Shown here in pieces: positions 1-64,000 of a DNA stretch of 64,000 bases. The position numbers and the translations under genes are program-made. The stretch comes from Streptomyces sp. NBC_01264 (GTDB taxonomy: Bacteria; Actinomycetota; Actinomycetes; Streptomycetales; Streptomycetaceae). The notes below the pieces were generated by a model. The model was not told the origin of the DNA. It was given only the letters and a program-made list of their open reading frames with translations, and made no database searches. The stretch is from the NCBI RefSeq assembly GCF_026340675.1, contig NZ_JAPEOX010000001.1, positions 2,480,001 through 2,544,000 on the forward strand. The letters run 5' to 3'. The first letter of the stretch is position 1. Each line of letters opens with the position of its first letter.

Positions 1-1050
1 CGCCACCTGGTCGACGTCCTGCACGCGGACCGACGCGTGGACCTGGTCGCGGTGTTCGGCCCCGAGCACGGCTTCCGGGGCACGGCCCAGGCGGGCGGCT
101 CGGAGGGGGCCGGGCGGGATCCGGCGACCGGGCTGCCCGTGTACGACACGTACGGCAAGAGCGGGCAGGGCCTCGCGGACGTCTTCACGGCGGCCGGGGT
201 CGACACCGTCGTCTTCGACATCCAGGACGTCGGCGCCCGCTTCTACACCTACATCTGGACCCTCTACGACTGCATGCGCGCGGCCGCCCTCGCCGGGAAG
301 GCGGTGGTGGTGCTGGACCGCCCCAACCCGGTCGGCGCCCTGCGGGCGGCCGGGCCCGTCCTGCAGCGCCCGTACGCGAGCTTCGTGGGCCGGGAGCCGA
401 TCGCGCTGGCGCACGGAATGACGGCGGGCGAGCTGGCGGGGCTCTTCGCGGGCGAGTTCCTCCGGGGAGCCGGCGTCGCCCCGCGGCTGGAGGTGGTGCG
501 GATGGCCGGGTGGCGGCGGGAGTCCTTCTTCGAGGGGACCGGGCTGCCCTGGGTGCCGCCGAGCCCCAACATGCCGACGCCGGGCACGGCCCTCGCGTAC
601 GCCGGGACCTGTCTGTTCGAGGGGACGAACCTGTCGGAGGGGCGCGGTACCACCACCCCCTTCGAGCTGGTCGGCGCGGAGGGCGTGGACCGGCGGTGGG
701 CGGAGGCGGCGAACGCGCTGGAGCTGCCCGGGGTGTGGTTCCGGGAGGCCTATTTCACGCCTTCCTTCTCCAAGCACGCCGGGAAGACCTGCGGCGGGGT
801 CCGGCTGCTCGTCCACGACCGGGAGGCCTTCGATCCGGTACGCGCCGGAATCGGGCTGCTGGTCACGGCGCGGCGGGTGTGGAGCGGCTTCGCGTGGCGT
901 TCCGACCAGTGGATCGACCGGCTGACGGGCTCGGACCGGGTCCGGCTGATGGTCGACGCGGGGGCGGGCGTGGAGGAGATCGCGGCCGACTGGGCGGCCG
1001 GGCTGGCGGGGTTCGCGGCGGTACGGGAGGAGTACCTGCTGTATCCGTGA
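1..1050 (+). CDS. NamZ-type exo-beta-N-acetylmuramidase (DUF1343), 5' partial
   Basis: The frame is open from base 1 (RHLVDVLHADRRV...), so the GTG at 37 is internal and the true start lies outside the window. Family signatures are FGPEHGFRG near the visible N-terminus, FDIQDVGARFYTY, and the block PSPNMPTPGTALAY followed by FEGTNLSEGRGTTTPFE, all typical of DUF1343/NamZ. Characterised members release terminal N-acetylmuramic acid from peptidoglycan fragments and are usually exported or lipoproteins; the export signal, if any, is off the edge. About 349 residues are visible, so only a short N-terminal part is missing. The family call is firm; the substrate is inferred from the family. Confidence 0.9.
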   Translation, partial: RHLVDVLHADRRVDLVAVFGPEHGFRGTAQAGGSEGAGRDPATGLPVYDTYGKSGQGLADVFTAAGVDTVVFDIQDVGARFYTYIWTLYDCMRAAALAGKAVVVLDRPNPVGALRAAGPVLQRPYASFVGREPIALAHGMTAGELAGLFAGEFLRGAGVAPRLEVVRMAGWRRESFFEGTGLPWVPPSPNMPTPGTALAYAGTCLFEGTNLSEGRGTTTPFELVGAEGVDRRWAEAANALELPGVWFREAYFTPSFSKHAGKTCGGVRLLVHDREAFDPVRAGIGLLVTARRVWSGFAWRSDQWIDRLTGSDRVRLMVDAGAGVEEIAADWAAGLAGFAAVREEYLLYP

Positions 1051-1131
1051 ACCGGTGGGTGCGCAGGGGCTGGCCCGGCGGCCCGTTCCGCAGGATGCTG
1101 CGGGCAGGGACACGGCGTGGAGGGGGACGTC

Positions 1132-2493
1132 ATGGTGCACATCGGCGGGGTGGTGCCCGCGGGGGCGAGTCAGACGGCGGCGGTGATCGGGGCCCGGCCG
1201 TACGTGGAGCTGACCTTCGACGCGCAGGGCGACGCGGGCCCGGGCGCCCGGGAGGCGGTCTTCGGGATCGAGGCCACGGACCTGCTGGTCTTCGCCCACG
1301 GATGGAACTCCGACCGGTCGACCGCGATCCGGCTCTTCGACCGGTTCTACGCCCCTTTCGCGGATCTGGTGGGGACCGGGGTGCGGCTGGGGTACGTGGG
1401 GGTCGTGTGGCCCTCGATCCGGTTCGCGGACGAGCCGATACCCGACTTCGACCCCGCCCTCGGTGCCGTGGGAGGGGCGGGGGAACCGGGCCACGGCACG
1501 GCCCTGGACCCGGTCACCCGGCGGGCCCTCGGGGCGTTCTGGCCGGGGCGGGCGGCGGAGCTGGACCGGATCGCCGAGCTGCTGGAGGAGCGGCCCGAGC
1601 ACGAGGGCGGCTTCACCGAGTTCGGCGCGCTCGTACGGGAGCTGGCCGGCGTGGACGGGGTGGGCACGGGCGACGACCTGGCGGCGGCCTTCGCCCCGCG
1701 CGAGGTGCCGGACTTCCTCGGCGGGGACGTCCTGCGGGTGTGCCGGGAGTTCACCGACGCCCTGGCCGAGGCGGGCGCCACGTTCCCCGGGGGCCCGCGG
1801 GACTTCCCCGGCTTCTCGGCCGGCGGCGGGCTGCGGACACTGTGGAACGGCGCCAAGGAGATGCTGCGCCAGGCCACGTACTACCAGATGAAGGCCCGGG
1901 CCGGGGTGGTCGGCGAGCACGGCCTCGGGCCGCTGCTCGCGGAGCTGGCCGGCCGCCGCCCGGCCCTGCGGGTCCACCTCATCGGCCACAGCTTCGGCGG
2001 CCGGGTGGTCTCCTTCGCGCTGCGCGGGCTGCCGTCCGGGGCAAGGAACGTGAAGTCCCTGACCGTCCTCCAAGGGGCCTTCTCCCACTACGCGTTCGCC
2101 GACAGCCTGCCGCACGACCGGGGGCGCGGGGGCGCCCTGCGCGGACTGCAGGCCAGGATCGACGGGCCGCTCACGGCCTGCCACTCCCCCTACGACTCCT
2201 CCCTCAAGGTGTTCTATCCGCTGGCCTCCCGGATGGCCGGCGATTCGGCCGGTCTCCTCGGTTTCGACGAACGGTGGGGCGCGATCGGGCACGACGGGGT
2301 GCAGGGGGTACCGGGAACCCCCCGGCTGACCCTGGACGCGGCGCTGGGGGGCGGCCTGCCCGCGGCGGGCTGCGTGAGTGTGGACGCGGGTTCCGTGGTC
2401 CGGCGCGGAGGCGCCCCTTCGGGGGCGCACAGCGACATCTGCCACGAGGAGTTGGCCCGGCTGGTGGTGGTCGCGGGGCGCATGGGGCGCTGA
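1132..2493 (+). CDS. alpha/beta-hydrolase fold protein
   Basis: A GTG at 1117 is in frame, but GGAGGGGG at 1119-1126 is well spaced for the ATG at 1132, so I use 1132 (MVHIGGVVPAG). An early LLVFAHGWNSD matches the oxyanion-hole strand/loop of lipase-like hydrolases. LIGHSFGGRVVSF carries the GxSxG nucleophile elbow. The acid and histidine of the triad cannot be assigned with certainty; late histidines occur in GHDGVQG and GAHSDICHEELARL. There is no signal peptide or membrane segment, so it is probably cytoplasmic. Substrate is unknown. It is followed after about 150 bases by the zinc-ribbon gene. Confidence 0.7.
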   Translation: MVHIGGVVPAGASQTAAVIGARPYVELTFDAQGDAGPGAREAVFGIEATDLLVFAHGWNSDRSTAIRLFDRFYAPFADLVGTGVRLGYVGVVWPSIRFADEPIPDFDPALGAVGGAGEPGHGTALDPVTRRALGAFWPGRAAELDRIAELLEERPEHEGGFTEFGALVRELAGVDGVGTGDDLAAAFAPREVPDFLGGDVLRVCREFTDALAEAGATFPGGPRDFPGFSAGGGLRTLWNGAKEMLRQATYYQMKARAGVVGEHGLGPLLAELAGRRPALRVHLIGHSFGGRVVSFALRGLPSGARNVKSLTVLQGAFSHYAFADSLPHDRGRGGALRGLQARIDGPLTACHSPYDSSLKVFYPLASRMAGDSAGLLGFDERWGAIGHDGVQGVPGTPRLTLDAALGGGLPAAGCVSVDAGSVVRRGGAPSGAHSDICHEELARLVVVAGRMGR

Positions 2494-2645
2494 GTTCTGG
2501 CCATGTGCCACCCGTACGCCTCGACCGCCCCCGCATGCGCCCGCACCAGGCCGGGCATGTTGGGCACACGGCGCCGGTCCTGTGGGGAACACAGCGCGTC
2601 GGGCACGGCGCCCGGTGCTGGGCGCTCGGCGGAGGTGAAGGTGTG

Positions 2646-3323
2646 ATGGCGGGATTCCGGAGTCTGGCCCATCAGGTGCGCGACGCGCGCAACGACAGGG
2701 CCCTGCGGCGTCATTCGCTGCGCCGCTGCCTGGAGCGGTTCGCCCCGTACGGGCACCGCGCGACGTGGTGGCACCTGTGCGACCGGCACGGGATCGGCCC
2801 CGAGGACCGGGCCGCGGACCCGTCGCGGCTGGTGGCCGCGCTGGAGGAGCTGGAGGAGGCGCGGGCGGTCTGGCTTGCGTACGAACGGCAGTTCGCGGAG
2901 CGCCGGAGGCGCGAGAAGCACGACGGGCAGCGCCGGCCCGAGTGGGCCTGGAGCGGCAGCGGGGACGCGGTGGTGCGGTGCGCCGATCCGGACGTGCGGC
3001 CGCAGGGGGCGCTCGGCGAGGTGCTGAGACGGCTGGTGGAGGCGCTGGAATCGGAGCCGGGCACGGGGTGTCCGGTGTGCGGGGCGCGGGAGTTGCACTG
3101 GCCGGTGCGGGTACCTCCGGCGGTGGCGGCGAAGGCCGCGGCCCGGGCGTCGGGCCCCGGCACGGCCGGCGGGCCCGGCAGACCCGGCGGGTCGTCCGGC
3201 GCGCCGTCCCATGCCGGATGGGCGTGGGACGGGCCGGTGTGCGCGGGCTGCGGAATCGTGGTGCCTAGACCGGCGCTCGCGCGAACAGCGCTGCAGGGGG
3301 CCGACCTGGCGGGGGCGGCGTGA
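2646..3323 (+). CDS. hypothetical zinc-ribbon protein
   Basis: The reading frame is open far upstream, but the only well-supported start is ATG 2646, preceded by GGAGGTG at 2631-2637. The 225-aa product has a charged helical N-terminal part rich in Arg and Glu, and two paired-cysteine motifs in the C-terminal half (CPVCGARELHWPV and CAGCGIVV) separated by a Gly/Pro/Ser linker. This spacing looks like one zinc ribbon split by a flexible insert. I do not recognise the family. The stop overlaps the next GTG start in a GTGA arrangement, implying translational coupling with the BKACE-like gene. Confidence 0.7.
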   Translation: MAGFRSLAHQVRDARNDRALRRHSLRRCLERFAPYGHRATWWHLCDRHGIGPEDRAADPSRLVAALEELEEARAVWLAYERQFAERRRREKHDGQRRPEWAWSGSGDAVVRCADPDVRPQGALGEVLRRLVEALESEPGTGCPVCGARELHWPVRVPPAVAAKAAARASGPGTAGGPGRPGGSSGAPSHAGWAWDGPVCAGCGIVVPRPALARTALQGADLAGAA

Positions 3324-4324
3324 GCGGGGCAGGGGCCGGGAGCGGATCGGGAGCCGGGGCGGGGGCCGGAGCCCGGGCAGAGGCGGGGAGTGGAGTGGGA
3401 GCCGGGGCCGGAGCCCGGGCAGAGGCACGAAACGGAGCGGTAGCAGGGGCCGGAGCCCAGGCAGGGGCCGGAGCCCGGGCCGGAGCCCGGGCAGGGGCCG
3501 GAGCGGGGCCGACTCTCGTGGTGGCGTTGAACGGGGCCCGGGGGGCCGCCGACGGGGCGGCCGTACCCATGAGTCCCGAGGACCTGGTGGAGGCCGCGGT
3601 GGCGGCGGTGGCCGCCGGGGCCCGGGAGGTGCTGGTCCACGCGCGCACCCCGTGCGGCCGCGAGAGCCTCTCGCCCCGGGTGGTCGGGCCGCTGCTGGAG
3701 GCCCTGCGCGAGGCGGGTCTCGGGTGCGGGGCCCCGGTCCCGGGCGGTCGCGGGCCCGGCGGCGGGGTGGCGGGCTCCGCGGCGGCCTCCGCTGCGGTGG
3801 GCACGGCCGTGGCCGTGCCCGTGAGCGTGGCCGTGAGTGTGGGGTCCGAGCCGGATCACGCCGGGCGGCTGGCGCGGGTGCGGAGCTGGACGGTGCTGCC
3901 CGACCGGGCGGTGGTGCGGTTCGCGGAGCCGGGTGCCCGGGAGCTCGCCGAGGCGCTGCTGGAGCGCGGGGTCGCGGTGGACGCGGAGGTCCCGGTGGGC
4001 GGGGATCCCGGCCCGCCCGCGCGGTTCCTCGCCTGGCCGGTACAAGATCCCGCGCGGGTCCGGCTCCTCGTCGAGCTGGGCTCCGCCGACCCGGGGCCGG
4101 TCGCCGAGCTCCTGCGCCGGCTGCCCCCGGTGCCGGTGCTGCTGTTCGGGCGGGAGGCGGCGGCCTGGCCGGCGCTGCGGCTGGCCGCGCGGTACGGCAC
4201 CGGGGCGCGGACCGGCGTAGGAGACGTGCTGCACCTGCCGGACGGGCGGGCGGCGCGGTCGAACGCCGAACTGGTCGCGGCGGCGGCCCGCGCCCGGGAG
4301 GTCACAACAGCCGGGAGCCGGTGA
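3320..4324 (+). CDS. BKACE (DUF849) paralogue with degenerate metal site
   Basis: Family anchors of beta-keto acid cleavage enzymes are present: VVALNGARG (about 67-75), the [12 protein letters not shown] block (106-117) and a C-terminal [13 protein letters not shown] with SNAELV. Family members condense a beta-keto acid with acetyl-CoA using a zinc held by a His-x-His pair and a Glu. Here the first His position reads Leu105 (L-V-H-A-R) and the Glu of the usual GLEDN-like motif reads Gly301, so the normal site is probably not formed. The first roughly 63 residues are an Ala-Gly/Ala-Arg low-complexity tail encoded by GC-rich repeats. Coupled to the preceding zinc-ribbon gene; the 3' end overlaps the convergent soxR by 23 bases. 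Confidence 0.7.
3326..3515 (+). repeat. GGAGCCGGGGC-type minisatellite inside the BKACE-like gene
   Basis: Irregular short-period repeats of GGAGCC(C)GGGC(A)GGGGCC encode the Ala/Gly/Arg tail at the N-terminus of the gene starting at 3320. Similar GC-rich expansions occur at 13.3, 15.3, 19.4 and 20.8 kb. Confidence 0.8.
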
Positions 4325-4748
4325 GGCGTTCGCCGAAGATGTCGTCGGGGTTGGAGAGCGCGCAGTTCTCCAGGGACAGGCAGCCGCAGCCGATGCAGTC
4401 GGTCAAATGGTCGCGCAGGCGACCGAGTTGGGCTATGCGCTGATCGAGCTCCGTGCGCCAGCTCTCGGAAAGCCGGGCCCAGTCCTCGCGGTTGGGGGTA
4501 CGGCCTTCGGGGAGCTGGGCGAGTGCGTCGCGGATGCTCGCGAGCGGGATGCCGACGCGCTGGGCGGCCCGCACGAACGCCACGCGGCGCAGCGCGTCGC
4601 GGGTGTAGCGGCGCTGGTTGCCGGAGGTGCGGCGGCTGCTGATCAGGCCCTTGGCCTCGTAGAAGTGCAGGGCGGAGACGGCCGCGCCGCTGCGGGCGGA
4701 CAGCTGGCCGACGGTGAGTTCATGGACCTTCTCGGGAATCTGCGGCAC
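4302..4748 (-). CDS. soxR: redox-sensitive MerR-family activator SoxR
   Basis: The 148-aa protein has a MerR winged helix-turn-helix ([24 protein letters not shown]), a dimerisation helix and the [2Fe-2S] motif [12 protein letters not shown], with Cys118, 121, 123 and 129 in the SoxR spacing. SoxR responds to redox-active compounds by oxidation of the cluster; in Streptomyces it typically controls a small set of oxidoreductase and transport genes rather than soxS. The start is a GTG with no strong ribosome site. Its C-terminal codons overlap the end of the convergent BKACE-like gene. Confidence 0.95.
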
Positions 4749-4805
4749 ACCGCCGAGGGTAATCGGCCGGGCCGGGATCCGGAGTCGGGCACGTCGCCGG
4801 CAGTT

Positions 4806-4852
4806 GTCGACGGCCGGCGACGGTCATCGACGGCCGTTGACGGTCGTTGACA
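4806..4852. repeat. short 10-bp-periodic repeat
   Basis: Units resembling TCGACGGCCG / GCGACGGTCA / TCGACGGCCG / TTGACGGTCG / TTGACAGATC follow each other at a 10-base period in the gap between divergent soxR and the MaoC gene. The last unit supplies the TTGACA of the proposed MaoC promoter. Confidence 0.6.
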
Positions 4853-4876
4853 GATCCATGACGGCCCCAGCATGCT
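4847..4876 (+). promoter_or_regulatory. putative promoter of the MaoC gene
   Basis: TTGACA at 4847-4852 is followed after 18 bases by CATGCT at 4871-4876. The -10 is imperfect, but its last base adjoins the TetR-type operator at 4876-4889, a sensible layout for repression. Confidence 0.45.
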
Positions 4877-4889
4877 GAGCAAGCGCTTA
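4876..4889. promoter_or_regulatory. TetR-type operator, copy 1 (TGAGCAAGCGCTTA)
   Basis: The 14-mer TGAGCAAGCGCTTA with palindromic core AAGCGCTT lies just upstream of the MaoC start. An identical 14-mer lies at 6105-6118 in front of the tetR gene, so both are probably bound by that TetR. Confidence 0.65.
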
Positions 4890-4911
4890 TTCGCCAGGGA
4901 GAGGTACGGGT

Positions 4912-5373
4912 ATGTCCGAGCCGAGGATCTTCACGTCCGCCGAGGAGCTCACCGCCGGGATCGGCGCACCGCTCGGCCCGAGCGAGTGGCTGGAGGTGGA
5001 CCAGAAGCGGATCGACCTCTTCGCGGACGCCACCGGGGACCACCAGTGGATCCACGTGGACCCGGAGCGGGCGGAGTCCGGACCCTTCGGTTCCACGATC
5101 GCGCACGGCTACCTCACACTGTCGCTGCTGCCGAGCCTGGTGCCGCAGATCATGCGGGTCGAGGGCATGCGGATGGGCATCAACTACGGGGTCGACAAGG
5201 TGCGTTTCCCGGCGCCGGTGCCGGTCGGTTCGCGGCTGCGCGCGACCGCGCTGATCACCGAGGTCGTGGAAGTGGGCGGCGGCGTCCAAGTGTCGGCCAC
5301 CGTGACCGTCGAGCGCGAGGGCGGCGAGAAGCCCGTGTGCGTGGCGCAGTCGGTGTCCCGCTACTACTTCTGA
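4912..5373 (+). CDS. MaoC-family (R)-specific enoyl-CoA hydratase
   Basis: The 153-aa hot-dog protein contains the hydratase-2 signature DxxxxH in FADATGDHQWIHVDPERA, then GPFGSTIAHGYLTLSLLP, with Asp and His placed as in catalytic MaoC/NodN dehydratases. Members hydrate trans-2-enoyl-CoA to (R)-3-hydroxyacyl-CoA. Start ATG 4912 has GGGAGAGG just upstream. It lies behind an operator shared with the convergent tetR gene, so it is probably induced by an acyl-CoA-like ligand. The physiological chain length is unknown. Confidence 0.88.
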   Translation: MSEPRIFTSAEELTAGIGAPLGPSEWLEVDQKRIDLFADATGDHQWIHVDPERAESGPFGSTIAHGYLTLSLLPSLVPQIMRVEGMRMGINYGVDKVRFPAPVPVGSRLRATALITEVVEVGGGVQVSATVTVEREGGEKPVCVAQSVSRYYF

Positions 5374-5414
5374 CCCGCGGCCAGTTCCGACCCGCGGCTC
5401 CTTCTGACCCGCGG

Positions 5415-6053
5415 CTACTTCTGAACGGCTTCCGGCCCGCCCGCGCCCACCATGCGGAGCACGAGACCGGCGTAGAGCGCGCCGACCTCGTCGGGCGTGC
5501 GGCTGCCGTCCGCGCTGAACCAGCGGGCGACGTCGATGCAGAGCGACAGCACGGCGAGGGTGGTGCCGGGGACGTCGGGGACGAAGAACTCCCCGGCCTC
5601 GACCCCTTCGGCGAGGATGCGGCGGATGGCCGCGTCGCTCCGCCGGCGCAGGGCCACGATCTCGGAGCGGTGCTCCGGAGCGAGAGCATCGAGCTCGTAC
5701 TGGACCACGCGCGCGGTGGTGTGATGGGCCGCGTGCCACCGCACGAAGGACCGTACGGCCGCGTCGAGCCGGTCGGCGGCGCTGCCGGGCCCGGAGGCCG
5801 CGGTGTCCAGGATCTCCAGGGCCTTGTCGTGGCCGATCCGGCTGATCCGGTGGAGCAGCTCTTCCTTGGTCTTGTAGTGGATGTAGAGCGCGGCCGGGCT
5901 CATGCCGGCCCGCCCGGCGATGTCCCGCGTGGTGGTGGCGTGGTACCCGCGCTCCGCGAAGGCCTCCACGGCGGCGACGAGCAGCCGCCGCGCGGCGTCG
6001 GGGGTGACCTCCGACCACGGCCGGTAGCCACCGGTCTCCTCCACGCTGTCCAT
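5415..6053 (-). CDS. TetR-family repressor of the MaoC gene (inferred)
   Basis: The DNA-binding domain is clear: RRLLVAAVEAFAERGYHATTTRDIAGRAG followed by MSPAALYIHYKTKEELL. The C-terminal domain resembles acyl-CoA-responsive TetR proteins of fatty-acid catabolism. A GTG at 6092 would add 13 residues, but ATG 6053 is preceded by GAGGGTGG and gives a normal-length product (212 aa). An exact copy of the MaoC-gene operator lies about 50 bases upstream, so autoregulation plus MaoC control is the simplest reading. The ligand is not evident. Confidence 0.85.
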   Translation of the reverse strand: MDSVEETGGYRPWSEVTPDAARRLLVAAVEAFAERGYHATTTRDIAGRAGMSPAALYIHYKTKEELLHRISRIGHDKALEILDTAASGPGSAADRLDAAVRSFVRWHAAHHTTARVVQYELDALAPEHRSEIVALRRRSDAAIRRILAEGVEAGEFFVPDVPGTTLAVLSLCIDVARWFSADGSRTPDEVGALYAGLVLRMVGAGGPEAVQK

Positions 6054-6104
6054 CGCTCGCCACCCTCTTCGGCCCGTAGGAATGAACAACACCTTACCGG
6101 AGGG

Positions 6105-6118
6105 TGAGCAAGCGCTTA
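6105..6118. promoter_or_regulatory. TetR-type operator, copy 2 (TGAGCAAGCGCTTA)
   Basis: Exact match to the site at 4876-4889, located upstream of the tetR gene and overlapping the stop codon of the YiaAB-like gene. Confidence 0.65.
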
Positions 6119-6427
6119 GCGATCCTGCGGGGCGGACTGCTTCGGGGTGGCGAAGGGGTCGTAGCTCGTCATGATCTTCTCCATGCGGGCCTGGTCGACC
6201 CGGCTGACGATCTGGGTGACCTCCTGGCGGTCGCGGATCACCTTGGCGAGGGTGAAGGCCGAGGTGGTGAGGTAGAGGACGGCGATGCCGAGGAAGGCGC
6301 GGACCCAGCCGTCGGCCTCCATGTTGTAGATCCCCAGGGAGACCGCGCTGATGGCGACGCCGAAGGAGGCGACGGCCTGGCCGTAGTAGGCCCCGGTGTT
6401 CTGCTGCTTGACCTGTGTCTCGTTCAT
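6116..6427 (-). CDS. YiaA/YiaB-like two-helix inner-membrane protein
   Basis: The 103-aa product from ATG 6427 (MNETQVKQQNTGAYYGQ) has two adjacent hydrophobic helices (AVASFGVAISAVSLGIY and WVRAFLGIAVLYLTTSAFTLAKVI) with the YiaAB-domain pattern, then a charged cytoplasmic tail. A longer frame to 6526 exists, but its extension reads as intergenic DNA. Function of the family is unknown. It lies between a tetR gene and an acyl-CoA dehydrogenase on the same strand. Its TAA stop falls inside the TetR operator. Confidence 0.8.
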   Translation of the reverse strand: MNETQVKQQNTGAYYGQAVASFGVAISAVSLGIYNMEADGWVRAFLGIAVLYLTTSAFTLAKVIRDRQEVTQIVSRVDQARMEKIMTSYDPFATPKQSAPQDR

Positions 6428-6497
6428 GGGTCCAGCTTCGGGCGCGCCGGGCGTCGGGACATCCGCGCGCGTACTCACGTACGTACTCAGAAAACCC

Positions 6498-7649
6498 TCA
6501 GAAGGCCGAAACCCCCGTGCGGGCACGGCCGATGAGGAGCTTCTGGATCTGGCTGGTGCCCTCGTAGAGGGTCATCACGCGGGCGTCTCGCAGCAGCTTT
6601 CCGGCCGGGTACTCGTCGATGTAGCCGTAACCGCCGTGCACCTGGAGGGCGTTGCTCGCGGCGCGCACCGCGGCCTCCGAGGCGAAGAGCTTGGCGGTGG
6701 AGGACTCGGTGGCGAACGGCTGCCCGCGGTCGATGAGATCGGCGACCCGCCAGGTCAGCAGCCGGGCCGCGTCCACGTCGACGGAGATGTCGGCGATCAG
6801 CTCCTGGACCAGCTGGTGGTGGGCGATCGGCTTGCCGAACTGCTCGCGCTGGGCCGCGTAGGAGACGGCCGCGTCCAGCGCGGCCTGGGCGATGCCGACG
6901 CAGCCGGCGGCGACGGACATCCGGCCCTTCGCGAGGGCCGACATGGCGACGGAGAAGCCCTTGCCCTCGGGGCCGAGCATCGCGGAGGCGGGCACGCGCA
7001 CCCCGTCGAGGGCGAGTTCGGCGGTGGCCTGGCCGCGCAGGCCCAGCTTGCCGTGGATCTCGCGGCGGGTCAGGCCGGGGGCGTCGGTGGGCACCAGGAA
7101 CGCGGAGATTCCGCGGTGGCCGGGGTCCTCGTTCGTGCGGGCGAAGAGGAGGACCACGTCGGCCCAGGTGCCGTTGGTGATGAACATCTTGCTGCCGCTG
7201 ATGACGTACGCGTCATCCTCGCGCCGGGCGCGGGTGGTGAGGGCGGCGGCGTCGGAGCCGGTACCGGGCTCGGTGAGGCCGAAGCAGCCGAGGGCCTCGC
7301 CGGAGCACAGGCGGGGCAGCCAGGCGCGCTTCTGCTCCTCGCTCCCCCAAGCGGCGACGGTCTTGGCGACCAGCCCGAGGGAGACGGAGACGATGCCGCG
7401 CACGGCGGAGTCCCCGCGGCCGAGCTCCTCGGTGACCAGGACGTAGGAGAGGTGGTCCCCGCCGGAGCCGCCGTACTCCTCCGGAACGGTCAGGCCGAGG
7501 AAGCCGACGGAGCCGAGCTTCTTGACGATGGCCCGGTCCACGCTCTCGGCGCGGTCCCACTCGGCCGCGTACGGGGCGATCTCGCGCTCGGTGAACGCGC
7601 GGGCCAGATCGCGGACCGCGGACTGCTCCTCACTGAGCTCCAGATTCAC
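6498..7649 (-). CDS. acyl-CoA dehydrogenase
   Basis: The 383-aa flavoprotein has the full set of ACAD blocks: N-terminal helical domain, CFGLTEPGTGSDAAAL (FAD/substrate region), FITNGTWADVVLLFA, RMSVAAGCVGIAQAALDAAVSYAAQREQFG, and the C-terminal GYGYIDEYPAGKLLRDARV...LYEGTSQIQ carrying the catalytic Glu363. It oxidises acyl-CoA to 2-enoyl-CoA in the cytoplasm, passing electrons to ETF. GTG 7649 has GGAGGTG just upstream. The divergent promoter region shared with the tetR at 7736 contains an AAACTAGCG-type operator also found before the aldehyde dehydrogenase, so the genes are probably co-regulated. Chain-length specificity cannot be read. Confidence 0.93.
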   Translation of the reverse strand: MNLELSEEQSAVRDLARAFTEREIAPYAAEWDRAESVDRAIVKKLGSVGFLGLTVPEEYGGSGGDHLSYVLVTEELGRGDSAVRGIVSVSLGLVAKTVAAWGSEEQKRAWLPRLCSGEALGCFGLTEPGTGSDAAALTTRARREDDAYVISGSKMFITNGTWADVVLLFARTNEDPGHRGISAFLVPTDAPGLTRREIHGKLGLRGQATAELALDGVRVPASAMLGPEGKGFSVAMSALAKGRMSVAAGCVGIAQAALDAAVSYAAQREQFGKPIAHHQLVQELIADISVDVDAARLLTWRVADLIDRGQPFATESSTAKLFASEAAVRAASNALQVHGGYGYIDEYPAGKLLRDARVMTLYEGTSQIQKLLIGRARTGVSAF

Positions 7650-7688
7650 CGGGCACCTCCGGGTGGGGACGGGGACGGGATCGGCCGT

Positions 7689-7707
7689 TAATTACCACCG
7701 CTAGTTT
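7689..7707. promoter_or_regulatory. operator, AAACTAGCG family, copy 1
   Basis: On the minus strand this reads AAACTAGCGGTGGTAATTA, matching 15 of 19 bases of the better palindrome at 11193-11211. It lies between the divergent acyl-CoA dehydrogenase and tetR genes, just upstream of the tetR -10. Confidence 0.6.
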
Positions 7708-7722
7708 AAATGCGGCAGGCCT

Positions 7723-7728
7723 TACTAT
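7723..7728 (+). promoter_or_regulatory. -10 element for leaderless tetR transcript
   Basis: TACTAT ends seven bases before ATG 7736, where transcription would begin at or next to the start codon. No ribosome site precedes the ATG, consistent with a leaderless message. Confidence 0.5.
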
Positions 7729-7735
7729 GTGGCGC

Positions 7736-8383
7736 ATGGCCAGACCGCGCAAGCCCCTCCTCAGCAGATCCCGCATCGTCGAAGCGGCGGGCGCGCTGGT
7801 GGACGGCGAGGGGCTGGAGGCCGTCTCGACGCGACGGCTGGCGGCGGCGCTGGGGGTCAGCGGGCCGTCGCTGTACAACCACTTCCGCACGAAGGACGAG
7901 ATCCTGGACGCGGTCGCGGACGCGGTGAGCGCACGGGTCGACCTGTCGATGTTCGAGCCCGGGGACGGCCGGGAATGGCAGGTCGCGCTGCGCGACTGGG
8001 CGCACTCCTACCGGGCCGCGCTGTCCGACCATCCGAACATCGTGCCGGTGCTGGCGCGCGGACCTGGCCGCAGGCCGGCCGGACTGCGGGTGGCGGACGC
8101 GGTGTTCGGGGCGATGACCGCGGCGGGCTGGCCGCCGGCGCAGGCGACCCGGATCGGCGCACTGATGCGGTACTTCATCCTCGGCTCGGCGGTGGGTTCC
8201 TTCGCCGGGGGTTTCGTGAACGACGAGACGGCATACGACCCGTCGGACTACCCGCACCTGGGCCAGGCCCACCTGCTGGCGGAGCGCCAGCAGGAGGTCG
8301 ACGAGGGCGCCTTCGAAACGGGCCTGGCGGCACTGCTGGACGGCCTGGCCCTCCAGTACGCGGCGCTGCGGGAGAGCGCCTGA
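7736..8383 (+). CDS. TetR-family repressor (TetR C-terminal class)
   Basis: The N-terminal HTH is RSRIVEAAGALVDGEGLEAV with STRRLAAALGVSGPSLYNHF; the ligand domain is of the TetR_C type (GALMRYFILGSAVGSFAGG). ATG 7736 (MARPRK) is preferred over ATG 7727 because a TACTAT -10 places transcription at 7736 and no Shine-Dalgarno is present. Divergent from the acyl-CoA dehydrogenase, with an operator between them that recurs in front of the aldehyde/alcohol dehydrogenase pair. This makes it the likely regulator of all three. The inducer is unknown. Confidence 0.87.
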   Translation: MARPRKPLLSRSRIVEAAGALVDGEGLEAVSTRRLAAALGVSGPSLYNHFRTKDEILDAVADAVSARVDLSMFEPGDGREWQVALRDWAHSYRAALSDHPNIVPVLARGPGRRPAGLRVADAVFGAMTAAGWPPAQATRIGALMRYFILGSAVGSFAGGFVNDETAYDPSDYPHLGQAHLLAERQQEVDEGAFETGLAALLDGLALQYAALRESA

Positions 8384-8394
8384 CGGGCGGCCCC

Positions 8395-8560
8395 GGGGTC
8401 TTTCAGCCGTCCGACGCCTGAGGACCGGGGTCCGGGGTGCAGCCCCAGGGGGTCCGGGCGCAGCCCGGGGCCCCCTCCCAGCCCGTCCGGCGCTTGAGGA
8501 CCGGGGTCCGGGCGGAGCCCGGCTGGGGGTCCCCCCGGACGGAATCTGGGGGATGCTGGA
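8395..8560. repeat. dispersed Streptomyces-type intergenic repeat
   Basis: Two related units, CCGTCCGACGCCTGAGGACC and CCGTCCGGCGCTTGAGGACC, each followed by GGGGTCC and GC-rich hairpin-forming sequence. The same family recurs inverted at 27.1-27.3 kb. It fills the gap between convergent tetR and adh and may act as a transcription barrier. Confidence 0.7.
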
Positions 8561-8611
8561 AGGGCGGGTAGGGGAACTCCGCCCCGCGGCCTCCCCGGAC
8601 TCGGCCGGGTG

Positions 8612-9691
8612 TTAGAAGATCACCAGGGAGCGGCCGCCCTTGCCCGCCAGCATCGCGTCGAAGGCCGCGGGAATGCCGTCGAGGGTGATGCGGTCGGTGA
8701 CGAGGGCGCCGAGGTCGAGGCGGCCCGCGCGGACGTGGGCGGCGATCACCGGGAGGTCGCGGGCGGGGTCGCTGTTGCCGTAGACGCAGCCGGTGAAGGT
8801 GCGGGCGAAGTGGAAGATCTCCAGGGCGTTGAAGGTGACCTGCTGCTCCTTGCCCCCGATGCCGACGACCGTCGTACGGCCGCCGCGCCGGGTGGACTCC
8901 CAGGCCGCCCGGATGCTCGCGGCCCGGCCGGCGCATTCGACGGCCACGTCCGCGCCCTGGCCGCCGGTCAGTGCACGGATGTCCTTGGGGGTGGTCTCGG
9001 AGGCGAGCAGGAACTCCGTGGCCCCGGCCGCCCGGGCCAGTTCCTCCTTGTCCGGGGAGACGTCGACGGCCACGATCGGGCCCGCCATCGCGATCCGGGC
9101 CGCCTGGACGGCGGCCAGGCCCACCCCGCCGACCCCGAAGACGGCCACCGACTCGCCGGGGCGGACCTGCGCGCTGTGGTGGACGGCTCCGTAGCCGGTG
9201 AGGACCGCGCAGCCGAGCAGTGCGGCCTCGGCGAGCGGGATTCCGGCGGGGGCGGGCAGGACGCAGTGGGCCGCGACGACCGTCTCCTCGGCGAAGGCGG
9301 CCACGTTCAGCCCGGGGTGCAGCTCGGCACCCAGGGCGTCGTGGGCGTACACCGCCCCGACCCCGGTGAGCGCCTTGGCGCAGAGCCAGACCTCGCCGAT
9401 CGAGCAGTGGTGGCACTGTCCGCAGGACGGGGCCCAGTTGAGCACCACCCCGTCGCCGGGCGCGACGTGGGTGACCCCTTCGCCCACGGCGAGGACCGTG
9501 CCCGCGCCCTCGTGGCCGAGGACGGCGGGTACGGGGACCCGCATGGTGCCGTTGGTGAGGGAGAGGTCGGAGTGGCAGACCCCGGCGGCGGCGAGCCGCA
9601 CCCGGACCTGGCCGGGGCCGGGTTCGGGCAGCACGATGTCCCGTATCTCCAGCGGGGCTCCGACGGCGGGCAGGATGGCGGCGCGGACCAT
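8612..9691 (-). CDS. zinc-dependent alcohol dehydrogenase (MDR family)
   Basis: The 359-aa protein carries catalytic-zinc residues Cys39 (GVCHSD), His60-Glu61 (LGHEGAG), and the structural-zinc set CGQCHHCSIGEVWLC (Cys90, 93, 96, 104). The Rossmann motif VFGVGGVGLAAVQ binds NAD(P)+. It resembles class III-like and aryl/mycothiol-type alcohol dehydrogenases. ATG 9691 has GGAGACG upstream. It starts 41 bases after the aldehyde dehydrogenase stop, so the two form an operon that could take an alcohol to its acid through the aldehyde. The open frame continues upstream through the ALDH gene, but that part is antisense-like noise. Confidence 0.92.
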   Translation of the reverse strand: MVRAAILPAVGAPLEIRDIVLPEPGPGQVRVRLAAAGVCHSDLSLTNGTMRVPVPAVLGHEGAGTVLAVGEGVTHVAPGDGVVLNWAPSCGQCHHCSIGEVWLCAKALTGVGAVYAHDALGAELHPGLNVAAFAEETVVAAHCVLPAPAGIPLAEAALLGCAVLTGYGAVHHSAQVRPGESVAVFGVGGVGLAAVQAARIAMAGPIVAVDVSPDKEELARAAGATEFLLASETTPKDIRALTGGQGADVAVECAGRAASIRAAWESTRRGGRTTVVGIGGKEQQVTFNALEIFHFARTFTGCVYGNSDPARDLPVIAAHVRAGRLDLGALVTDRITLDGIPAAFDAMLAGKGGRSLVIF

Positions 9692-9732
9692 GATCGTCGT
9701 CTCCGTGTGTGCGAGGTGGTGGGAGAAGCGGG

Positions 9733-11145
9733 CTAGAACTGCAGGGACTTGGTCTGGAGGTACTCGGCCAGGCCGTGCGGGCCCAGCTCGCGTCCCACGC
9801 CCGACTTCTTGTACCCGCCGAAGGGCGCCAGCGGGTTGAAGCGACCCCCGTTGATGTCCACCTGGCCGGTGTCCATCAGGCGCGCGAAGGCCACGGCCGT
9901 CTCCTCGTCCGCCGCCCAGACCGCCCCGCCCAGCCCGTAGTCGGTGCCGTTCGCGATGGCCAGGGCCTCTGCCTGGTCCTCGTAGGACAGGATCGACAGC
10001 ACGGGGCCGAAGATCTCCTCCTGGGCGATGGTCATCCCGGGCGTGACGTCGGCGAAGACGGTCGGGGCGATGAAGTACCCCTGCTCGTGCGGCGCCTCGG
10101 GGCCGCCCGCGACGAGGCGCGCGCCCTCCTCCACGCCCTTGGTGATGAAGCCGCGGACGCGGTCGCGCTGCTTGGAGCTGACGACCGGGCCGAGGCGGGT
10201 GCCCGGGTCGAGGGGGTCGCCGGAAGCGTACTTGGCCGCGGCGGCGGCCGCGAGGGAGACCGCCTCCTCGTACTCGTCCCGGTGGACGAGCATGCGGGTG
10301 AGCGCGTTGCAGCTCTGGCCGGCGTTGTTCATGACGTGGCCCACGCCCGCGGCGACGGCCTTGGCGAGGTCGGCGCCGGGCAGGATGACATTGGCCGATT
10401 TGCCGCCCAGCTCCAGGGCGACCCGCTTGACGGCGGCGCCGGCGGTGGCGCCGATCTGCTTGCCGACGGCGGTGGATCCGGTGAAGGAGACGAGGTCGAC
10501 TCCCTCGTGCGCGGCCAGGGCCTGGCCGGCGACCGGTCCGGTGCCGGTCACCAGGTTGAAGACCCCGGCCGGGATCCCCGCCTCGTGGACGGCGTCGGCG
10601 AAGAGCTGTGCGGTCAGCGGGGTGTCCTCGGCGGGCTTGAGGACGATGGTGCAGCCGGCGGCGAGAGCGGGTGCCACCTTGGCAACGATCTGGTGCAGCG
10701 GGTAGTTCCAGGGGGTGATCGCCCCGACGACGCCGACCGGCTCCAGCAGCACGGTCGAGTTCCCGATCCGCTCCTCGAAGGCGTACGAGGCCCCGAGCTC
10801 GGCGTAGGAGGAGGCCACGGCGATCGGCGCCCCGACGTGGACCATCTCCGAGAACCCCAGCGGCGAGCCCAGCTCGGCGGTGATGGTCCCGGCTATCTCC
10901 CCCTTGCGGGCGACCAGTACGTCGCGCAGGGCCCCGATGAGGGCGGCCCGCTCGGCCGGAGCCGTGGCCGCCCAGGCCGGGAAGGCCGCGCGAGCCGCTC
11001 GTACGGCCGCGTCCACGTCCTCGGCCGTACCGGCCGGGACCGAGGCGATGGGCCGCTCGTCGGCCGGGTTGAGGACCTCGATGCGGTCGTGGCCGAGGGC
11101 GGCCCGCCACTCGCCGCCGATGTACATCCCGTCGTGGGCCTTCAT
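9733..11145 (-). CDS. NAD(P)-dependent aldehyde dehydrogenase
   Basis: The 470-aa ALDH-superfamily protein has GAITPWNYPL with Asn147, the NAD-site FTGSTAVGK, general base Glu245 in VALELGGKSAN and nucleophile Cys279 in NNAGQSCNALTR. Start ATG 11145 (MKAHDGMYIGGEW) has GGGAGG at a good distance; GTG 11187 would place the operator inside the gene and is rejected. A near-perfect palindrome at 11193-11211 lies just upstream and matches the site beside the tetR at 7736. First gene of an operon with the alcohol dehydrogenase. Confidence 0.93.
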   Translation of the reverse strand: MKAHDGMYIGGEWRAALGHDRIEVLNPADERPIASVPAGTAEDVDAAVRAARAAFPAWAATAPAERAALIGALRDVLVARKGEIAGTITAELGSPLGFSEMVHVGAPIAVASSYAELGASYAFEERIGNSTVLLEPVGVVGAITPWNYPLHQIVAKVAPALAAGCTIVLKPAEDTPLTAQLFADAVHEAGIPAGVFNLVTGTGPVAGQALAAHEGVDLVSFTGSTAVGKQIGATAGAAVKRVALELGGKSANVILPGADLAKAVAAGVGHVMNNAGQSCNALTRMLVHRDEYEEAVSLAAAAAAKYASGDPLDPGTRLGPVVSSKQRDRVRGFITKGVEEGARLVAGGPEAPHEQGYFIAPTVFADVTPGMTIAQEEIFGPVLSILSYEDQAEALAIANGTDYGLGGAVWAADEETAVAFARLMDTGQVDINGGRFNPLAPFGGYKKSGVGRELGPHGLAEYLQTKSLQF

Positions 11146-11192
11146 GGCAATCCTCCCGAGCACGCGCGAACCTGACGTCGCCAACACCCTAC

Positions 11193-11211
11193 AAACTAGC
11201 GCCGGTAGTTT
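11193..11211. promoter_or_regulatory. operator, AAACTAGCG family, copy 2
   Basis: AAACTAGCGCCGGTAGTTT has perfect 6-base arms (AAACTA/TAGTTT) and lies 48 bases upstream of the aldehyde dehydrogenase start. It shares 15 of 19 bases with the site at 7689-7707. Confidence 0.7.
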
Positions 11212-11235
11212 TGTGTGCGCCAGGGGCGGACGGGG

Positions 11236-12687
11236 TCAGATGATGCCGAAAAGCATCCCTGCCGCCAGGACCACCAGCGAGGTCAGGGCCGCCCATTTCA
11301 CGGTGAACCGGGTGTGGTCGCCGAACTCGACCTTGGCCATGCCCACGAGGACGTAGACGGCCGGAACGAGCGGGCTCGACATGTGCAGGGCCTGCCCGAC
11401 CAGGGAGGCGCGGGCGATTTCGAGCGGGGAGACCCCGTGCGCGGCGCCGGCCTCGGCGAGGACCGGCAGGACGCCGAAGTAGAAGCCGTCGTTGGACATG
11501 AAGTAGGTGAGGGGGAGGCTGAGCAGGCCGGTGACCAGGGCCATGTGCGGGCCCATGCCCTCGGGGACGGCGCCGACGAGCCAGTCGGCCATGTGCTTGA
11601 CCATGCCGGTGCCGGTGAGGACGCCGGTGAAGACGGCTGCGGCGAAGACCATTCCGGCGACGTTCAGGACGTTGTCGGCGTGGGCCGCGATCCGGGCCTT
11701 CTGGTCCGGCATGTGGGGGAAGTTGACGGTGAGGGCGAGGGCGGCCCCGAGGAGGAAGAGCACCGGGATCGGGAGCAGTTCCATGATCATGGCGGTGAGC
11801 AGGGCGACGGTCAGGCCCGCGTTGAACCAGTAGAGGCGGGGACGCAGGGTCGGACGGTGCGGGTCGAGCCCCTGGAAGCCGTCCCCGGCGGGGGCGGTCT
11901 CCGCGGCGGGGGCGCCCTCCCCGGCGGGGCCGGACGGGGCGGAGCCGGTGGAGGGAGCACCCGTGCCCCTGCCGGGGGCCGGGCCCGTACCGGCGGCGGG
12001 ACCCGTACCGGCCGCGACCAGGAGTTCCTCGGCCGGCGCCGCCGACCGCCCGGTGTCGCCGGGGAGGGTCAGCAGGCCGAGTCGGCGGCGTTCCTTGATG
12101 CCGAGGACGTAGGCCAGGACGAAGACGGCGAGCAGACCCACGGCGAGCGCGGGAATCATCGGTACGAAGATGTCACCGGCGTCGAGCTTGAGCGCGGTGG
12201 CGGCGCGGGCGGTGGGGCCGCCCCAGGGCAGGGTGTTCATGACGCCGTTGGCGGTGGCCGCCACACCGGTCATGACCACCAGGCTCATCCCCAGGCGCTT
12301 GTAGAGCGGGTACATCGCCGAGACGGTGATCATGAAGGTGGTCGAGCCGTCACCGTCGAGCGAGACGATGGCGGCGAGGACGGCGGTGCCGACGACGACG
12401 CGCATCGGGTCGGCCCTGCAGAAGCGCAGGATGCCGCGGACGATCGGGTCGAAGAGGCCGACGTCGATCATCACGCCGAAGTAGACGATGGCGAACATCA
12501 GCATCGCGGCGGTCGGCGCGAGCTTCCCGACCCCGTCGATGACGTAACCGCCGAGCTGCGCGCCCTGACCGGCGAACACGCAGAACAGCGCGGGGATGAG
12601 GACGAGCGCCGCGATGGGCGACATTTTCTTCAGCATGATCAGGACCAGGAAGGTCGCGATCATGGCGAAGCCGAGGAAGGTCAGCAT
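11236..12687 (-). CDS. CitMHS-family citrate-metal:H+ symporter
   Basis: The 483-aa polytopic protein has about 11-12 hydrophobic segments and typical CitMHS landmarks: VSLDGDGSTTFMITVSAM, NTLPWGGPTARAATAL, FMSNDGFYFGVLPV and GQALHMSSPLVPAVYVL. Characterised members import citrate complexed with Mg2+ or Ca2+/Fe3+ using the proton gradient. A Pro/Gly/Ala-rich cytoplasmic loop sits at about residues 210-265. The start codon ATG 12687 has its nearest purine-rich block (GGAGGAGG) rather far upstream. No two-component regulator is adjacent. Confidence 0.93.
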   Translation of the reverse strand: MLTFLGFAMIATFLVLIMLKKMSPIAALVLIPALFCVFAGQGAQLGGYVIDGVGKLAPTAAMLMFAIVYFGVMIDVGLFDPIVRGILRFCRADPMRVVVGTAVLAAIVSLDGDGSTTFMITVSAMYPLYKRLGMSLVVMTGVAATANGVMNTLPWGGPTARAATALKLDAGDIFVPMIPALAVGLLAVFVLAYVLGIKERRRLGLLTLPGDTGRSAAPAEELLVAAGTGPAAGTGPAPGRGTGAPSTGSAPSGPAGEGAPAAETAPAGDGFQGLDPHRPTLRPRLYWFNAGLTVALLTAMIMELLPIPVLFLLGAALALTVNFPHMPDQKARIAAHADNVLNVAGMVFAAAVFTGVLTGTGMVKHMADWLVGAVPEGMGPHMALVTGLLSLPLTYFMSNDGFYFGVLPVLAEAGAAHGVSPLEIARASLVGQALHMSSPLVPAVYVLVGMAKVEFGDHTRFTVKWAALTSLVVLAAGMLFGII

Positions 12688-12761
12688 GTGGGGGAACCTA
12701 GGTGCCTCCTCCGGGGGTCAACAAGACGTCCGAGCGTGAGCAATACGAGCAAAACCCCAGC

Positions 12762-15161
12762 TCAGGGGATGGGTGTCAGTTCGACGGGGAAGCCGTTGAG
12801 CACGGCCGTCCCGGAGAGCGGGTCGAGTCGGCTGCCGTCGAGGAGCTGGTTGACGTTGACTCCGGGCGCGGCGGCGGCCACCGACAGGCGGGTGCCGGAG
12901 CGGTCGTGACCCCAGCCGTGCGGGAGGCTCACGACTCCCGCACGGAGAGTGTCGGTGACCTCCACGGGAACCTCCAGGCTGCCCCCGTCGGCGGTGATGC
13001 GGGCCGGGTGCCCGTCGGTGAGGCCGAGCCGGGCGGCGTCGTCCGGGTGGACCTGGAGGGTGCAGCGGTTGGAACCTCCGGCGAGGGCCGGGACGTTGTG
13101 CAACCAGCTGTTGTTGGACCGCAGGTGGCGGCGGCCCACGAGCACCAGGGCGGCGGGGCGTTCGGCCAGCGTCCCGCGCAGCCTGGGGAGTTCGGCCGCG
13201 ATCGGGTCCGGCAGGAGCTCGATCCTGCCGCTGCGCGTCCCGAGCAGGCCGGGGAGCCGGGGCCGCAGCGGGCCCAGGTCGATTCCGTGCGGGTGCGCGC
13301 GCAGTCGCGCCAGGCCGAGGCCGCCCGGGGCGGAGGGGTCCGGGGCGTTGGAGTCCGGGGCGCCGGACTCCGGGGCGTTGGAGTCCGGGGCGTTGGAGTC
13401 CGGGGCTTCGGGGCTCGGGGCTTCGGGGCCCGGGACCGGGATCGCCGCGCTGTCGGGTGTGCCCGCGCTGGTTCCCGTAGCGGCGCTTCCGGGCAGGTCG
13501 GCGGCCTCGGCGAAGCGGTCTCCGTAGGGGCCGAGCCGGAGCATCAGGTCGAGGCGGCGCTCGGGGCCGCTGTCGCCCACGAGCAGCCCGGCGAGGCGCG
13601 CCGGGTCCTGGCCGCGCAGGGGGGAGTCCGGGTCGGCGCACTCCCTGGCGAGGGTGGTCCCGATGGCCAGGTCGTCCACGGCGACCGGGGCGGTTCCGTG
13701 CATGCCGGAGACGGCGAGCACGAGACGGGCCTGGATCTCGCACTCGTCCATGTGCCCTTCCTCGAGCGGGACGGCGGGCGGCGAATAGCGGACCTGGTTG
13801 CGGATGGCGAAGGTGTTGAAGGCGAAGTCGAAGTGGGCGCTCTGCGAGGGCGGCGGCGGGGGCAGCACCACGTGGGCGTGGCGCGAGGTCTCGTTGAGGT
13901 ACGGGTCGACGCTGATCATGAAGTCGAGCCCGGCCAGGGCCGCGTCGAGGCGCCGGCCGTCGGGGGCGGACAGTACGGGGTTCGCCGCGATGGAGACGAG
14001 GGCCCGGATCCGCCCCTCCCCGGGGGTGTCGATCTCCTCCGCCAGGGCGGACAGCGGGAATTCGGCCTTGGCCTCGGGGTGGCCGCTGACCCGGCTGTGC
14101 CAGCGGCCGAGGCCGAAGCCCTTGCCGGGTCCGGCCGGCCGGGGTGCGCGGTCGGTCGCGGACAGCGGGAACAGGGCTCCGCCCGGCCGGTCGAGATTGC
14201 CGGTCAGGACGTTCAGTACGTCGACCAGCCAGCTGGCGAGCGTGCCGTACTCCACGGTGCAGCTGCCGATCCGCCCGTAGACGGCGGCGGTCGGCGCGGC
14301 CGCGAGGTCGCGGGCGAGGGCGCGGATCTCTTCGGCCGTGAGGTCGCAGGCGGGGGCGACGGCCTCGGGAGTGAAACTACCGAGCGCTTCGCGGAGTTCC
14401 CCGATCCCCTGCGTGTGTTCCGCGAGCACGCCCGGATCGGCGAGCTCCTCGGCGAGCAGGGTGTTCGCCAGGGCCGCGAGCAGCAGGGCGTCGCTGCCGG
14501 GGCGCGGTGCGAGGTGGCGGTCGGCGAGTTTGGCGGTACGGGTGCGGCGCGGATCCACGACGACGAGGGTGCCGCCCCGGGCGCGGAGCGCCTTGAGGCG
14601 CCCGGGGAAGTCGGGTGCGGTGCACAGGGAGCCGTTGGACTCGACCGGATTCGCCCCGAGGAGCAGGAGGAAGTCGGTGCGGTCGAGGTCCGGGACGGGG
14701 ATGGCGAAGGGATCCCCGAAGAGCAGCCCGCTGGAGACGTGTTTGGGCATCTGGTCGAGGGTGCTGGCGGTGAAGAGGTTGCGGGTGCCGAGGGCCTTGA
14801 GGAGCAGCGGGGGGTAGAGCTGGCCCGCCATGGTGTGGACGTTCGGGTTGCCGAGGACCACGCCGACGGACTGGGGCCCGTGCGCCTGCACGAGGGCGGG
14901 GACCGCGTCGGCGATGGCCCGGAAGGCCTCCTCCCAGGTGGCCTCGCGGAGACGGCCGTCGCGTCGCACGAGGGGGGTGCGCAGGCGGTCGGGGTCGGCG
15001 TCGAGGCCGCCGAAGGCGGCACCCTTGGGGCAGATGAAGCCGCGGCTGAACACGTCGTCACGGTCCCCTCGGGCTCCGGTGACGGTGGTGCCTTCGATGG
15101 TGAGCGTGAGCCCGCAAGTGGCTTCGCAGAGGGGGCAGATGCGCAGGGCGGTGCGGGGCAT
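12762..15161 (-). CDS. molybdopterin oxidoreductase (Mo-bisMGD, 4Fe-4S)
   Basis: The 799-aa protein begins at ATG 15161, preceded by GGAGGG; an open extension to 15467 is repeat-encoded and rejected. N-terminal cysteines CPLCEATC...ICPKG (Cys9, 12, 16, 44) fit the [4Fe-4S] of the DMSO-reductase/formate-dehydrogenase superfamily. Pterin-binding blocks follow (LLLLGANPVESN, VVVDPRRTRTAKLAD, ISVDPYLNETSRHAHVVLPP, then a C-terminal molydopterin-dinucleotide domain with SNNSWLHN and LPHGWGHD). No Tat signal is present, so it is probably cytoplasmic. Family members of this type are often annotated as nitrate reductase/formate dehydrogenase-like, but the substrate cannot be read. A tandem APDSN-type insert lies between catalytic and C-terminal domains. 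Confidence 0.9.
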   Translation of the reverse strand: MPRTALRICPLCEATCGLTLTIEGTTVTGARGDRDDVFSRGFICPKGAAFGGLDADPDRLRTPLVRRDGRLREATWEEAFRAIADAVPALVQAHGPQSVGVVLGNPNVHTMAGQLYPPLLLKALGTRNLFTASTLDQMPKHVSSGLLFGDPFAIPVPDLDRTDFLLLLGANPVESNGSLCTAPDFPGRLKALRARGGTLVVVDPRRTRTAKLADRHLAPRPGSDALLLAALANTLLAEELADPGVLAEHTQGIGELREALGSFTPEAVAPACDLTAEEIRALARDLAAAPTAAVYGRIGSCTVEYGTLASWLVDVLNVLTGNLDRPGGALFPLSATDRAPRPAGPGKGFGLGRWHSRVSGHPEAKAEFPLSALAEEIDTPGEGRIRALVSIAANPVLSAPDGRRLDAALAGLDFMISVDPYLNETSRHAHVVLPPPPPSQSAHFDFAFNTFAIRNQVRYSPPAVPLEEGHMDECEIQARLVLAVSGMHGTAPVAVDDLAIGTTLARECADPDSPLRGQDPARLAGLLVGDSGPERRLDLMLRLGPYGDRFAEAADLPGSAATGTSAGTPDSAAIPVPGPEAPSPEAPDSNAPDSNAPESGAPDSNAPDPSAPGGLGLARLRAHPHGIDLGPLRPRLPGLLGTRSGRIELLPDPIAAELPRLRGTLAERPAALVLVGRRHLRSNNSWLHNVPALAGGSNRCTLQVHPDDAARLGLTDGHPARITADGGSLEVPVEVTDTLRAGVVSLPHGWGHDRSGTRLSVAAAAPGVNVNQLLDGSRLDPLSGTAVLNGFPVELTPIP
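13339..13428. repeat. six 15-bp tandem units in the molybdopterin oxidoreductase gene
   Basis: Units of TCCGGGGCGTTGGAG and variants run six times at a 15-base period. They encode the pentapeptide repeat (A/S)PDSN-like linker on the minus strand, so copy changes would preserve the frame. Confidence 0.85.
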
Positions 15162-15833
15162 GGGCCCTCCAGGGGCAACAGGCTGCGGCACGGGGCACGG
15201 GCACCGGACCCGCGCGAGCGGCACCGAGCATACCGACCGGTAGGGACGGCGGGGAGGGTCCGCGACTGACGGAATCCGGGGACGGGGTCGGAGCGGGGCG
15301 GGCCCGGGGGCCGGGTCGGGACTGCCGGGAACCACCGGGACCGTTGCCCGGGCCGAGTCCAGCGCCCAGGCCCGGGCCGGGGCCGGTGCCCGGGCCAGGG
15401 CCGGTACCCAGGCAGGGGCCGGGGCCGGGGCCGGGTCGGGGTCGGGGGCGGGGTCGGGGTGGGACAAGGGCCCGGGTCAGGGCCGCCGAGACCCGCCGAG
15501 GCCGTTGCCCGGGCCGGGGCCGGGCCGGGGCCGGGCCGGGGCCGGGCCGGGCCGGGGCCGGGGCCGCTCGGGGAGGCGACGAATGGCCGCGGAGAACGGC
15601 GCGAGCCGATGCACGGGGAAAAGTCTCCGCCGGGGTGCCTCCGTAAGGAGCCGGCTGGCCGCGCATGCTCTCCCCGCCCGGTCGCGCATTCGCGCATTCG
15701 CGCCCGCCACCGGATATCCCCCACCGTTCACGCTGGTCAGCGGCCCCCGTTGGGCCTTCCGCTGACGCGATTCAGCGCCCTTGGTCGGGAAAGCGCATTG
15801 CCCCCCGGGGGCGGGGACGGATTGGATCGCCGA
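15162..15833. other. long intergenic region with GC-rich minisatellite
   Basis: This divergent gap between the molybdopterin enzyme and the DhbE-like gene holds a dense GGGCC(C/G)GGGCC repeat block (about 15296-15560). It is followed by CGCATTCG direct repeats near 15685 and a hairpin with CAGCGG/CCGCTG arms around 15738-15765. Frames open through the block are a by-product of low complexity. I see no convincing gene or clear promoter. Confidence 0.6.
15296..15560. repeat. GGGCCGGGGCC minisatellite
   Basis: Repeated GGCCGGGGCC / GCCCGGGCC units of 6-12 bases cover about 260 bases and read as Gly-Pro or Pro-Ala in several frames. Related to the other repeat blocks in this window. Confidence 0.85.
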
Positions 15834-17198
15834 ATGACATCCATGCTCGACGGCTGTACGCCCTGGCCCGAGGAATTCGTCGACTACTACTGGGCGTCCG
15901 GCCACTGGCGGGGCAACACGCTGGACAACCTGCTGCGCGGCTGGGCCGTGCAGTTCGGGCCGCGGACCGCGCTCGCCCACGGCGACACCCGCATCACGTA
16001 CGCGGCCCTGAACCGCCGGGTCGGCCGCATGGCCGCCGGGTTCCGGCTGCGCGGCCTGCGGCCCGGGCAACGGGTCCTCGTCCAGCTGCCCGACGTACCC
16101 GAGCTCGTGGTCACCGTGTTCGCCCTGATGCGCGCCGGCGTGGTCCCCGTGATCTGCCCGATCTCGCACCGTGTCGCCGAGGTGTCCCACGCCGTACAGG
16201 TATCCGAGGCCACCGGCTACATCGGCCCCGCGACGTACCGCGGCTTCGACCACACGGCGATGGCCGCCGACATCGCGGCCCGAGGCCCCTTCCTGCGCCG
16301 GGTGTTCACCTTCGAGGCGCCGGGCTCCTCGGACCCGTACGGCGGATTCACGACCGACCCGTCGGGCTGTCACTACTTCCCGCTGCACTCCCTCGACTCG
16401 CCGCCCGAGCCGGCGCTCGCGCTGAGCGCCGGGCAGGTGGCGTTCTTCCTGGTCACGGACGGCGCCGGAGAGGCGCCCAAGCTGGTTCCGCGCACCCACA
16501 ACGACTACGCCTACCAGGCGCGGGCCGCGGCCGAGCTGGTGGCGCTCACCCAGGACGACGTGTACCTCGCCGCGCTGCCCTCCGACCTCAACCTCAACCT
16601 CGCCTTCGGCGGGCCCGGCATCATCGGCACCTTGACCTTCGGCGGCACCATCGTCCTGGTCGAGGACCCGGAACCCGCCGCGCGCCTGGCGGCCGTCGCG
16701 CGCGAGCGGGTCACCGTCGCCGCGCTGACGCCGGACACCGCCCGCCTCTGGCTCGACGCACGTACAGAGGCCGGCGCGGACGTGAGCAGCCTGCGGCTCG
16801 TTCAGATCGGCGGCAGCACGCCACCCCTGGACCGCGCGACCGCCGAACGGGTGGGCTCCGAGTGGGGCTGCCGCCTCCAGCAGGCCTTCGGTACGGACGA
16901 GGGGCTCCTCACCCTCACCCGGCCCGGCGATCCCGACGAGACCGTACTCACGACGCAGGGCCGTCCGCTCTCCCCCGACGATCAGATCCGCGTCGTCGAC
17001 GTCGACGGCGGGGAACTCCCCGACGGGGAACCGGGCGAACTCCTCGCCCGCGGCCCCTACACCGCACGCGGCTACTACCGGGCGCCCGCCCTCAACGCGC
17101 GCTCCTTCACCGCCGACGGCTACGCGCGCACCGGCGTCCTCGCCCGGCGCACACCGGACGGCAACCTGGTGGTGACCGGCCGCCTCCGGACGGCCTGA
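15834..17198 (+). CDS. truncated, degenerate DhbE/EntE-like adenylation protein
   Basis: The sequence follows 2,3-dihydroxybenzoate-AMP ligases closely: start LDGCTPWPEEFVDYYWASGHW, PRTHNDYAYQARAA, LVQIGGSTPPLDRATAERV, QAFGTDEGLLTLTR and RRTPDGNLVVTGR. Three things argue against normal activity. The P-loop usually rich in Ser/Thr/Gly reads VTDGAGEAPK (207-216). The conserved Asp of the YRTGD motif is Val435. The protein stops at 454 aa, right at the hinge, so the C-terminal subdomain with the catalytic lysine is absent, and the downstream frame shows no remnant. No siderophore genes are nearby. ATG 15834 or 15843 are both possible starts. The stop and the convergent tetR stop share TGATCA. 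Confidence 0.8.
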   Translation: MTSMLDGCTPWPEEFVDYYWASGHWRGNTLDNLLRGWAVQFGPRTALAHGDTRITYAALNRRVGRMAAGFRLRGLRPGQRVLVQLPDVPELVVTVFALMRAGVVPVICPISHRVAEVSHAVQVSEATGYIGPATYRGFDHTAMAADIAARGPFLRRVFTFEAPGSSDPYGGFTTDPSGCHYFPLHSLDSPPEPALALSAGQVAFFLVTDGAGEAPKLVPRTHNDYAYQARAAAELVALTQDDVYLAALPSDLNLNLAFGGPGIIGTLTFGGTIVLVEDPEPAARLAAVARERVTVAALTPDTARLWLDARTEAGADVSSLRLVQIGGSTPPLDRATAERVGSEWGCRLQQAFGTDEGLLTLTRPGDPDETVLTTQGRPLSPDDQIRVVDVDGGELPDGEPGELLARGPYTARGYYRAPALNARSFTADGYARTGVLARRTPDGNLVVTGRLRTA

Positions 17199-17822
17199 TC
17201 AGTCCAGGACGCGTGCGAGGTAGGCGTGCATCATCGCGCGGGTCTCGGCGACGATGTCGGGGTCGCCGGCCGGGTCGTTGCGGAAGGCGAGCTGGATCAG
17301 GGCGTCCGTGGCCTCGACCGCGATCAGGACGGACCGCTCCAGGACGGCGTCCTGGGTGAGGCAGAGGTGGGCGCCGAGCAGTTCGGTGAGGCGGACGGCG
17401 ACCAGGTGGTTGGGGTCGGACGCGGGCCCTTCGGACGGCGGCGCCGGCACCCCGAAGTCGACGAGGGCGAAGCCGGGCACGCTGCGCTTCATGACCAGGT
17501 ACTCGTCCAGCACCGCGTCGACGACCGGGCGCCAGTCGGTGCCGGGGAGGTCCGCGAGCCGCTGCTCGATGCCGTCGGCGTACCGGTCGAGGTTGCGGTG
17601 GGCCAGGGCGATGGCCATGGCCCGCTTGTTGCCGAAGAAGCGGTAGACCGAGCCGATCGGCACACCGGCCCGCAGGGCCACGGCCCGGGTGCTGAGGTTC
17701 TCGTAGCCGGTCTCGTCGAGGAGTTCCGCACAGGCGTCGAGGATCCGGGCGAGGCGGTCGGCGCTGCGCTGCTGGATCGGTGTCCGGCGCAGGGGGTGGG
17801 CTGGGGGCACGGGGTCCATCAT
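17199..17822 (-). CDS. TetR-family regulator
   Basis: The 207-aa protein has a standard HTH (RILDACAELLDETGYENLST with RAVALRAGVPIGSVYRFFGNKRAM) and an unassigned C-terminal domain. AGGAGCGGC precedes tandem ATG codons at 17822 and 17819. It lies 46 bases downstream of the polytopic membrane gene on the same strand, so it is probably the last gene of the beta-helix/cupredoxin operon, although it could have its own promoter. No inverted repeat was seen immediately upstream. Confidence 0.85.
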   Translation of the reverse strand: MMDPVPPAHPLRRTPIQQRSADRLARILDACAELLDETGYENLSTRAVALRAGVPIGSVYRFFGNKRAMAIALAHRNLDRYADGIEQRLADLPGTDWRPVVDAVLDEYLVMKRSVPGFALVDFGVPAPPSEGPASDPNHLVAVRLTELLGAHLCLTQDAVLERSVLIAVEATDALIQLAFRNDPAGDPDIVAETRAMMHAYLARVLD

Positions 17823-17868
17823 GCCGCTCCTGGGTCCACGGGTCTGCGGCGGTACCGGTTCGGCCGTC

Positions 17869-19389
17869 TCAGTTCAGCAGCAGGCTGAGGCCGCCCACCG
17901 TGTACGTGATCATCAGCGCGAGCATCGGCAGTTGCCCGGCGACGGCTTTCGCGGGCGGGAAGAGGCGTACGGAGCGGTCGTGCGCGGCGATCACTCCGAG
18001 CACGTGACCGGTCACGACGGCGATCACCTGGAGGGCGGCGAGGCCGCCGGGACCCAAGGGGGACAAGGGTTCGGGGGCGTTGTCAGTGCCCACTGCCATG
18101 ATTACCGTGCGTGGTCCTTCGGTGACCAGGAGGGAGAAATAGTGGGCGACGAGATAGCCGAGGGCGATCGGTACGAGTGAGTGCGCGAAGGCGGTCAGCG
18201 GGCCGGGGTGCGGGCCGCAGACGAGGCGGGTGAGCGCCGCGCAGAGGCAGTAGAGGGTGGCGACGAGCGCGATGGCTCCGAGCAGTCCGAGGGTGGCCGC
18301 CGAGGTGCGGCCGAGGGGGGAGGTCTGGATCGCGTTGATCCACGAGGGGTTGTCGGAGAAGCCGTCGTAGGCGGTGGATCCGAGCAGGACGCAGACGGTG
18401 GCGACGAGTCCGGGCCGCTCGGGCGTCGCGTCGAGTCCGTGGAAGGGGTTACGGAGGACCAGGCGGCCGTCGCTGCGACGACCGAGGGGGGAGAGCCGGG
18501 CCAGGAGGGCGGAGTACGCCTCGAAGGCGTCCGCGTCGTCGAACCAGCCTTCGCCGTAGCGGGCGGCGAGCAGGAGCTGGACGGCGGCGTAGCCGGTCAG
18601 GGCGATCAGGAGGGTGGTGGTGGAGGCGGGGTCGGGAGAGACGAGCTCGAGCCAGGTGAAGGCGAACAGCCCGGCGGCGGCAGGCCATTGCCCGAGCCGG
18701 GCGGGGAGCGGGCGGTGCGGTCGGGCCTTCGGTCCGGGGGGCGGCGGGAGCGGGGGCTCCGGGCTGGACGGATCCGGCACCACGGCGAGGTGCGGTGACG
18801 GGCGGCGCGGGCTCCGGGAGTTCGCGGCGGCCGTGGCGGCGGCGCCGGCGGCAAGAGCGGTTGCCGGACGGGCCGTACGGAGCCTCTGCGACAGCCTGGC
18901 GAGGAGCCGGTGCAGGGTGCGGAGCGGGTTGAGGAGGCGCCAGACGGGGCCGAGGAGGAGGGAGGCGGGGACGAGGCCGACCCAGAGCAGGACGTAGACG
19001 GCGCCGGGTGCGGGGTTGCGGGCGGGGTCGTCGGGGCCGAGGAGGAGGTGCAGGAGGACGGCGAGCGCGGCCGCGAGGCCGAGCCCGCGCAGGGCGGTGC
19101 GGGTGGCCGGCGCGTCGGCCACCCGCTGGATCCCGGCGGGCAGGGCCAGACCGGAGCGGTCGCCGCGGAAGCGGGAGGCGGACCAGAGGAGACCCAGTGC
19201 GAGGAAGGAGACGAAGAGCGCGGTGAAGGCGCCGGCGAAGGCGTAGAACGGCGAGATCGGCAGATCGTGCTGCGAGCCGATGCCGTGCGCGAGCACGGTG
19301 AGCGGACCGGCCGGGTGAAGGACCACGCCCTGCCCGGCCCCGCCACCGGCCGCCACGTACTCAAGGGCCTCCGGCCCGTACCCGGTCAC
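17869..19389 (-). CDS. polytopic membrane protein of actinobacterial family
   Basis: About ten hydrophobic segments are visible, with landmarks [82 protein letters not shown] and [19 protein letters not shown], plus a cytoplasmic proline-rich loop at about 200-235. This pattern matches a widespread actinobacterial family sometimes labelled fenitrothion hydrolase, a label I would not trust for function. GTG 19389 overlaps the TGA of the upstream proline-repeat ORF (GTGA), with GGAGG too close for an independent site, which suggests coupling. It shares an operon with a cupredoxin lipoprotein and a secreted beta-helix protein. Confidence 0.8.
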
Positions 19390-19835
19390 CTCCGCACCCC
19401 CGAGCCGGGATCCGGGGCCGGGGCCGGGGTCCGGCCCGGAGCCAAGGTCCGGCCCGGGACCAGGGTCCCGCCCGGAGCCAAGGTCCGGGCGGGAGCCAAG
19501 GTCCGGCCCAGAGCCGGGGTCCCGCCCGGAGCCAAGGCCCCGCCCGGGACCGGCGATTCAGTCCTGGCCACCGACGCGGCCTGGATCTGGCCCGGAGCCA
19601 GGGTCCGGCCCAGAGCCAAGATCCGGCCCAGGACCGGGGGCCGACTCGGGACCGGGGGCCGGCCCAGGACCGGGGGCCGACTCGGAACCGGGGGCCGACT
19701 CGGGACCGGGGGCCGGCCCAGGACCGGGGGCCGGGTCGGGGGCAGGGGTCGGGTCGGGGGCGGTGGTGTGGGACGGGCCATCGGTGCGGCGGCCTGGGGC
19801 TGGGGCGGCTCCGCGTGGCGGGGTGGTGGGGTCAT
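19386..19835 (-). CDS. proline-rich pentapeptide-repeat ORF, possible linker gene
   Basis: A 149-codon frame begins with an ATG overlapping the TGA of the cupredoxin gene (ATGA) and ends with a TGA overlapping the GTG of the membrane gene (GTGA). The product is almost entirely repeats: RPPV(L/P)(G/S) pentads, then TLAPG(R/G) pentads, encoded by 15-base tandem units. No domain is recognisable. Either it is a real coupled gene, or it is a repeat expansion that keeps ribosomes running between its neighbours. The two precise overlaps are the only positive evidence. Confidence 0.45.
19400..19760. repeat. 15-bp tandem GC repeats
   Basis: Units such as GGACCGGGGGCCGACTC and GGAGCCAAGGTCCGG alternate at a mostly 15-base period across about 360 bases inside the proline-repeat ORF. 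Confidence 0.85.
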
Positions 19836-21052
19836 CGGACGAGGAGTTGGGTCAGGACGAGGTCGGACTCGTGGGTCTCCACCTCGAAGAGGCCCGTGCG
19901 GTCGGCCGTCAGGGTCAGGGTGGCCTCCTGGCCTGCCGGCAGGGTGAGTTCCTTGTCGAAGCCGTGGACGTGCAGGGTGTCCGCGCGGTCGCTGGTGACC
20001 CGTAGGGCCACGCGTTCGCCTCGGGTCAGCTCGACCCGGCCCGGGGCCGGGCTGACCTTGCCGTCCCGCACGGTGATGGTCACCGTGCGGTCGGCCCGCT
20101 CCGCCTCCGGGGTCCCGGGTGGCGGTGCGGCCGGGGTGTGGGTGTGGGTGTGGGTGGACGGGCCGGATTCTGCGGCGAGTTCGAGGGTCGCTTCGACCGG
20201 CTTGCCCGCCACCGCCCAGGCCGTGTGGTCGTCCGCGTAGAGGCGGACCGTCAGGGTGTGCGTGCCCTCCGGCACCTGCGCGGCGGGCAGGTGGAACCAA
20301 GGGCCGTACAGGCGCGCCAGTTTGCGGCCGTCCAGCTCTAGGTGCGCATGGCCGGCGCCCGGGAGGGCGGCGCCGCCGGTGCTGTCGGGGGTGAAGCGGA
20401 AGTTGGTCACCGCCAGTTGGAGGTTCCAGCCGTCCTCGGAGTCCGGCCGGGCGGTGAGCCGGACCTCCGGCGCGCCCTCGGCCGGGACCTCGCGGAGCCG
20501 GTGGCCCGCGCCGTCGTCGGCGGTGAGCAGGGTTCCGACCTTCCCGGAGGCCTGCTCGTGGGTGGTGCCGGGCTTGTGGTGGGTGGTGGCCCGCCCACCG
20601 CAGCCCGTCGCCGCGCCGCCGGCCAGGAGCAGGGCCAGGGCGAGCAGCGCCGCCGCGCGGCCCGTCCGGCGGGACGGACCGGACGGATGGGACCGGCGGG
20701 GCGGCGTACCGCAGACGTCGCACCAGATCCGACTGCCGGGGCGGTCGCCCGGGTGCCCCGCGTCGCCCAGGTGCGCCGGGTGCCCCGGGTGGCCCGGGTG
20801 GCCCACGTGGCCCACGTCGCCCATGTGGCCCACGTCGCCCCCGTCGCCCCCGTGGCCCGCGTCGCCCGGGTGGCCCGGGTGGCCCGGGTGGCTCGGGTGG
20901 CCCGGGTGGCCCGGGTGGCTCGGGTGGCTCGGGTGGCCCGGGTGGCTCGCGTGGCCCCCGTCGCCCGCGTGGCCCCCGTCGCCCGGGTGCGCCGGGTGGC
21001 CCGGGTGCCCCGCGTCGCCCGGGTGCGCCGGGTGCCCCAGGTGGCCCGTCAC
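19832..21052 (-). CDS. His-Gly-Pro-tailed cupredoxin-like lipoprotein/membrane protein
   Basis: GTG 21052 overlaps the upstream stop (GTGA). The first roughly 90 residues are Gly-His-Pro/Gly-His-x/Gly-Asp-x triplets, followed by a small WCDVCG motif, a basic stretch, and a hydrophobic helix ending AGGAATGCGG, which resembles a lipobox but is internal, so a single-pass anchor is also possible. The exported part has a domain with [16 protein letters not shown] and [14 protein letters not shown], then a His-rich THTHTHT linker and a C-terminal cupredoxin-like beta-domain ([30 protein letters not shown]...). The histidine content suggests copper or other metal handling. An alternative start downstream of the repeat cannot be excluded. 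Confidence 0.72.
20755..21050. repeat. 9-bp/18-bp repeats encoding the Gly-His-Pro tail
   Basis: About 30 units of GGTGGCCCG / GGTCGCCCG / GGTGGCTCG type follow one another. On the minus strand the real frame reads Gly-His-Pro and Gly-Asp-x; another frame reads collagen-like Gly-Pro-Pro and is rejected. Confidence 0.9.
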
Positions 21053-23235
21053 GGCTGGTCTCCCCTGGCAGGGGCGCCGCCCGCGGCACCGTCCGCGCCC
21101 GCGGCCTCGCCCGAGGCTTCGGCCTCTGCGCTGCGCGTCGGGGGCGGGCCCGCGGGGACGGGGACCCGGTCGCCGGCCGGATCGCCGCCCGGGCCTGCCG
21201 GGCGGGCCGGGGTGCCGCCCGTCAGGCCCGGGCGGGCGGCTGCGATGACGGCCCAGAGGACCCAGATCACCGCGACGAGGGACCGTATCCAGGCGGGGCC
21301 GAGCGGGATCCAGGGGATCATCAGGACGGCCTTGTCGAAGGCGTCGAGGAGGGTGAGCGCACCGAGGAGCAGGGTCAGGCGGGCGAGCCAGGGCCGGGTG
21401 GGGCGCAGGGCGAGGCCGGTGCCGGTCCACCCCAGGCCGAGGCAGAGCAGGGCCAGGGCCGGGACGAAGGTGCCGACCAGGCCCATCGTGGAGCCGGCCA
21501 CGTCCAGGGCCAGGCCCGCGAGGCCGAGCAGCGCCGCCACCGCGGCCGGGCGCGAGCCGCGCAGCCGGCGCCACCACAGGAGGCCGCCGACCAGGAGAAG
21601 GACCGCCGCGACGGCGAGGGCGAGCTGGGTCTCCACCCGCTGCAGGCCCCGGGAGCCGTACCAGTCGCAGCCGGCCGGGAGTTTGCGCGCCTGGACGCTG
21701 TAGTCGGCGCAGACGAGGAGCTGGGCCAGCTTCACCGGTTCCCCGGCCAGCCGGGCCGAGGCGCCGGAGACCGCGCCGCGGCGCTCCCCGCACTGCGGGA
21801 GCGTGCCCGGGGTGGAGCCGTCGGGGCCCTGCTGCCAGCAGTTGCCCCGGCCCTGGCCGTCCCACCACACGTCCATGCCGTTGGGGCGGGAGGCCCCGGA
21901 CTTGTCCTTGCCGATGATGTTGCCGGCGTAGCGGTTGTGGTGGGAGGTGTCGGCCTGCTTGGACAGCTTCTCCTCGCCGCGGATGAAGGCGGGCACGGCC
22001 GAGAGGAAGAAGCCCGCGCGCTTGTGGCCGTAGACCCAGTTGTTCTCGTAGAGGTTCCAGTTGCCGCCGGCGGTGATGATGCCGGTGCCGGGGGGCATGG
22101 AGATCTGCGGGCAGACCACGCCCTGCTCGTAGCCGCGCTCGACGGGCGGTTTGGCGCAGGTGCCGTCCGCGACGTAGTGGTAGTAGTCGGCGTTGTTGTC
22201 GTGGATCAGGTTGCGTTCGAAGCGGGCGTGGTTCTGCGGGAGTCCGGGGTGGCCGGGGAAGGCGCTGTCCATCGAGGCCCCGCCCATGTTCTGGTCGAAC
22301 TCGTTGTCGTGCACGTACACCGAGTCGCCCGCGGTACCGGAGTAGCCGACCATGTTGTGGTGGCTGCGGCAGCCGGTGATCTCGATGGAGTAGCGGGGGA
22401 CGTCGTAGCCGCGGCCGTCGTTGATGTTCGAGGCGCTGCCGGGGTAGATGCCGGAGTCGCCGTTGCCGTAGGACTCGCAGTTCTTGTACAGCCCGTGGTC
22501 GCTGGCGAAGGTCAGGAAGCCGTACTCGTCGTTCCAGCGGGTCAGCACGTCGTCGATGACGAAGCCGTCGCCCGCGAGGACGTAGAGCGAGTTGAAGGTG
22601 GTGCGCTGGGCGGTGAAGTTGCGGAAGTAGATGCCGTTGGACTTGTCCGCGCGGATCCCGTTCAGCTTCTGGTACTTGGCGTCGATGACCACGTCCTGGC
22701 GGGAGGCTCCGGTGCCTTCGATCTGGAGGTCGGTCTTGCCGAGGATGGCCACGAGGTTCTGGTTGTGGCGGCAGGCCACCTGCTGCTCGTAGGTCAGGAT
22801 CTGGTAGCCGAGCGAGGAGTTGGGCGCCTTGAGCGCGGCGCACTCCCCGGTCGGCGCGGGGAGCGAGGGCTCCTCCTCGTAGAGGCCGGGGAGGATCGCG
22901 ATGTTCATCCCCGGTCGGTCCACGGCGTCGACCGCCGCCTGGAGGTCGCGGAAGCCGTTCTTCTCGCAGCGTTCGTAGAGGGCGAGGTTGCGCTGCTTGA
23001 GGGGGTCGGGGAAGGCGGATATCCGGCGTTCGAAGGCAGGCCGGTCGGTCTTGCAGACGATCAGGTCAGGCTCGCCCGCGCGGTAGACGGGTACGGAGCC
23101 GGTGCCGTCGGGGAGCTCGACGGGGCGCTCCTCGTGCGCGCTCGCGGCGGGCGCGGCGACGAGGAGTGACAGAAGCGCAAGGAGGGCGGCGAGGAGCGCC
23201 GCCGGCACGGCAGGAAACCTGCGGGTCCACGACAT
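21049..23235 (-). CDS. secreted right-handed beta-helix (NosD-like) protein with C-terminal membrane domain
   Basis: The 728-aa protein starts with a signal peptide ([26 protein letters not shown]). Residues about 150-420 are parallel beta-helix repeats with Asn/Asp/Gly turns ([71 protein letters not shown]). Several Cys residues could form extracytoplasmic disulphides. After about 515 the chain has four to five hydrophobic helices and a Pro/Ala-rich tail. NosD homologues help copper-site maturation of N2O reductase, but no nos genes are here. First gene of the operon with the cupredoxin lipoprotein. ATG 23235 has no clear ribosome site. Confidence 0.83.
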
Positions 23236-23330
23236 GCGCGTGAGAGTAGAGCAATGTTCATCTTTTGGGATCCCCTCGCGCAGGAACAGGCCTGCGCAGA
23301 CCCTTCCGCCGACCGACCGGAATCTTCCCG

Positions 23331-23359
23331 TTGACGCACGAGCCCAGGAATCCTACTGT
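23331..23359 (+). promoter_or_regulatory. hmgA promoter
   Basis: TTGACG at 23331-23336 and TACTGT at 23354-23359 are separated by 17 bases, a good housekeeping-sigma promoter. The -10 lies inside the inverted repeat at 23346-23375. Confidence 0.7.
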
Positions 23360-23375
23360 CAGGCATAGGATTCCT
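23346..23375. promoter_or_regulatory. perfect inverted repeat, probable GntR operator of hmgA
   Basis: AGGAATCCTA and TAGGATTCCT form perfect 10-base arms around a 10-base spacer, covering the -10 and the start of transcription. The downstream co-transcribed gntR gene is the obvious candidate for binding. Confidence 0.72.
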
Positions 23376-23396
23376 TCGGCAGACCGGGAGCGTGCA

Positions 23397-24722
23397 ATGA
23401 GCGGCGGCAGCGAGCAGGCCAGGAAGACGGCGGAGGGGCTGGAGTACCTCACCGGCTTCGGCAACGAGCACAGCTCGGAGGCCGTGCCCGGAGCGCTGCC
23501 GATCGGGCGGAACTCGCCCCAGCGCTCCCCCCTCGGCCTCTACGCCGAGCAGCTCAGCGGCAGCGCCTTCACCGAGCCGCGTTCCCACAACCGCCGCTCC
23601 TGGCTCTACCGGATCCGGCCCTCGGCCGCGCACCCGCGCTTCACCCTGGCCGCGGACAACGGCGCCCTGCGCTCCGCGCCCTTCACCGAGGCCCCGGCCG
23701 ACCCGAACCGGCTCCGCTGGAACCCGCTGCCCGACCCGGCGCCCGGTACGGACTTCCTGGCGGGCCTGTGGACCCTCGGCGGCAACGGCGACGCCACCCA
23801 GCGCTCCGGCATGGCCATCCACCTCTACTCCGCCAACGCCTCCATGACCGACCGGGTGTTCAGCGACTCCGACGGCGAGCTGCTGATCGTCCCCGAGCGC
23901 GGTGGCCTGCTGCTGCGCACCGAGTTCGGCCTGCTGAGCGCCCGTCCGGGCGAGATGGCGCTGATCCCGCGCGGGGTCCGCTTCCGCGTGGAACTCCAGG
24001 ACGAGACCGCCCGCGGGTACGTCTGCGAGAACTACGGCCGCCCCTTCGAGCTGCCGGACCTGGGCCCCATCGGCGCCAACGGGCTCGCCGCCGCCCGCGA
24101 TTTCCGCGCGCCCGTGGCCGCGTACGAGGACGGCGAGCGTCCGACCGAGGTGGTGAACAAGTTCTGCGGCAACCTCTGGACCGCCACCTACGACCACTCC
24201 CCGCTCGACGTGGTCGCCTGGCACGGCACGCACGTCCCGTACGTCTACGACCTGCACAGCTTCAACGTCCTGGGCTCCATCAGCTACGACCACCCCGACC
24301 CGTCCATCTTCACGGTCCTGACCTCGCCCTCCGACACGGCGGGCCTGGCGGGCGTGGACTTCGTGGTCTTCGCGCCGCGCTGGCTGGTCGGCGAGGACAC
24401 CTTCCGCCCGCCGTACTTCCACCGGAACGTGATGAGCGAGTACATGGGGCTCATCGAGGGCGCCTACGACGCCAAGGCGGAAGGCTTCGTCCCCGGCGGC
24501 GGCTCCCTCCACAACATGATGTCCGCGCACGGCCCCGACCGGGAGACCTTCGACCGGGCGAGCGCCGCCGAGCTGAAGCCGCAGAAGATCGACGACGGCC
24601 TGGCCTTCATGTTCGAGACCCGCTGGCCGATCACCGCCACCGCCCAGGCGGCCGGCGCGGACCACCTCCAGAGCGGATACGACGACGTCTGGCAGGGGCT
24701 CCAGCGCCACTTCCGCGCCTAA
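23397..24722 (+). CDS. hmgA: homogentisate 1,2-dioxygenase
   Basis: The 441-aa protein matches HmgA along its length ([45 protein letters not shown]). The Fe(II) ligands are intact and spaced as in the human enzyme: His342 (FHRN), Glu348 (MSEYMG) and His378 (SAHGPD). It opens the homogentisate ring to maleylacetoacetate in tyrosine/phenylalanine breakdown. ATG 23397 follows GGGAG. Its promoter is overlapped by a perfect inverted repeat and a gntR gene follows 61 bases downstream, so the pathway is probably substrate-induced. The isomerase and fumarylacetoacetase genes are not adjacent. Confidence 0.97.
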
Positions 24723-24783
24723 CATCACGAGCATGCCGCGCGGCGCCACCGCCGTGCCCACCCCGTCCTTCGGAGATCCACCC

Positions 24784-25533
24784 GTGACCGCCTTCGCCCC
24801 CGACTCGCTGGTACTGAACCGGAAACTGCCGCTCTGGTACCAGGTCTCCCAGTCGCTGCGCGCCTCGATACTCGGGCGCACCGCGGACGCCTCGCTGCGC
24901 CTGCCCACCGAGGAGCAGCTCGCCGAGCACTACGGGGTGAGCGTGCTGACCATGCGGCAGGCGCTCAAGGAACTGGAGACCGAGGGCCTCATCAGCCGCC
25001 ACCGGCGGCGCGGGACCTTCATCGAGCCGGGGGCGCTGCGCGGGGCCCCCGTCCAGCTCCTCGGCTCGGTCGACGCGATCGTGGCGCAGCAGTCGGGCGA
25101 CCTCACGACGATCCTGGGGCACGAGCGGACGGCGGTGCCCGGGGAGCTGCTGGAGCACTTCCCGGACACCGCCGAGGTGGTCACGTACCGCAGGCTCCGC
25201 CGCGACAGCGAGAGCGGCGAGCCGACCAACTGGGCGGAGAACGCGGTGCGTCCGGAACTCGCCGACTCCATCGACCTTGCGGATCTGGTGCGTTGGCCGA
25301 TGACCAAGGTGCTGCGGGACATCGCGAAGGTGGACATCAGCCGGATCACCGACACCGTGGAGGCGCGGCTCGCCGATCCGCTCACGGCCGAGCTGCTCCA
25401 AGTGCCCCTGCTGAGCCCGATCCTGCACTACACGGGCGTCACCTACGACGGCTCCGGCCGGGTGGTCGACGTGGCGCGGATCCGCTACCGCGGGGACCGG
25501 TTCTCCTTCACCGTGACCGTCGACGCACACTGA
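24784..25533 (+). CDS. GntR/HutC-family regulator
   Basis: A GntR winged helix (LWYQVSQSLRASI, PTEEQLAEHYGVSVLTMRQALKELETEGLISRHRRRGTF) is followed by a UTRA ligand domain. GTG 24784 has GGAGATC upstream and is preferred over ATG 24733. It lies directly after hmgA, probably in the same transcript, and is the natural repressor for the inverted repeat at 23346-23375. The effector could be homogentisate or another tyrosine-pathway intermediate. Confidence 0.88.
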   Translation: MTAFAPDSLVLNRKLPLWYQVSQSLRASILGRTADASLRLPTEEQLAEHYGVSVLTMRQALKELETEGLISRHRRRGTFIEPGALRGAPVQLLGSVDAIVAQQSGDLTTILGHERTAVPGELLEHFPDTAEVVTYRRLRRDSESGEPTNWAENAVRPELADSIDLADLVRWPMTKVLRDIAKVDISRITDTVEARLADPLTAELLQVPLLSPILHYTGVTYDGSGRVVDVARIRYRGDRFSFTVTVDAH

Positions 25534-25563
25534 GCCCGACTACTCGACGCACACTGGGCCCGA

Positions 25564-25725
25564 CTACTTCTGGTCGTCCTCCGTTCCGCGCTCGCCCTCG
25601 GCCTGGGACGGCGTGGTCCGCTGCGTCTGCGCGTGGCGGAGCTTCTTCTGCTTCGCGTCCAGGTCCTCGTCGAGCCGCTCCCCCTCGGCCTGCGACGGGG
25701 TCGAGTACTCGTCGTACTGGCTCAT
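25564..25725 (-). CDS. small hydrophilic protein with duplicated TPSQAEGER motif
   Basis: A 53-codon gene reads MSQYDEYSTPSQAEGER..., then a Lys/Asp/Glu-rich middle, then a second TPSQAEGER and a charged end. GGGAGGCGG sits ideally before ATG 25725. The exact 9-residue duplication at 9-17 and 38-46 and the good ribosome site argue for a real gene, and I recall similar short proteins in other streptomycetes. It is probably intrinsically disordered and cytoplasmic. Function unknown. Confidence 0.75.
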   Translation of the reverse strand: MSQYDEYSTPSQAEGERLDEDLDAKQKKLRHAQTQRTTPSQAEGERGTEDDQK

Positions 25726-25856
25726 GTCCGCCTCCCGGTTCGGGTCACCCGCTTCGGCCCGGTCCGTCCGGATCCGGGCAGATCCCTACATAGGGAGCCT
25801 AACGCTCCGGCCTGGACGCGGCCCGGTCACCGGGTGGCGTCGCTACCATCGGCCGG

Positions 25857-27035
25857 GTGAGCGCTGACGCATCCCCGCGGGACCCGCTGCTGGACGATCT
25901 GATGCCCTGGGCCGTGAGCTCCCTGCGCCTGGGCCGGGCCTGGATCGCGGCCCCCGATCCGGCGACCCTGCGTGCCCGGTGGGCCGCCCTGGCGGCCGCC
26001 GAGGGCGCCGAACGGGAGCGACTGTTCCGCCCGACCCGGGCGCGGACCCCGGGGGCCGGGGCGGCGGCCCTGCCGGGTCAGCGGGCCGGTTCCACGGCCC
26101 GCTTCGCGGACACTCCCGGGCCGCGCCCGGACCCCGTACGGATCCTGCGCGAGCCCTTCGACGAGCAGTGGCTGCTGCCCGACCAGCGGCTCATCGACCT
26201 GGCCCGCCCGGAGCTGTGGCGGGTGCTGGACGAGCAGCAGCTGTTCGTCGTGGAGCCCGCGCAGCCGGCGGAGCTGCAGGTCACCGCGCACCTCCCGGCC
26301 GGCCGGCTCGGCCGGATCCGCCCGCTGCACCGCCGCCCGGGCGGCGCCGAGCCCAATCTCGCCCCCGGGCTGCAACAGCTGCTCGGCGAGCGGTACGGCA
26401 CCTGGGTCACCCCCGAGGACGTGCTCTGCTGGATCCTCGCCGCCGGCCGCCCCGGCCCCCGGGGGTACGAGGTCCCCCTCACCGCCGACGCCGCGCGCTG
26501 GCGCGCCGGGCTGGAGCTGGGCCACCGGGTGCTCTCCGTCCGGCTGCGCGGGGCCCGCGGCGGCGAGGCGCCCCGGCTGCCCGGCGGGCGCCGGCCGTAC
26601 GTCCGCTCGGCGCTGCCGGCGTGGCCGCGCGAGCTCTCGTACGACCCGGAGAGCGAGACCCTCATGGTCGGGAGCGGCAGCGTGTCGCCCGTTCCGGCCG
26701 GGGCGTGGGAGTACGAGGTCCAGGGCGTCCGCGTCCTGGAGTCCTGGTTCACCGCCCGGCTCGCCCACCGGGACCCGGAGGCGGAGGGCCTGGACGCGAT
26801 GGGCCCCGCCGAGTGGCCGCAGGGCTGGACCTCGGAGCTGCTGGCCCTGGTGACGACCCTGGCGCTGCTGTCCGAACTGGAGCCGGAGCGGGCGGCGTTC
26901 GAGGTGGGGCCCGCGCTGGCCGCCGCCGAGCTGCGGGCGGGCGGGGTGCTGCCGCCGCCGGACTGGGCCCGGCGGCCGGCCTCGGTCCTGGACCACCAGG
27001 AGGAGGGGCCGGGCGGGCAGTTCGCGCTGCTCTGA
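25857..27035 (+). CDS. stand-alone type ISP restriction/modification specificity-domain protein
   Basis: The 392-aa protein resembles the C-terminal target-recognition part of type ISP enzymes as annotated in streptomycetes: LLDDLMPWAVSSLRLGRAWI, FDEQWLLPDQRLIDLARPELWRV, GRIRPLHRRPGGAEPNLAPGL, LPGGRRPYVRSALP, VSPVPAGAWEYEVQGVRVLESWF. No methyltransferase (NPPY), helicase or nuclease motifs are present and none are in neighbouring genes. It is therefore an orphan domain rather than a working restriction system, with function unknown. GTG 25857; no strong ribosome site. Confidence 0.78.
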   Translation: MSADASPRDPLLDDLMPWAVSSLRLGRAWIAAPDPATLRARWAALAAAEGAERERLFRPTRARTPGAGAAALPGQRAGSTARFADTPGPRPDPVRILREPFDEQWLLPDQRLIDLARPELWRVLDEQQLFVVEPAQPAELQVTAHLPAGRLGRIRPLHRRPGGAEPNLAPGLQQLLGERYGTWVTPEDVLCWILAAGRPGPRGYEVPLTADAARWRAGLELGHRVLSVRLRGARGGEAPRLPGGRRPYVRSALPAWPRELSYDPESETLMVGSGSVSPVPAGAWEYEVQGVRVLESWFTARLAHRDPEAEGLDAMGPAEWPQGWTSELLALVTTLALLSELEPERAAFEVGPALAAAELRAGGVLPPPDWARRPASVLDHQEEGPGGQFALL

Positions 27036-27059
27036 GGCGCGGGGGCCTCGGGGTGAGGG

Positions 27060-27290
27060 GCCCTGCGGGGCTATCCCCTACCCGCCCTTCCACCGTTCCC
27101 CGGGCTCCGCCCGGACCCGCGCCTCAAACGCCGGCGGGGCTGCGTGGGCCCCGGGCTCTGCCCGGGGCCGGTCCTCAAACGCCGGTGAAAACAGGGCCCC
27201 GGGCTGCGCCCGGACCCCCTGGGGCTCCGCCCCAGACCCCGGCCCTCAAACGCCGGACGGCCGAAAAGACCAACCGTCGGCGGCGCCGGA
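27060..27290. repeat. dispersed Streptomyces-type intergenic repeat (inverted copy set)
   Basis: Three TCAAACGCCGG-type units (CCTCAAACGCCGGCGGGG, GTCCTCAAACGCCGGTG, CCCTCAAACGCCGGACGG) alternate with GGGCTCCGCCC-type hairpins. They fill the gap between the convergent ISP-domain and tetR genes and match the 8.4-kb element on the other strand. Confidence 0.75.
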
Positions 27291-27315
27291 TGGCCCCGCC
27301 AGGTGCGACCCGAGG

Positions 27316-28041
27316 TCAGGCCCCCCAGGCCCCCAGCAGGCGCGATACCGAGCGGTCGAACACCGCGGCCGGGTCGGCCAGTTCGCCCGGGACGCCCGGT
27401 GCGGTCGCGAGGACGCCCGCCAGGAGGGGGTACTCCCCCGTCATCAGCCGGGAGCCGAGCCAGGCCGCCCGTACGGCCTGTTCCTCGGCCTCGCTCCAGG
27501 GGAGTTGGCGGGCCCGCTCGGCCAGGGCCAGCTCGCCCGCCACGAAGGTGGCGACCGTGCCGTTGACCGCGGCGATCAGCTCCAGCTTCTCCGCGCCGGA
27601 GGCGTTCAGCGGGGCCAGGCACTCCAGGCTGTACTCCAGGTACCGCAGGGCGTTCGGGCCGAAGCCGTGGGCCGGGCTCAGCAGCCGGGGCAGCCAGGGG
27701 TGCCGGTGCATGACGGCCCGGGTCTGGCGGGCCAGCGCGAGCTGGTCGGCGCGCCAGTCGCCGGCCGGCGGCGCGAGGTCGTACTCCCCGCTGACCGTGT
27801 CGACCATCAGCTCGTACAGGTCCTCCTTGCGCGGCACGTAGTTGTAGAGGGACATGGTGCCGGCGCCGATCCCGGCCGCCACGCGCCGCATCGAGACGGC
27901 GTCGATCCCCTCCTCGTCGGCGATCCGCACCGCCTCGGCGGCGATCGAGTCGCGGCTGTGGGCGGGCCTGGGGCCGCGGCCGGCCCGCGGCGGGCGGGCC
28001 CAGATCACTTCGGGTTCAGCGGAGCGGCCGCTGGGTGTCAT
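27316..28041 (-). CDS. TetR-family repressor of the adjacent ABC exporter
   Basis: The 241-aa protein has an extended basic N-terminus, then the HTH (AAEAVRIADEEGIDAVSM, RRVAAGIGAGTMSLYNYVPRKEDLYELM) and a TetR_C domain typical of exporter repressors. ATG 28041 follows GAGGTGATG. It is divergent from the drrAB-like genes; two copies of ACTACGTACnnnGTACGTAGT lie between and over their start, so direct repression and autoregulation are likely. The inducing drug is unknown. Confidence 0.87.
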   Translation of the reverse strand: MTPSGRSAEPEVIWARPPRAGRGPRPAHSRDSIAAEAVRIADEEGIDAVSMRRVAAGIGAGTMSLYNYVPRKEDLYELMVDTVSGEYDLAPPAGDWRADQLALARQTRAVMHRHPWLPRLLSPAHGFGPNALRYLEYSLECLAPLNASGAEKLELIAAVNGTVATFVAGELALAERARQLPWSEAEEQAVRAAWLGSRLMTGEYPLLAGVLATAPGVPGELADPAAVFDRSVSRLLGAWGA

Positions 28042-28073
28042 CGCTCATCACCTCGTCCATCCCCACCATCGTA

Positions 28074-28094
28074 GTTACGTACGGCGTACGTAGT
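28074..28094. promoter_or_regulatory. TetR operator O1 of the ABC exporter
   Basis: GTTACGTACGGCGTACGTAG(T) contains a perfect TACGTAC-GGC-GTACGTA palindrome. It covers the presumed -35 region of the leaderless exporter transcript. Confidence 0.75.
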
Positions 28095-28098
28095 CAGG

Positions 28099-28104
28099 TA
28101 GGGT
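28099..28104 (+). promoter_or_regulatory. -10 element, leaderless ABC exporter transcript
   Basis: TAGGGT ends seven bases before ATG 28112, placing the transcription start at the start codon; no Shine-Dalgarno precedes it. Confidence 0.5.
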
Positions 28105-28111
28105 GCGCCGC

Positions 28112-29146
28112 ATGACGACTACGTACGCTGTACTTAGTGAAGGTCTGGAGAAGAGGTACGGCTCGGTCCACGCACTGCGGGGCCTCGACCTCGCCGTCCC
28201 GCCGGGCACGGTGTGCGGCCTCCTCGGCCCCAACGGCGCGGGCAAGACCACCGCCGTCCGGATCCTCACCACGCTCACCACCCCCACGGCCGGCCGCGCC
28301 CTCGTCGCGGGCCACGACGTGACCCGGGACCCGGCCTCCGTCCGGCGCTCCATCGGGGCCACCGGCCAATTCGCCTCGGTCGACGGGGATTTGACCGGAG
28401 CCGAGAACCTCCGGCTGTTCGCCCGCCTCGCCGGACTGCGCGGCCGGGCCGTCCGGGACCGCGCCGACGAGCTGCTGGAGGGCTTCGGCCTCACCGAGGC
28501 CGCCGACCGGGTGGCGGGCACCTGGTCCGGCGGGAGGCGCCGGCGCCTCGACCTGGCCGCCGGACTGGTCACCCGGCCCCGCGTGCTGTTCCTCGACGAG
28601 CCCACGACCGGCCTCGACCCGGCGGCCCGCGAGCAGATCTGGAGGGCCGTACGCGACCTCGCGCACGAGGGGACCACCGTGCTCCTCACCACCCAGTACC
28701 TGGAGGAGGCCGACCGGATCGCCGACGACATCGTGGTCGTGGACCACGGCCGGGCGGTCGCCACCGGCACCCCTGCCGAGCTCAAGGCCCTGATCGGCGC
28801 CTACGCCGAGGTCTGCGTCGACGGGGCAAAGGCCCTCGCGCACGCGGCCGCCGTACTCGACCGGCTGACGGGGGGCCTGCCCGCCCTGGACCACGAGCGC
28901 CTCACCGCCGGCGCCACCGTCCTCGACGCCGGACTCACGCTGCCGCAGATCGTCCGGGCGCTCGACGCGGCCGGCATCGCCGTCACCGACGCGAGCCTGC
29001 GCCCGCCCACCCTCGACGAGGTGTTCCTGCGCCTCACCGGAGCCCGCCCCGCCACCGCACCCACCGACGCCAACGCACCCACACACGACAACGCCCCCGC
29101 ACCCGCCCCCGCACCCGCCCCCGCACCCGAGGAGAACGCCGCATGA
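28112..29146 (+). CDS. ABC exporter ATP-binding protein, DrrA type
   Basis: The 344-aa ATPase has Walker A GPNGAGKT (39-46), Q-loop region ATGQFASVD, a signature TWSGGRRRRLDLA and Walker B VLFLDEPTTGLDP, then a DrrA-type C-terminal extension ending in a Pro-Ala tail. The family exports anthracycline-like or other hydrophobic drugs with a DrrB permease. ATG 28112 is taken as a leaderless start; GTG 28103 is upstream but less likely. Its stop overlaps the permease start (ATGA). Confidence 0.9.
   Translation: MTTTYAVLSEGLEKRYGSVHALRGLDLAVPPGTVCGLLGPNGAGKTTAVRILTTLTTPTAGRALVAGHDVTRDPASVRRSIGATGQFASVDGDLTGAENLRLFARLAGLRGRAVRDRADELLEGFGLTEAADRVAGTWSGGRRRRLDLAAGLVTRPRVLFLDEPTTGLDPAAREQIWRAVRDLAHEGTTVLLTTQYLEEADRIADDIVVVDHGRAVATGTPAELKALIGAYAEVCVDGAKALAHAAAVLDRLTGGLPALDHERLTAGATVLDAGLTLPQIVRALDAAGIAVTDASLRPPTLDEVFLRLTGARPATAPTDANAPTHDNAPAPAPAPAPAPEENAA
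28118..28138. promoter_or_regulatory. TetR operator O2, inside the exporter coding start
   Basis: ACTACGTAC-GCT-GTACTTAGT has 9-base arms with one mismatch and overlaps codons 3-9. Its centre is 44 bases from that of O1, about four helical turns. Confidence 0.7.
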
Positions 29147-29931
29147 GCACCCTGCTGTCCGACGGCGGCGCCGTCCTCACCCGCCAGCTGCAGAAGGCCC
29201 GGCACAACCCCGGCCTGCTGATCCTCACGCAGACCATGCCGGTCACCATGCTGCTGTTCTTCGGCTACGTCTTCGGCAGCGCGCTCGCCATGCCCGGTTC
29301 CGAGTACCGGCAGTTCCTGGTCCCGGGGCTGCTCGCCGCCACCGCCGCGAACGGTCTGATGGCCGGCATGTTCACGGCCGCGCAGGACGCGCACCGCGGG
29401 GTCACCGACCGCTTCCGGACCCTGCCGATGAGCCGGAGCGCGGTTCCGCTCGGGCAGACGGCCGCGGACGTGCTGACGACCGGCCTCTCGATGGTCCCCC
29501 TGATCCTGGTCGGGCTGGCCATGGGCTGGCGTGCCGAGAATGGGCTCCCGGGGGCGCTCGGGGCCTTCGGCATCCTCCTGCTGTTCCGCTTCGCCACCGC
29601 GTGGGCGGGGACGTACCTCGGCCTGCTGAGCAGGAGCGAGGAGGCGGCGGGGCAGCTCGGGGGCGCCACCTTCGTCCTGCCGTTGCTCTCCAGCGCGTAC
29701 CTGCCGACGGCCGGGCTGCCGGGGTGGCTGCGTACGGCCGCCGAGTGGAACCCGATCAGCGCGGTCGCGGCGGCGGTGCGCCGGCTCTGCGGGAACGCGG
29801 GCGGCGAGGCCGCCGCGGACGCCGCCTGGCCGGTCGCGCACCCGGTCGCCGGGGCGCTGCTGTGGTCCCTGGTCCTGCTGGCCCTGTTCGTACCGGCGGC
29901 CACGCGCCGGTTCGCGCGCGGCCAGGAGTGA
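29143..29931 (+). CDS. ABC-2 permease, DrrB type
   Basis: The 262-aa protein has six hydrophobic segments in the ABC-2 layout (LLILTQTMPVTMLLFFGYVFG, FLVPGLLAATAANGLMAG, DRFRTLPMSRSAV loop, FVLPLLSSAYLPTAGLPGWL, WNPISAVAAAVRRLCGN). It pairs with the ATPase encoded upstream by an ATGA overlap and forms the membrane pore of a drug exporter controlled by the divergent TetR. Confidence 0.9.
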   Translation: MSTLLSDGGAVLTRQLQKARHNPGLLILTQTMPVTMLLFFGYVFGSALAMPGSEYRQFLVPGLLAATAANGLMAGMFTAAQDAHRGVTDRFRTLPMSRSAVPLGQTAADVLTTGLSMVPLILVGLAMGWRAENGLPGALGAFGILLLFRFATAWAGTYLGLLSRSEEAAGQLGGATFVLPLLSSAYLPTAGLPGWLRTAAEWNPISAVAAAVRRLCGNAGGEAAADAAWPVAHPVAGALLWSLVLLALFVPAATRRFARGQE

Positions 29932-29963
29932 CAGGCCGCGCGACACCGGGTAAGCAGGGGCCC

Positions 29964-31160
29964 ATGGTTACCGATCCCCTTCCCCTCGACGGCATCACCG
30001 TCGTCTCCGTCGAGCAGGCCGTCTCCGCGCCCTTCGCGACCCGTCAGCTCGCCGACCTCGGGGCCCGGGTGATCAAGGTCGAGCGGCCCGACGGCGGGGA
30101 CTTCGCGCGCGGCTACGACACCGCCGCGCAGGGTCTCGCCTCGCATTTCGTGTGGGCCAACCGGGGGAAGGAGTCGATCGCGCTCGACCTCAAGGACCCG
30201 CGGGGCCGCGAGGTCCTGCACGGTCTGCTCGACGGGGCCGACGTGTTCGTGCAGAACCTGGCGCAGGGTGCCGCCGCCCGGCTCGGGCTCGACTCGGCCG
30301 CGCTGTGCGCCCGCTACCCCCGGCTGGTCGCCGTGGACGTCTCCGGCTACGGGCCCGAAGGCCCGTACGCCCACAAGCGCGCCTACGACATGCTCGTCCA
30401 GTGCGAGGCGGGCCTGGTCTCGGTGACCGGCACCCCGGAGCAGCCGGTCAAGGCGGGGATCCCGGCGGCGGACATCGCGGCCGCCATGTACGCCTTCTCG
30501 GGCGTGCTCGCCGCCCTGCTGCGGCGCGGGACCACCGGGCGCGGGGGCAGGGTGGAGGTGTCGATGCTCGACGCGCTCGCCGAGTGGATGGGACATCCGC
30601 TGCACCACACCATGCACGGCGGGGAGCAGCCGGTGCGGACGGGCCTGGCGCACGCCGTGATCGCCCCCTACGACGCCTACCCGACGGCGGACGGGGACCG
30701 GGTGCTGCTGTCGGTGCAGAACGACCGGGAGTGGCGGCGGCTTGCCGAACAGGTGCTGGAGCGGCCCGACTTGGCCGAGGACCCGGGGTTCGCGACGAAC
30801 TCCGCGCGCACCGCGAACCGGGAGAAGACCGACGCGGTGGTCGCCGAAGCGCTGGGCCGGCTCGACGCGGACACGGCGATCGAGCGGCTGGAGGCGGCGG
30901 GCATCGCCTGCGCGCGGCTGAACTCGGTGGCGCAGCTCGCCGCGCACCCGCAGCTGGAGGCCCGGGACCGCTGGCGGGAGGTGGGCTCGCCGGCGGGCCC
31001 GCTGCGGGCCCTGCTGCCGCCGATCGGACTGCCCGGCGGCGCGGCACCGCACATGGGTGCGGTGCCCGCGCTCGGCGAGCACACCGAAGCCCTGCTGCGC
31101 GCCCTGGGGATGACGGGCGAACAGATCACGGCATTGCGCCGGGACGGCGTGGTTCGCTGA
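29964..31160 (+). CDS. CaiB/BaiF (family III) CoA-transferase
   Basis: The 398-aa protein shows family III landmarks: GITVVSVEQAVSAPFATRQLADLGARVIKVERP, FVWANRGKESIALDLK, GYGPEGPYAHKRAYDMLVQ carrying the catalytic-region Asp, and AMYAFSGVLAALLRR. These enzymes move CoA between acids by a ternary-complex mechanism. ATG 29964 has only a weak GGGG upstream. Located 32 bases after the exporter permease, but not obviously related to it. Substrate unknown. Confidence 0.9.
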   Translation: MVTDPLPLDGITVVSVEQAVSAPFATRQLADLGARVIKVERPDGGDFARGYDTAAQGLASHFVWANRGKESIALDLKDPRGREVLHGLLDGADVFVQNLAQGAAARLGLDSAALCARYPRLVAVDVSGYGPEGPYAHKRAYDMLVQCEAGLVSVTGTPEQPVKAGIPAADIAAAMYAFSGVLAALLRRGTTGRGGRVEVSMLDALAEWMGHPLHHTMHGGEQPVRTGLAHAVIAPYDAYPTADGDRVLLSVQNDREWRRLAEQVLERPDLAEDPGFATNSARTANREKTDAVVAEALGRLDADTAIERLEAAGIACARLNSVAQLAAHPQLEARDRWREVGSPAGPLRALLPPIGLPGGAAPHMGAVPALGEHTEALLRALGMTGEQITALRRDGVVR

Positions 31161-31204
31161 CTGGGCAGGGTTGACCGGGCCGGGAACGGAGCGGCGGCGC
31201 CGCG

Positions 31205-31220
31205 GGGGCGGACGCGCCCC
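31205..31220. terminator. GC hairpin between convergent genes
   Basis: GGGGCG-GACG-CGCCCC forms a compact stem without a T-tract, in the 74-base gap between the convergent CoA-transferase and small basic protein genes. Confidence 0.4.
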
Positions 31221-31234
31221 TGCAGAGCTGCCGC

Positions 31235-31504
31235 CTACGAACGGCGGCTGCCGAAGAGGGTCCGCCGCAGCCTGCGCAGCGGCGCGAAGAGCGAGACGCG
31301 CGCGCTCCGGCTCCGCAGCCGGTGCGTGTGGTCGCGCGAGGTGAGCTCACGCATGAGCAGCGTCGCCTCGGCGGCCTCGCGGTGCGGGACGGCGGGGCCG
31401 CCCAGCACGGCGAGGTGACGGTCGAGGCGCGAACTGGTCGCACCGCTCCCGCATGTGATGGCAGGCACGCGAGGCGGCCTGCTGCGCATTGCTATCTGTT
31501 CCAT
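31235..31504 (-). CDS. small basic protein of unknown function
   Basis: The 89-aa product from ATG 31504 (MEQIAMRSRPPRVPAITCGS) has GGGGAGAG upstream. It is Arg-rich with a middle RLDRHLAVLGGPAVPHREAAEATLLMREL and a highly basic C-terminus (RLRSRSARVSLFAPLRRLRRTLFGSRRS). The good ribosome site supports a real gene; I believe similar short proteins exist in other streptomycetes but cannot name a family. Possible nucleic-acid or membrane contact through the basic tail is only an inference. Confidence 0.7.
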   Translation of the reverse strand: MEQIAMRSRPPRVPAITCGSGATSSRLDRHLAVLGGPAVPHREAAEATLLMRELTSRDHTHRLRSRSARVSLFAPLRRLRRTLFGSRRS

Positions 31505-31816
31505 GTCTCTCCCCACCCGTACGAGGGCACCCGGCCCACCGGGCAGGGTAACCCTATCGTCCCCACGTCGCGCACGGGTATCCCGGTCGTGTGAATTGCC
31601 CGTGCGGCGAGCGGGAGTTGACGATTACTCAGCGGAGTCGTCCGTCACTCTCCGCACAGCGTGGCAGGGCTGGCCGGCGGGATCGGGGAGACATGGAACC
31701 GCATCGGCGCCGACCGCGTGACTCCTGTCGCGACCGGAGCCACGGCGCGCGCTCTGCGCTAACTTGGAGTGATCGTCCGGTAACGCTCTTGGGGGCGCGC
31801 GTGAATGAGGCTTTCG
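31505..31816. other. divergent intergenic region
   Basis: About 310 bases between the small basic protein and the kinase. On the minus strand GATAGGGT near 31550 could serve as a -10 for the small gene. I see no inverted repeat or small gene of note. Confidence 0.4.
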
Positions 31817-33499
31817 GTGACTGAGTCGGCGGCGGACGGGGACGGCGCCGGCGGGAGGGTCATCGCCGGACGGTACCGCCTGCTGGGTCCGCTCGGCCGC
31901 GGCGGGATGGGCATGGTGTGGCGGGCCCTGGACGAGGTCCTGGGGCGCGAGGTCGCCATCAAGGAGGTGCGCGCACCCGCCGGGATGGACGAGGCCGAGG
32001 TGACCCGGATGTACCGGCGCCTGGAGCGGGAGGCCTGGGCCGCGGCCCGCGTCTCGCACCGGGGCGTGGTCACCGTCTACGACGTGGCCACCGAGGACGG
32101 CCGGCCCTGGATCGTGATGGAGATCGTACGGGGCCTCTCGCTCGCGGAGGTCCTGGAGGCCGACGGGCCGCTCACCCCGCAGCGGACCGCCCACATCGGC
32201 GAGCAGGTGCTGGCCGCGCTGGGCTCCGCGCACGAGGCGGGGGTGCTGCACCGGGACGTCAAACCGGGCAACGTGCTGATCGCCAATGACGGCCGGGTGG
32301 TGCTCGGGGACTTCGGGATCGCGAGCCTGGAGGGCTCCACCGCCATCACCATGACGGGCGAGGTGGTCGGCTCGCCCGAATTCCTGCCGCCCGAGCGGGT
32401 GTTGGGGCGCGAGCCCGGGCCCGGGTCGGACCTGTGGGCGCTCGGGGTGACGCTGTACCTGGCCGTGGAGGGGACCCCGCCCTTCCACAGGGAGTCCCCG
32501 GTGGCCACGCTGCGGGCGGTGGTGGACGAGGACTTCCCGCCACCGCGGCGGGCCGGACCGCTGACGCCCGTACTGGAGGGGCTGCTGGTCAAGGACCCCG
32601 AGGAGCGGCTGTCCGCGGCGGAGGCGGCCCGGATGCTGCGCGTCGTGGGCGCGGGCGGGACCGTACGGGCCTCCGGCGGGCCGGTGTCGGGTCCCGCGGC
32701 GGCTCCGGTGCGGGGCTCCGAGGACCCGACCTCGGTGGCGCATCACGGGTACGGCCACCCCACCCCGCCACTGCCGGTGTCCGGCCCCGGGACCGGGGCA
32801 ACGCGCACCGTTCCCCCGGAGCCCGAACGGAACGCGGCCGGGATGGTGCTGGCCGGCGGGATCGTGGTGCTGCTCGCGGTGGTGGTCCTGCTGGGCTGGC
32901 TGCTGCTGAAGGACCGCGACACGGGCGGGGACGGCGGTGACGGGGCGACGCCCGCCCCGACCCTCACGCAGAGCGCTTCGCCTTCGCCGACCCCTTCGCC
33001 GAGCGCGTCCCCCTCGCCTTCGCCGTCCGCCTCCGCCTCACCGTCGGCCACGCCGCCGGGCGTCACCCTGTCCGCGGTGCGGGCCGTCCGTGACACCTAC
33101 AGCGGCGCGTGCCCCGCGCCCGGCGCCGAGGCGCCCGCCTTCACCGCCACCGTGGCGGTGGACCGTACCCCGGCGGTGGTGGAGTACCGGTGGGCCACGC
33201 GCAGCGGGCAGACCTCGGGCCCCGGCTGGCAGACCCTGGCCTATCCGGCGGGCGGGCCCGGGAGCGTGAAGCTGGACCACACGGAGCTGACGCACTATCC
33301 GGACGCGACCTTCGAGGACGCGGTGCGCCTCGAAGTCCGGAGCCCGTCGGCGGTGGCTTCGGACTGGCTGGAGTTCTCGGTGACGTGCGAGGAGGAGGAG
33401 ACCCCGACGGGCGGGGCCTCCTCCCCCAGTGCTTCCGGTGGCACACCCGGACCGACCGCTTCCCCGTCACCGAACCCGGGGCCTACGGCAAGTCCGTGA
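31817..33499 (+). CDS. membrane-anchored eukaryotic-type Ser/Thr protein kinase
   Basis: The N-terminal kinase domain has the glycine loop LGRGGMGMV, Lys49 (VAIKE), catalytic HRDVKPGNVLI (Asp147), DFG at 165-167 and LPPERV. A juxtamembrane Pro/Gly linker leads to one hydrophobic helix (MVLAGGIVVLLAVVVLLGWLLL), then a Ser/Pro-rich stalk and a small extracytoplasmic domain with two Cys (YSGACPAP, FSVTCEEE), and a second Ser/Pro tail. There are no PASTA repeats. GTG 31817 is chosen because GAGG lies six bases before it; ATG 31805 and GTG 31801 are alternatives. The outside domain may sense a ligand; the targets are unknown. Confidence 0.9.
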   Translation: MTESAADGDGAGGRVIAGRYRLLGPLGRGGMGMVWRALDEVLGREVAIKEVRAPAGMDEAEVTRMYRRLEREAWAAARVSHRGVVTVYDVATEDGRPWIVMEIVRGLSLAEVLEADGPLTPQRTAHIGEQVLAALGSAHEAGVLHRDVKPGNVLIANDGRVVLGDFGIASLEGSTAITMTGEVVGSPEFLPPERVLGREPGPGSDLWALGVTLYLAVEGTPPFHRESPVATLRAVVDEDFPPPRRAGPLTPVLEGLLVKDPEERLSAAEAARMLRVVGAGGTVRASGGPVSGPAAAPVRGSEDPTSVAHHGYGHPTPPLPVSGPGTGATRTVPPEPERNAAGMVLAGGIVVLLAVVVLLGWLLLKDRDTGGDGGDGATPAPTLTQSASPSPTPSPSASPSPSPSASASPSATPPGVTLSAVRAVRDTYSGACPAPGAEAPAFTATVAVDRTPAVVEYRWATRSGQTSGPGWQTLAYPAGGPGSVKLDHTELTHYPDATFEDAVRLEVRSPSAVASDWLEFSVTCEEEETPTGGASSPSASGGTPGPTASPSPNPGPTASP

Positions 33500-33504
33500 C
33501 GGGG

Positions 33505-34311
33505 TCAGGCCGCGCCGGTGAAGACGGGCAGGTAGCCGCCGGACTGTCCGGCGGCGGTCGGGTGGTAGGACTCGCCGATGTTCAGCCAGTTGAGGCTGTG
33601 CAGCCACTCGCTGCCGGAGCAGATCTCGTGCCCGGTGAAGGCGCCGGCGACCGAGGCGAAGGCGAAGCCGTGGTTGGCGGCGCGCTTGGCGATGGCGGCG
33701 TTGAGGTAGTCGGAGGCGCCGTTGATGGCCGCGCGCTCGCCCTCCGACAGCCCGGCCACGCAGGTGCCGTTCAGCTTGTAGAAGCGGGGATAGCCGAGGA
33801 CGACCACGCGGGCGCCCGGGGACCGGCTGTGGATGGCGTTGTAGACCGTGTCGAGCTGGCCGGGGAGGGTGGAGTCCACGTACGCCTTGGCCTGGTTGAC
33901 CCGGCTGACGCAGGTGGCTTCGGACTGGAGCACGCAGGTGGTCATGACGTCGGAGAATCCGGCGTCGTTGCCGCCGATGGTGATGCTGACGAGGTCGGTG
34001 CCGGCGTTCAGCGGTGCGAGCTGGCCGCTCATCACGTCACCCGTACGAGCACCCGAGCAGGCGGCGAAGGAGAAGGTCTGGGGGGCGTGTGCGGCGGCCC
34101 AGAGGGCCGGGTAGGCGCGGGTGGTGCGCTTGCAGTTCCCGCTGGCGCTGTCGTAGTTGCCGGCGCCGACGCCGGAGGAGTAGGAGTCGCCGAGGGCGAC
34201 GTAGCCGAAGTCGGCGGCGGCGGTCGCCTGGCCGGCTCCGAACAGGGCCGCGCCCGCGGCGAGTAACAGGGCAGAGGCCAGTGCGGCGAAACGAGGCATT
34301 CTCGTGCTCAT
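33505..34311 (-). CDS. secreted SGNH/GDSL lipase-esterase
   Basis: A signal peptide (LASALLLAAGAALFGAGQATAA) precedes the mature enzyme. Block I GDSYSSG holds Ser43, block III IGGNDAGF the oxyanion Asn, and block V SYHPTAAG the catalytic His. Conserved Cys pairs (GNCKRTT/FAACSG, TTCVLQSEATC, GTCVAG/EICSG) fit the three disulphides of Streptomyces rimosus-type lipases. ATG 34311 follows GAGGAG. It is convergent to the kinase with only five bases between stops. The upstream region contains GTTACTCC repeats. Confidence 0.93.
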   Translation of the reverse strand: MSTRMPRFAALASALLLAAGAALFGAGQATAAADFGYVALGDSYSSGVGAGNYDSASGNCKRTTRAYPALWAAAHAPQTFSFAACSGARTGDVMSGQLAPLNAGTDLVSITIGGNDAGFSDVMTTCVLQSEATCVSRVNQAKAYVDSTLPGQLDTVYNAIHSRSPGARVVVLGYPRFYKLNGTCVAGLSEGERAAINGASDYLNAAIAKRAANHGFAFASVAGAFTGHEICSGSEWLHSLNWLNIGESYHPTAAGQSGGYLPVFTGAA

Positions 34312-34335
34312 GTGTGCGGCTCCTCGTGGGGGGTT

Positions 34336-34345
34336 ACTCCGGAGT
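34336..34345. promoter_or_regulatory. palindrome and GTTACTCC repeats upstream of lipase gene
   Basis: ACTCCGGAGT is a perfect palindrome embedded in two direct GTTACTCC copies (from 34333). A single GGAGTAAC lies upstream of the second lipase gene near 40573. Confidence 0.35.
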
Positions 34346-34523
34346 TACTCCTGAGTCCGTGGTACAAGGAGCCGAGGCCCGCTGGAAGTGTTCATGCCAA
34401 GAATGTTCGGGGCAGACATGCGGCGCGAATCTTCACCCGCACGGCGTTTGAAGAGGGAATCCCGCCACCCGTTCCGGCGAAACACGGGTGCAGGAGGGCA
34501 GTTCGTGCCGGATCATGGGCGCC

Positions 34524-35624
34524 ATGCCAGCCAACCCTCAGGACGCACTGCCGATCCGGCTCAACGTCGACGACAGCGACTCCCCGTCGGACGTCGTCGA
34601 CGCGCTGTTCCTCGGCCGCTTCGCGTCAGGCGAGCAGCCCTACTCGCACAGCGTGTCGATCGACCGGGTCAAGCCGGGCGTGACCCTGTTGCCCTCCGGG
34701 GCAACGGTGTTGCGCTCCGCCCGGGACAGCGACCGCAGCGCGACGCTCGCCGAGGGCCAGGGCTGGACCATGCTCGTCTCCCGCTGGAGCCGGGGGGCGG
34801 ACGTCACGGTGACGGCGATCAGCGACGAACTCGCCGCCCTGACGCTCGAGGAGGCGACCGAGGGCGCGCAGGACGAGCCCGAACCGCAGCCCGAGAACGT
34901 CGCGATGGGGTTCTGGTACGTCTCCCCGCGCCGCGGTCCGTACCGCACGACCCGTCAGATCGCGGCCGGCACCTGGGAAGAGGTGCGGCCCAATTACACG
35001 GCTCCGGTGGCCGGGGCGATGGACCGGCTGATGAAGGTCACCCCGGACGACATCGCCGGCCGGCTGCTCCTGCTGCACGGCCCTCCGGGCACCGGGAAGA
35101 CCTCCGCCCTGCGCACGCTCGCCCGGTCCTGGCGGGACTGGTGCCAGGTGGACTGCGTACTGGACCCGGAGCGGCTGTTCAACGACATCGGCTACCTGAT
35201 GGACATCGCGATCGGCGAGGACGAGGGCACCGCGAAGAGCCGCTGGCGGCTGCTGCTCCTGGAGGACTGCGACGAGCTGATCCGCGGCGAGGCCCGGCAC
35301 ACCGCCGGGCAGGCGCTGTCACGGCTGCTGAACCTCACGGACGGCCTGCTCGGGCAGGGCCGCAACGTCCTGGTGGGCGTCACGACCAACGAGGACCTGG
35401 AGCGGCTCCACCCGGCGGTGGTCCGGCCGGGGCGCTGCCTCGCCCGCATCGAGATCGGCCGGCTGACGCACCGTGAGGCGGTGGACTGGCTGGGCACCGA
35501 CGAGGGCATCTCCCGCGAGGGAGCGACGCTGGCGGAGCTCTACGCCCTGCGCCGCGGCGCGTCGGGCCCCGCCGCCCTGCTGCCGCCGCAGGGCCAGGAC
35601 ACGGAGGCGGGGATGTACCTGTAG
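34524..35624 (+). CDS. DUF5925 AAA ATPase
   Basis: The 366-aa protein has an N-terminal DUF5925 domain (LPIRLNVDDSDSPSDVVDALFLGRFASGEQPYSHS) and a C-terminal AAA module with Walker A LHGPPGTGKTSALRTL, Walker B LLLLEDCDEL, GVTTNEDLERLHPAVVRPGRC (sensor 1 and arginine region) and a small lid helix. No protease, helicase or membrane part is visible, so it is probably a cytoplasmic remodelling ATPase with an unknown client. Starts at 34488, 34515 and 34524 share the frame; AGGAGGG at 34491 is far from all but 34515, so the start is uncertain by a few residues. Confidence 0.85.
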   Translation: MPANPQDALPIRLNVDDSDSPSDVVDALFLGRFASGEQPYSHSVSIDRVKPGVTLLPSGATVLRSARDSDRSATLAEGQGWTMLVSRWSRGADVTVTAISDELAALTLEEATEGAQDEPEPQPENVAMGFWYVSPRRGPYRTTRQIAAGTWEEVRPNYTAPVAGAMDRLMKVTPDDIAGRLLLLHGPPGTGKTSALRTLARSWRDWCQVDCVLDPERLFNDIGYLMDIAIGEDEGTAKSRWRLLLLEDCDELIRGEARHTAGQALSRLLNLTDGLLGQGRNVLVGVTTNEDLERLHPAVVRPGRCLARIEIGRLTHREAVDWLGTDEGISREGATLAELYALRRGASGPAALLPPQGQDTEAGMYL

Positions 35625-35720
35625 GTGCGGCGCACGAGCGGCGAGGACAATGGGGGTGCGGCCGAAGGCCCCCACCGGCCGTGCGCACCTGCGGGGGACC
35701 CACGAACAGGAGAACGCACC

Positions 35721-36317
35721 GTGCTCGAACCGGCGCAGGAGAACCCCTTCCCCGACAGCCACGTCCTCGGCGAGGGACCCGAGCCGCACCCGCAGCTCCA
35801 GCCGGTGCTCGGCCTCATCGGACGCTGGCACGGCCGGGGCAGCGGCGAGTACCCGACCCTGGAGCACGGGTTCCGGTACGAGCAGGAGATCACCTTCAGC
35901 CACGACGGCCGGCCCTTCCTCGCCTACGAGTCCCGCGCGTGGCTGATCGACGACTCCGGCAAGGCCGTGCGCCCCGCGGGCCGGGAGACCGGGTGGTGGC
36001 GGATCCTCCCGGACGCCTCGGTCGAGGTCACGCTCGCCCACCCGACGGGCATCGTCGAGACGTACGTCGGCCAGGTCTCCCGTGCGGACGGCGCCGACGG
36101 TACGGACAGTGCTGACGGCTCGCACGGTGCCGACGGCACGCGGATCGAGATGGCCACCGACACCGTCGGGCTGACCCCGCGGGCCAAGGAGGTCACCGGC
36201 ATGCGGCGCCGGTACGCGCTCCAGGACGGCGGGCTGACGATCGTGCAGGAGATGGCCGCGGTGGGGCAGCCCATGCAGCACCACCTCCAGGCCGTGCTGT
36301 ACCCGCGCGCCAACTGA
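35721..36317 (+). CDS. nitrobindin-like heme-binding beta-barrel protein (DUF1794)
   Basis: GTG 35721 follows AGGAG. The GxWxGxG signature is at 34-40 (GRWHGRG), followed by the nitrobindin strand pattern (YEQEITFSHDGRPFLAYESRAW, ETGWWRILPDASVEVTLAHPTGIVE) and a C-terminal MQHHLQAVLYPR with the expected heme-ligand region. Bacterial nitrobindins bind ferric heme and can isomerise peroxynitrite to nitrate. An Asp/Ala/Gly repeat insert (ADGADGTDSADGSHGADG) in a surface loop is unusual. Confidence 0.88.
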   Translation: MLEPAQENPFPDSHVLGEGPEPHPQLQPVLGLIGRWHGRGSGEYPTLEHGFRYEQEITFSHDGRPFLAYESRAWLIDDSGKAVRPAGRETGWWRILPDASVEVTLAHPTGIVETYVGQVSRADGADGTDSADGSHGADGTRIEMATDTVGLTPRAKEVTGMRRRYALQDGGLTIVQEMAAVGQPMQHHLQAVLYPRAN

Positions 36318-36417
36318 CCGGCGGGGCAGCGCCCGTACGCCGGTCCGCGTCTCGGCCGGACCGGCCCGTGTGTCGGCCCAGGTGCCGGCCAGGTGCCGGC
36401 CCCCGTACCGCTCCGCC

Positions 36418-36810
36418 TCAGTCCGCGTACCGCGCGCGCAGCGCGTCCAGCGCCGCCGCGGTGGCCTCGTCGAAGGTCAGGCCCAGCCGCCGCGCCCGCT
36501 CCGCGTAGGCCTGCGCGGCGGTGGCCGCCTCGCGGGCGGGCCCGTCGCCGACCGCCGCCACGAAGCTGCCCGCCCGGCCGCGCGTCTCGATCACACCGTC
36601 CGACTCCAGCGCCCGGTAGGCCTTCGCGACGGTGTTCGCCGCCAGCCCCAGCTCTTCCGCGAGCCCGCGGACCGTCGGCAGTTTGAACCCGGCGGGCAGC
36701 CGGCCCGCCCGCGCCCCGGCGGCGATCTGAGCGCGCAGCTGCTCGTACGGGGCGGCGGCGCCCGCCGCGCCGTCGATGCGGATCTTCAGGTGCGGAGAAG
36801 TCGAGGTCAC
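36418..36810 (-). CDS. GntR-family regulator, YtrA type
   Basis: The 130-aa protein is a GntR winged helix (PYEQLRAQIAAGARAGRLPAGFKLPTVRGLAEELGLAANTVAKAYRALESDGVIETRGRAGSFV in order, residues about 21-85) with only a short helical C-terminus, the YtrA layout. It is divergent from the GNAT gene with a 71-base gap. YtrA proteins usually control transporters; none is adjacent. Confidence 0.87.
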   Translation of the reverse strand: MTSTSPHLKIRIDGAAGAAAPYEQLRAQIAAGARAGRLPAGFKLPTVRGLAEELGLAANTVAKAYRALESDGVIETRGRAGSFVAAVGDGPAREAATAAQAYAERARRLGLTFDEATAAALDALRARYAD

Positions 36811-36869
36811 GCGGCCGATTGTCCCCCATCCGCCGGGAAATTCGCAGGCGCGGGGCCCCCGGTGGCCCC

Positions 36870-36875
36870 TACCGT
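36870..36875 (+). promoter_or_regulatory. -10 element for leaderless GNAT transcript
   Basis: TACCGT ends six bases before GTG 36882, which has no Shine-Dalgarno, so a leaderless message is likely. Confidence 0.45.
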
Positions 36876-36881
36876 CGCCAC

Positions 36882-37814
36882 GTGATCACAACCATCCGGG
36901 ATCTGCGCCCGAACGACCCGGCCGACGCCGAGCACGTCGTACGGGTGCGCCGCGCCGCCCTCCCCTTCATGATCGGTACCGCCCGCGGGGTCGCCTTCGA
37001 GGTGGCCTCCGCCCACCCCGACAAGCGCTACCGCCTCCTCGTCGCCGAGAACGCCGACGGCCTCGTCGTCGGCACCGCCCAGGTCGGCATCGTCCACGAC
37101 AGCACCGAGCCCGGCCAGGGCTTCGTCAACGCCTACGTCGACCCGGCCCACCGCGGTCTCGGCGCCGGGGCCGCTCTGCTGGGCGCGGCCGAGGAGCATC
37201 TGGGAGCCGAGGGCGCGAAGGAGGCGTACGCCTGGGTCCTCGACGAGCCGGCGCACCGCGCGTTCGCCGAGCGGCACGGCTACCGCGCCTCCCGTTCCGC
37301 GCACTTCCTGCGCCTCGACCTCGCCACGGCCGCCCTGCCGTCGCTTCCCGGGAACCTCCCGGACGGGGTCGAGCTGCGCGCCGGCTCGGCCTTCGCCGCC
37401 GATCCGCGCCCGCTCTTCGAGGCCGACGCGGCGGGGACCCTGGACGAACCGGGCGATGTCGCGGTGGAGTTCGACGACTACGAGGACTGGCTGCGGAACA
37501 CCTGGGAGCACCCGTACCTCGACCGGGAGCTCACCACCGTGGTCCTGGTGGACGGCGAGGTGGCGGGCTTCACCGCCGCCCACACCGACGGGGCCGGACG
37601 GTACTCCTCGGCGATGACCGCCACCCTGCGCCCGTTCCGCGGCCGGGGACTGGCCCGGCTGGCCAAGACCGACTCGCTGCTGCGGGCCCGCGCGGCCGGC
37701 TGCACCGAGGCGTTCACCGGGAACGACACCGGCAACACCCCCATGCTCGCCGTCAACGCCCGGTTCGGGTACGAGGTCTGCGCCACGGAGACCCGCTTCA
37801 CCAAGCAGCTGTGA
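36882..37814 (+). CDS. tandem GNAT-fold N-acetyltransferase
   Basis: The 310-aa protein holds two GNAT halves. The first has acetyl-CoA motif A VNAYVDPAHRGLGAGAALLGAAEEHL. The second has TATLRPFRGRGLARLAKTDSLLRARAAG, then TGNDTGNTPMLAVNARFGYEV, a common ending of Streptomyces MshD-like or antibiotic-type tandem acetyltransferases. Acceptor unknown. GTG 36882 lies in a GTGATCAC palindrome. Followed 17 bases later by the DUF402 gene, probably co-transcribed. Confidence 0.88.
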   Translation: MITTIRDLRPNDPADAEHVVRVRRAALPFMIGTARGVAFEVASAHPDKRYRLLVAENADGLVVGTAQVGIVHDSTEPGQGFVNAYVDPAHRGLGAGAALLGAAEEHLGAEGAKEAYAWVLDEPAHRAFAERHGYRASRSAHFLRLDLATAALPSLPGNLPDGVELRAGSAFAADPRPLFEADAAGTLDEPGDVAVEFDDYEDWLRNTWEHPYLDRELTTVVLVDGEVAGFTAAHTDGAGRYSSAMTATLRPFRGRGLARLAKTDSLLRARAAGCTEAFTGNDTGNTPMLAVNARFGYEVCATETRFTKQL

Positions 37815-37831
37815 CAACGGGAGACATCACG

Positions 37832-38314
37832 ATGACCGACCGACTGACCGTCACCCTCACCAAGGCGGGCCGTACGAAGATCCGTTACCCGGCCGAGCTG
37901 GTGGCCGACACCGGCACCCGCATCACCGTACGGGCCCCCTGGGCGGCCCCGGGGGTACGGGACTTCGGCTTCGTCCGCTTCGAGCCGGGCGACGTGTTCA
38001 CCGAGCACTTCTGGCGCGACCGCTGGTACGCGGTCAAGGAGGTGCGGACCGGTGAGGGCGTCCTCAAGGGCTGGTACTGCGACGTCACCCGGCCGGCCTC
38101 GGTGGAGGACGGGGTGATCCTGGTCGAGGACCTGGACCTGGACCTGTGGGTGTCCGCCGACGGGAGCTCCGTACTGCGTCTGGACGAGGACGAGTTCGCC
38201 GCGAGCGGGCTCGCCGACACCGATCCCGAGGCGGCCGCCCAGGCGGTACGGGCCCTCGACGCCCTGGAGGCCCAGGCCCGCTCGACGGCCGGCCTGTCCG
38301 CCCTGCCGGCCTGA
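37832..38314 (+). CDS. DUF402 (FomD/YgaC-like) protein
   Basis: The 160-aa protein shows DUF402 features: FVRFEPGDVFTEHFWRDRWYAVKEV, GWYCDVTRPASVEDG and VEDLDLDLWVSADGSSVLRLDEDEF. The acidic residues match the metal site of this fold, whose studied members act on phosphate-linked substrates such as nucleoside phosphonates or diphosphates. ATG 37832 has GGGAG. Probably in an operon with the upstream GNAT gene; substrate unknown. Confidence 0.85.
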   Translation: MTDRLTVTLTKAGRTKIRYPAELVADTGTRITVRAPWAAPGVRDFGFVRFEPGDVFTEHFWRDRWYAVKEVRTGEGVLKGWYCDVTRPASVEDGVILVEDLDLDLWVSADGSSVLRLDEDEFAASGLADTDPEAAAQAVRALDALEAQARSTAGLSALPA

Positions 38315-38339
38315 TCCGGCGGCACCGCGACCGTGTCAC

Positions 38340-38360
38340 GCGGGCTTTCTGTAGGCCCGC
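38340..38360 (+). terminator. hairpin after the DUF402 gene
   Basis: GCGGGC and GCCCGC arms enclose a 9-base loop, 26 bases after the stop. No T-tract follows. Confidence 0.4.
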
Positions 38361-38368
38361 TTAGTGGC

Positions 38369-38389
38369 TCCTTAAGTGCGCCCTAAGGA
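38369..38389. promoter_or_regulatory. inverted repeat upstream of the LPMO gene
   Basis: TCCTTA and TAAGGA form perfect 6-base arms around nine bases, about 175 bases before the LPMO start. It does not resemble the DasR site. Role unknown. Confidence 0.35.
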
Positions 38390-38565
38390 TCGGCTCCGGG
38401 GCCTCGAACCCCGTGGAACCCGGCTTCCCGGCAGTTAGTTTGGCTGGGCCAGGGAGGGCCGGAGGCGGCGCCGCGGACCCGTGAGGGAGCGGCGCCGCAC
38501 AGCCCCGGTCCTCCGGCGCACCCACGACTCGCGCAGCCCTGTGCCGTGCCCAGAGGAGATCCACC

Positions 38566-39618
38566 ATGCCCGCACGCCGTACCGCCGCCCGCATCGCCAC
38601 CGGACTGGCCCCGCTCGCGGTGGCCGCGTACGCCGTCGTCCCCGCGGCCGCCCACGGTTCGATGACGGACCCGGTCAGCCGGGTGGCGGCGTGCTACGCG
38701 GAGGGCCCGGAGTCCCCGAAGTCGGCGGCCTGCAAGGCGGCGGTCGCGGCGAGCGGGGTGCAGGCGTTCTACGACTGGAACGCGGTGAACATCGCCAACG
38801 CGGCCGGCCAGAGCAAGGCGCTGATCCCGGACGGACAGCTCTGCTCGGCGGGCAACGACAAGTACCGGGGCCTGGACCTGGCGCGCGCGGACTGGCCGGC
38901 GAGCCCGATGGCCGCGGGAGCGCACACCTTCCGCTACAAGGGGACCGCCCCGCACAAGGGCTCCTTCGAGCTGTACGTGACGAAGGACGGCTACGACCCG
39001 TCGAAGCCGCTGAAGTGGTCCGACCTGGAGTCGGCGCCCTTCGCGAAGGTCACCGACCCGGGGATGCGAGACGGCGACTACGTCTTCTCCGGCACCGTCC
39101 CGAACAAGACCGGACGGCACCTGATCTACAGCGTCTGGCAGCGCTCCGACAGCCCGGAGGCCTTCTACACCTGCTCCGACGTGGTCTTCGGGAAGGACAA
39201 CGGCGGGGGTGGCACCGGAGGTTCGGGCGGCACGGGCGGCACCGGGGGCAAGCCCACCGCCGAGCCGAGCTCGAAGCCGACTTCGAAGCCGAGCACGATG
39301 CCGACGTCCGTGCCCTCGGGGCGGCCGTCCACGCTTCCCTCGGAGATCCCCTCGGCCCCCACCGACGAGCAGATCTCGCAGGGCGCCGGGAAGTCCACGG
39401 TGGAGCACGGCGGCCACGGGGACAACGACCCGAAGACGAACGGCGGCACCGTCCCGTCCCCGACCCCCTCGCAGAGCGGGACCGGACTCGCGGAGACGGG
39501 CGGCAGCAGCGCCACACCGGTGATCGCCATCGGCGGGGCCGGCGTCCTGGCCGCGGGTGCGGCCGTGCTGTTCGGGCTGGCCCGCCGCCGTGCGACCCCG
39601 GGCCGCCACGGCCGCTGA
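38566..39618 (+). CDS. wall-anchored AA10 lytic polysaccharide monooxygenase
   Basis: Signal peptide cleavage after VVPAAA would expose His30 (HGSMTDPVSR) as the N-terminal copper ligand; His130 (APHKGSFEL) is the second histidine of the brace. Four Cys are placed as in AA10 enzymes. These copper enzymes cut chitin or cellulose oxidatively outside the cell. The catalytic domain (to about 210) is followed by a Gly/Thr and Ser/Pro/Thr stalk, LAETG, a hydrophobic helix and RRR, a class E sortase signal, so it is probably tethered to the wall rather than released. ATG 38566 follows AGAGGAG. No carbohydrate-binding module is present. Confidence 0.93.
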   Translation: MPARRTAARIATGLAPLAVAAYAVVPAAAHGSMTDPVSRVAACYAEGPESPKSAACKAAVAASGVQAFYDWNAVNIANAAGQSKALIPDGQLCSAGNDKYRGLDLARADWPASPMAAGAHTFRYKGTAPHKGSFELYVTKDGYDPSKPLKWSDLESAPFAKVTDPGMRDGDYVFSGTVPNKTGRHLIYSVWQRSDSPEAFYTCSDVVFGKDNGGGGTGGSGGTGGTGGKPTAEPSSKPTSKPSTMPTSVPSGRPSTLPSEIPSAPTDEQISQGAGKSTVEHGGHGDNDPKTNGGTVPSPTPSQSGTGLAETGGSSATPVIAIGGAGVLAAGAAVLFGLARRRATPGRHGR

Positions 39619-39632
39619 CCGGGACGGACGAA

Positions 39633-39659
39633 CGGGCGGCCCGCACCGCGGGCCGCCCG
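39633..39659. terminator. strong GC hairpin between convergent LPMO and lipase genes
   Basis: CGGGCGGCCCG and CGGGCCGCCCG are perfect 11-base arms around CACCG, located 15 bases after the LPMO stop. No T-tract, as is common in streptomycetes. Confidence 0.65.
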
Positions 39660-39685
39660 CCGCCGTCAGAAGCAGACCGCCGCCG

Positions 39686-40546
39686 TCAGGAGAAGACCGA
39701 CGCGCAGGTGGTGCGCTCGGCGTGCGCCGGGTCGAGGGCGTTGGCCGCCTCGTGCCAGGCGATCCGGTCGGTGAGCCCGATGGCCACGTGCTCCGAGAGG
39801 TCCACCGCGCACAGGTCCTGGAGCAGCACGTTGCGGACGTTCGGCCCGGTGAGGAACTGGCTCCGGTACGGGGTGACCACCTCGTCGTACCGGGTGGCGA
39901 TCACCGTGTACGCGACTCCGGGGACGGTGTCCCCGCCCGCGTTCAGCTTGTTCTGGAAGGCCGATCCGGCGATCTGGTCGGCGAGGCCCGGGGTGGCCTC
40001 GCTGATCAGGTCCCCGGCCCCGGGGAAGTACGGGAGGAGCTTGGTGAGGCCGAGCAGGGTCGTCCCGTGGTTGTCGGGGGCGAGTCCGACCAGGGCGTTC
40101 ACCTTGGCGGCGCCGCCGAGGAACTTCAGGTAGTAGCGCGGCATCATGCCGCCCTGGGAGTGGCCGACGACATCGGTCTCGGCGGCCCCCGTGGCGGCGA
40201 GGACCTTGTCCACGAAGACGTCGAGCTGGCCGGCGGACCGCTCGATGGGGCCGAGCCCGTTGAAGAACGGGACGCCGGGCAGTTGCCCGTAGTCGAGGGA
40301 GTAGACGCAGTAGCCCCGGTGGACGAGGTACGGCGCGAAGCCGAGCCAGTTGTCGACGGAGTTCCCGAAGGTTCCGTGGACCAGGACGACGGGGCGGGGG
40401 TGGGCGGCGGACGGTTTGCAGGACCAGTTGTTCCAGCCGCTGCTCGGCGCCGGGGCGGCCTGGGCCGCTCCGGTGGGGGCGACGAGCGCGGCGGCGGCCA
40501 GGGTGAGGACGGCCAGGGGGCGGAGCAGGCGTCTCCAGGGCAGCAT
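39686..40546 (-). CDS. secreted alpha/beta-hydrolase lipase
   Basis: From ATG 40546 (AAGGAG upstream) the product has a signal peptide (LRPLAVLTLAAAALVAPTGAAQA) and a mature lipase with oxyanion motif VVLVHGTFGN, nucleophile Ser130 in VVGHSQGGMMP, and DNHGTTL/ATRYDEVVTPY regions typical of Streptomyces triacylglycerol lipases/esterases. Cys at 43, 80 and near the C-terminus probably form disulphides. The open frame upstream to 40702 is rejected as non-coding. Confidence 0.92.
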   Translation of the reverse strand: MLPWRRLLRPLAVLTLAAAALVAPTGAAQAAPAPSSGWNNWSCKPSAAHPRPVVLVHGTFGNSVDNWLGFAPYLVHRGYCVYSLDYGQLPGVPFFNGLGPIERSAGQLDVFVDKVLAATGAAETDVVGHSQGGMMPRYYLKFLGGAAKVNALVGLAPDNHGTTLLGLTKLLPYFPGAGDLISEATPGLADQIAGSAFQNKLNAGGDTVPGVAYTVIATRYDEVVTPYRSQFLTGPNVRNVLLQDLCAVDLSEHVAIGLTDRIAWHEAANALDPAHAERTTCASVFS

Positions 40547-40791
40547 CGTGTGATCTCCTTGCGGCTCAAGGGGAGTAACGAGGGATGGCGCGGGAAGTAC
40601 GTGGGGGTGCATCCCGTGATCCGGATCACAAGGGGGTGCTGCAGCCGCTAAATTACGGGCGAGTAGCAAAACTGGGAAGTTACGCGGCGGTAAAAAATCC
40701 ACGCTCCCGCCTGGTGGTCCGCTCCGACGGCCGTCATCCGTTCGGCTCTCCCCTGCTGCGCCGGACGCCCCGTAGGCCGAGCGTGTGAGAC

Positions 40792-41895
40792 ATGACTCAG
40801 CCCACCCACACAGACCCAGGGCAGTCCGGCGGCTTCCTCGCCGAGATCAAGGACGCCGTCACCACCCGGGCCGCTCTCCTGGTCCTGGGCGTACTGGCGC
40901 TCCAGCTCGCCTTCATCACCTCGTACGTCGGGGCCTTCCATCACCCCAAGCCCAGCGAGATCCCGATCGCCGTGAGCGCCCCCGCCGCACCGATCGCCGA
41001 ACAGACGGCGAAACAGCTCTCCGCGCTGCCGGGCAAGCCTCTGGACCCCCGTGCCGTACAGGACGAGGCGACGGCGCTGCGGCAGATCAAGAACCGGGAC
41101 GTGGACGGCGCGCTGATCATCGACCCGGCCGGCAAGACCGACAGGCTGCTGGTGGCGAGCGGCGCCGGGGCCTCCCTGTCGCAGGCCGTCGAAGAGGTCG
41201 TCGGCCTCGTCGAGAAGGCCCAGGGCCGCACCGTGACCGTGGAGGACGTGGTCCCGGTCGCCGCCGGCGACGGGCGCGGCCTGAGCTCGTTCTACCTGGT
41301 CGTCGGCTGGTGCGTGGGCGGCTACCTGTGTGCGGCGATCCTCGCGATCAGCGCGGGCGCCCGGCCCGCGAACGTCCACCGCGCCGTCATCCGGCTCGGC
41401 GCGCTGTTCGTGTACGCCGTGGCGGCCGGACTCCTCGGCGCGGTCATCGCGGACCCGGTCCTGGGCGCGCTGCCCGGCAGCATCTGGGGCCTGTGGGGGC
41501 TCGGCTCCCTCATCGTCTTCGCCGTCGGCGCGATCACCCTGGCCTTCCAGGGCCTCGCGGGCGTGGTCGGCATCGGCCTGGCGATCCTGCTCGTGGTGGT
41601 GCTCGGCAACCCGAGCGCCGGCGGCGCCTATCCGTACCCGCTGCTGCCGCCGTTCTGGAAGGCCATCGGCCCGTGGCTGCCACCGGGCGCGGGCACGTAC
41701 GCCGCGCGCTCGATCGCGTACTTCAAGGGCAATGACATCACCGGCCCGCTGCTGGTCCTGAGCGGCTGGGCGGTGCTCGGCTCCGCGATCACGCTGGCCT
41801 GCGCGGCGGGCCGCAAGGGCAAGGCGGGCGCGGCCGTGGGCAGCGGACTCCCCGAAGGGCCGGACGCCCTGCCGGAACGGGAAGTCGTGCGATGA
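40792..41895 (+). CDS. ABC-2/YhgE-type multi-pass membrane protein
   Basis: The 367-aa protein has one N-terminal helix (LLVLGVLALQLAFITSYVGAF), an extracytoplasmic domain of about 110 residues (IPIAVSAPAAPIAEQTAKQLSALPGKPLDP...), then five hydrophobic segments and a charged tail. This layout fits the ABC-2-like/Pip-YhgE (DUF3533-type) families. No ATPase is adjacent. Its stop overlaps the next gene's start (ATGA), so the two are coupled. Substrate unknown. Confidence 0.75.
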   Translation: MTQPTHTDPGQSGGFLAEIKDAVTTRAALLVLGVLALQLAFITSYVGAFHHPKPSEIPIAVSAPAAPIAEQTAKQLSALPGKPLDPRAVQDEATALRQIKNRDVDGALIIDPAGKTDRLLVASGAGASLSQAVEEVVGLVEKAQGRTVTVEDVVPVAAGDGRGLSSFYLVVGWCVGGYLCAAILAISAGARPANVHRAVIRLGALFVYAVAAGLLGAVIADPVLGALPGSIWGLWGLGSLIVFAVGAITLAFQGLAGVVGIGLAILLVVVLGNPSAGGAYPYPLLPPFWKAIGPWLPPGAGTYAARSIAYFKGNDITGPLLVLSGWAVLGSAITLACAAGRKGKAGAAVGSGLPEGPDALPEREVVR

Positions 41896-42557
41896 ACAAT
41901 CCCGTCCACGTCCGCAACCGCATGGGCCCGGCCGAACAGGCCGTCTCCGTCAAGCGGATGGAGCCCAGCGCGCAGGCGCAGCTGGGCCCCCTGGGCCTCA
42001 CCGGGTTCATCGTCGTCACCACGCTCGCCACCGGCATCGACGCGGGCATCTTCCCCGAGCACCTCAGCCACTCCGTGCTGCCGCTGGTCGGCTTCTTCAT
42101 CGGCGGGCTCGCCCAGCTGCTGGCCGGGCTGTTCCAGGCGCAGCGCGGTGACACCTGGCACGCCACGGTCTTCGGCGGCTTCGGGCTGTTCTGGATGTCG
42201 AAGGCGCTCCTGATCCAGTGGGTGCTGCCCGCCACGGATCCGGCGCTGCGCGGTGACGTGAGCGCGCTGTTCACGCTGCCGTGGGTGTTCGTGGTGTTCG
42301 TGCTGTGGATCGGCAGCTGGCGGATCCACCTGGTGCTGCTGTCCACCTTCACCTGCGTGCTGGTGGTCTTCGTGGCCATGACGGTCAGCGGGTTCACCGG
42401 CTCGGTGATCTGGAGCCGGATCACCGGCTGGAGCGGTCTGCTGGCCGCGCTCGGAGCCACGTACCTGCTCGCCGGGCAGATCATGGCGAGCACCTGGGGC
42501 CGCCAGGTGCTGCCCATGGGCCGCTTCCTCGCCCCCGAGGAGCACCCGGAGGCATGA
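41892..42557 (+). CDS. GPR1/FUN34/YaaH-family acetate transporter
   Basis: The 221-aa six-helix protein has the family entry motif as LGPLGLTGFIVVTTLATGIDAG and FIGGLAQLLAGLFQAQRGDTWHATVFGGFGLFWMS, corresponding to NPAPLGL and the central aromatic/Asn region of SatP. Studied homologues move acetate or succinate with protons. The canonical NP(A/G)PLGL reads QLGPLGL, so specificity may differ. Coupled to the preceding membrane protein. Confidence 0.85.
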   Translation: MNNPVHVRNRMGPAEQAVSVKRMEPSAQAQLGPLGLTGFIVVTTLATGIDAGIFPEHLSHSVLPLVGFFIGGLAQLLAGLFQAQRGDTWHATVFGGFGLFWMSKALLIQWVLPATDPALRGDVSALFTLPWVFVVFVLWIGSWRIHLVLLSTFTCVLVVFVAMTVSGFTGSVIWSRITGWSGLLAALGATYLLAGQIMASTWGRQVLPMGRFLAPEEHPEA

Positions 42558-42564
42558 CGACGCC

Positions 42565-43749
42565 GTGATCACGACGCTCGCGGTGGAGAACTACCGCTCC
42601 CTGCGCAAACTGATCGTCCCCCTCGGCCGGCTCACCGTGGTGACGGGCGCCAACGGCACGGGCAAGTCCAGCCTGTACCGGTCGCTGCGGCTGCTGGCCG
42701 ACTCCGCGCGGGGCGGGGCCGTCGCGGCGCTGGCCCGGGAGGGCGGACTGCCCTCCACCCTGTGGGCCGGCCCGGAGAAGATCGGGCGGGCGGTGCGCGA
42801 GGGGCGGTACGCCGTCCAGCCGACGGTCCGCTCCGAACCGGTGAGCCTGCGGCTCGGCTTCGCCGGGGAGGAGTTCGGCTACGCGGTGGACTTCGGCCAC
42901 GCGCAGCCCGCCCCGAACTCGCTCTTCGGGCTGGACCCGGAGATCAAACGGGAGTGCACCTGGGCCGGGCCGGTGCTGCGCCCCGCCGCCCTGCTCTCGG
43001 ACCGCGCCGGGCCCGCCGTGCGCACCCGTACCGCGGACGGCGGCTGGCACCGCACGCAGGGCGTGTTGCGCCCGTACGACTCCATGCTCAGCGAGCTCGC
43101 GGACCCGCAACTGGCCCCCGACCTGCTGGCCCTGCGCGAACTGATCCGCTCCTGGCGGTTCTACGACCACGTCCGCACGGACTCCGACGCACCGGCCCGC
43201 ACCCCGCGCGTGGGAACCCGTACGCCGGTGCTCGCCGCGGACGGCTCCGACCTGCCGGCCGCGCTCCAGACGATCCGGGAGACCGGCGACCACGCGGCGC
43301 TGGACACCGCCGTCGAGGCCGCCTTCCCGGGCAGCCGGGTGGCGGTCGCGGAACGGGACGGCCGCTTCGAACTGGAGCTGCACCAACACGGGCTGCTGCG
43401 CCCGCTGGGCGCGGCGGAACTCTCCGACGGGACGCTGCGCTACCTCTTGTGGACGGCCGCCCTGCTGACCCCGCGCCCGCCGGCCCTGATGGTGCTCAAC
43501 GAGCCGGAGACCAGCCTCCACCCCGACCTGCTGGCCCCGCTCGCGGACCTGATCCTGACGGTGGCCCGCACCACCCAGACGGTGGTGGTCACCCACGCCA
43601 CCCCGCTGGCCGAGGCCCTGGCGTCGGGCGTCCACCGCCAACGCGTGGACCTGCGGACCATCACCCTCCTCAAGGACTTCGGCCAGACCGAGGTCGCGGA
43701 CCGCGAGGGCCCCCTGGACGAACCCCTCTGGTACTGGCCGAAGCGGTAA
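42565..43749 (+). CDS. OLD/RecF-like AAA ATPase
   Basis: The 394-aa protein has Walker A GANGTGKSS (28-36) after LAVENYRSLRKLIVPL, an ABC-like signature region AAELSDGTLRYLLWTAALL, Walker B PALMVLNEPETSLHPDLL and a C-terminal TVVVTHATPLAEAL. This is the compact chromosomal AAA_21 type; it has no TOPRIM nuclease as OLD proteins do and no adjacent nuclease. It may act in DNA metabolism or defence, but nothing here decides it. GTG 42565 has GGAGG 12 bases upstream. Confidence 0.82.
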   Translation: MITTLAVENYRSLRKLIVPLGRLTVVTGANGTGKSSLYRSLRLLADSARGGAVAALAREGGLPSTLWAGPEKIGRAVREGRYAVQPTVRSEPVSLRLGFAGEEFGYAVDFGHAQPAPNSLFGLDPEIKRECTWAGPVLRPAALLSDRAGPAVRTRTADGGWHRTQGVLRPYDSMLSELADPQLAPDLLALRELIRSWRFYDHVRTDSDAPARTPRVGTRTPVLAADGSDLPAALQTIRETGDHAALDTAVEAAFPGSRVAVAERDGRFELELHQHGLLRPLGAAELSDGTLRYLLWTAALLTPRPPALMVLNEPETSLHPDLLAPLADLILTVARTTQTVVVTHATPLAEALASGVHRQRVDLRTITLLKDFGQTEVADREGPLDEPLWYWPKR

Positions 43750-43785
43750 CCCCGCCGTCCGGGTCCCAGCCGATCCGTCCGGGTC

Positions 43786-45045
43786 TCAGCCGATCTCCAC
43801 CACGCGGGCCCATGCGGGCGGCAGGTCCGGCACGTAGTCCGGGTCGTCCTCGTCCCACGAGCCGTCCGACCTGCCCCGGCGGAACAGCCCCACCACCGTC
43901 CGGCACGGCGGCCGCACGTCCGGCCAGGGCGTCTGCCCGTCGGTCAGGACCACGATCACGTCCGGTCGGGGCTTCGACCGCAGCGCCGTGGCGAAACCCG
44001 TCCGCAGATCCGTACCCCCGCCCCCCAGCAGGGGGATGCCCTCGGCGCGGCACAGCGGATGGGCGATGCGGGCGGACGCGTCGCACGGCACCACCGTGAC
44101 CAGGTCCCGGCGCCCGCCCACCGCACGGGAGATCGCCGTGACTTCCAGGAGCGCGCTGCCCAGTTCGGCGTCGCTGACGGAGCCGGAGGTGTCGATGACC
44201 ACGCTGACGCGGGGCGGCCCGCGCCGCAGGCTCGGCAGCACGGCGCCCGGCACCCCGGCCGACCGCCGCGAGGGCCGGCTGTACGTGTAGTCGTCGCCGG
44301 CGCCGGATCCCGAGGTCGCCGACCGGACGGCCGCCCCCAGCAGCTCGCGCCACGGTTGCGGCGGGTGGAACACCTCCTCCGCCCAGCGCTTCCAGCCTCG
44401 CGGCGTACCTCCCGGCCGGCCGGTGATGCCCTGCGCCACCCGGAACCGGACGGCGTCCCGCTCCTGTTCGCTGAGGCCGTCCGCGCCGTCCGCGCCGAGG
44501 TCCCACTCCCGTTCCAGCCCGTCGGCGCCGCTCCCGCAGTCCAGCCATGCCATGTGCTGCGTGTGCGGCCCGAGCCCGAACTGCGTCAGGTACTCCTCCA
44601 TGAGCTCCCCCTCCGGCAGTCGCACGTCCGCCGGCTGGACGGCGCCCCCGGGCCGGACCAGCCCGTCGCCGTACGCGTCGTCGTTGATCTCGAAGTCGGC
44701 CGCGATGTTCATCCGCAACCGCTCCCCCGGTCCGGTCAGCCCCTCCTCCCGCGCGACCCGGTCCGCGCGCCCGTGGTGGTCGCGCAGCAGGTGGGACACC
44801 TCGTGCACCCACACCGCGGCGAGTTCCTCCACGGGGGTGCGGTCCACGAAGCCCGGCGAGACGTAGCACCGCCAGTACCGGTCCACGGCCATCGTCGGGG
44901 TCCGGCGCGATTCCACGACGTGCAGGGCGAACAGTGCCGTGGCCAGGTACGGCCGCACGCGTACGGCGTGCAGCCGGGCGGCATAGAGCTTGTCCAGGTC
45001 CAGGGTCACTGGCGGTGCGAGGGCCCTCGGCGGTGCGGGCGTCAT
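43786..45045 (-). CDS. zincin-like vWA protein (DUF2201)
   Basis: The 419-aa protein joins a metallopeptidase-like N-terminal domain with HEVSHLLRDHH (His81, Glu82, His85) to a C-terminal von Willebrand A domain whose MIDAS is DTSGS (285-289), then GGGGTDLRTGF and VLTDGQTPWP. Its ATG overlaps the MoxR gene stop (ATGA). MoxR ATPases with vWA partners act as chaperones or remodelers of metal-dependent complexes; the added zincin site suggests a regulated peptidase. Third gene of a three-gene unit. Confidence 0.88.
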   Translation of the reverse strand: MTPAPPRALAPPVTLDLDKLYAARLHAVRVRPYLATALFALHVVESRRTPTMAVDRYWRCYVSPGFVDRTPVEELAAVWVHEVSHLLRDHHGRADRVAREEGLTGPGERLRMNIAADFEINDDAYGDGLVRPGGAVQPADVRLPEGELMEEYLTQFGLGPHTQHMAWLDCGSGADGLEREWDLGADGADGLSEQERDAVRFRVAQGITGRPGGTPRGWKRWAEEVFHPPQPWRELLGAAVRSATSGSGAGDDYTYSRPSRRSAGVPGAVLPSLRRGPPRVSVVIDTSGSVSDAELGSALLEVTAISRAVGGRRDLVTVVPCDASARIAHPLCRAEGIPLLGGGGTDLRTGFATALRSKPRPDVIVVLTDGQTPWPDVRPPCRTVVGLFRRGRSDGSWDEDDPDYVPDLPPAWARVVEIG

Positions 45046-46304
45046 CGCCCGACCTTGACGGGTCCGCCCGGCCGGGCGGCCGACCGGACAGCCGCCCGGT
45101 CGGCTCGCCGGGACAGGGCCACGGTCCCGGCGAGCCGGTCGATCGCCTCCGGAACCTCCCAGTCCTCGCGGCGCAGAGCGGCGAGCGTGCTCGCGGGGAC
45201 GACCACCAGGTCCGGTGCGCCGGTTTCCAGTGCCCGGGCCAGGAGCGCCCACGCCGCGTCCCAGCGGGACTTCTCCGGCCGCCCCCGCACCGCCTCGACC
45301 ACACCGTCGAGCACGGCTTGGCGCAGGTCCCCGCGCTCGGGCAAGGCGGCGCCCGCCGGGTCGGCGAGCAGGGACTCCGGGTCCGGGAGGTCCATCCGGT
45401 CCAGGCTCGCCAGCAGTTCGAGTCCGGGACCGTCCCCGACGGTTCCCCTGACCAGCAGGGACAGCACTTCCCGGGAGGAGCCGGCCGCGGTCGCGAAGGC
45501 GATCAGACAGAGCGTCATCTCCCAGCTCCGCGGGGAGGGCCAGGGGCCGCCCCGGCGGGTTTCGCCCGACGGCAGTCGGTGGACAAGCTTGGGCCGGGCC
45601 GCGAGCAGCCCGCACACCGCGCGGCGGGCGAAGTCCACCGATTCCGGGAGCCGTTCGGGGTCGAGCCGGGGCAGGGTGGCGCGGGGCCAGGTCCCGCCGA
45701 GGCCGCGGACCACCACCTCCTGGTCGTGCGTCCACTGGAGGTGGACGAAGCGGTTGGCCAGCGGCGGGCTCAGCTCCCAGCCGTCCGCCGCGGAGGACCG
45801 CGGATTGGCGGCGGCCACGATCCGGACCTCGGGCGGCAGCCGCAGGGCGCCGATCCTGCGCTCCAGTACGAGGCGGAGCAGGGCCGCCTGCACGGCCGGC
45901 GGGGCGGTGGACAGCTCGTCGAGGAACAGCAGCCCCCGGCCGGCCCGTACCAGGCGCACCGCCCAGTCCGGCGGGGCCATCGGCACCCCCTGCTCCTCGG
46001 GATCGTCCCCGACGATGGGCAGGCCGGAGAAGTCGGACGGCTCGTGCACGCTGGCGATGACGGTGGTCAGCGGCAGGTCCAGGGATGCGGCGAGCTGGGT
46101 CAGGGCCGCGGTCTTGCCGATCCCCGGCTCACCCCACAGGAGGACGGGCAGGTCGGCGGCCACGGCCAGGGTGAGGGCCTCCAGCTGGACGTCGGGGCGC
46201 GGTTCGGTCGTCGTATCGCGCAGGAGGGCCAGCAGCCCTGCGGCGACGTCGAGTTGGGCGGTGCCGGACGGGGCGGACGGGGCGGACGGGGCATAGGAAC
46301 GCAT
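45042..46304 (-). CDS. MoxR-type AAA ATPase
   Basis: The 420-aa ATPase has Walker A GEPGIGKT (58-65), Walker B LLFLDE (125-130), sensor 1 RIVAAANP and a lid region ending before an extra C-terminal helical part of about 150 residues. AAGGTGA precedes ATG 46304. It pairs with the vWA protein downstream by overlap, and with the unrecognised 478-aa protein upstream (66-base gap). Confidence 0.9.
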   Translation of the reverse strand: MRSYAPSAPSAPSGTAQLDVAAGLLALLRDTTTEPRPDVQLEALTLAVAADLPVLLWGEPGIGKTAALTQLAASLDLPLTTVIASVHEPSDFSGLPIVGDDPEEQGVPMAPPDWAVRLVRAGRGLLFLDELSTAPPAVQAALLRLVLERRIGALRLPPEVRIVAAANPRSSAADGWELSPPLANRFVHLQWTHDQEVVVRGLGGTWPRATLPRLDPERLPESVDFARRAVCGLLAARPKLVHRLPSGETRRGGPWPSPRSWEMTLCLIAFATAAGSSREVLSLLVRGTVGDGPGLELLASLDRMDLPDPESLLADPAGAALPERGDLRQAVLDGVVEAVRGRPEKSRWDAAWALLARALETGAPDLVVVPASTLAALRREDWEVPEAIDRLAGTVALSRRADRAAVRSAARPGGPVKVGR

Positions 46305-46370
46305 GGGGAATCACCTTTGGGTGTGCGGCGGGAACGGGAAGGGTGGAAGGGGGTGGTGCGGGAGGCCGGG

Positions 46371-47807
46371 TCAGCTTCGGTGCGCTTGCCGCGGACGCGA
46401 GCGCTCGGTGCGGCGCGGACGGGGAGAGCGGTAGCCGCCGTGGGTGGGACCGGCCGGCGCGGCCAGGCCCGCCCGGAACAGTCCGTAGGTGACCCGCCGG
46501 AGCGCGGCCGCCTCCAGTTCGTCCCGCAACGGGCCGTCGCGCAGCAGCGCTCCGGGACCGAGCAGTCCTTCCACGACGGCCAGGGCGCCGGCGGTGTCGC
46601 CGTGGTCGAGGCGTTCCCGGACGCCGGAGAGGGACTCCGGACGGCGGTGCGCCTCGTCGATGGCCCGCAGGCAGGGCAGGGGCGTACCGGTCAGTGCGAC
46701 CAGCAGCTCCTCGCGGCGGATCTCGGCCGGGTCGTGATCCAGCGGGGCGAGTACCCCGTCGACGAGGCCGATCCGGTGCCGGGCACCCCGGCAGTCCACC
46801 AGGCGCGGCCCCCTCGCCGGGTCCGCGGCTCCGCCGGGCCGCGGCGGCGACCAGTCCGGTACGAGGGCCCGGCCGACCAACGGGTGCAGCCGGCCGGCGT
46901 CGATCGCCCCGGTACGGAGCAGTTCCAGGTCGGGCAGCACCCAGGTCGCCGCGTCGGGCAGCACCGGCGGGGCGGGCGCGCCCGCTTCGGTGGGCGCGGC
47001 CGCGGAGATCCGCCCGGCCCCGGCCCCGCTCACGCCCTCGTCGCCGTCTCCGCGCAGGTGCACGTACAGCCGGTGCCGGGCCCCGAGCCGCACGCTGACC
47101 GTTCCGCCGGGGCGCCCCTCGGCGCGGAGCACGATCTCCGCCTCGGCCGCCCACCGGTCGACGGCGCAGCGGGGCACCGCGGGCAGCGGCCCCGGCAGGC
47201 CGGGATCCGGCTCGGGATCCGCTTCGCCGGGCTGCCGGTCGGCCCCGGACCTGGAGCGTAGCTCGTCGCTCCGGCGGGCGTCCCAGAGGTGGCGGTGCAG
47301 GTCGAGGCGGAACCGCGGATGGGGGTGCGGATGGGGATGCGGACCGGCCCCCGGAGGGCGCCGGGCGGCGTCCTCGGAGCGGGCTCCGTCCCAGAGGGCG
47401 AGGCTGATCCGCTGTCCGTACTCCGCCCAGGCGGGCGGAGTACGGACCACGAGGTGGACCGGGCGTGCAGCGCCGGGCCCCGCGTCCCCGTACCGGGCCA
47501 GCCCGATGGTCAGCCCGGGGCGCAGCAGTCCGTCCGGGGCGATCCTCGGCAGGTGCCAGCGCAGCAGGTCCGGGGCCAGGTGGCGCAGATCGGCCCGGAT
47601 CCGGGCCGCGAGGTCGCGGCCGTGGGTGCGCGCCAGGAGGCGCAGGTCGAAGTCCACGTCGACGCCGGCCGCGGCGCACGCCCCCGCCCAGTCACCGGCG
47701 GAGCGGCGGGCGGTCGCGGTCTCGATCATGGACGGCGGCACGGCGAACTCGCGCACGCGCAGCCAGAAGGACGGGTGGGAAGCCCCGTTCGCGAACTGAG
47801 TGAGCAT
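46371..47807 (-). CDS. uncharacterised 478-aa protein of the MoxR-vWA unit
   Basis: I do not recognise the domain. ATG 47807 has AGGTGA at a good distance; GTG 47813 is less likely. Visible features are an N-terminal helical region (SFWLRVREFAVPPSMIETATARR), a beta-rich middle with repeated HLVVRTPPAW-like strands, a His-Pro stretch ([10 protein letters not shown]), Ala/Pro linkers, a block resembling a globular repeat (LVDCRGARHRIGLVDGVLAPLDHDPAEIRREELLVALTGTPLPCLR in residues about 350-400), and an Arg-rich tail. No membrane helices. Its position first in a MoxR/vWA unit suggests a substrate-binding or scaffold role. Confidence 0.7.
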   Translation of the reverse strand: MLTQFANGASHPSFWLRVREFAVPPSMIETATARRSAGDWAGACAAAGVDVDFDLRLLARTHGRDLAARIRADLRHLAPDLLRWHLPRIAPDGLLRPGLTIGLARYGDAGPGAARPVHLVVRTPPAWAEYGQRISLALWDGARSEDAARRPPGAGPHPHPHPHPRFRLDLHRHLWDARRSDELRSRSGADRQPGEADPEPDPGLPGPLPAVPRCAVDRWAAEAEIVLRAEGRPGGTVSVRLGARHRLYVHLRGDGDEGVSGAGAGRISAAAPTEAGAPAPPVLPDAATWVLPDLELLRTGAIDAGRLHPLVGRALVPDWSPPRPGGAADPARGPRLVDCRGARHRIGLVDGVLAPLDHDPAEIRREELLVALTGTPLPCLRAIDEAHRRPESLSGVRERLDHGDTAGALAVVEGLLGPGALLRDGPLRDELEAAALRRVTYGLFRAGLAAPAGPTHGGYRSPRPRRTERSRPRQAHRS

Positions 47808-47976
47808 CAGCACTCACCTTGCGCGGACGGGACCCCCGATCTGTGTGTACGGAAAGTCGTCATCGCGGCGAGACTAACTCCCCTTCCCCGCGGCCCGCCA
47901 GGCATTTCCCGCCAGCCCGCTCGGCCCGCCCGGCCCGCCCGGCCCGGTGGGGCGAGCGGCGCACCGGCGTCGCCGG

Positions 47977-48504
47977 TCAGGGCGTCCGGTCGTCAAGGGT
48001 GGTGCGGGGCGAGCTCGGCGCCACCACGTCCTGATCGGCCAGGTGGTTGTCCATGGCGGTGGTCAGGTCGGCCATGAACACTTCGAACTGTTCCAGGAGT
48101 TGGGGCGGGTAGTGCGACATCGCGGCATCGAGGCGGTGGGCGAGCGGGCCGAAGAACTCGTCCGCCCGCTCCTGGATGTGCCCGCCGCTGCGCAGCGTGA
48201 CGATGCGCCGGTCGGACTGCTCGCGGGCGCGGGTGATGTGCCCCGCCGCTTCGAGACGGTTCAGGAGCGCGGTGGTGGCGCCCGTGGAGAGGGAGATCCG
48301 CTCGCTCAGCCGCGCGGGTGACAGGGGGGTGCCGCGCTCCTCGGCGGCGGCGATCTGCAGGACCGCGGTGGCGTCGGTGGAGTGCAGTCCCAGCCAGGCG
48401 GCGAAGCGCCGGCTGAGCTCGGCGTAGTGCCCGCCGTAGGTCCTCAGCGATTCCATCAGCCGCTCACGCTGCTCCGCGACACCGTCGCGCACGGCTTCCT
48501 CCAT
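47977..48504 (-). CDS. MarR-family repressor of the adjacent MFS pump
   Basis: The 175-aa protein has a MarR winged helix (PARLSERISLSTGATTALLNRLEAAGHITRAREQSDRRIVTL) between dimerisation helices. ATG 48504 follows GGAGGG; the longer frame is rejected. It is divergent from an EmrB-type pump whose promoter carries a perfect CATGGTG/CACCATG repeat, the expected MarR target. Ligand unknown. Confidence 0.9.
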   Translation of the reverse strand: MEEAVRDGVAEQRERLMESLRTYGGHYAELSRRFAAWLGLHSTDATAVLQIAAAEERGTPLSPARLSERISLSTGATTALLNRLEAAGHITRAREQSDRRIVTLRSGGHIQERADEFFGPLAHRLDAAMSHYPPQLLEQFEVFMADLTTAMDNHLADQDVVAPSSPRTTLDDRTP

Positions 48505-48552
48505 GTCGACCCTCCACCCTTCTCTCTTGCCGCGCGGTCCGCGCACCCGGCT

Positions 48553-48581
48553 TTGACAACCTACCGCCACCACTTTACCTT
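48553..48581 (+). promoter_or_regulatory. MFS pump promoter
   Basis: TTGACA at 48553 and TACCTT at 48576 are separated by 17 bases, near-consensus for the main sigma factor. Confidence 0.75.
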
Positions 48582-48604
48582 CATGGTGGAATTACTTCAC
48601 CATG
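48582..48604. promoter_or_regulatory. MarR operator
   Basis: CATGGTG and CACCATG are perfect 7-base arms around nine bases, lying directly after the -10 and over the transcription start of the pump. Confidence 0.72.
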
Positions 48605-48616
48605 GAGGTATCTGGC

Positions 48617-50119
48617 GTGCGTGACCCGTCCCCCACCCCTGACGATTCGACCGGGCCCTACCGGTGGCGATGGCTGATCCTGGCGGTGATGATCGTCGCG
48701 GAGATCATGGATCTCCTGGACGCCTCGATCGTCAACGTCGCCGGGCCCGACCTGGAGAGATCACTCGGTGCCGGTTCCGTCGGACTGCAATGGGTGATCG
48801 GCGGCTACGCCCTCACCCTGGGCGCCGGGCTCGTGCTCGGCGGCCGGCTCGGCGACCGCTACGGCCGGCGCCGGATGTTCCTGATCGGCCTGGCGGCCTT
48901 CACCGCGGCCTCGCTGCTGTGCGCGATCGCACCGAACATCGAGTCGCTGATCGCCTTCCGCCTGCTGCAGGGCACCGCCGGAGCGATGCTGCTGCCCCAG
49001 GGCCTGGGCCTGCTGCGGGAGAACTTCTCCGGCCCCGAACTCACCAAGGTCTTCGCGATCTTCGGACCCGTGCTCGGCCTGGGCGGCATCATCGGCCCGG
49101 TCCTGGGCGGCTTCCTGATCGAGGGCGACTTCTTCGGCCTGGGCTGGCGGTCGGTGTTCCTGATCAACCTGCCCATCGGCATCACGGCACTGGTCATCGC
49201 CGCGAAGTTCGTCCCCAGGAAGGCTGGCGACCGCACCGTACGGGTCGACATGACCGGCGCCGCCCTGGTCATGGCGTCCTGCGCCCTCCTGGTCCTGCCA
49301 CTCAACCAGGGGCAGGAGAACGGCTGGCCGCTGTGGACCTGGCTGTCCATGGCCGCCTCGGCGATCGGCTTCGCCCTCTTCGCCCTCCAGCAGCGCCGCA
49401 CGGCCGCCGCGGGCCGCGAGCCGCTGGTGACCCCGGGCCTGCTGCGCAAGCCGGCCTTCACCGTCGGACTCGGCGGCATCGCCCTGTTCTTCGGCGGGCT
49501 CATCGGCACCCAGCTCGTCCTGACCCTGTTCCTGCAGATCGGCCGGCACTTCACCGCCGGCGCCGCGGGACTGGGCAACCTGCCCCTCGCGGTGGGAACC
49601 GCGATCGGCGGCGCCATCAGCGGCGCGTTCCTCGCGGACCGGATCGGCCGCAAGGTGCTGCAGATCGGACCGCTGGTCCAGCTGGCCGGCGCGGCCGTGC
49701 TGTGGTTCGAACTCGATGCCCTCGACGCCGCCTCGTTCTCGATCTGGGACATCGTGCCCGGCACGGCGGTGGCGGGCATCGGCGCCGGCATGGTGATCGC
49801 CGCCCTGTTCAGCTTCGTCCTGGCCGCGGTCGACGACGACGAGATCGGATCCGCCTCCGGCGTCCTGTCGGCGGTCCAGGCGGTCGGCGGCTCCATCGGC
49901 GTCGCGGTCTTCGGCTCGGTGTTCTTCGCCCGGGCCGAGACCGGCGACTTCACCGGCGGCTTCCACCGCGCGCTGATCGTCCAGGCATGCCTGCTGGTGG
50001 CCTTCCTCGCGATCACCTTCCTGCTGCCCGCGAAGAGCCGCCCCGAAGAGGAGCCGCATGGCACCACCCCCGACACCGCGGCCGACGGCTCCGGCACCCA
50101 GCAGCGCCTCAACGCCTGA
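48617..50119 (+). CDS. MFS drug:H+ antiporter, DHA2 (EmrB/QacA) type
   Basis: The 500-aa protein has about 14 hydrophobic segments and DHA2 motifs: motif D1 LDASIVNVAGPDL, motif A GGRLGDRYGRRR and motif C GPVLGLGGIIGPVLGG. ATG 48602 is in frame but lies in the operator; GGAGGT at 48604-48609 serves GTG 48617, which I use. It exports hydrophobic toxicants with proton exchange. The promoter is overlapped by an inverted repeat presumably bound by the divergent MarR. Confidence 0.93.
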   Translation: MRDPSPTPDDSTGPYRWRWLILAVMIVAEIMDLLDASIVNVAGPDLERSLGAGSVGLQWVIGGYALTLGAGLVLGGRLGDRYGRRRMFLIGLAAFTAASLLCAIAPNIESLIAFRLLQGTAGAMLLPQGLGLLRENFSGPELTKVFAIFGPVLGLGGIIGPVLGGFLIEGDFFGLGWRSVFLINLPIGITALVIAAKFVPRKAGDRTVRVDMTGAALVMASCALLVLPLNQGQENGWPLWTWLSMAASAIGFALFALQQRRTAAAGREPLVTPGLLRKPAFTVGLGGIALFFGGLIGTQLVLTLFLQIGRHFTAGAAGLGNLPLAVGTAIGGAISGAFLADRIGRKVLQIGPLVQLAGAAVLWFELDALDAASFSIWDIVPGTAVAGIGAGMVIAALFSFVLAAVDDDEIGSASGVLSAVQAVGGSIGVAVFGSVFFARAETGDFTGGFHRALIVQACLLVAFLAITFLLPAKSRPEEEPHGTTPDTAADGSGTQQRLNA

Positions 50120-50122
50120 GAT

Positions 50123-50161
50123 CCGTCCGGGGACCGCGCGCACCGAGCGGCCCCCGGACGG
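50123..50161. terminator. hairpin between convergent MFS and amidohydrolase genes
   Basis: CCGTCCGGGG and CCCCGGACGG form perfect 10-base arms with a 19-base GC-rich loop just after the MFS stop. Confidence 0.55.
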
Positions 50162-50224
50162 ACCGCGCGGCCGGCCGCGCGCCGTACCACGCACCGGGGC
50201 CGCCCGGCCGGACGTTGCGCCCGC

Positions 50225-51877
50225 CTACCCGGCCCGGTGGACCACCTCGCCCGCGACCACGACCGTTTCGGCCACCGTTCCGGGGATCTGCTCCGGGGCC
50301 ACCGCGAGGATGTCGCGGGACAGCACCACGAAATCGGCCGCCTTGCCGACCGTCAGCGAACCCCGGTCCTGCTCCAGGAAGTTGGCGTAGGCGGAGCCCA
50401 TCGTGTAGCCGTACACCGCCGTCCGCGCGTCCACCGTCTCCTGCTCCTGCCACGGGTCGCCGCCGCCCAGCGGGCGCCGGGTCAGCGCCGTGTAGATGCC
50501 GATCATCGGGTCCATCTCGGCGACGTTCCAGTCGCTGGAGAAGGCCAGGACCGCGCCCGCCTCGGCGAGGCTCCGCATCGGCCACGCCTTGTGCCAGCGG
50601 CCCTCCCCCACGTTCTCCGCCCAGTCCTGGCCCGGACCGGCGATCTCGGGCGCGCAGTGCCGGGGCTGCATGCAGGCCACCACGCCGAGCTGCTCGAAGC
50701 GCGGTACGTCCTCGGGATCCAGGCATTCCACGTGCACCACCTGGTGGCGGGCATCGCGCGGGCCGTTCACCGCCCTCGCGTGCTCGACGGCGTCGAGGAC
50801 GGTGCGGATGCCCCGGTCGCCCGTGGCGTGGACGAAGCACTGGAACCCGCGCGCGTCCAGCCGGGCGAGGAGCTCGGCGAACTCCTCCGCCGGGTAGAAG
50901 GTCTCGCCCCGGTGCGCCCCGCAGCCGGTGTACGGCTCCAGCAGCGCGGCCGTGCGCGGCTCCACCACGTCGTCGATGTAGAGCTTGAGGGGGCCGACCC
51001 GGAAGCGGTCTCCGGCATGCACCTTGGCCGCCGCCTCGAAGAGGTCGAGGTCCTCCTCGGTCGTACCGCGCGGGTGGAACAGCGCGGCGACGATCCGCGA
51101 GCGCAGCTGGCCCTCGGCGCGGGCCCGGTCGTACAGCTCCAGGTCGTCGAGGGAGTTCTGCGGCTCCACGACGGTGGTGATGCCGAAGCCGATCGCGTCG
51201 TCGAGGCTCTTGGCGAGGCGCCCGTACTGGCGGTCCGGGGAGGCCCATGGCACGCCCAGGTCGCGCAGGGCGCGGTGGCCGTCGCGGGAGAGCCCCTTGA
51301 TGGCGAAGTCCTTGACGAACCCGGTGGGTTCGCCGGTCTGCGGGTCCACGGCGGCCGTACCGAAGGGCAGGTCGGTACGGTCCTTCGCGACCCCGAGCCG
51401 GCGCATGGCCGCCGTGTTCAGCCAGGCCGTGTGGACGTCGTACGAGAGCACGATCGCGGGGACGTCCCCGGTGACCGGGTCCAGGTCGGCGGCGGTGGGC
51501 ATGCGCCCGCCGGGGATCGCGGAGTAGTCGAAGGCCTCGGCCTCGATCCACTCCGCGTCGGGGTTGGCCTCCCGCCACTCGCCGATCCGGTCGAGGATCG
51601 CCTCGAGCGTCCGCACTCCGGCGAGCTGCACGCACGCGTCGTCGGAGCCGAGCCGGACGTGGTTGTGGGCGTCGATGAAGCCGGGCAGCACCAGCCGGCC
51701 GCCCGCGTCGATCCGCTCGGTGCCGGGGCCCGCCCACTCGGCGGCCTCCGCGTCCGGGCCGACCCAGACGATCCTCCCGCCGCGCACGGCGAGGGCCTCG
51801 GCCTCGGGCAGCTCGGGGTCGACGGTGTGGATGCGGGCTCCGGTGAGGAGGAGATCGGCGGGGGCGGGGTGCGACAT
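50225..51877 (-). CDS. amidohydrolase 3 family (YtcJ-like) metallohydrolase
   Basis: The 550-aa cytoplasmic protein has the metal-binding DAHNHV in PGFIDAHNHVRLGSDD, a central VGPLKLYIDDVVEPRTA with the carboxylated-Lys-type strand, FVHATGDRGIRTVLDA, HVECLDPEDVPRFEQLGV and a C-terminal SSDWNVAEMDP with the catalytic Asp. AGGAG precedes ATG 51877. It shares a strand with an NCS1 permease 136 bases upstream, so it probably hydrolyses a small nitrogenous compound imported by it. Confidence 0.9.
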   Translation of the reverse strand: MSHPAPADLLLTGARIHTVDPELPEAEALAVRGGRIVWVGPDAEAAEWAGPGTERIDAGGRLVLPGFIDAHNHVRLGSDDACVQLAGVRTLEAILDRIGEWREANPDAEWIEAEAFDYSAIPGGRMPTAADLDPVTGDVPAIVLSYDVHTAWLNTAAMRRLGVAKDRTDLPFGTAAVDPQTGEPTGFVKDFAIKGLSRDGHRALRDLGVPWASPDRQYGRLAKSLDDAIGFGITTVVEPQNSLDDLELYDRARAEGQLRSRIVAALFHPRGTTEEDLDLFEAAAKVHAGDRFRVGPLKLYIDDVVEPRTAALLEPYTGCGAHRGETFYPAEEFAELLARLDARGFQCFVHATGDRGIRTVLDAVEHARAVNGPRDARHQVVHVECLDPEDVPRFEQLGVVACMQPRHCAPEIAGPGQDWAENVGEGRWHKAWPMRSLAEAGAVLAFSSDWNVAEMDPMIGIYTALTRRPLGGGDPWQEQETVDARTAVYGYTMGSAYANFLEQDRGSLTVGKAADFVVLSRDILAVAPEQIPGTVAETVVVAGEVVHRAG

Positions 51878-52012
51878 GGGGTGGTGCTCCTGTGCAGAGG
51901 GGGTACGGAGAGAGAGGCGGCCGGGAGCCGAGGCTCAGGCCGGCCGGGAGGGCCGGGAAGGCGGCGGAAAGGGGCCAGAGGAGCCGGGAAGGCCCGGGCA
52001 GACCCGGCAGGC

Positions 52013-53410
52013 CTAGGCGGCCGGCGCGTACGCGGGCACCCGCCGGGCGAGGGCCCAGTACGTGAGCCCGGAGACCACCGAGCCGAGCAGCGTGAGGTCG
52101 GCGCCGCCGAGCGGGGCCACGAGCGGCCCGGTCCACAGCTCGGAGTCGCAGGTCAGGGCGGCGAAGGCCATCCCGGCGAGCAGGGCGGCCATACCGGCCG
52201 GGTGGTAGCCGGAGCGGTACCAGTAGGCGCCCCCGCTCCCGGCGTGCAGCGCGTCGGAGTCGTAGCGGCAGCGGCGCAGCAGCATGTCGGCGAGGAAGAC
52301 GCCGCCCCAGGGGGCGAACACGATGATCAGCAGGGAGAGGAAGGACAGCAGCGAGGTGGTGAAGTCGGTGAGGAAGAGCGCGGCGAGCGATCCGGCGGCG
52401 GTGACCGCGGCGCTGATCACGATGGCGCGGGCCCGGCTCCACGGGATGCCGAGGACCTGGAGGTTCAGACTGGAGGAGTAGAGCGTGATGATCGAGTTGG
52501 TCACGGAGCCGCCCAGGACCAGGGCCAGGAACAGCGGCTGGAACCAGCCGGGGAGCAGGCTCTCGGCTCCGGCGACGGCGTCGGTCATATCCGTCTGGGT
52601 GGCGGCGGCCACGCCGGCGATGCCGAGGGCGACGGAGGAGACGAACCCGCCGAGCGCGCCCATCCAGGTGATCGACTTCAGCGAGGTGGTGCGGGGCAGG
52701 TAGCGGGTGTAGTCGGCGGGCATCGGCAGGTACGAGAAGGGCCCGGCGAGCATCACGACGAAGGCCAGGCTCCAGCCGGACAGGCCCGGGGCCAGGGCGC
52801 CGGCCGGGGCGGTGGTCTCGGTGCCGGGGAGGACGAAGACCAGCAGGGCGCCGAAGCCGACGGCCAGGACGTAGGCCATCCAGCGCTCGGCGAACTGCAC
52901 GGTGGCGTGGCCCCACATGGCGACGGCGAAGGTGAGCGCGAGGGTGATGCCGAGCGCGAGGGCCCGGATCAGGGTGCCTTCGCCCAGGCCGACCTCGGCG
53001 AAGAAGACCTCCAGCGCCAGGGTGCCGACGACGGTGTTGACGATGGTGTAGCCGATGCTCACCACCCAGTTGAGGACGCCCGCAGGCCAGTTGCCCCGTA
53101 CGCCGAAGGCGGCCCGGGAGATGACCAGGGTGGCGGTGCCGGTGCGGATGCCGCTCAGGCCGGCGGCGCTGACCGCGAAGAAGGACAGCCCGCTGATCAC
53201 GACCACCGCGGTGGCCTGCCAGAAGCTGAGGCCGAAGGCGACGGCGAGGGCTCCGTTGATCACGTAGGTGAAGGTCAGGTTCGAACCGAACCAGAGCCAG
53301 AAGAGGTCCTTGGCATCGCCGTGGCGCTCGGCGTCGGGGATGGGGTCGATGCCGTGCGTCTCGACTCTGAAGACCTCGTCGACGTCGGCCGTCGTCTCCT
53401 GGTGTGCCAT
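52013..53410 (-). CDS. NCS1-family nucleobase:cation symporter (CodB-like)
   Basis: The 465-aa protein has about 12 membrane segments and NCS1 landmarks FWLWFGSNLTFTYVINGALA, FFAVSAAGLSGIRTGTATLVISRAAFGVRGN, GPFSYLPMPADYTRYLP and FAPWGGVFLADMLL. The family imports cytosine, allantoin, hydantoins or similar. ATG 53410 follows AAGGCGC. It is divergent from a tetR gene with a perfect palindrome between, and upstream of an amidohydrolase, suggesting an inducible uptake-and-hydrolysis module. Confidence 0.92.
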   Translation of the reverse strand: MAHQETTADVDEVFRVETHGIDPIPDAERHGDAKDLFWLWFGSNLTFTYVINGALAVAFGLSFWQATAVVVISGLSFFAVSAAGLSGIRTGTATLVISRAAFGVRGNWPAGVLNWVVSIGYTIVNTVVGTLALEVFFAEVGLGEGTLIRALALGITLALTFAVAMWGHATVQFAERWMAYVLAVGFGALLVFVLPGTETTAPAGALAPGLSGWSLAFVVMLAGPFSYLPMPADYTRYLPRTTSLKSITWMGALGGFVSSVALGIAGVAAATQTDMTDAVAGAESLLPGWFQPLFLALVLGGSVTNSIITLYSSSLNLQVLGIPWSRARAIVISAAVTAAGSLAALFLTDFTTSLLSFLSLLIIVFAPWGGVFLADMLLRRCRYDSDALHAGSGGAYWYRSGYHPAGMAALLAGMAFAALTCDSELWTGPLVAPLGGADLTLLGSVVSGLTYWALARRVPAYAPAA

Positions 53411-53473
53411 GCGCCTTGCCCCTGACCTTCGACCCGGTGAACCCGTGAACAGACCTTGAACATCGTTCTAAGT

Positions 53474-53492
53474 TCTTGAATGGCATTCAAGA
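53474..53492. promoter_or_regulatory. palindromic operator between NCS1 permease and tetR
   Basis: TCTTGAAT-GGC-ATTCAAGA is a perfect palindrome with 8-base arms in the divergent gap. A weaker GAACATCGTTC repeat lies beside it at about 53459-53469. Confidence 0.75.
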
Positions 53493-53568
53493 TGCGCTCC
53501 CGACCCGGACCCCGTCAAGACCCTGTCCGGGATAGGGTCGGCCCACGAAGATCGGGAAGGCGGCACGG

Positions 53569-54183
53569 GTGGCGGGAGCGGCGGGAGCGGCACGGCGGCG
53601 CGACGGGCGGATCGCCCAGGAGCGGATGCTGGAGGAGGCCATGACGGCCATCGCCGAGGACGGGCTGGCGACGCTCACCATGTCCGCGCTCGCCGAACGG
53701 CTCGGCACCAGCGGCGGCCACATCCTGTACTACTTCGGCAGCAAGGACCGACTGCTGCTGGCCGCCCTGAACTGGAGCGAGCAGCAACTGGCCACGGAGC
53801 GAGCACAGTTGCTGAGCCGCAGGGTCACCGCCCACCGCAAGCTCGCGCTCTTCCTGGAGCTCTACCTGCCCCGCGGCCCCCGCGATCCGCGCTGGACGCT
53901 GTGGATCGAGCTGTGGGCCCGCATCCCCTCGAACGAGCCGCTGCGCGCCGCCCAGCAGGAGATCGACGACGGCTGGCAGCGGGACCTGGAGGCGCTCCTC
54001 GCCAAGGGGGTGGAACAGGGCCGCTTCGCCGCCGCCCTGGACGTCCCCGCCCGGGCCTCGGAGCTGCTGGCGCTGCTGGACGGGCTCAGCACCCGGGTGG
54101 TCCTGGGCGAGCGCGGGGCCGACCGGGCCACCTCCCTGGAGCGCGCCCGCTCGGCGGCGGCCCTGCTGATCCCGCACACCTGA
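53569..54183 (+). CDS. TetR-family regulator of the permease/amidohydrolase unit
   Basis: The 204-aa protein has an N-terminal HTH (QERMLEEAMTAIAEDGLATLTMSALAERLGTSGGHILYYFGSKDRLL) and a BetI-like C-terminal domain (ALFLELYLPRGPRDPRWTLWIELWARIPSNEPL). GTG 53569 follows GGAAGG. BetI-like regulators often control nitrogenous-compound uptake, which agrees with the divergent NCS1 permease and the palindrome between them. Confidence 0.88.
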   Translation: MAGAAGAARRRDGRIAQERMLEEAMTAIAEDGLATLTMSALAERLGTSGGHILYYFGSKDRLLLAALNWSEQQLATERAQLLSRRVTAHRKLALFLELYLPRGPRDPRWTLWIELWARIPSNEPLRAAQQEIDDGWQRDLEALLAKGVEQGRFAAALDVPARASELLALLDGLSTRVVLGERGADRATSLERARSAAALLIPHT

Positions 54184-54248
54184 GCCCGCACACCCGAGCC
54201 CGGCACCCGCGCCCGGCACCCGGCCCCGGCCGGCATCCGGACATGTGG

Positions 54249-54285
54249 AAAGCCCGCCCGGGCCTTAGCGTCCCGGGCGGGCTTT
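54249..54285. terminator. bidirectional rho-independent terminator
   Basis: AAAGCCCGCCCGGG and CCCGGGCGGGCTTT are perfect 14-base arms around a 9-base loop, with A and T runs at either end. It serves both convergent tetR and adhE. Confidence 0.85.
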
Positions 54286-54319
54286 TCCGCTCCTTAGCGG
54301 AGGTTCTTCGGAAGAAGTG

Positions 54320-56956
54320 CTACTTCTTCTTGGCGGCGGCCTTCTTGGCCGGGGCGCCCTCGGCGTTGCCGTAGTACGCCTGGCGCATCAGCTGCTTCAG
54401 GTCGTCGATCATCGGCATCCGCGGGTTGGCGGGGGCGCACTGGTCGGCGTAGGCGTTCATGGCCTGGGTCGGCAGGGCCTCGATGAAGGCCTGCTCGTCC
54501 ACGCCCTCCTCGGCGAAGGAGGAGGTGATCCCGCACTTGCTGCGGAGCTCCTCGACGGCCTTGGCGTAGGACTCGACGCCCTCGGCGGCCGTGGCGGCCG
54601 GCAGCCCCAGCATCTTCGCGATCTCCTGGAAGCGCTCCGGCGCCCGGTAGACCTCGGCCTTCGGCCACGGGGTGGCCTTGTGGGTGACCGTGCCGTTGTG
54701 ACGGATCACGTGCGGCAGGAGCAGCGCGTTGGTGCGGCCATGGGCGACGTGGAAGGTGTTGCCCAGGGTGTGCGCCATGGCGTGGACCATGCCCAGGAAG
54801 GCGTTGGCGAAGGCCATGCCCGCCACCGTGGAGGCGTTGTGCATCTTCTCGCGGGCCTCGGGGTCGTTCGGACCGTCGACCACGCAGCGCTGCAGGTTTT
54901 CGAAGATGAGCTTGATGGCCTGGAGGCACAGACCGTCGGTGTAGTCGTTCGAGTACGCGGAGACGTAGGCCTCGGTGGCGTGCGTCAGGGCGTCGAAGCC
55001 GGAGTCGGCGGTCACCTTGGGCGGGAGGCCCATCGGCAGCATCGGGTCGACGATGGCGACGTTCGGGGTCAGCGCGTAGTCGGCGAGCGGGTACTTCTGG
55101 GCCGCGGCCGGGTCGGAGATGACGGCGAACGGGGTGACCTCGGAGCCGGTGCCGGAGGTGGTCGGGATCGCGACCATCTTGGCCTTCTCGCCCAGCGAGG
55201 GGAACTTGTAGGCGCGCTTGCGGACGTCGAAGAACTTCTCCTTCGTGTCGGCGAACTCCACCTCCGGGCGCTCGTACATCAGCCACATGATCTTCGCGGC
55301 GTCCATCGGCGAGCCGCCGCCGAGGCCGATGATCGTGTCGGGCTCGAAGTCGCGCATCATCGCGGCGCCGGCCTGGACGGTGGAGAGCTCCGGGTTGGGC
55401 TCGACGTTGTCGATGATCTGGATCGACACGGCGCCCTCGCGGGCCTGCAGGATGTCGACGACCTTCTGCACGAAGCCGATGGAGACCATCGTCTTGTCGG
55501 TGACGATCGAGACGCGGCTGATGCCGTCCATCTCACCGAGGTAGCGGATGGAGTTGCGCTCGAAGTAGATCTTCGGCGGGACCTTGAACCACTGCATGTT
55601 GGTGTTGCGCCGTCCGATCCGCTTGACGTTGATCAGGTTGACCGCGGTGACGTTGTTCGACACCGAGTTGTGTCCGTACGAGCCGCAGCCCAGGGTGAGC
55701 GAGGGGAGGAAGGCGTTGTAGACGTCGCCGATGCCGCCGAAGGTGGAGGGCGAGTTGGCGATGACGCGGATCGCCTTGACCTTCTTGCCGAACTCCTCGA
55801 CGAGCTCCTCGTCCTCGGCGTGGATGGCGGCGCTGTGGCCCAGACCGTGGAACTCGACCATCGCGGCGGCCAGTTCGAGGCCGTGCTCGGTGTCGGAGGC
55901 CTTCAGGGCGGCCAGGATCGGGGACAGCTTCTCGCGGGTCAGCGGCTCGTTCTCGCCGACCTCGTTGCACTCCGCGAGGAGGATCGAGGCCTCGGCCGGG
56001 ACGGTGAATCCGGCCTGCTCGGCGATCCACTGCGGGGACTTGCCGACGACCGCCGGGTTCAGCTTGGCGCCGTTGGCGTCGGCCGCGTAGGCGGTGGTGC
56101 CGAAGACGAACTGCTCCAGCTTGGTCTTCTCGGCGGCGGAGACCACGTGGGCACCGAGCCGCTTGAACTCGGCGAGGCCCGCTTCGTAGATCTCGGTGTC
56201 GAGGATGACGGCCTGCTCGGAGGCGCAGATCATGCCGTTGTCGAAGGCCTTGGAGAGCACGATGTCGTGGATCGCGCGGCCGAGCTTGGCGCTCTTGTGG
56301 ACGTACGCGGGGACGTTGCCCGCGCCGACGCCCAGGGCCGGCTTGCCGCACGAGTACGCGGCCTTGACCATGGCGTTTCCGCCGGTCGCGAGGATGGTGG
56401 AGACGCCCGGGTGGTTCATGAGGGCTCCGGTGGCCTCCATGGAGGGGGCGGTGACCCACTGGACGCAGTCGGCGGGAGCGCCGGCGGCGACGGCGGCGTC
56501 GCGGACGATGCGGGCGGCCTCGGCCGAGCAGTTCTGCGCGGAGGGGTGGAAGGCGAAGATGATCGGGTTGCGGGTCTTCAGGGCGATCAGCGCCTTGAAG
56601 ATCGTGGTGGAGGTCGGGTTGGTGACCGGGGTCATCGCGCAGACGACGCCGACCGGCTCGGCGATCTCCGTGATGCCGTTCAGCTCGTCGCGGCGGATGA
56701 CGCCGGCGGTCTTGAGCCCGCGCATCGAGTTCACGACGTGCTCGCAGGCGAAGAGGTTCTTGACGGCCTTGTCCTCGAAGAGGCCGCGACCGGTCTCCTC
56801 GACCGCCAGCTGGGCGAGCTCGCCGTGCTGGCTGAGCGCGGCCAGCGAGGCCTTCTTGACGATGTGGTCGACCTGCTCCTGGTTGAACGACGAGAACTGG
56901 TCGAGCGCCTTGAGCGCCCCCTGGACCAGTCCATCCACCATCTCGTTCGCCTGCAT
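54320..56956 (-). CDS. adhE: bifunctional acetaldehyde-CoA/alcohol dehydrogenase AdhE
   Basis: The 878-aa protein fuses an aldehyde dehydrogenase half (catalytic Cys244 in NGMICASEQAV, matching the E. coli position) to an iron-dependent alcohol dehydrogenase half (GLGGGSPMDAAKIMW, IPTTSGTGSEVTPFAV, HATEAYVSAYS, HAMAHTLGNTFHVAHGRTNA with metal-binding His). It reduces acetyl-CoA to ethanol through acetaldehyde with two NADH. ATG 56956 follows AAGGAG. A perfect Rex operator about 190 bases upstream indicates induction when NADH is high, i.e. oxygen limitation. The end is a Lys-Ala tail (APAKKAAAKKK) not found in enteric AdhE. Confidence 0.96.
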   Translation of the reverse strand: MQANEMVDGLVQGALKALDQFSSFNQEQVDHIVKKASLAALSQHGELAQLAVEETGRGLFEDKAVKNLFACEHVVNSMRGLKTAGVIRRDELNGITEIAEPVGVVCAMTPVTNPTSTTIFKALIALKTRNPIIFAFHPSAQNCSAEAARIVRDAAVAAGAPADCVQWVTAPSMEATGALMNHPGVSTILATGGNAMVKAAYSCGKPALGVGAGNVPAYVHKSAKLGRAIHDIVLSKAFDNGMICASEQAVILDTEIYEAGLAEFKRLGAHVVSAAEKTKLEQFVFGTTAYAADANGAKLNPAVVGKSPQWIAEQAGFTVPAEASILLAECNEVGENEPLTREKLSPILAALKASDTEHGLELAAAMVEFHGLGHSAAIHAEDEELVEEFGKKVKAIRVIANSPSTFGGIGDVYNAFLPSLTLGCGSYGHNSVSNNVTAVNLINVKRIGRRNTNMQWFKVPPKIYFERNSIRYLGEMDGISRVSIVTDKTMVSIGFVQKVVDILQAREGAVSIQIIDNVEPNPELSTVQAGAAMMRDFEPDTIIGLGGGSPMDAAKIMWLMYERPEVEFADTKEKFFDVRKRAYKFPSLGEKAKMVAIPTTSGTGSEVTPFAVISDPAAAQKYPLADYALTPNVAIVDPMLPMGLPPKVTADSGFDALTHATEAYVSAYSNDYTDGLCLQAIKLIFENLQRCVVDGPNDPEAREKMHNASTVAGMAFANAFLGMVHAMAHTLGNTFHVAHGRTNALLLPHVIRHNGTVTHKATPWPKAEVYRAPERFQEIAKMLGLPAATAAEGVESYAKAVEELRSKCGITSSFAEEGVDEQAFIEALPTQAMNAYADQCAPANPRMPMIDDLKQLMRQAYYGNAEGAPAKKAAAKKK

Positions 56957-57070
56957 GGCAGGAACTCCTTCATTTCGACTCAACCTGAACCGCTTTCCTG
57001 ATGACTCAATTCGACACCCAAAAGCGGAAGCCGCGCCGCCGAAAAAGCCCTTATCCACCAGGTCGAAGTG

Positions 57071-57090
57071 CTGTTCACACCTGTTCACAC
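57071..57090. repeat. tandem CTGTTCACAC x2
   Basis: Two exact 10-base copies; each contains TTCACA, the Rex half-site, in the same orientation. They lie about 60 bases nearer adhE than the full Rex palindrome. Confidence 0.6.
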
Positions 57091-57148
57091 CCCCTCCACC
57101 ACCCCTCTGACCTGCATAGATACCTCAGGACCAAAGACCCCTGTGCGC

Positions 57149-57166
57149 TTGTGAAAACTTTCACAA
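57149..57166. promoter_or_regulatory. Rex operator (ROP) upstream of adhE
   Basis: TTGTGAA-AACT-TTCACAA is a perfect 7-base-arm palindrome matching the Streptomyces Rex consensus TGTGAAC(n)GTTCACA-type site. Rex represses fermentative and respiratory genes until NADH/NAD+ rises. The rex gene is not in the window. Confidence 0.85.
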
Positions 57167-57256
57167 GAATTTCTGACGAAGTGCGCCCTACCGCGCTCCT
57201 CCCCCAGCGAGCACAATCACCGTGACGAGTCGCGTCGACCGTGAGGGAGGGAGCGC

Positions 57257-58159
57257 GTGCGCAGTCAGGTGCGCGTCGCGGACGGACGGAATCTGACGGT
57301 GGAGCGCTGGGGCGACCCGCACGGCAAACCCGTTTTCCTGCTCCACGGCATGCCCGGCAGCCGGCTGGGGCCCGCCCCGCGGGGCATGGTCCTCTACCAG
57401 CGCCGGATGCAGCTCATCGCCTACGACCGCCCCGGCTACGGGGGCTCCGACCGCCATCCGGGCCGTACCGTCGCCGACGTGGCCACGGAGGTGGCCGCGA
57501 TCGCCGACTCCCTGGGCCTGGACACCTTCGCCGTGGCCGGCCGCTCCGGCGGCGCCCCCGGCGCGCTGGCCTGCGCCGCCCTGCTCCCGCACCGGGTCAC
57601 CCGGACCGCGGCCCTGGTCTCCCTGGCCCCCCGGGACGCGGAGGACCTGGACTGGTTCGAGGGCATGTCCCCCTCGAACATCCGGGAGCACTCCACCGCC
57701 GGACGGGACCCCGAGGAGCTCGCCGCCCGGCTGATCCCGCGCGCCGCCGGGATCGCCGAGGACCCCGGCCGGCTCCTGGACGAGCTGCGCCGCGAGCTCA
57801 CCGACAGCGACCGCATGATCGTCGCCGACGCGGGGCTGCGGGCCATGCTGCTGCGCAATTACCGCGAGGGGGTCCGCACCTCCGCCTACGGCTGGATCGA
57901 CGACGCCATCTCCTTCAGCAGCCCCTGGGGCTTCGACCCGGCCGACATCCGCTGCCCGGTGCTGATCTGGCACGGCGAGCTCGACGTGTTCTCCCCCGTC
58001 GGCCACTCCCGCTGGCTGGCCGGCCGCATCCCGGGCGCCACCACGAACATCGACCCGGCCGCCGCGCACTTCGCGGCCCTGCGCGCCCTGCCCGACGTAC
58101 TGACGTGGCTGCTCAGGGAGGTGCCCGCACCTCCCCTCAACGAGCAGCAGCCGGCGTAG
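57257..58159 (+). CDS. alpha/beta-fold hydrolase
   Basis: The 300-aa protein has VFLLHGMPGSRLG (oxyanion loop), IAYDRPGYGGSDRHPGRTV, nucleophile Ser in VAGRSGGAPGALA, and a late acid VLIWHGELDVFSP; the catalytic His is probably in AAAHFAALR. GGGAGGGAG precedes GTG 57257. No signal peptide. Divergent from adhE across the Rex operator, so redox control is possible but unproven. Substrate unknown. Confidence 0.87.
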   Translation: MRSQVRVADGRNLTVERWGDPHGKPVFLLHGMPGSRLGPAPRGMVLYQRRMQLIAYDRPGYGGSDRHPGRTVADVATEVAAIADSLGLDTFAVAGRSGGAPGALACAALLPHRVTRTAALVSLAPRDAEDLDWFEGMSPSNIREHSTAGRDPEELAARLIPRAAGIAEDPGRLLDELRRELTDSDRMIVADAGLRAMLLRNYREGVRTSAYGWIDDAISFSSPWGFDPADIRCPVLIWHGELDVFSPVGHSRWLAGRIPGATTNIDPAAAHFAALRALPDVLTWLLREVPAPPLNEQQPA

Positions 58160-58728
58160 AGAGGGTTCGACCGACCGCGGGGTCACCGTCCAGGCCGGAC
58201 ACCAGCGCATGGGCGGCGACATCCCACCACCGATGCGCTCCCCGGATCTTCAACTCCGCACCCTGGCAAAGAAGTACGCGCTCCGGACCGGCGGAACCAG
58301 CGGCCTGAACGCCGTCCGCGAGGTCACCCTGACGGTCGACCCTCCCTCACCGGAGTCGACTGCCCCCGGTGAGGAGCGGCGAACGTGGAGACCGCATGGA
58401 GACATGGAGCGAGGTCAGAAGCCCGGAACCTGCCGCAGCACCGTCCCGCCGTCGCCGCCGTCGCGGGGTGACGGCAGGCGGCCGCGGCCGGCCTGTGAAT
58501 AGAAAGGATCTTACCTTGAGGCAAACGGGCGAATGCCGGGCCCGAATGAATTCGATCATGTTTGCCACAGGCGCCCGATCGGCCCTGCACAGGACATCAC
58601 TCTGTAACAACGGCCTGGGCAGTTCGGCACGCCGATCACCGATCGGGAAGGTAAAGTCCGCGCCAGACACTGGCTTCTCGCCAATGTCAACCCCTCCCAT
58701 TCCCCATGACCTCCCCGAGGACGGCGTC
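58160..58728. other. leader region of the FxSxx-COOH cluster
   Basis: About 570 bases without a convincing gene. It contains an FNSA-encoding segment at about 58242-58265 that resembles the end of fxsA, and an AT-richer stretch at 58500-58620 where a promoter may lie, although I could not find a well-spaced -35/-10 pair. Long frames crossing it have poor composition. Confidence 0.5.
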
Positions 58729-58893
58729 ATGAACACCTCCGCAACCCACCCGGCCAGCACCGTCACGGCCACCCGCGTCCCGCTCGACCGGATCGATGTC
58801 CGCGGTGCGCGCGCGGCCGCGACCCTGGGTCGCGTCCTCCCGACGGAATCCGGCCGAAAGGTTCAGACGCCCATCTTCAACTCTGCACTCTGA
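58729..58893 (+). CDS. fxsA: FxsA, FxSxx-COOH precursor-like peptide
   Basis: The 54-aa peptide from ATG 58729 (GAGGA upstream) ends in QTPIFNSAL, matching the defining F-x-S-x-x-COOH terminus. The body (TRVPLDRIDVRGARAAATLGRVLPTESGRKV) is a typical leader-like region. A longer start at 58684 is possible. The C-terminal Phe/Ser tail is the presumed site of modification by the radical SAM enzyme encoded 29 bases downstream. Mature structure and function are unknown. Confidence 0.88.
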   Translation: MNTSATHPASTVTATRVPLDRIDVRGARAAATLGRVLPTESGRKVQTPIFNSAL

Positions 58894-58922
58894 CGACTAA
58901 GTCGGAGCTCTAGACTGGTGGA

Positions 58923-61205
58923 ATGACCGGCCTGATCGCTTTTCGCGAGATCGTCCTGAAAGTTCACAGCAGATGCGATCTTGCTTGTGATCATTGCTAT
59001 GTCTACGAACACGCAGATCAGAGCTGGCGCGCCCGGCCGAAGGTGATCTCCCCCGAGGTGATCGCACAAACCGCGTCGCGGCTCGCCGAACACGCAAGGA
59101 CACACGCACTCCCCTCCGTCACGGTCATCCTTCACGGAGGGGAACCGCTTCTCGCGGGCACCGCCCGCCTCCGGCTCGTGTGCGAGGAATTCACCCGCGC
59201 CCTCGACGGCATCGCCGCCCTCGATCTGCGCATGCACACCAACGGCCTTCAGCTCAGCCGCCGTTACCTGGACCTCTTCGTGGAATTCGGCGTCAGCGTC
59301 AGCGTCTCCCTCGACGGGGACCGCGCGGCCAACGACCGCCACCGCCGCTTCGCCGACGGACGCACCAGCCACCCCCTGGTCCTGGCCGCCGTGGACCTCC
59401 TGCGCACCGAGCCCTACCGCCACCTCTACCAGGGCCTGCTCTGCACCATCGACGTGGCCAACGATCCCGTGGCCGTCCTCAACGCCCTCGTCGAACTTGC
59501 CCCGCCGCGCGTGGACTTCCTCCTCCCGCACGCCACCTGGCAGACGCCCCCGGTCCGCCCCGACGAGGCCCCCGACACCTACGCGCGCTGGCTGCTGCGG
59601 GTCTTCGACCACTGGGAGCGGCTCGGCCGCCCGGTCCCCGTACGGCTCTTCGACTCCCTGTTCTCCACCCTGGCCGGCGGTCCCAGCCTCACCGAGTCCC
59701 TCGGCCTCGCGCCCACCGATCTCGTCGTGGTGGAGACCGACGGGAACCTGGAGCAGGTCGACTCCCTGAAGAGCGCCTTCGAGGGGGCCGCCGCCACCGG
59801 GTTCAACGTCTTCGACCACGCCTTCGACCTGGTCGCCGCCCATCCCGGGGTCCGCGCCCGGCAACTGGGCCTGGCCGGCGTCAGCGACACGTGCCGCCGG
59901 TGCCCCGTCGTACGTTCGTGCGGCGGCGGGCTCTACACGCACCGCTACAAGGCCGCTCCGGGCGCGGAAGCCGCAGCGGAAGCCGCCGGGGACTTCGACA
60001 ACCCCTCGGTCTACTGCACCGACCTGCGCGAGCTCGTCGACGGCGTGGAGGGGCGTACGAGCACCCGCGCGAGCGCGCCGGAACTGTCCGACCCCACCGA
60101 GCTGGCCGCCGCCCAGGAGCAGCTCACCCGGGACCTGCTCGCCCTTCTGAACGACCGCCGCACGGGTGATTCCGACTGGGACCGGGCCTGGGGGGTGCTG
60201 GGCGCCGTGGAGCGGGCCGGGCGGGCGGGCGCGGACGCGCTGGACGCCGTACTGGCCCACCCCTTCACCCGGACCTGGGTCATGGCCTGCCTCGACCCCG
60301 CGCAGGCGGGCCCCGCCGCCCCGCAGGCGGCCCGCAGGCTGACCGCACTGGCCGCCGCCGCCGTGCTGCGCGGCCGGCTCGACCTGCCCGCCGAGGTGCT
60401 CTACCGGGACGGCGAGGTGTACCTGCCGACGCTCGGCCTGCTGCGCCTGGGCGAGCCCGGCACCGAAGGGCGGGCCGCGCTGCGCGCCGCCGACGGGGGG
60501 TACGCCGTCCGCGAGGAGGGCCGCGCCGAGCACCGCTTCGGGCCCGGTGCCAGTGACGCGCGCTGGCAGCCCGTACGCACCTGGTCGCCCGGGCCGGACG
60601 CGGCCCCGGTGGCGCTGGAGGACCTGGATCCGCACCGCAACTGCTTCGCCCGCCCGCCCAGGCTGCGGCTCGGCGCCGGGGAGGCCGAGGAGTGGCGGGG
60701 GCGCCTCGACGCGGCGTGGGCGCTGCTGCACGCCTCGGTGCCCGAGTTCGCGCGGGCGGCCGCCACCGGGCTGACCACGCTGACCCCGCTCGCGGGCGGT
60801 CCGCGGACCGCCGACTGGGGCGAGGCCGGGCGGCACGGTCCGGGCGCGCTCGGAGTGCCGTACGCGGCGGGGGTAGCGGAGACCGCGCTCGCGCTGCTGA
60901 CCGGGCGGCGGCGGGCCGGGCTCCAGGCGCTGACCGAGGTGGCCGACCTGTACGCGCTGGACGGGGAGTGGCAGCACCCCTCCCCGTGGCGCGAGCGCCC
61001 GGTCCCGGTGTCGCGGCTGCTGGCCGACGTCCACGAGCGGGTGGCCGTGGAGGCCTACCGGCGGGCCACCGCGGCGGCGGAGCCGGGCGGTCTCGACCGG
61101 ATCAACCGGGCGCTGGACCGGCTGTCGGGGGCGGCGGAGCTGACGAGCACCGGCAAGCGTCTCGTGGAGCAGCTCCGCTGGGAACTGAAGGCGGTCGACG
61201 CGTGA
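58923..61205 (+). CDS. fxsB: FxsB, radical SAM/SPASM peptide-modifying enzyme with HExxH-family C-terminus
   Basis: The radical SAM cluster is CDLACDHC (Cys18, 22, 25) followed by YVYEHADQSW; HGGEPLL is at 71-77. A SPASM-like set lies at Cys324, 327, 333 and 365 (CRRCPVVRSCGGGLYTHRY, SVYC). Residues about 420-760 align in pattern with the mod_HExxH family fused to many FxsB (late HPSPWRERPVPVSRLLADVHERVAVEAYRR), but where HExxH is expected I read AETAL (652-656), so that half has probably lost its metal site. The first 25 codons use AT-rich codons unlike the rest. ATG 58923; the end overlaps the next gene by GTGA. Confidence 0.92.
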   Translation: MTGLIAFREIVLKVHSRCDLACDHCYVYEHADQSWRARPKVISPEVIAQTASRLAEHARTHALPSVTVILHGGEPLLAGTARLRLVCEEFTRALDGIAALDLRMHTNGLQLSRRYLDLFVEFGVSVSVSLDGDRAANDRHRRFADGRTSHPLVLAAVDLLRTEPYRHLYQGLLCTIDVANDPVAVLNALVELAPPRVDFLLPHATWQTPPVRPDEAPDTYARWLLRVFDHWERLGRPVPVRLFDSLFSTLAGGPSLTESLGLAPTDLVVVETDGNLEQVDSLKSAFEGAAATGFNVFDHAFDLVAAHPGVRARQLGLAGVSDTCRRCPVVRSCGGGLYTHRYKAAPGAEAAAEAAGDFDNPSVYCTDLRELVDGVEGRTSTRASAPELSDPTELAAAQEQLTRDLLALLNDRRTGDSDWDRAWGVLGAVERAGRAGADALDAVLAHPFTRTWVMACLDPAQAGPAAPQAARRLTALAAAAVLRGRLDLPAEVLYRDGEVYLPTLGLLRLGEPGTEGRAALRAADGGYAVREEGRAEHRFGPGASDARWQPVRTWSPGPDAAPVALEDLDPHRNCFARPPRLRLGAGEAEEWRGRLDAAWALLHASVPEFARAAATGLTTLTPLAGGPRTADWGEAGRHGPGALGVPYAAGVAETALALLTGRRRAGLQALTEVADLYALDGEWQHPSPWRERPVPVSRLLADVHERVAVEAYRRATAAAEPGGLDRINRALDRLSGAAELTSTGKRLVEQLRWELKAVDA

Positions 61206-62053
61206 CGGGGGGCCCCGCCGGCCCCCTCCGGGGCCTCCCCGGCCCCCTCACCGGCCTCGCCGCCTCCCTCCGCGCCCTCGGTGTGCGCCCCGGCATGCGC
61301 CTCCTGGTGCACGCCTCGCTCCGCGGCACCGGCCTGCGCGCCGAGGAGCTGCGGGACGCCCTGCTCGCCGCCGTCGGGGCGGGCGGCACCCTCGCGGCGC
61401 CGGCCTTCACCCCGCAGAACTCCAAGTCCTCCACCGCGCACCTGGCACGGATCGCGGGCCTCTCCGAGGAGGGCGTACGGGCCTTTCGCGCGGGGATGCC
61501 CGCCTTCGATCCGGAGCACACCCCGAGCCACGGCATGGGGGTCCTCGCCGAGGCGGTGCGCACCGCCCCGGGAGCGGCCCGCAGCGGGCATCCGCAGACC
61601 TCTTTCGCCGCGGTCGGCGCAGGTGCCCGGGAACTGTGTGCGGGGCACCCGCTGACCAGCCATTTGGGTGAGGAATCACCCCTGGGAAAGATGTGCTGGG
61701 AGGGGTGGAAGGTACTCATGATCAATGTGGGATTTTCCGTATGCACCGCTTTCCATCTCGCGGAGTATCGAATTCCGAAGCCCCCCTTGCGCATGTACGA
61801 GTGTGTGGTGAAGGTGAACCTTCCGGGGTCTTCAGGGGGGCAGCCCTGTCACGGAAAAGAGGCGCCTAAGCGGGAAGGGTGGACCGCGTACGAGGACATC
61901 GCGCTGGATGACAGCGATTTCGCCGAGATCGGCAGGGCGTTCCCGGAAGACCGGATGCGCCGGGGGTGGATCGGCGGAGCATCGACCATGCTCTTCGCCC
62001 TTCCGCATGCCGTCGATCACGCGCTTGAATGGATGACCGAAAACAGACGCTGA
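61202..62053 (+). CDS. aminoglycoside N3-acetyltransferase family protein
   Basis: The 283-aa protein has the AAC(3) landmarks RLLVHASLRGTGL, GTLAAPAFT, SHGMGVLAEAVR, RSGHPQTSFAAVG, HPLTSHLGEESPLGKM and VGFSVCTAFHLAEYR (catalytic His region). It starts at a GTG overlapping the fxsB stop, so it is translationally coupled in a peptide-modification cluster rather than standing in a resistance context. An acetyl-CoA-dependent step on the peptide product is one possibility; aminoglycoside acetylation is the other. A patch near 61680-61870 is AT-richer than the rest. Confidence 0.88.
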   Translation: MTGGPAGPLRGLPGPLTGLAASLRALGVRPGMRLLVHASLRGTGLRAEELRDALLAAVGAGGTLAAPAFTPQNSKSSTAHLARIAGLSEEGVRAFRAGMPAFDPEHTPSHGMGVLAEAVRTAPGAARSGHPQTSFAAVGAGARELCAGHPLTSHLGEESPLGKMCWEGWKVLMINVGFSVCTAFHLAEYRIPKPPLRMYECVVKVNLPGSSGGQPCHGKEAPKREGWTAYEDIALDDSDFAEIGRAFPEDRMRRGWIGGASTMLFALPHAVDHALEWMTENRR

Positions 62054-62132
62054 TTGACTGAACGATGAGGGGATGTGGCGGAGCAGCTCCGGAATGATGT
62101 TTCTTCGCTCGCATCTTCGGGACGGGGGTCGT

Positions 62133-63524
62133 GTGCCCGCATCAGTGCAGCCGTACTTTTTTCTCAGTTATGCGCATACACCGAGGTTCGGGGCGGGAGG
62201 ACCAGACCCGGACATGTGGGTGGAGCGGCTTTTCCGCGACCTCTGCAGCCATGTCATGGCACTGACGAACCTGCCCGCGGGAGCCGAGGCCGGCTTCATG
62301 GACCGGGAGATACGCAGCGGTGAGGGCTGGTCGGAACGACTCGGGGCGGCTCTCGCCACCTGCCGGGTCTTCGTCCCCCTGTTCTCGCCGCGCTACTTCG
62401 CCAGCGAGATGTGCGGGAAGGAATGGTTCGCCTTCGCGCAGCGCACCATCCACCACGTGGCACTCAGCAATCAGCCCGCCGAGGCCATCGTTCCCGCGTT
62501 ATGGGTGCCGGTACCGCCCTCCCAACTACCCCTTCCCGCCGAGCGGTTGCAGTTCAACCACAACACCTTCGGCGAGCGGTACGTCACCGACGGGCTCTAC
62601 GGCCTGATCAAACTGCGGGGCTACGCCGAGCAGTACGAGAGCGCCGTGTACGAACTCGCCAAACGGATCGTCCGGGTCGCCGAGACCGTCCGGCTCGACC
62701 CGATCCGGCCGCTCGACTACCGCCTCGTGCCCAGCGCCTTCGGCTCCCCGGGCAGCACTCCCGGGCCCACCGCCCGCACCCTGCACGTCACCGTGGCCGC
62801 CGCCTCCCGGCACGATCTGCCCGAGGGCCGCAGCCCCGAGTACTACGGGGACAGCGCGCTGGACTGGAACCCGTACCACCCGGTCTCCCAACGGCCCATC
62901 GCCTACGTGGCCGAGGACCTGGTCCGCAACCTCAACTACCAGACGACGGTGGGCTCGTTCGACGACGAGGCCGGTCACTTCGACTCCAAACAGCCGCCGA
63001 CCCGGCCCGAGATCCTCATCGTGGACCGGTGGGCGGTGGAGGACGAGCAGCGCCGGCAGCGCCTGGCCGCCTTCGACCAGGAGTCCCGGCCGTGGATCAA
63101 CGTGGTCGTGCCGTGGAACCGGTACGACCACCAGAGCCGCGCGAAGGAGAGCGAGCTGGCCCACCGGCTCGAGGACACCATGCCCGTCAAGATGAGCCAG
63201 GGCCGGGCCGCCTGCCGGGCCGCCGCCAACGGCGTGGCCAACATGGAGACGCTCGGGCAGATCCTGCCGCAGGTGGTCGAGGCCGCCGCCCAGCAGTTCC
63301 TCAGACACGCCCAGGTCTATCCACCGGCCGGCAGCCCCGCCGCCGGAACCGAACGGCCCCGGCTGCTCGGTCCGATGGGGATGAACGGGCCGCCGGCTCC
63401 ACCACCGGCCCCCTTCCCGCCCACCGTGGGCGACACGGGCGACGGCTCCGGGCCGAGCGAGCGGGCCGGACTCACCGACAGCAACGACAACGACCGGGGG
63501 GACGCGGATGACATCGAGTCGTGA
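62133..63524 (+). CDS. fxsC: FxsC, TIR-like FxSxx-COOH system protein
   Basis: The 463-aa protein begins VPASVQPYFFLSYAHTP, a TIR-like first strand, followed by VERLFRDLCSHV, VFVPLFSPRYFASEMCGKEW and a C-terminal half (TLHVTVAAASRHDLP..., DWNPYHPVSQRPIAYVAEDLV..., INVVVPWNRYD) seen in FxsC proteins, ending in a Pro/Asp-rich tail. GTG 62133 is chosen after a G-rich ribosome site. A TTA leucine codon occurs at 62499-62501, suggesting dependence on the bldA tRNA. TIR-like folds can bind or cleave NAD+; the activity here is untested. Overlaps fxsT by 17 bases. Confidence 0.88.
   Translation: MPASVQPYFFLSYAHTPRFGAGGPDPDMWVERLFRDLCSHVMALTNLPAGAEAGFMDREIRSGEGWSERLGAALATCRVFVPLFSPRYFASEMCGKEWFAFAQRTIHHVALSNQPAEAIVPALWVPVPPSQLPLPAERLQFNHNTFGERYVTDGLYGLIKLRGYAEQYESAVYELAKRIVRVAETVRLDPIRPLDYRLVPSAFGSPGSTPGPTARTLHVTVAAASRHDLPEGRSPEYYGDSALDWNPYHPVSQRPIAYVAEDLVRNLNYQTTVGSFDDEAGHFDSKQPPTRPEILIVDRWAVEDEQRRQRLAAFDQESRPWINVVVPWNRYDHQSRAKESELAHRLEDTMPVKMSQGRAACRAAANGVANMETLGQILPQVVEAAAQQFLRHAQVYPPAGSPAAGTERPRLLGPMGMNGPPAPPPAPFPPTVGDTGDGSGPSERAGLTDSNDNDRGDADDIES
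62499..62501 (+). promoter_or_regulatory. TTA codon in fxsC (possible bldA control)
   Basis: In-frame TTA within the segment for IVPALWVPVP. TTA codons are rare in streptomycetes and make translation depend on the developmentally regulated bldA leucyl-tRNA. Confidence 0.75.
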
Positions 63525-64000
63525 CAGCCAGAGCCATGACAGCCAGCACGACAGCCGTGACGAGCACCGCGAGGGGCGCATCGTCACCTTCTACTCCTAC
63601 AAGGGCGGCACCGGCCGCACGATGGCACTGGCCAACACCGCCTGGATCCTCGCCGCCAACGGCAAGCGGGTCCTCGCGGTGGACTGGGACCTGGAGGCTC
63701 CCGGCCTGCACCGCTTCTTCCACCCCTTCCTGGACCCCTCCACCCTCGGCGCCACCACCGGGGTCATCGACCTGATCAGCGAGTACGCGTGGGCGGCCAC
63801 CAGCCCGGTGCAGCGCGCCGACGACTGGCACAAGGACTACGCGCGGATCCAGCCGCACGCCGTCTCGCTCACCCCCGAGACCCTCGGCTGGGAGTTCCCC
63901 GACGGCGGGACCCTCGACTTCGTCTCGGCGGGCCGGCAGAACCGCGAGTACTCGGCGACCGTCTCGACCTTCGACTGGGACAACTTCTACGACCGCCTCG
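63508..64000 (+). CDS. fxsT: FxsT, ParA-like/TPR FxSxx-COOH system protein, 3' partial
   Basis: ATG 63508 (GGGGGGAC upstream) opens a frame that runs to the window end and overlaps fxsC by 17 bases. After a hydrophilic start (MTSSRDSQSHDSQHDSRDEH) comes IVTFYSYKGGTGRTMALANTAW, a deviant Walker A of ParA/MinD type, and VLAVDWDLEAPGLHRFF (switch region). Complete FxsT proteins continue with an NTPase and tetratricopeptide repeats, which lie beyond the edge. Identification rests on the N-terminal domain plus its place after fxsC. Confidence 0.85.
   Translation, partial: MTSSRDSQSHDSQHDSRDEHREGRIVTFYSYKGGTGRTMALANTAWILAANGKRVLAVDWDLEAPGLHRFFHPFLDPSTLGATTGVIDLISEYAWAATSPVQRADDWHKDYARIQPHAVSLTPETLGWEFPDGGTLDFVSAGRQNREYSATVSTFDWDNFYDRL

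Follow-up and report, generated by a model that had tools for sequence, protein, structure and literature searches.

Background

What does a peptide predicted to be modified by a radical SAM enzyme do when its gene is surrounded by genes for an AAC(3)-family acetyltransferase, a TIR-like protein and a ParA-like protein? The question arises at the end of a 64,000-nucleotide stretch of the Streptomyces sp. NBC_01264 genome (hereafter, the window), where a sequence-only reading had placed a complete-looking FxSxx-COOH cluster between positions 58729 and 64000. The FxsB family is widespread: within the order, 122 of 197 genomes carry a match above the cut-off. Yet a literature search, most matches of which were screened as listings, returned no paper that gives a biological role for the fxs system. 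In the passages concerned, Kaur et al. (PMC7159879) had by 2020 already associated an FxSxx peptide, a radical SAM enzyme and an AP-ATPase with a MinD-like domain, and had proposed a toxin or signal function for the processed peptide.

Results

A complete FxSxx-COOH cluster that extends beyond the window

The cluster represents the standalone FxSxx-COOH type in complete form. When its eight proteins were run against the Pfam and NCBIfam profiles, FxsA, FxsB, FxsC and FxsT all exceeded the curated NCBI cut-offs for this system (Table 1), and they agree with it (TIGR04268, TIGR04269, NF040588/TIGR04276, NF040586) both in the set of four proteins and in the order A-B-C-T. Additional features here are an AAC(3) gene between B and C, linked hydrolase, SLATT and SLOG genes, and an inactivated HExxH domain in FxsB, the last being an already known NCBIfam form (NF040587).

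Table 1. Features of the fxs cluster (window positions, unless given on L001)
Feature	Position	Strand	Evidence or remark
alpha/beta-hydrolase	57257..58159	+	precedes fxsA; Pfam Abhydrolase_1, 3.3e-17
fxsA, precursor peptide, 54 aa, C-terminus FNSAL	58729..58893	+	TIGR04268, 33.5 bits (cut-off 28)
fxsB, radical SAM/SPASM maturase with inactivated HExxH domain, 760 aa	58923..61205	+	TIGR04269, 566 bits (cut-off 370); NF040587, 407 bits (cut-off 225)
fxsB, radical SAM/SPASM part, predicted cyclophane-forming	58941-60050 (aa 7-376)	+	match to 9gm3
fxsB, inactivated HExxH domain	60075-61187 (aa 385-755)	+	match to 22nu
AAC(3)-family (Antibiotic_NAT) acetyltransferase, 283 aa	61202..62053	+	Pfam Antibiotic_NAT (PF02522), 8.7e-62
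fxsC, TIR domain and C-terminal alpha/beta domain	62073..63524	+	NF040588, TIGR04276, Pfam TIR_2
fxsT, first 164 codons inside the window	63508..64000	+	NF040586; the 1338-aa gene ends at L001 11025 (G000:C1:2547524)
SLATT gene, beyond the window	L001 11022-12014	+	SLATT_3 and SLATT_1 profiles
SLOG-fold gene, beyond the window, after SLATT	L001 12034-12555	-	fold from a model of the L122 orthologue

All five genes named by the earlier reading (the 54-aa peptide, a radical SAM/SPASM enzyme, an AAC(3)-family protein, a TIR-like and a ParA-like protein) lie where it had put them. Its span was too short for a complete cluster, as the upstream hydrolase and the SLATT and SLOG genes past the window also belong, being assigned to it because of conserved linkage. 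The "ParA-like protein" is present, but is only the N-terminus of an NB-ARC/TPR protein cut by the window end. To call the genes nearly all translationally coupled was slightly generous: fxsB and AAC(3) overlap by 4 nt, fxsC and fxsT by 17 nt, and fxsT and SLATT by 4 nt, but short gaps separate fxsA from fxsB (29 nt) and AAC(3) from fxsC (19 nt).

The standalone peptide-processing systems treated by Kaur et al. (PMC7159879) share the FxSxx peptide, the radical SAM/SPASM enzyme and an AP-ATPase with TIR, TPR and MinD-like domains; FxsT is such a coupled AP-ATPase. In the relevant passages the MinD domain is described as inactive and the zincin domain is termed a peptidase, a fold now known as a hydroxylase and dead in this cluster; the SLATT and SLOG passages concern types other than FxSxx, and the string AAC is absent from the main text. 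The MoxR AAA+ and vWA proteins of the VMAP-ternary system found no match among the eight cluster proteins in the Pfam and NCBIfam profiles. With PADLOC-DB 2023 no whole known defence system was matched; partial matches joined pVip to the radical SAM part and PDC-M28B to the MinD-like part.

The peptide and its predicted cyclophane

An ORF ending in F-x-S-x-x-COOH lies directly 5' of fxsB in 141 of 156 loci, the F and S being fixed by the search pattern. Among these ORFs ahead of fxsB, FxsA-type tails mostly have N, S, Q or D at position -4, A or S at -2, and L, I or V at -1. The NCBI annotation already names FxsB cyclophane-forming. A relative, MscB, is reportedly a triceptide maturase (described as such by Nguyen in 2020), and its family, IPR026335, is one that we take to be the FxsB family. 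In the review passage on MscB, this IPR026335 enzyme forms a cyclophane between Phe C4 and Ser C-beta (PMC11002830), resembling the present case in family and in the Phe to Ser cross-link that is predicted here; that passage includes no conflict-type partner genes. The earlier statement that no mature product or function had been shown is outdated as to the product, given the Phe-Ser cyclophane formed by MscB, if that enzyme is counted with the FxsB family; as to a biological role, it agrees with the literature found. Family evidence likewise supports the proposal that FxsB would act on the Phe/Ser tail of FxsA.

A maturase fused to a pseudoenzyme

FxsB has the fused two-domain architecture of the ChlBH type, a fused enzyme reportedly described by Morishita in 2024. 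Its radical SAM part is similar to that of ChlB, for which a structure has been solved (9gm3, 3.4e-72), its C-terminal part matches 22nu (2.6e-25), and NF040587 covers the fused form. ChlBH, as portrayed in the relevant part of the source, is a fused rSAM/alphaKG-HExxH enzyme (PMC12636437), alike in architecture and different in that FxsB has lost the metal ligands of the hydroxylase. Here Thr-Gly and Arg replace HE and H, so that with the further invariant His the four residues read Thr, Gly, Arg and Arg. Both HExxH His and the further His are kept in none of 112 sequences of this lost group, while 36 FxsB sequences retain the HExxH motif. On these residues we read the hydroxylase half as a conserved pseudoenzyme. 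With the metal ligands lost, a cyclophane without beta-hydroxylation is therefore expected, and the dead domain is probably retained in a scaffolding role, holding either the peptide or its partners.

The AAC(3)-family acetyltransferase

Conserved at three His positions in 105 of 105 sequences, the AAC(3) protein has the fold and conserved motifs of the FrbF, YokD and AAC(3) acetyltransferases, but reaches only 135 bits against the cut-off of 270 for AAC_3 (NF033082, aminoglycoside 3-N-acetyltransferase); its genomic context and the fusions of relatives suggest a partner in peptide maturation. The nearest solved relative is FrbF (2.1e-40), which is not known as a resistance enzyme.

Whether the gene is part of the system had hinged on its being adjacent in other strains. 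Among the named loci it comes directly after fxsB in 31 of the 53 of lost type and in 11 of the 16 of active type, together 42 of 69; these recurrent neighbourhoods rule out a strain-specific insertion. In two more active-type loci it lies on the other strand, after fxsT. Fusions occur as FxsB-HExxH-AAC(3) (L041) and HExxH-AAC(3) (L108, L112, L113), some of them carrying a HEFLH motif. The reading of the enzyme as a substitute for the lost hydroxylase was rejected because it also occurs with an active HExxH, both in the active-type loci and in the HEFLH fusions. Nor is it needed in every fxs system, since several active-HExxH clusters lack it.

Of the 48 genomes that carry this type of FxsB, 26 have the AAC(3) gene within the cluster, and a further 20 have a close relative of it at another site; 46 thus have it in cis or in trans, and none of the 48 was found to have both. 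For 20 of the 22 clusters without the gene, the trans copy rules out a true absence. The trans copies form one clade, so a Fisher value on this pattern is not a fair probability. Their neighbourhood is conserved in 19 of the 20 mapped loci (L098 was left out of the mapping; L100 deviates). In a sample of the genus, 39 of 392 genomes have a trans-type match at a threshold of at least 310 bits, the genomic context being known for a minority, and in one (G245) the match lies 9 kb from an fxsB. In thirty of the 39, the C-terminal domain of a lost-type FxsB is matched with an E-value of 1e-100 or better. In another five, an FxsB radical SAM domain scores at least 570 bits (G142, where FxsB is decayed; G465 and G391, where it is at a contig end; G423; G245). 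Three have weaker FxsB-family matches only and one has none. These four genomes weaken the notion that trans AAC(3) is strictly tied to an intact fxs system.

Adjacency in many strains, fusions and the cis-or-trans pattern support the AAC(3) as a part of the system, and this enzyme of an antibiotic-inactivating type seems to have its function within the system, not in resistance. From its sequence and context we propose a partner of peptide maturation rather than of aminoglycoside resistance. Of the two roles suggested earlier, action on the product or immunity, the fusions to maturase domains and the score below the AAC_3 cut-off make immunity the weaker option.

Hydrolase, SLATT and SLOG partners

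The hydrolase residues Ser97, Asp243 and His271 are present in 129 of 129 distinct sequences, its own included, and the nearest solved chains are a pimeloyl-ACP methyl ester carboxylesterase and then a proline iminopeptidase. Among matches of at least 380 bits, 50 of 51 have an fxsB no more than 12 kb away, and the exception (G091) is on another contig of a fragmented assembly; of the middling matches, 14 of 32 are away from the fxsB rows compared. The hydrolase adjoins fxsB at 75 of 88 strong FxsB matches (at least 500 bits). Where a genome has several strong fxsB copies, it accompanies every one in 5 of 14 genomes (G003, G013, G079, G166, G193) and is missing at one copy or more in the other 9. 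It is a linked partner of the cluster, possibly responsible for a peptidase or esterase step.

The SLATT protein has two modules, SLATT_3 and SLATT_1 (PF18184, 9.5e-37; PF18181, 3.1e-38). All 48 SLATT matches of at least 200 bits are within 12 kb of fxsB, in either of two orientations, and SLATT and SLOG also accompany rearranged clusters (L112, L113, L073). Of the 52 lost-type loci whose flanks are long enough to tell, 4 lack SLATT and 4 lack SLOG; among the 16 active-type loci SLATT is absent from 8 and SLOG from all. The SLOG-fold protein has no Pfam or NCBIfam match, and its fold is predicted from the model of the L122 orthologue (pLDDT 94.5), the top matches of which include YpsA (2nx2, E 3.9e-9), DprA and LOG. 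Beyond SLOG lie two further genes, one for a serine protease (74 loci) and one that is DUF1684-like (57 loci; named by eye); both move in step with the same inversion, which shows the neighbourhood to be old. The linkage may partly have a common cause in one inherited neighbourhood.

FxsC and FxsT

FxsC scores 234 bits with NF040588 (cut-off 130), 222 bits with TIGR04276 (cut-off 55) and 1.1e-8 with Pfam TIR_2. Its TIR domain has the TIR fold and keeps the catalytic-type Glu; the C-terminal domain has only middling flavodoxin- or receiver-like fold matches. FxsT is built in the order MinD-like, TIR, NB-ARC and TPR (NF040586, 1059 bits, over the cut-off; AAA_KGGVGR, 147 bits; NB-ARC, 1.1e-8; TIR_2; TPR). 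The P-loop G-x-GG-x-GK(T/S) is found in 135 of 139 FxsT sequences and KGG(T/C)GRT in 129 of 129. The FxsT TIR has no majority Glu at the expected position. The NB-ARC and TPR domains, with a TIR that has the catalytic-type Glu, support the sensing or effector arm suggested before.

Discussion

The explanation that best accommodates the whole is a peptide-set, NLR-like conflict device, to which, taken jointly, we give a probability of roughly one half; a conflict or signalling device, as the sequence-only reading had it, is judged likelier than an ordinary metabolite pathway. FxsB would join the Phe ring to the Ser beta-carbon within F-N-S of FxsA, a cross-link known from a relative, giving a three-residue cyclophane at the free C-terminus. 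The AAC(3) may work with FxsB and acetylate an amino group of modified FxsA, possibly the N-terminus, and the hydrolase may cut or trim it. The mature peptide would remain in the cell as ligand or keeper of FxsT, a STAND (NB-ARC/TPR) receptor. Release or triggering of FxsT would then lead the FxsC TIR to act on NAD and the membrane protein SLATT to permeabilise the cell, with SLOG as a nucleotide-ligand sensor or brake. In this view, which we favour, the peptide would act inside the cell as the ligand by which an NLR/TIR/pore device is set.

Thoeris is a relay of TIR plus SLOG. The present locus resembles such relays, and SLATT effectors, in that a TIR, a SLOG fold and a membrane protein occur next to one another, but no SIR2 is seen, SLOG and SLATT are separate proteins, and the locus further includes a STAND receptor and a RiPP. 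SLATT effectors have been predicted in the passages of PMC7159879 devoted to them. A precedent for a RiPP with intracellular anti-phage action comes from the relevant part of a report on lanthipeptides (PMC12360287), with different chemistry and, in that part, different partner genes. A bolder version, which we regard as speculative and doubtful, is a Thoeris-like NAD-signal relay under an NLR-type receptor: the Phe-Ser cyclophane peptide would be the trigger or safety catch, the acetyltransferase and hydrolase having been recruited for maturation around a dead hydroxylase scaffold, and FxsT would sense the state of FxsA, FxsC make the nucleotide signal and SLOG gate the SLATT pore.

Three other accounts were weighed. 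FxsA might be an exported signal or antimicrobial peptide, with the AAC(3) for self-immunity or tailoring and FxsC, FxsT and SLATT for regulation. The chemistry shared with known triceptide-type RiPPs, as the review passage describes them (PMC11002830), and the toxin or signal proposed in the text of Kaur et al. (PMC7159879) favour it; yet there is no exporter among the eight profiled proteins (other ORFs at this locus were judged by eye) and the co-conserved partners found are STAND, TIR, SLATT and SLOG proteins, making it unlikely. It is very unlikely that the AAC(3) is an aminoglycoside-resistance or detoxification gene sitting in the operon by chance: Streptomyces do produce aminoglycosides, and the protein has the Antibiotic_NAT fold with the family residues conserved, but the AAC_3 score, the kinship with FrbF, the recurrent position, the fusions and the cis-or-trans pattern argue otherwise.

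The linkage of hydrolase, SLATT and SLOG might also reflect, in part, a static Streptomycetaceae neighbourhood, leaving fxsA-B-C-T alone as a device for development or stress signalling and not for defence. The shared inversion of the serine-protease and DUF1684-like genes and the fxs copies that lack the hydrolase speak for this; the multi-copy genomes in which the hydrolase accompanies every strong fxsB, the rearranged clusters that SLATT and SLOG follow and the constant proximity of strong SLATT matches to fxsB speak against it, and we consider it distinctly unlikely.

Conclusions

The extra parts make the question of fxs function testable, since there is now a defined set of genes, a peptide for which a small covalent change is predicted, a receptor that might read this change and two candidate effectors. 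If the favoured conflict device is real, it would connect bacterial NLR-type immunity with the chemistry of peptide natural products, and an enzyme fold associated with drug inactivation would gain a role in peptide maturation.

Gene content and placement of the fxs cluster

The window, bases 2480001-2544000 of contig 1, belongs to a 10.67 Mb genome whose closest named relatives are Streptomyces, sharing 93-95% identity with it in the radical SAM domain of FxsB (L122-L124). All five genes reported in the sequence-only reading are real: FxsA, FxsB, FxsC and the FxSxx TPR protein (FxsT) score above NCBIfam curated cut-offs, while the fifth is an Antibiotic_NAT protein, here AAC(3). The label 'ParA-like' described only a portion of FxsT; the MinD-like domain is present, but the whole protein, read past the window, has 1338 aa and adds TIR, NB-ARC and TPR regions.

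An alpha/beta-hydrolase gene accompanies these five. Overlapping the fxsT stop by 4 nt is the start of a gene encoding SLATT_3 and SLATT_1 modules in one protein, and convergent to it lies a 173-codon ORF with no family match. The orthologue of this ORF in the related locus L122 is modelled with a SLOG fold (pLDDT 94.5) and matches YpsA, DprA and LOG.

Several further features were observed in this region. In the strain's own clade, the segment from fxsA to fxsT lies between the hydrolase and the SLATT/SLOG pair in the opposite orientation to that of most relatives compared. A gene resembling AdhE adjoins the cluster and occurs in 10 of the loci compared. On the far side of SLOG, a DUF1684-like gene (so named by eye) sits between two genes for secreted serine-protease-like proteins, which by eye resemble streptogrisin; among the fxs loci compared, 74 hold a relative of the first protease and 57 one of the DUF1684-like gene.

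Coordinates of features in the window, in the own locus extended past the window (L001) and in other loci and genomes
Feature	Location	Strand	Remark
AdhE-like bifunctional aldehyde/alcohol dehydrogenase (by eye)	window 54320-57088	-	adjoins cluster
alpha/beta-hydrolase	window 57257-58159		upstream of fxsA
Inverted fxs block	L001 7009-12555		compared loci L002-L081, L122-L201
Protease-like/DUF1684-like/protease-like genes	L001 12631-15595	-	
Trans-clade AAC(3), L191 and L200	about 18.7-20.6 kb	-	after fxsT, active-HExxH clusters
Decayed fxs locus L097	G142:C10:201500-221400		SLOG, SLATT, radical SAM part left; C-terminal part 50 bits
Second AAC(3)-family gene (L118)	G000:C1:1310941-1311486		own genome

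The peptide and its maturase

An FxsA-like ORF precedes fxsB in 141 of 156 loci (126 distinct), with tails that are mostly F-(N/S/Q/D)-S-(A/S)-(L/I/V)-COOH, the F and S being fixed by the search pattern. The radical SAM part of FxsB resembles the solved ChlB domain (3.4e-72); for the C-terminal part the match is to a different solved chain, one annotated as radical SAM (2.6e-25). According to a review (PMC11002830), MscB (IPR026335) joins Phe C4 to Ser C-beta; a preprint (PMC12636437) describes ChlBH, a radical SAM-fused HExxH protein, as carrying out beta-hydroxylation once the cyclophane is in place. By analogy with the cyclophanes reported elsewhere for relatives, FxsA very probably acquires a cyclophane.

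The HExxH site is absent from the FxsB of the window. When 36 motif-keeping (active-type) sequences were aligned with 112 motif-less (lost-type) ones, none of the latter kept either HExxH histidine, a single one kept the Glu, and a further His, invariant in the active group, was kept in 0 of 112; judged by sequence, the domain is a pseudoenzyme. A second class of FxsB (about 420-470 bits, mostly unfused) is common in the order among the matches listed.

The acetyltransferase in cis and in trans

Named loci were the best 80 by similarity, biased to close relatives, and among the 69 with at least 8 kb downstream of fxsB, AAC(3) lies immediately 3' of that gene in 31/53 lost-type and 11/16 active-type loci. 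Fusions also occur: L041 holds radical SAM, pseudo-HExxH and AAC(3) domains within a single 1003-codon frame, and in L108, L112 and L113 an HExxH domain (HEFLH) is fused to AAC(3), the radical SAM gene being separate and adjoining. Three His positions are kept in all 105 distinct AAC(3) sequences. The protein reaches 135 bits against an AAC_3 cut-off of 270, and its closest solved relative by sequence is FrbF. There is a good chance that AAC(3) works with the maturase or the peptide. A second, distant family member in the own genome scores 88.6 bits to the cluster copy.

Lost-HExxH FxsB exceeds the cut-off in 48 of 197 genomes of the order. AAC(3) is in the cluster in 26 of these and absent from it in 22, of which 20 carry a trans-clade copy elsewhere, a count that leaves out the lower-scoring paralogues (about 120-165 bits) that occur across many genomes; no trans-clade copy was found in the 26. 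The two of the 22 that lack such a copy are G177 and G143, and the latter carries AAC(3) within two further fxs clusters. In a tree of 71 AAC(3) rows, two short L068 pieces having been dropped, all but two of the 23 standalone rows group together in a single clade (support 95/87) adjoining two in-cluster copies; L110 and L111 are placed outside it, and five background rows (L114-L118) also fall outside the trans clade. A quick second tree puts the AAC(3) genes of L191 and L200, which come after fxsT on the opposite strand in active-HExxH clusters, within this clade, which thus also occurs beside fxs. The trans sites (L082-L103) have neighbours in common at 19 of 20 mapped loci; this mostly conserved site adjoins a YigZ-like gene and exonuclease-like genes, so named from sequence resemblance.

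This pattern looks like relocation from the cluster with retention; owing to shared ancestry, the cases in the cis/trans count cannot be treated as independent. Genome G142 has a trans copy and, on another contig, a decayed fxs locus, in whose tabulated stretch fxsC and fxsT were not found. In a genus sample, which overlaps the 197 genomes in part, 30 of 39 carriers of trans-type AAC(3) have the lost-type C-terminal domain and a further 5 a strong FxsB radical SAM domain.

Linkage of the hydrolase, SLATT and SLOG genes

The hydrolase, whose Ser/Asp/His are invariant, accompanies fxs across two families of the order and in either of two orientations; it is a candidate for the missing peptidase. 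Linkage was scored within 12 kb of fxsB, using the best 110 FxsB matches. Among the matches listed, hydrolases of at least 380 bits are linked in 50/51 cases, those of 250-300 bits in 9/9 and those below 250 in 0/8; at 300-380 bits the figure is 18/32, and for some of the remaining 14 hydrolases a weak FxsB gene nearby may have escaped the list. Seen from the maturase, again among the matches listed, a hydrolase is nearby in 75/88 cases for FxsB of at least 500 bits and in 0/22 below that. Fourteen genomes have several strong fxsB matches: five (G003, G013, G079, G166, G193) have a hydrolase at every listed copy, and nine have at least one listed copy lacking it, some near a contig end.

SLATT matches of at least 200 bits lie within 12 kb of fxsB in 48/48 cases and weaker ones in 3/9, among those listed. 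For the 68 of the best 80 named loci with enough flank, SLATT and SLOG each occur in 48/52 lost-type loci, against 8/16 and 0/16, respectively, of active-type loci.

FxsT and FxsC

The MinD-like domain of FxsT has KGG(T/C)GRT in 129/129 sequences and the NB-ARC ATPase a P-loop in 135/139. FxsC keeps the TIR Glu. Across 130 sequences, the FxsT TIR (aa about 346-490), unlike that of FxsC, has no majority Glu at the helix position where the FxsC motif would place it, and the column that is the next candidate has Glu in 58/130; this TIR may be a scaffold.

Implications for the FxSxx system

Neither the FxSxx families nor the cyclophane is new. Kaur et al. 2020 (PMC7159879) describe FxSxx peptides alongside radical SAM enzymes and AP-ATPases, among them a standalone form whose MinD domain is inactive, and propose that the peptide is a toxin or a signal. 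The string AAC is absent from the main text of that paper, and of its 20 mentions of SLATT or SLOG the 12 considered here all concern matters other than the FxSxx type. The literature searched yielded no experimental biological role for the fxs system; the associations with the acetyltransferase, hydrolase and SLATT/SLOG genes therefore appear new within that literature.

The gene set, the pseudoenzyme, the FxsC TIR Glu, the P-loops, the linkage and the fusions can be read from the sequences themselves. In the mechanism we propose, FxsA would be acetylated by AAC(3), trimmed by the hydrolase and read by FxsT; FxsC would provide NAD signalling, and SLATT would form a pore gated with SLOG. That the full relay operates, from the reading of FxsA through NAD signalling to the gated pore, is a tentative and rather unlikely proposition, while the broader reading, that the fxs cluster is an intracellular conflict-type device, has in our estimate a probability of roughly 0.6.
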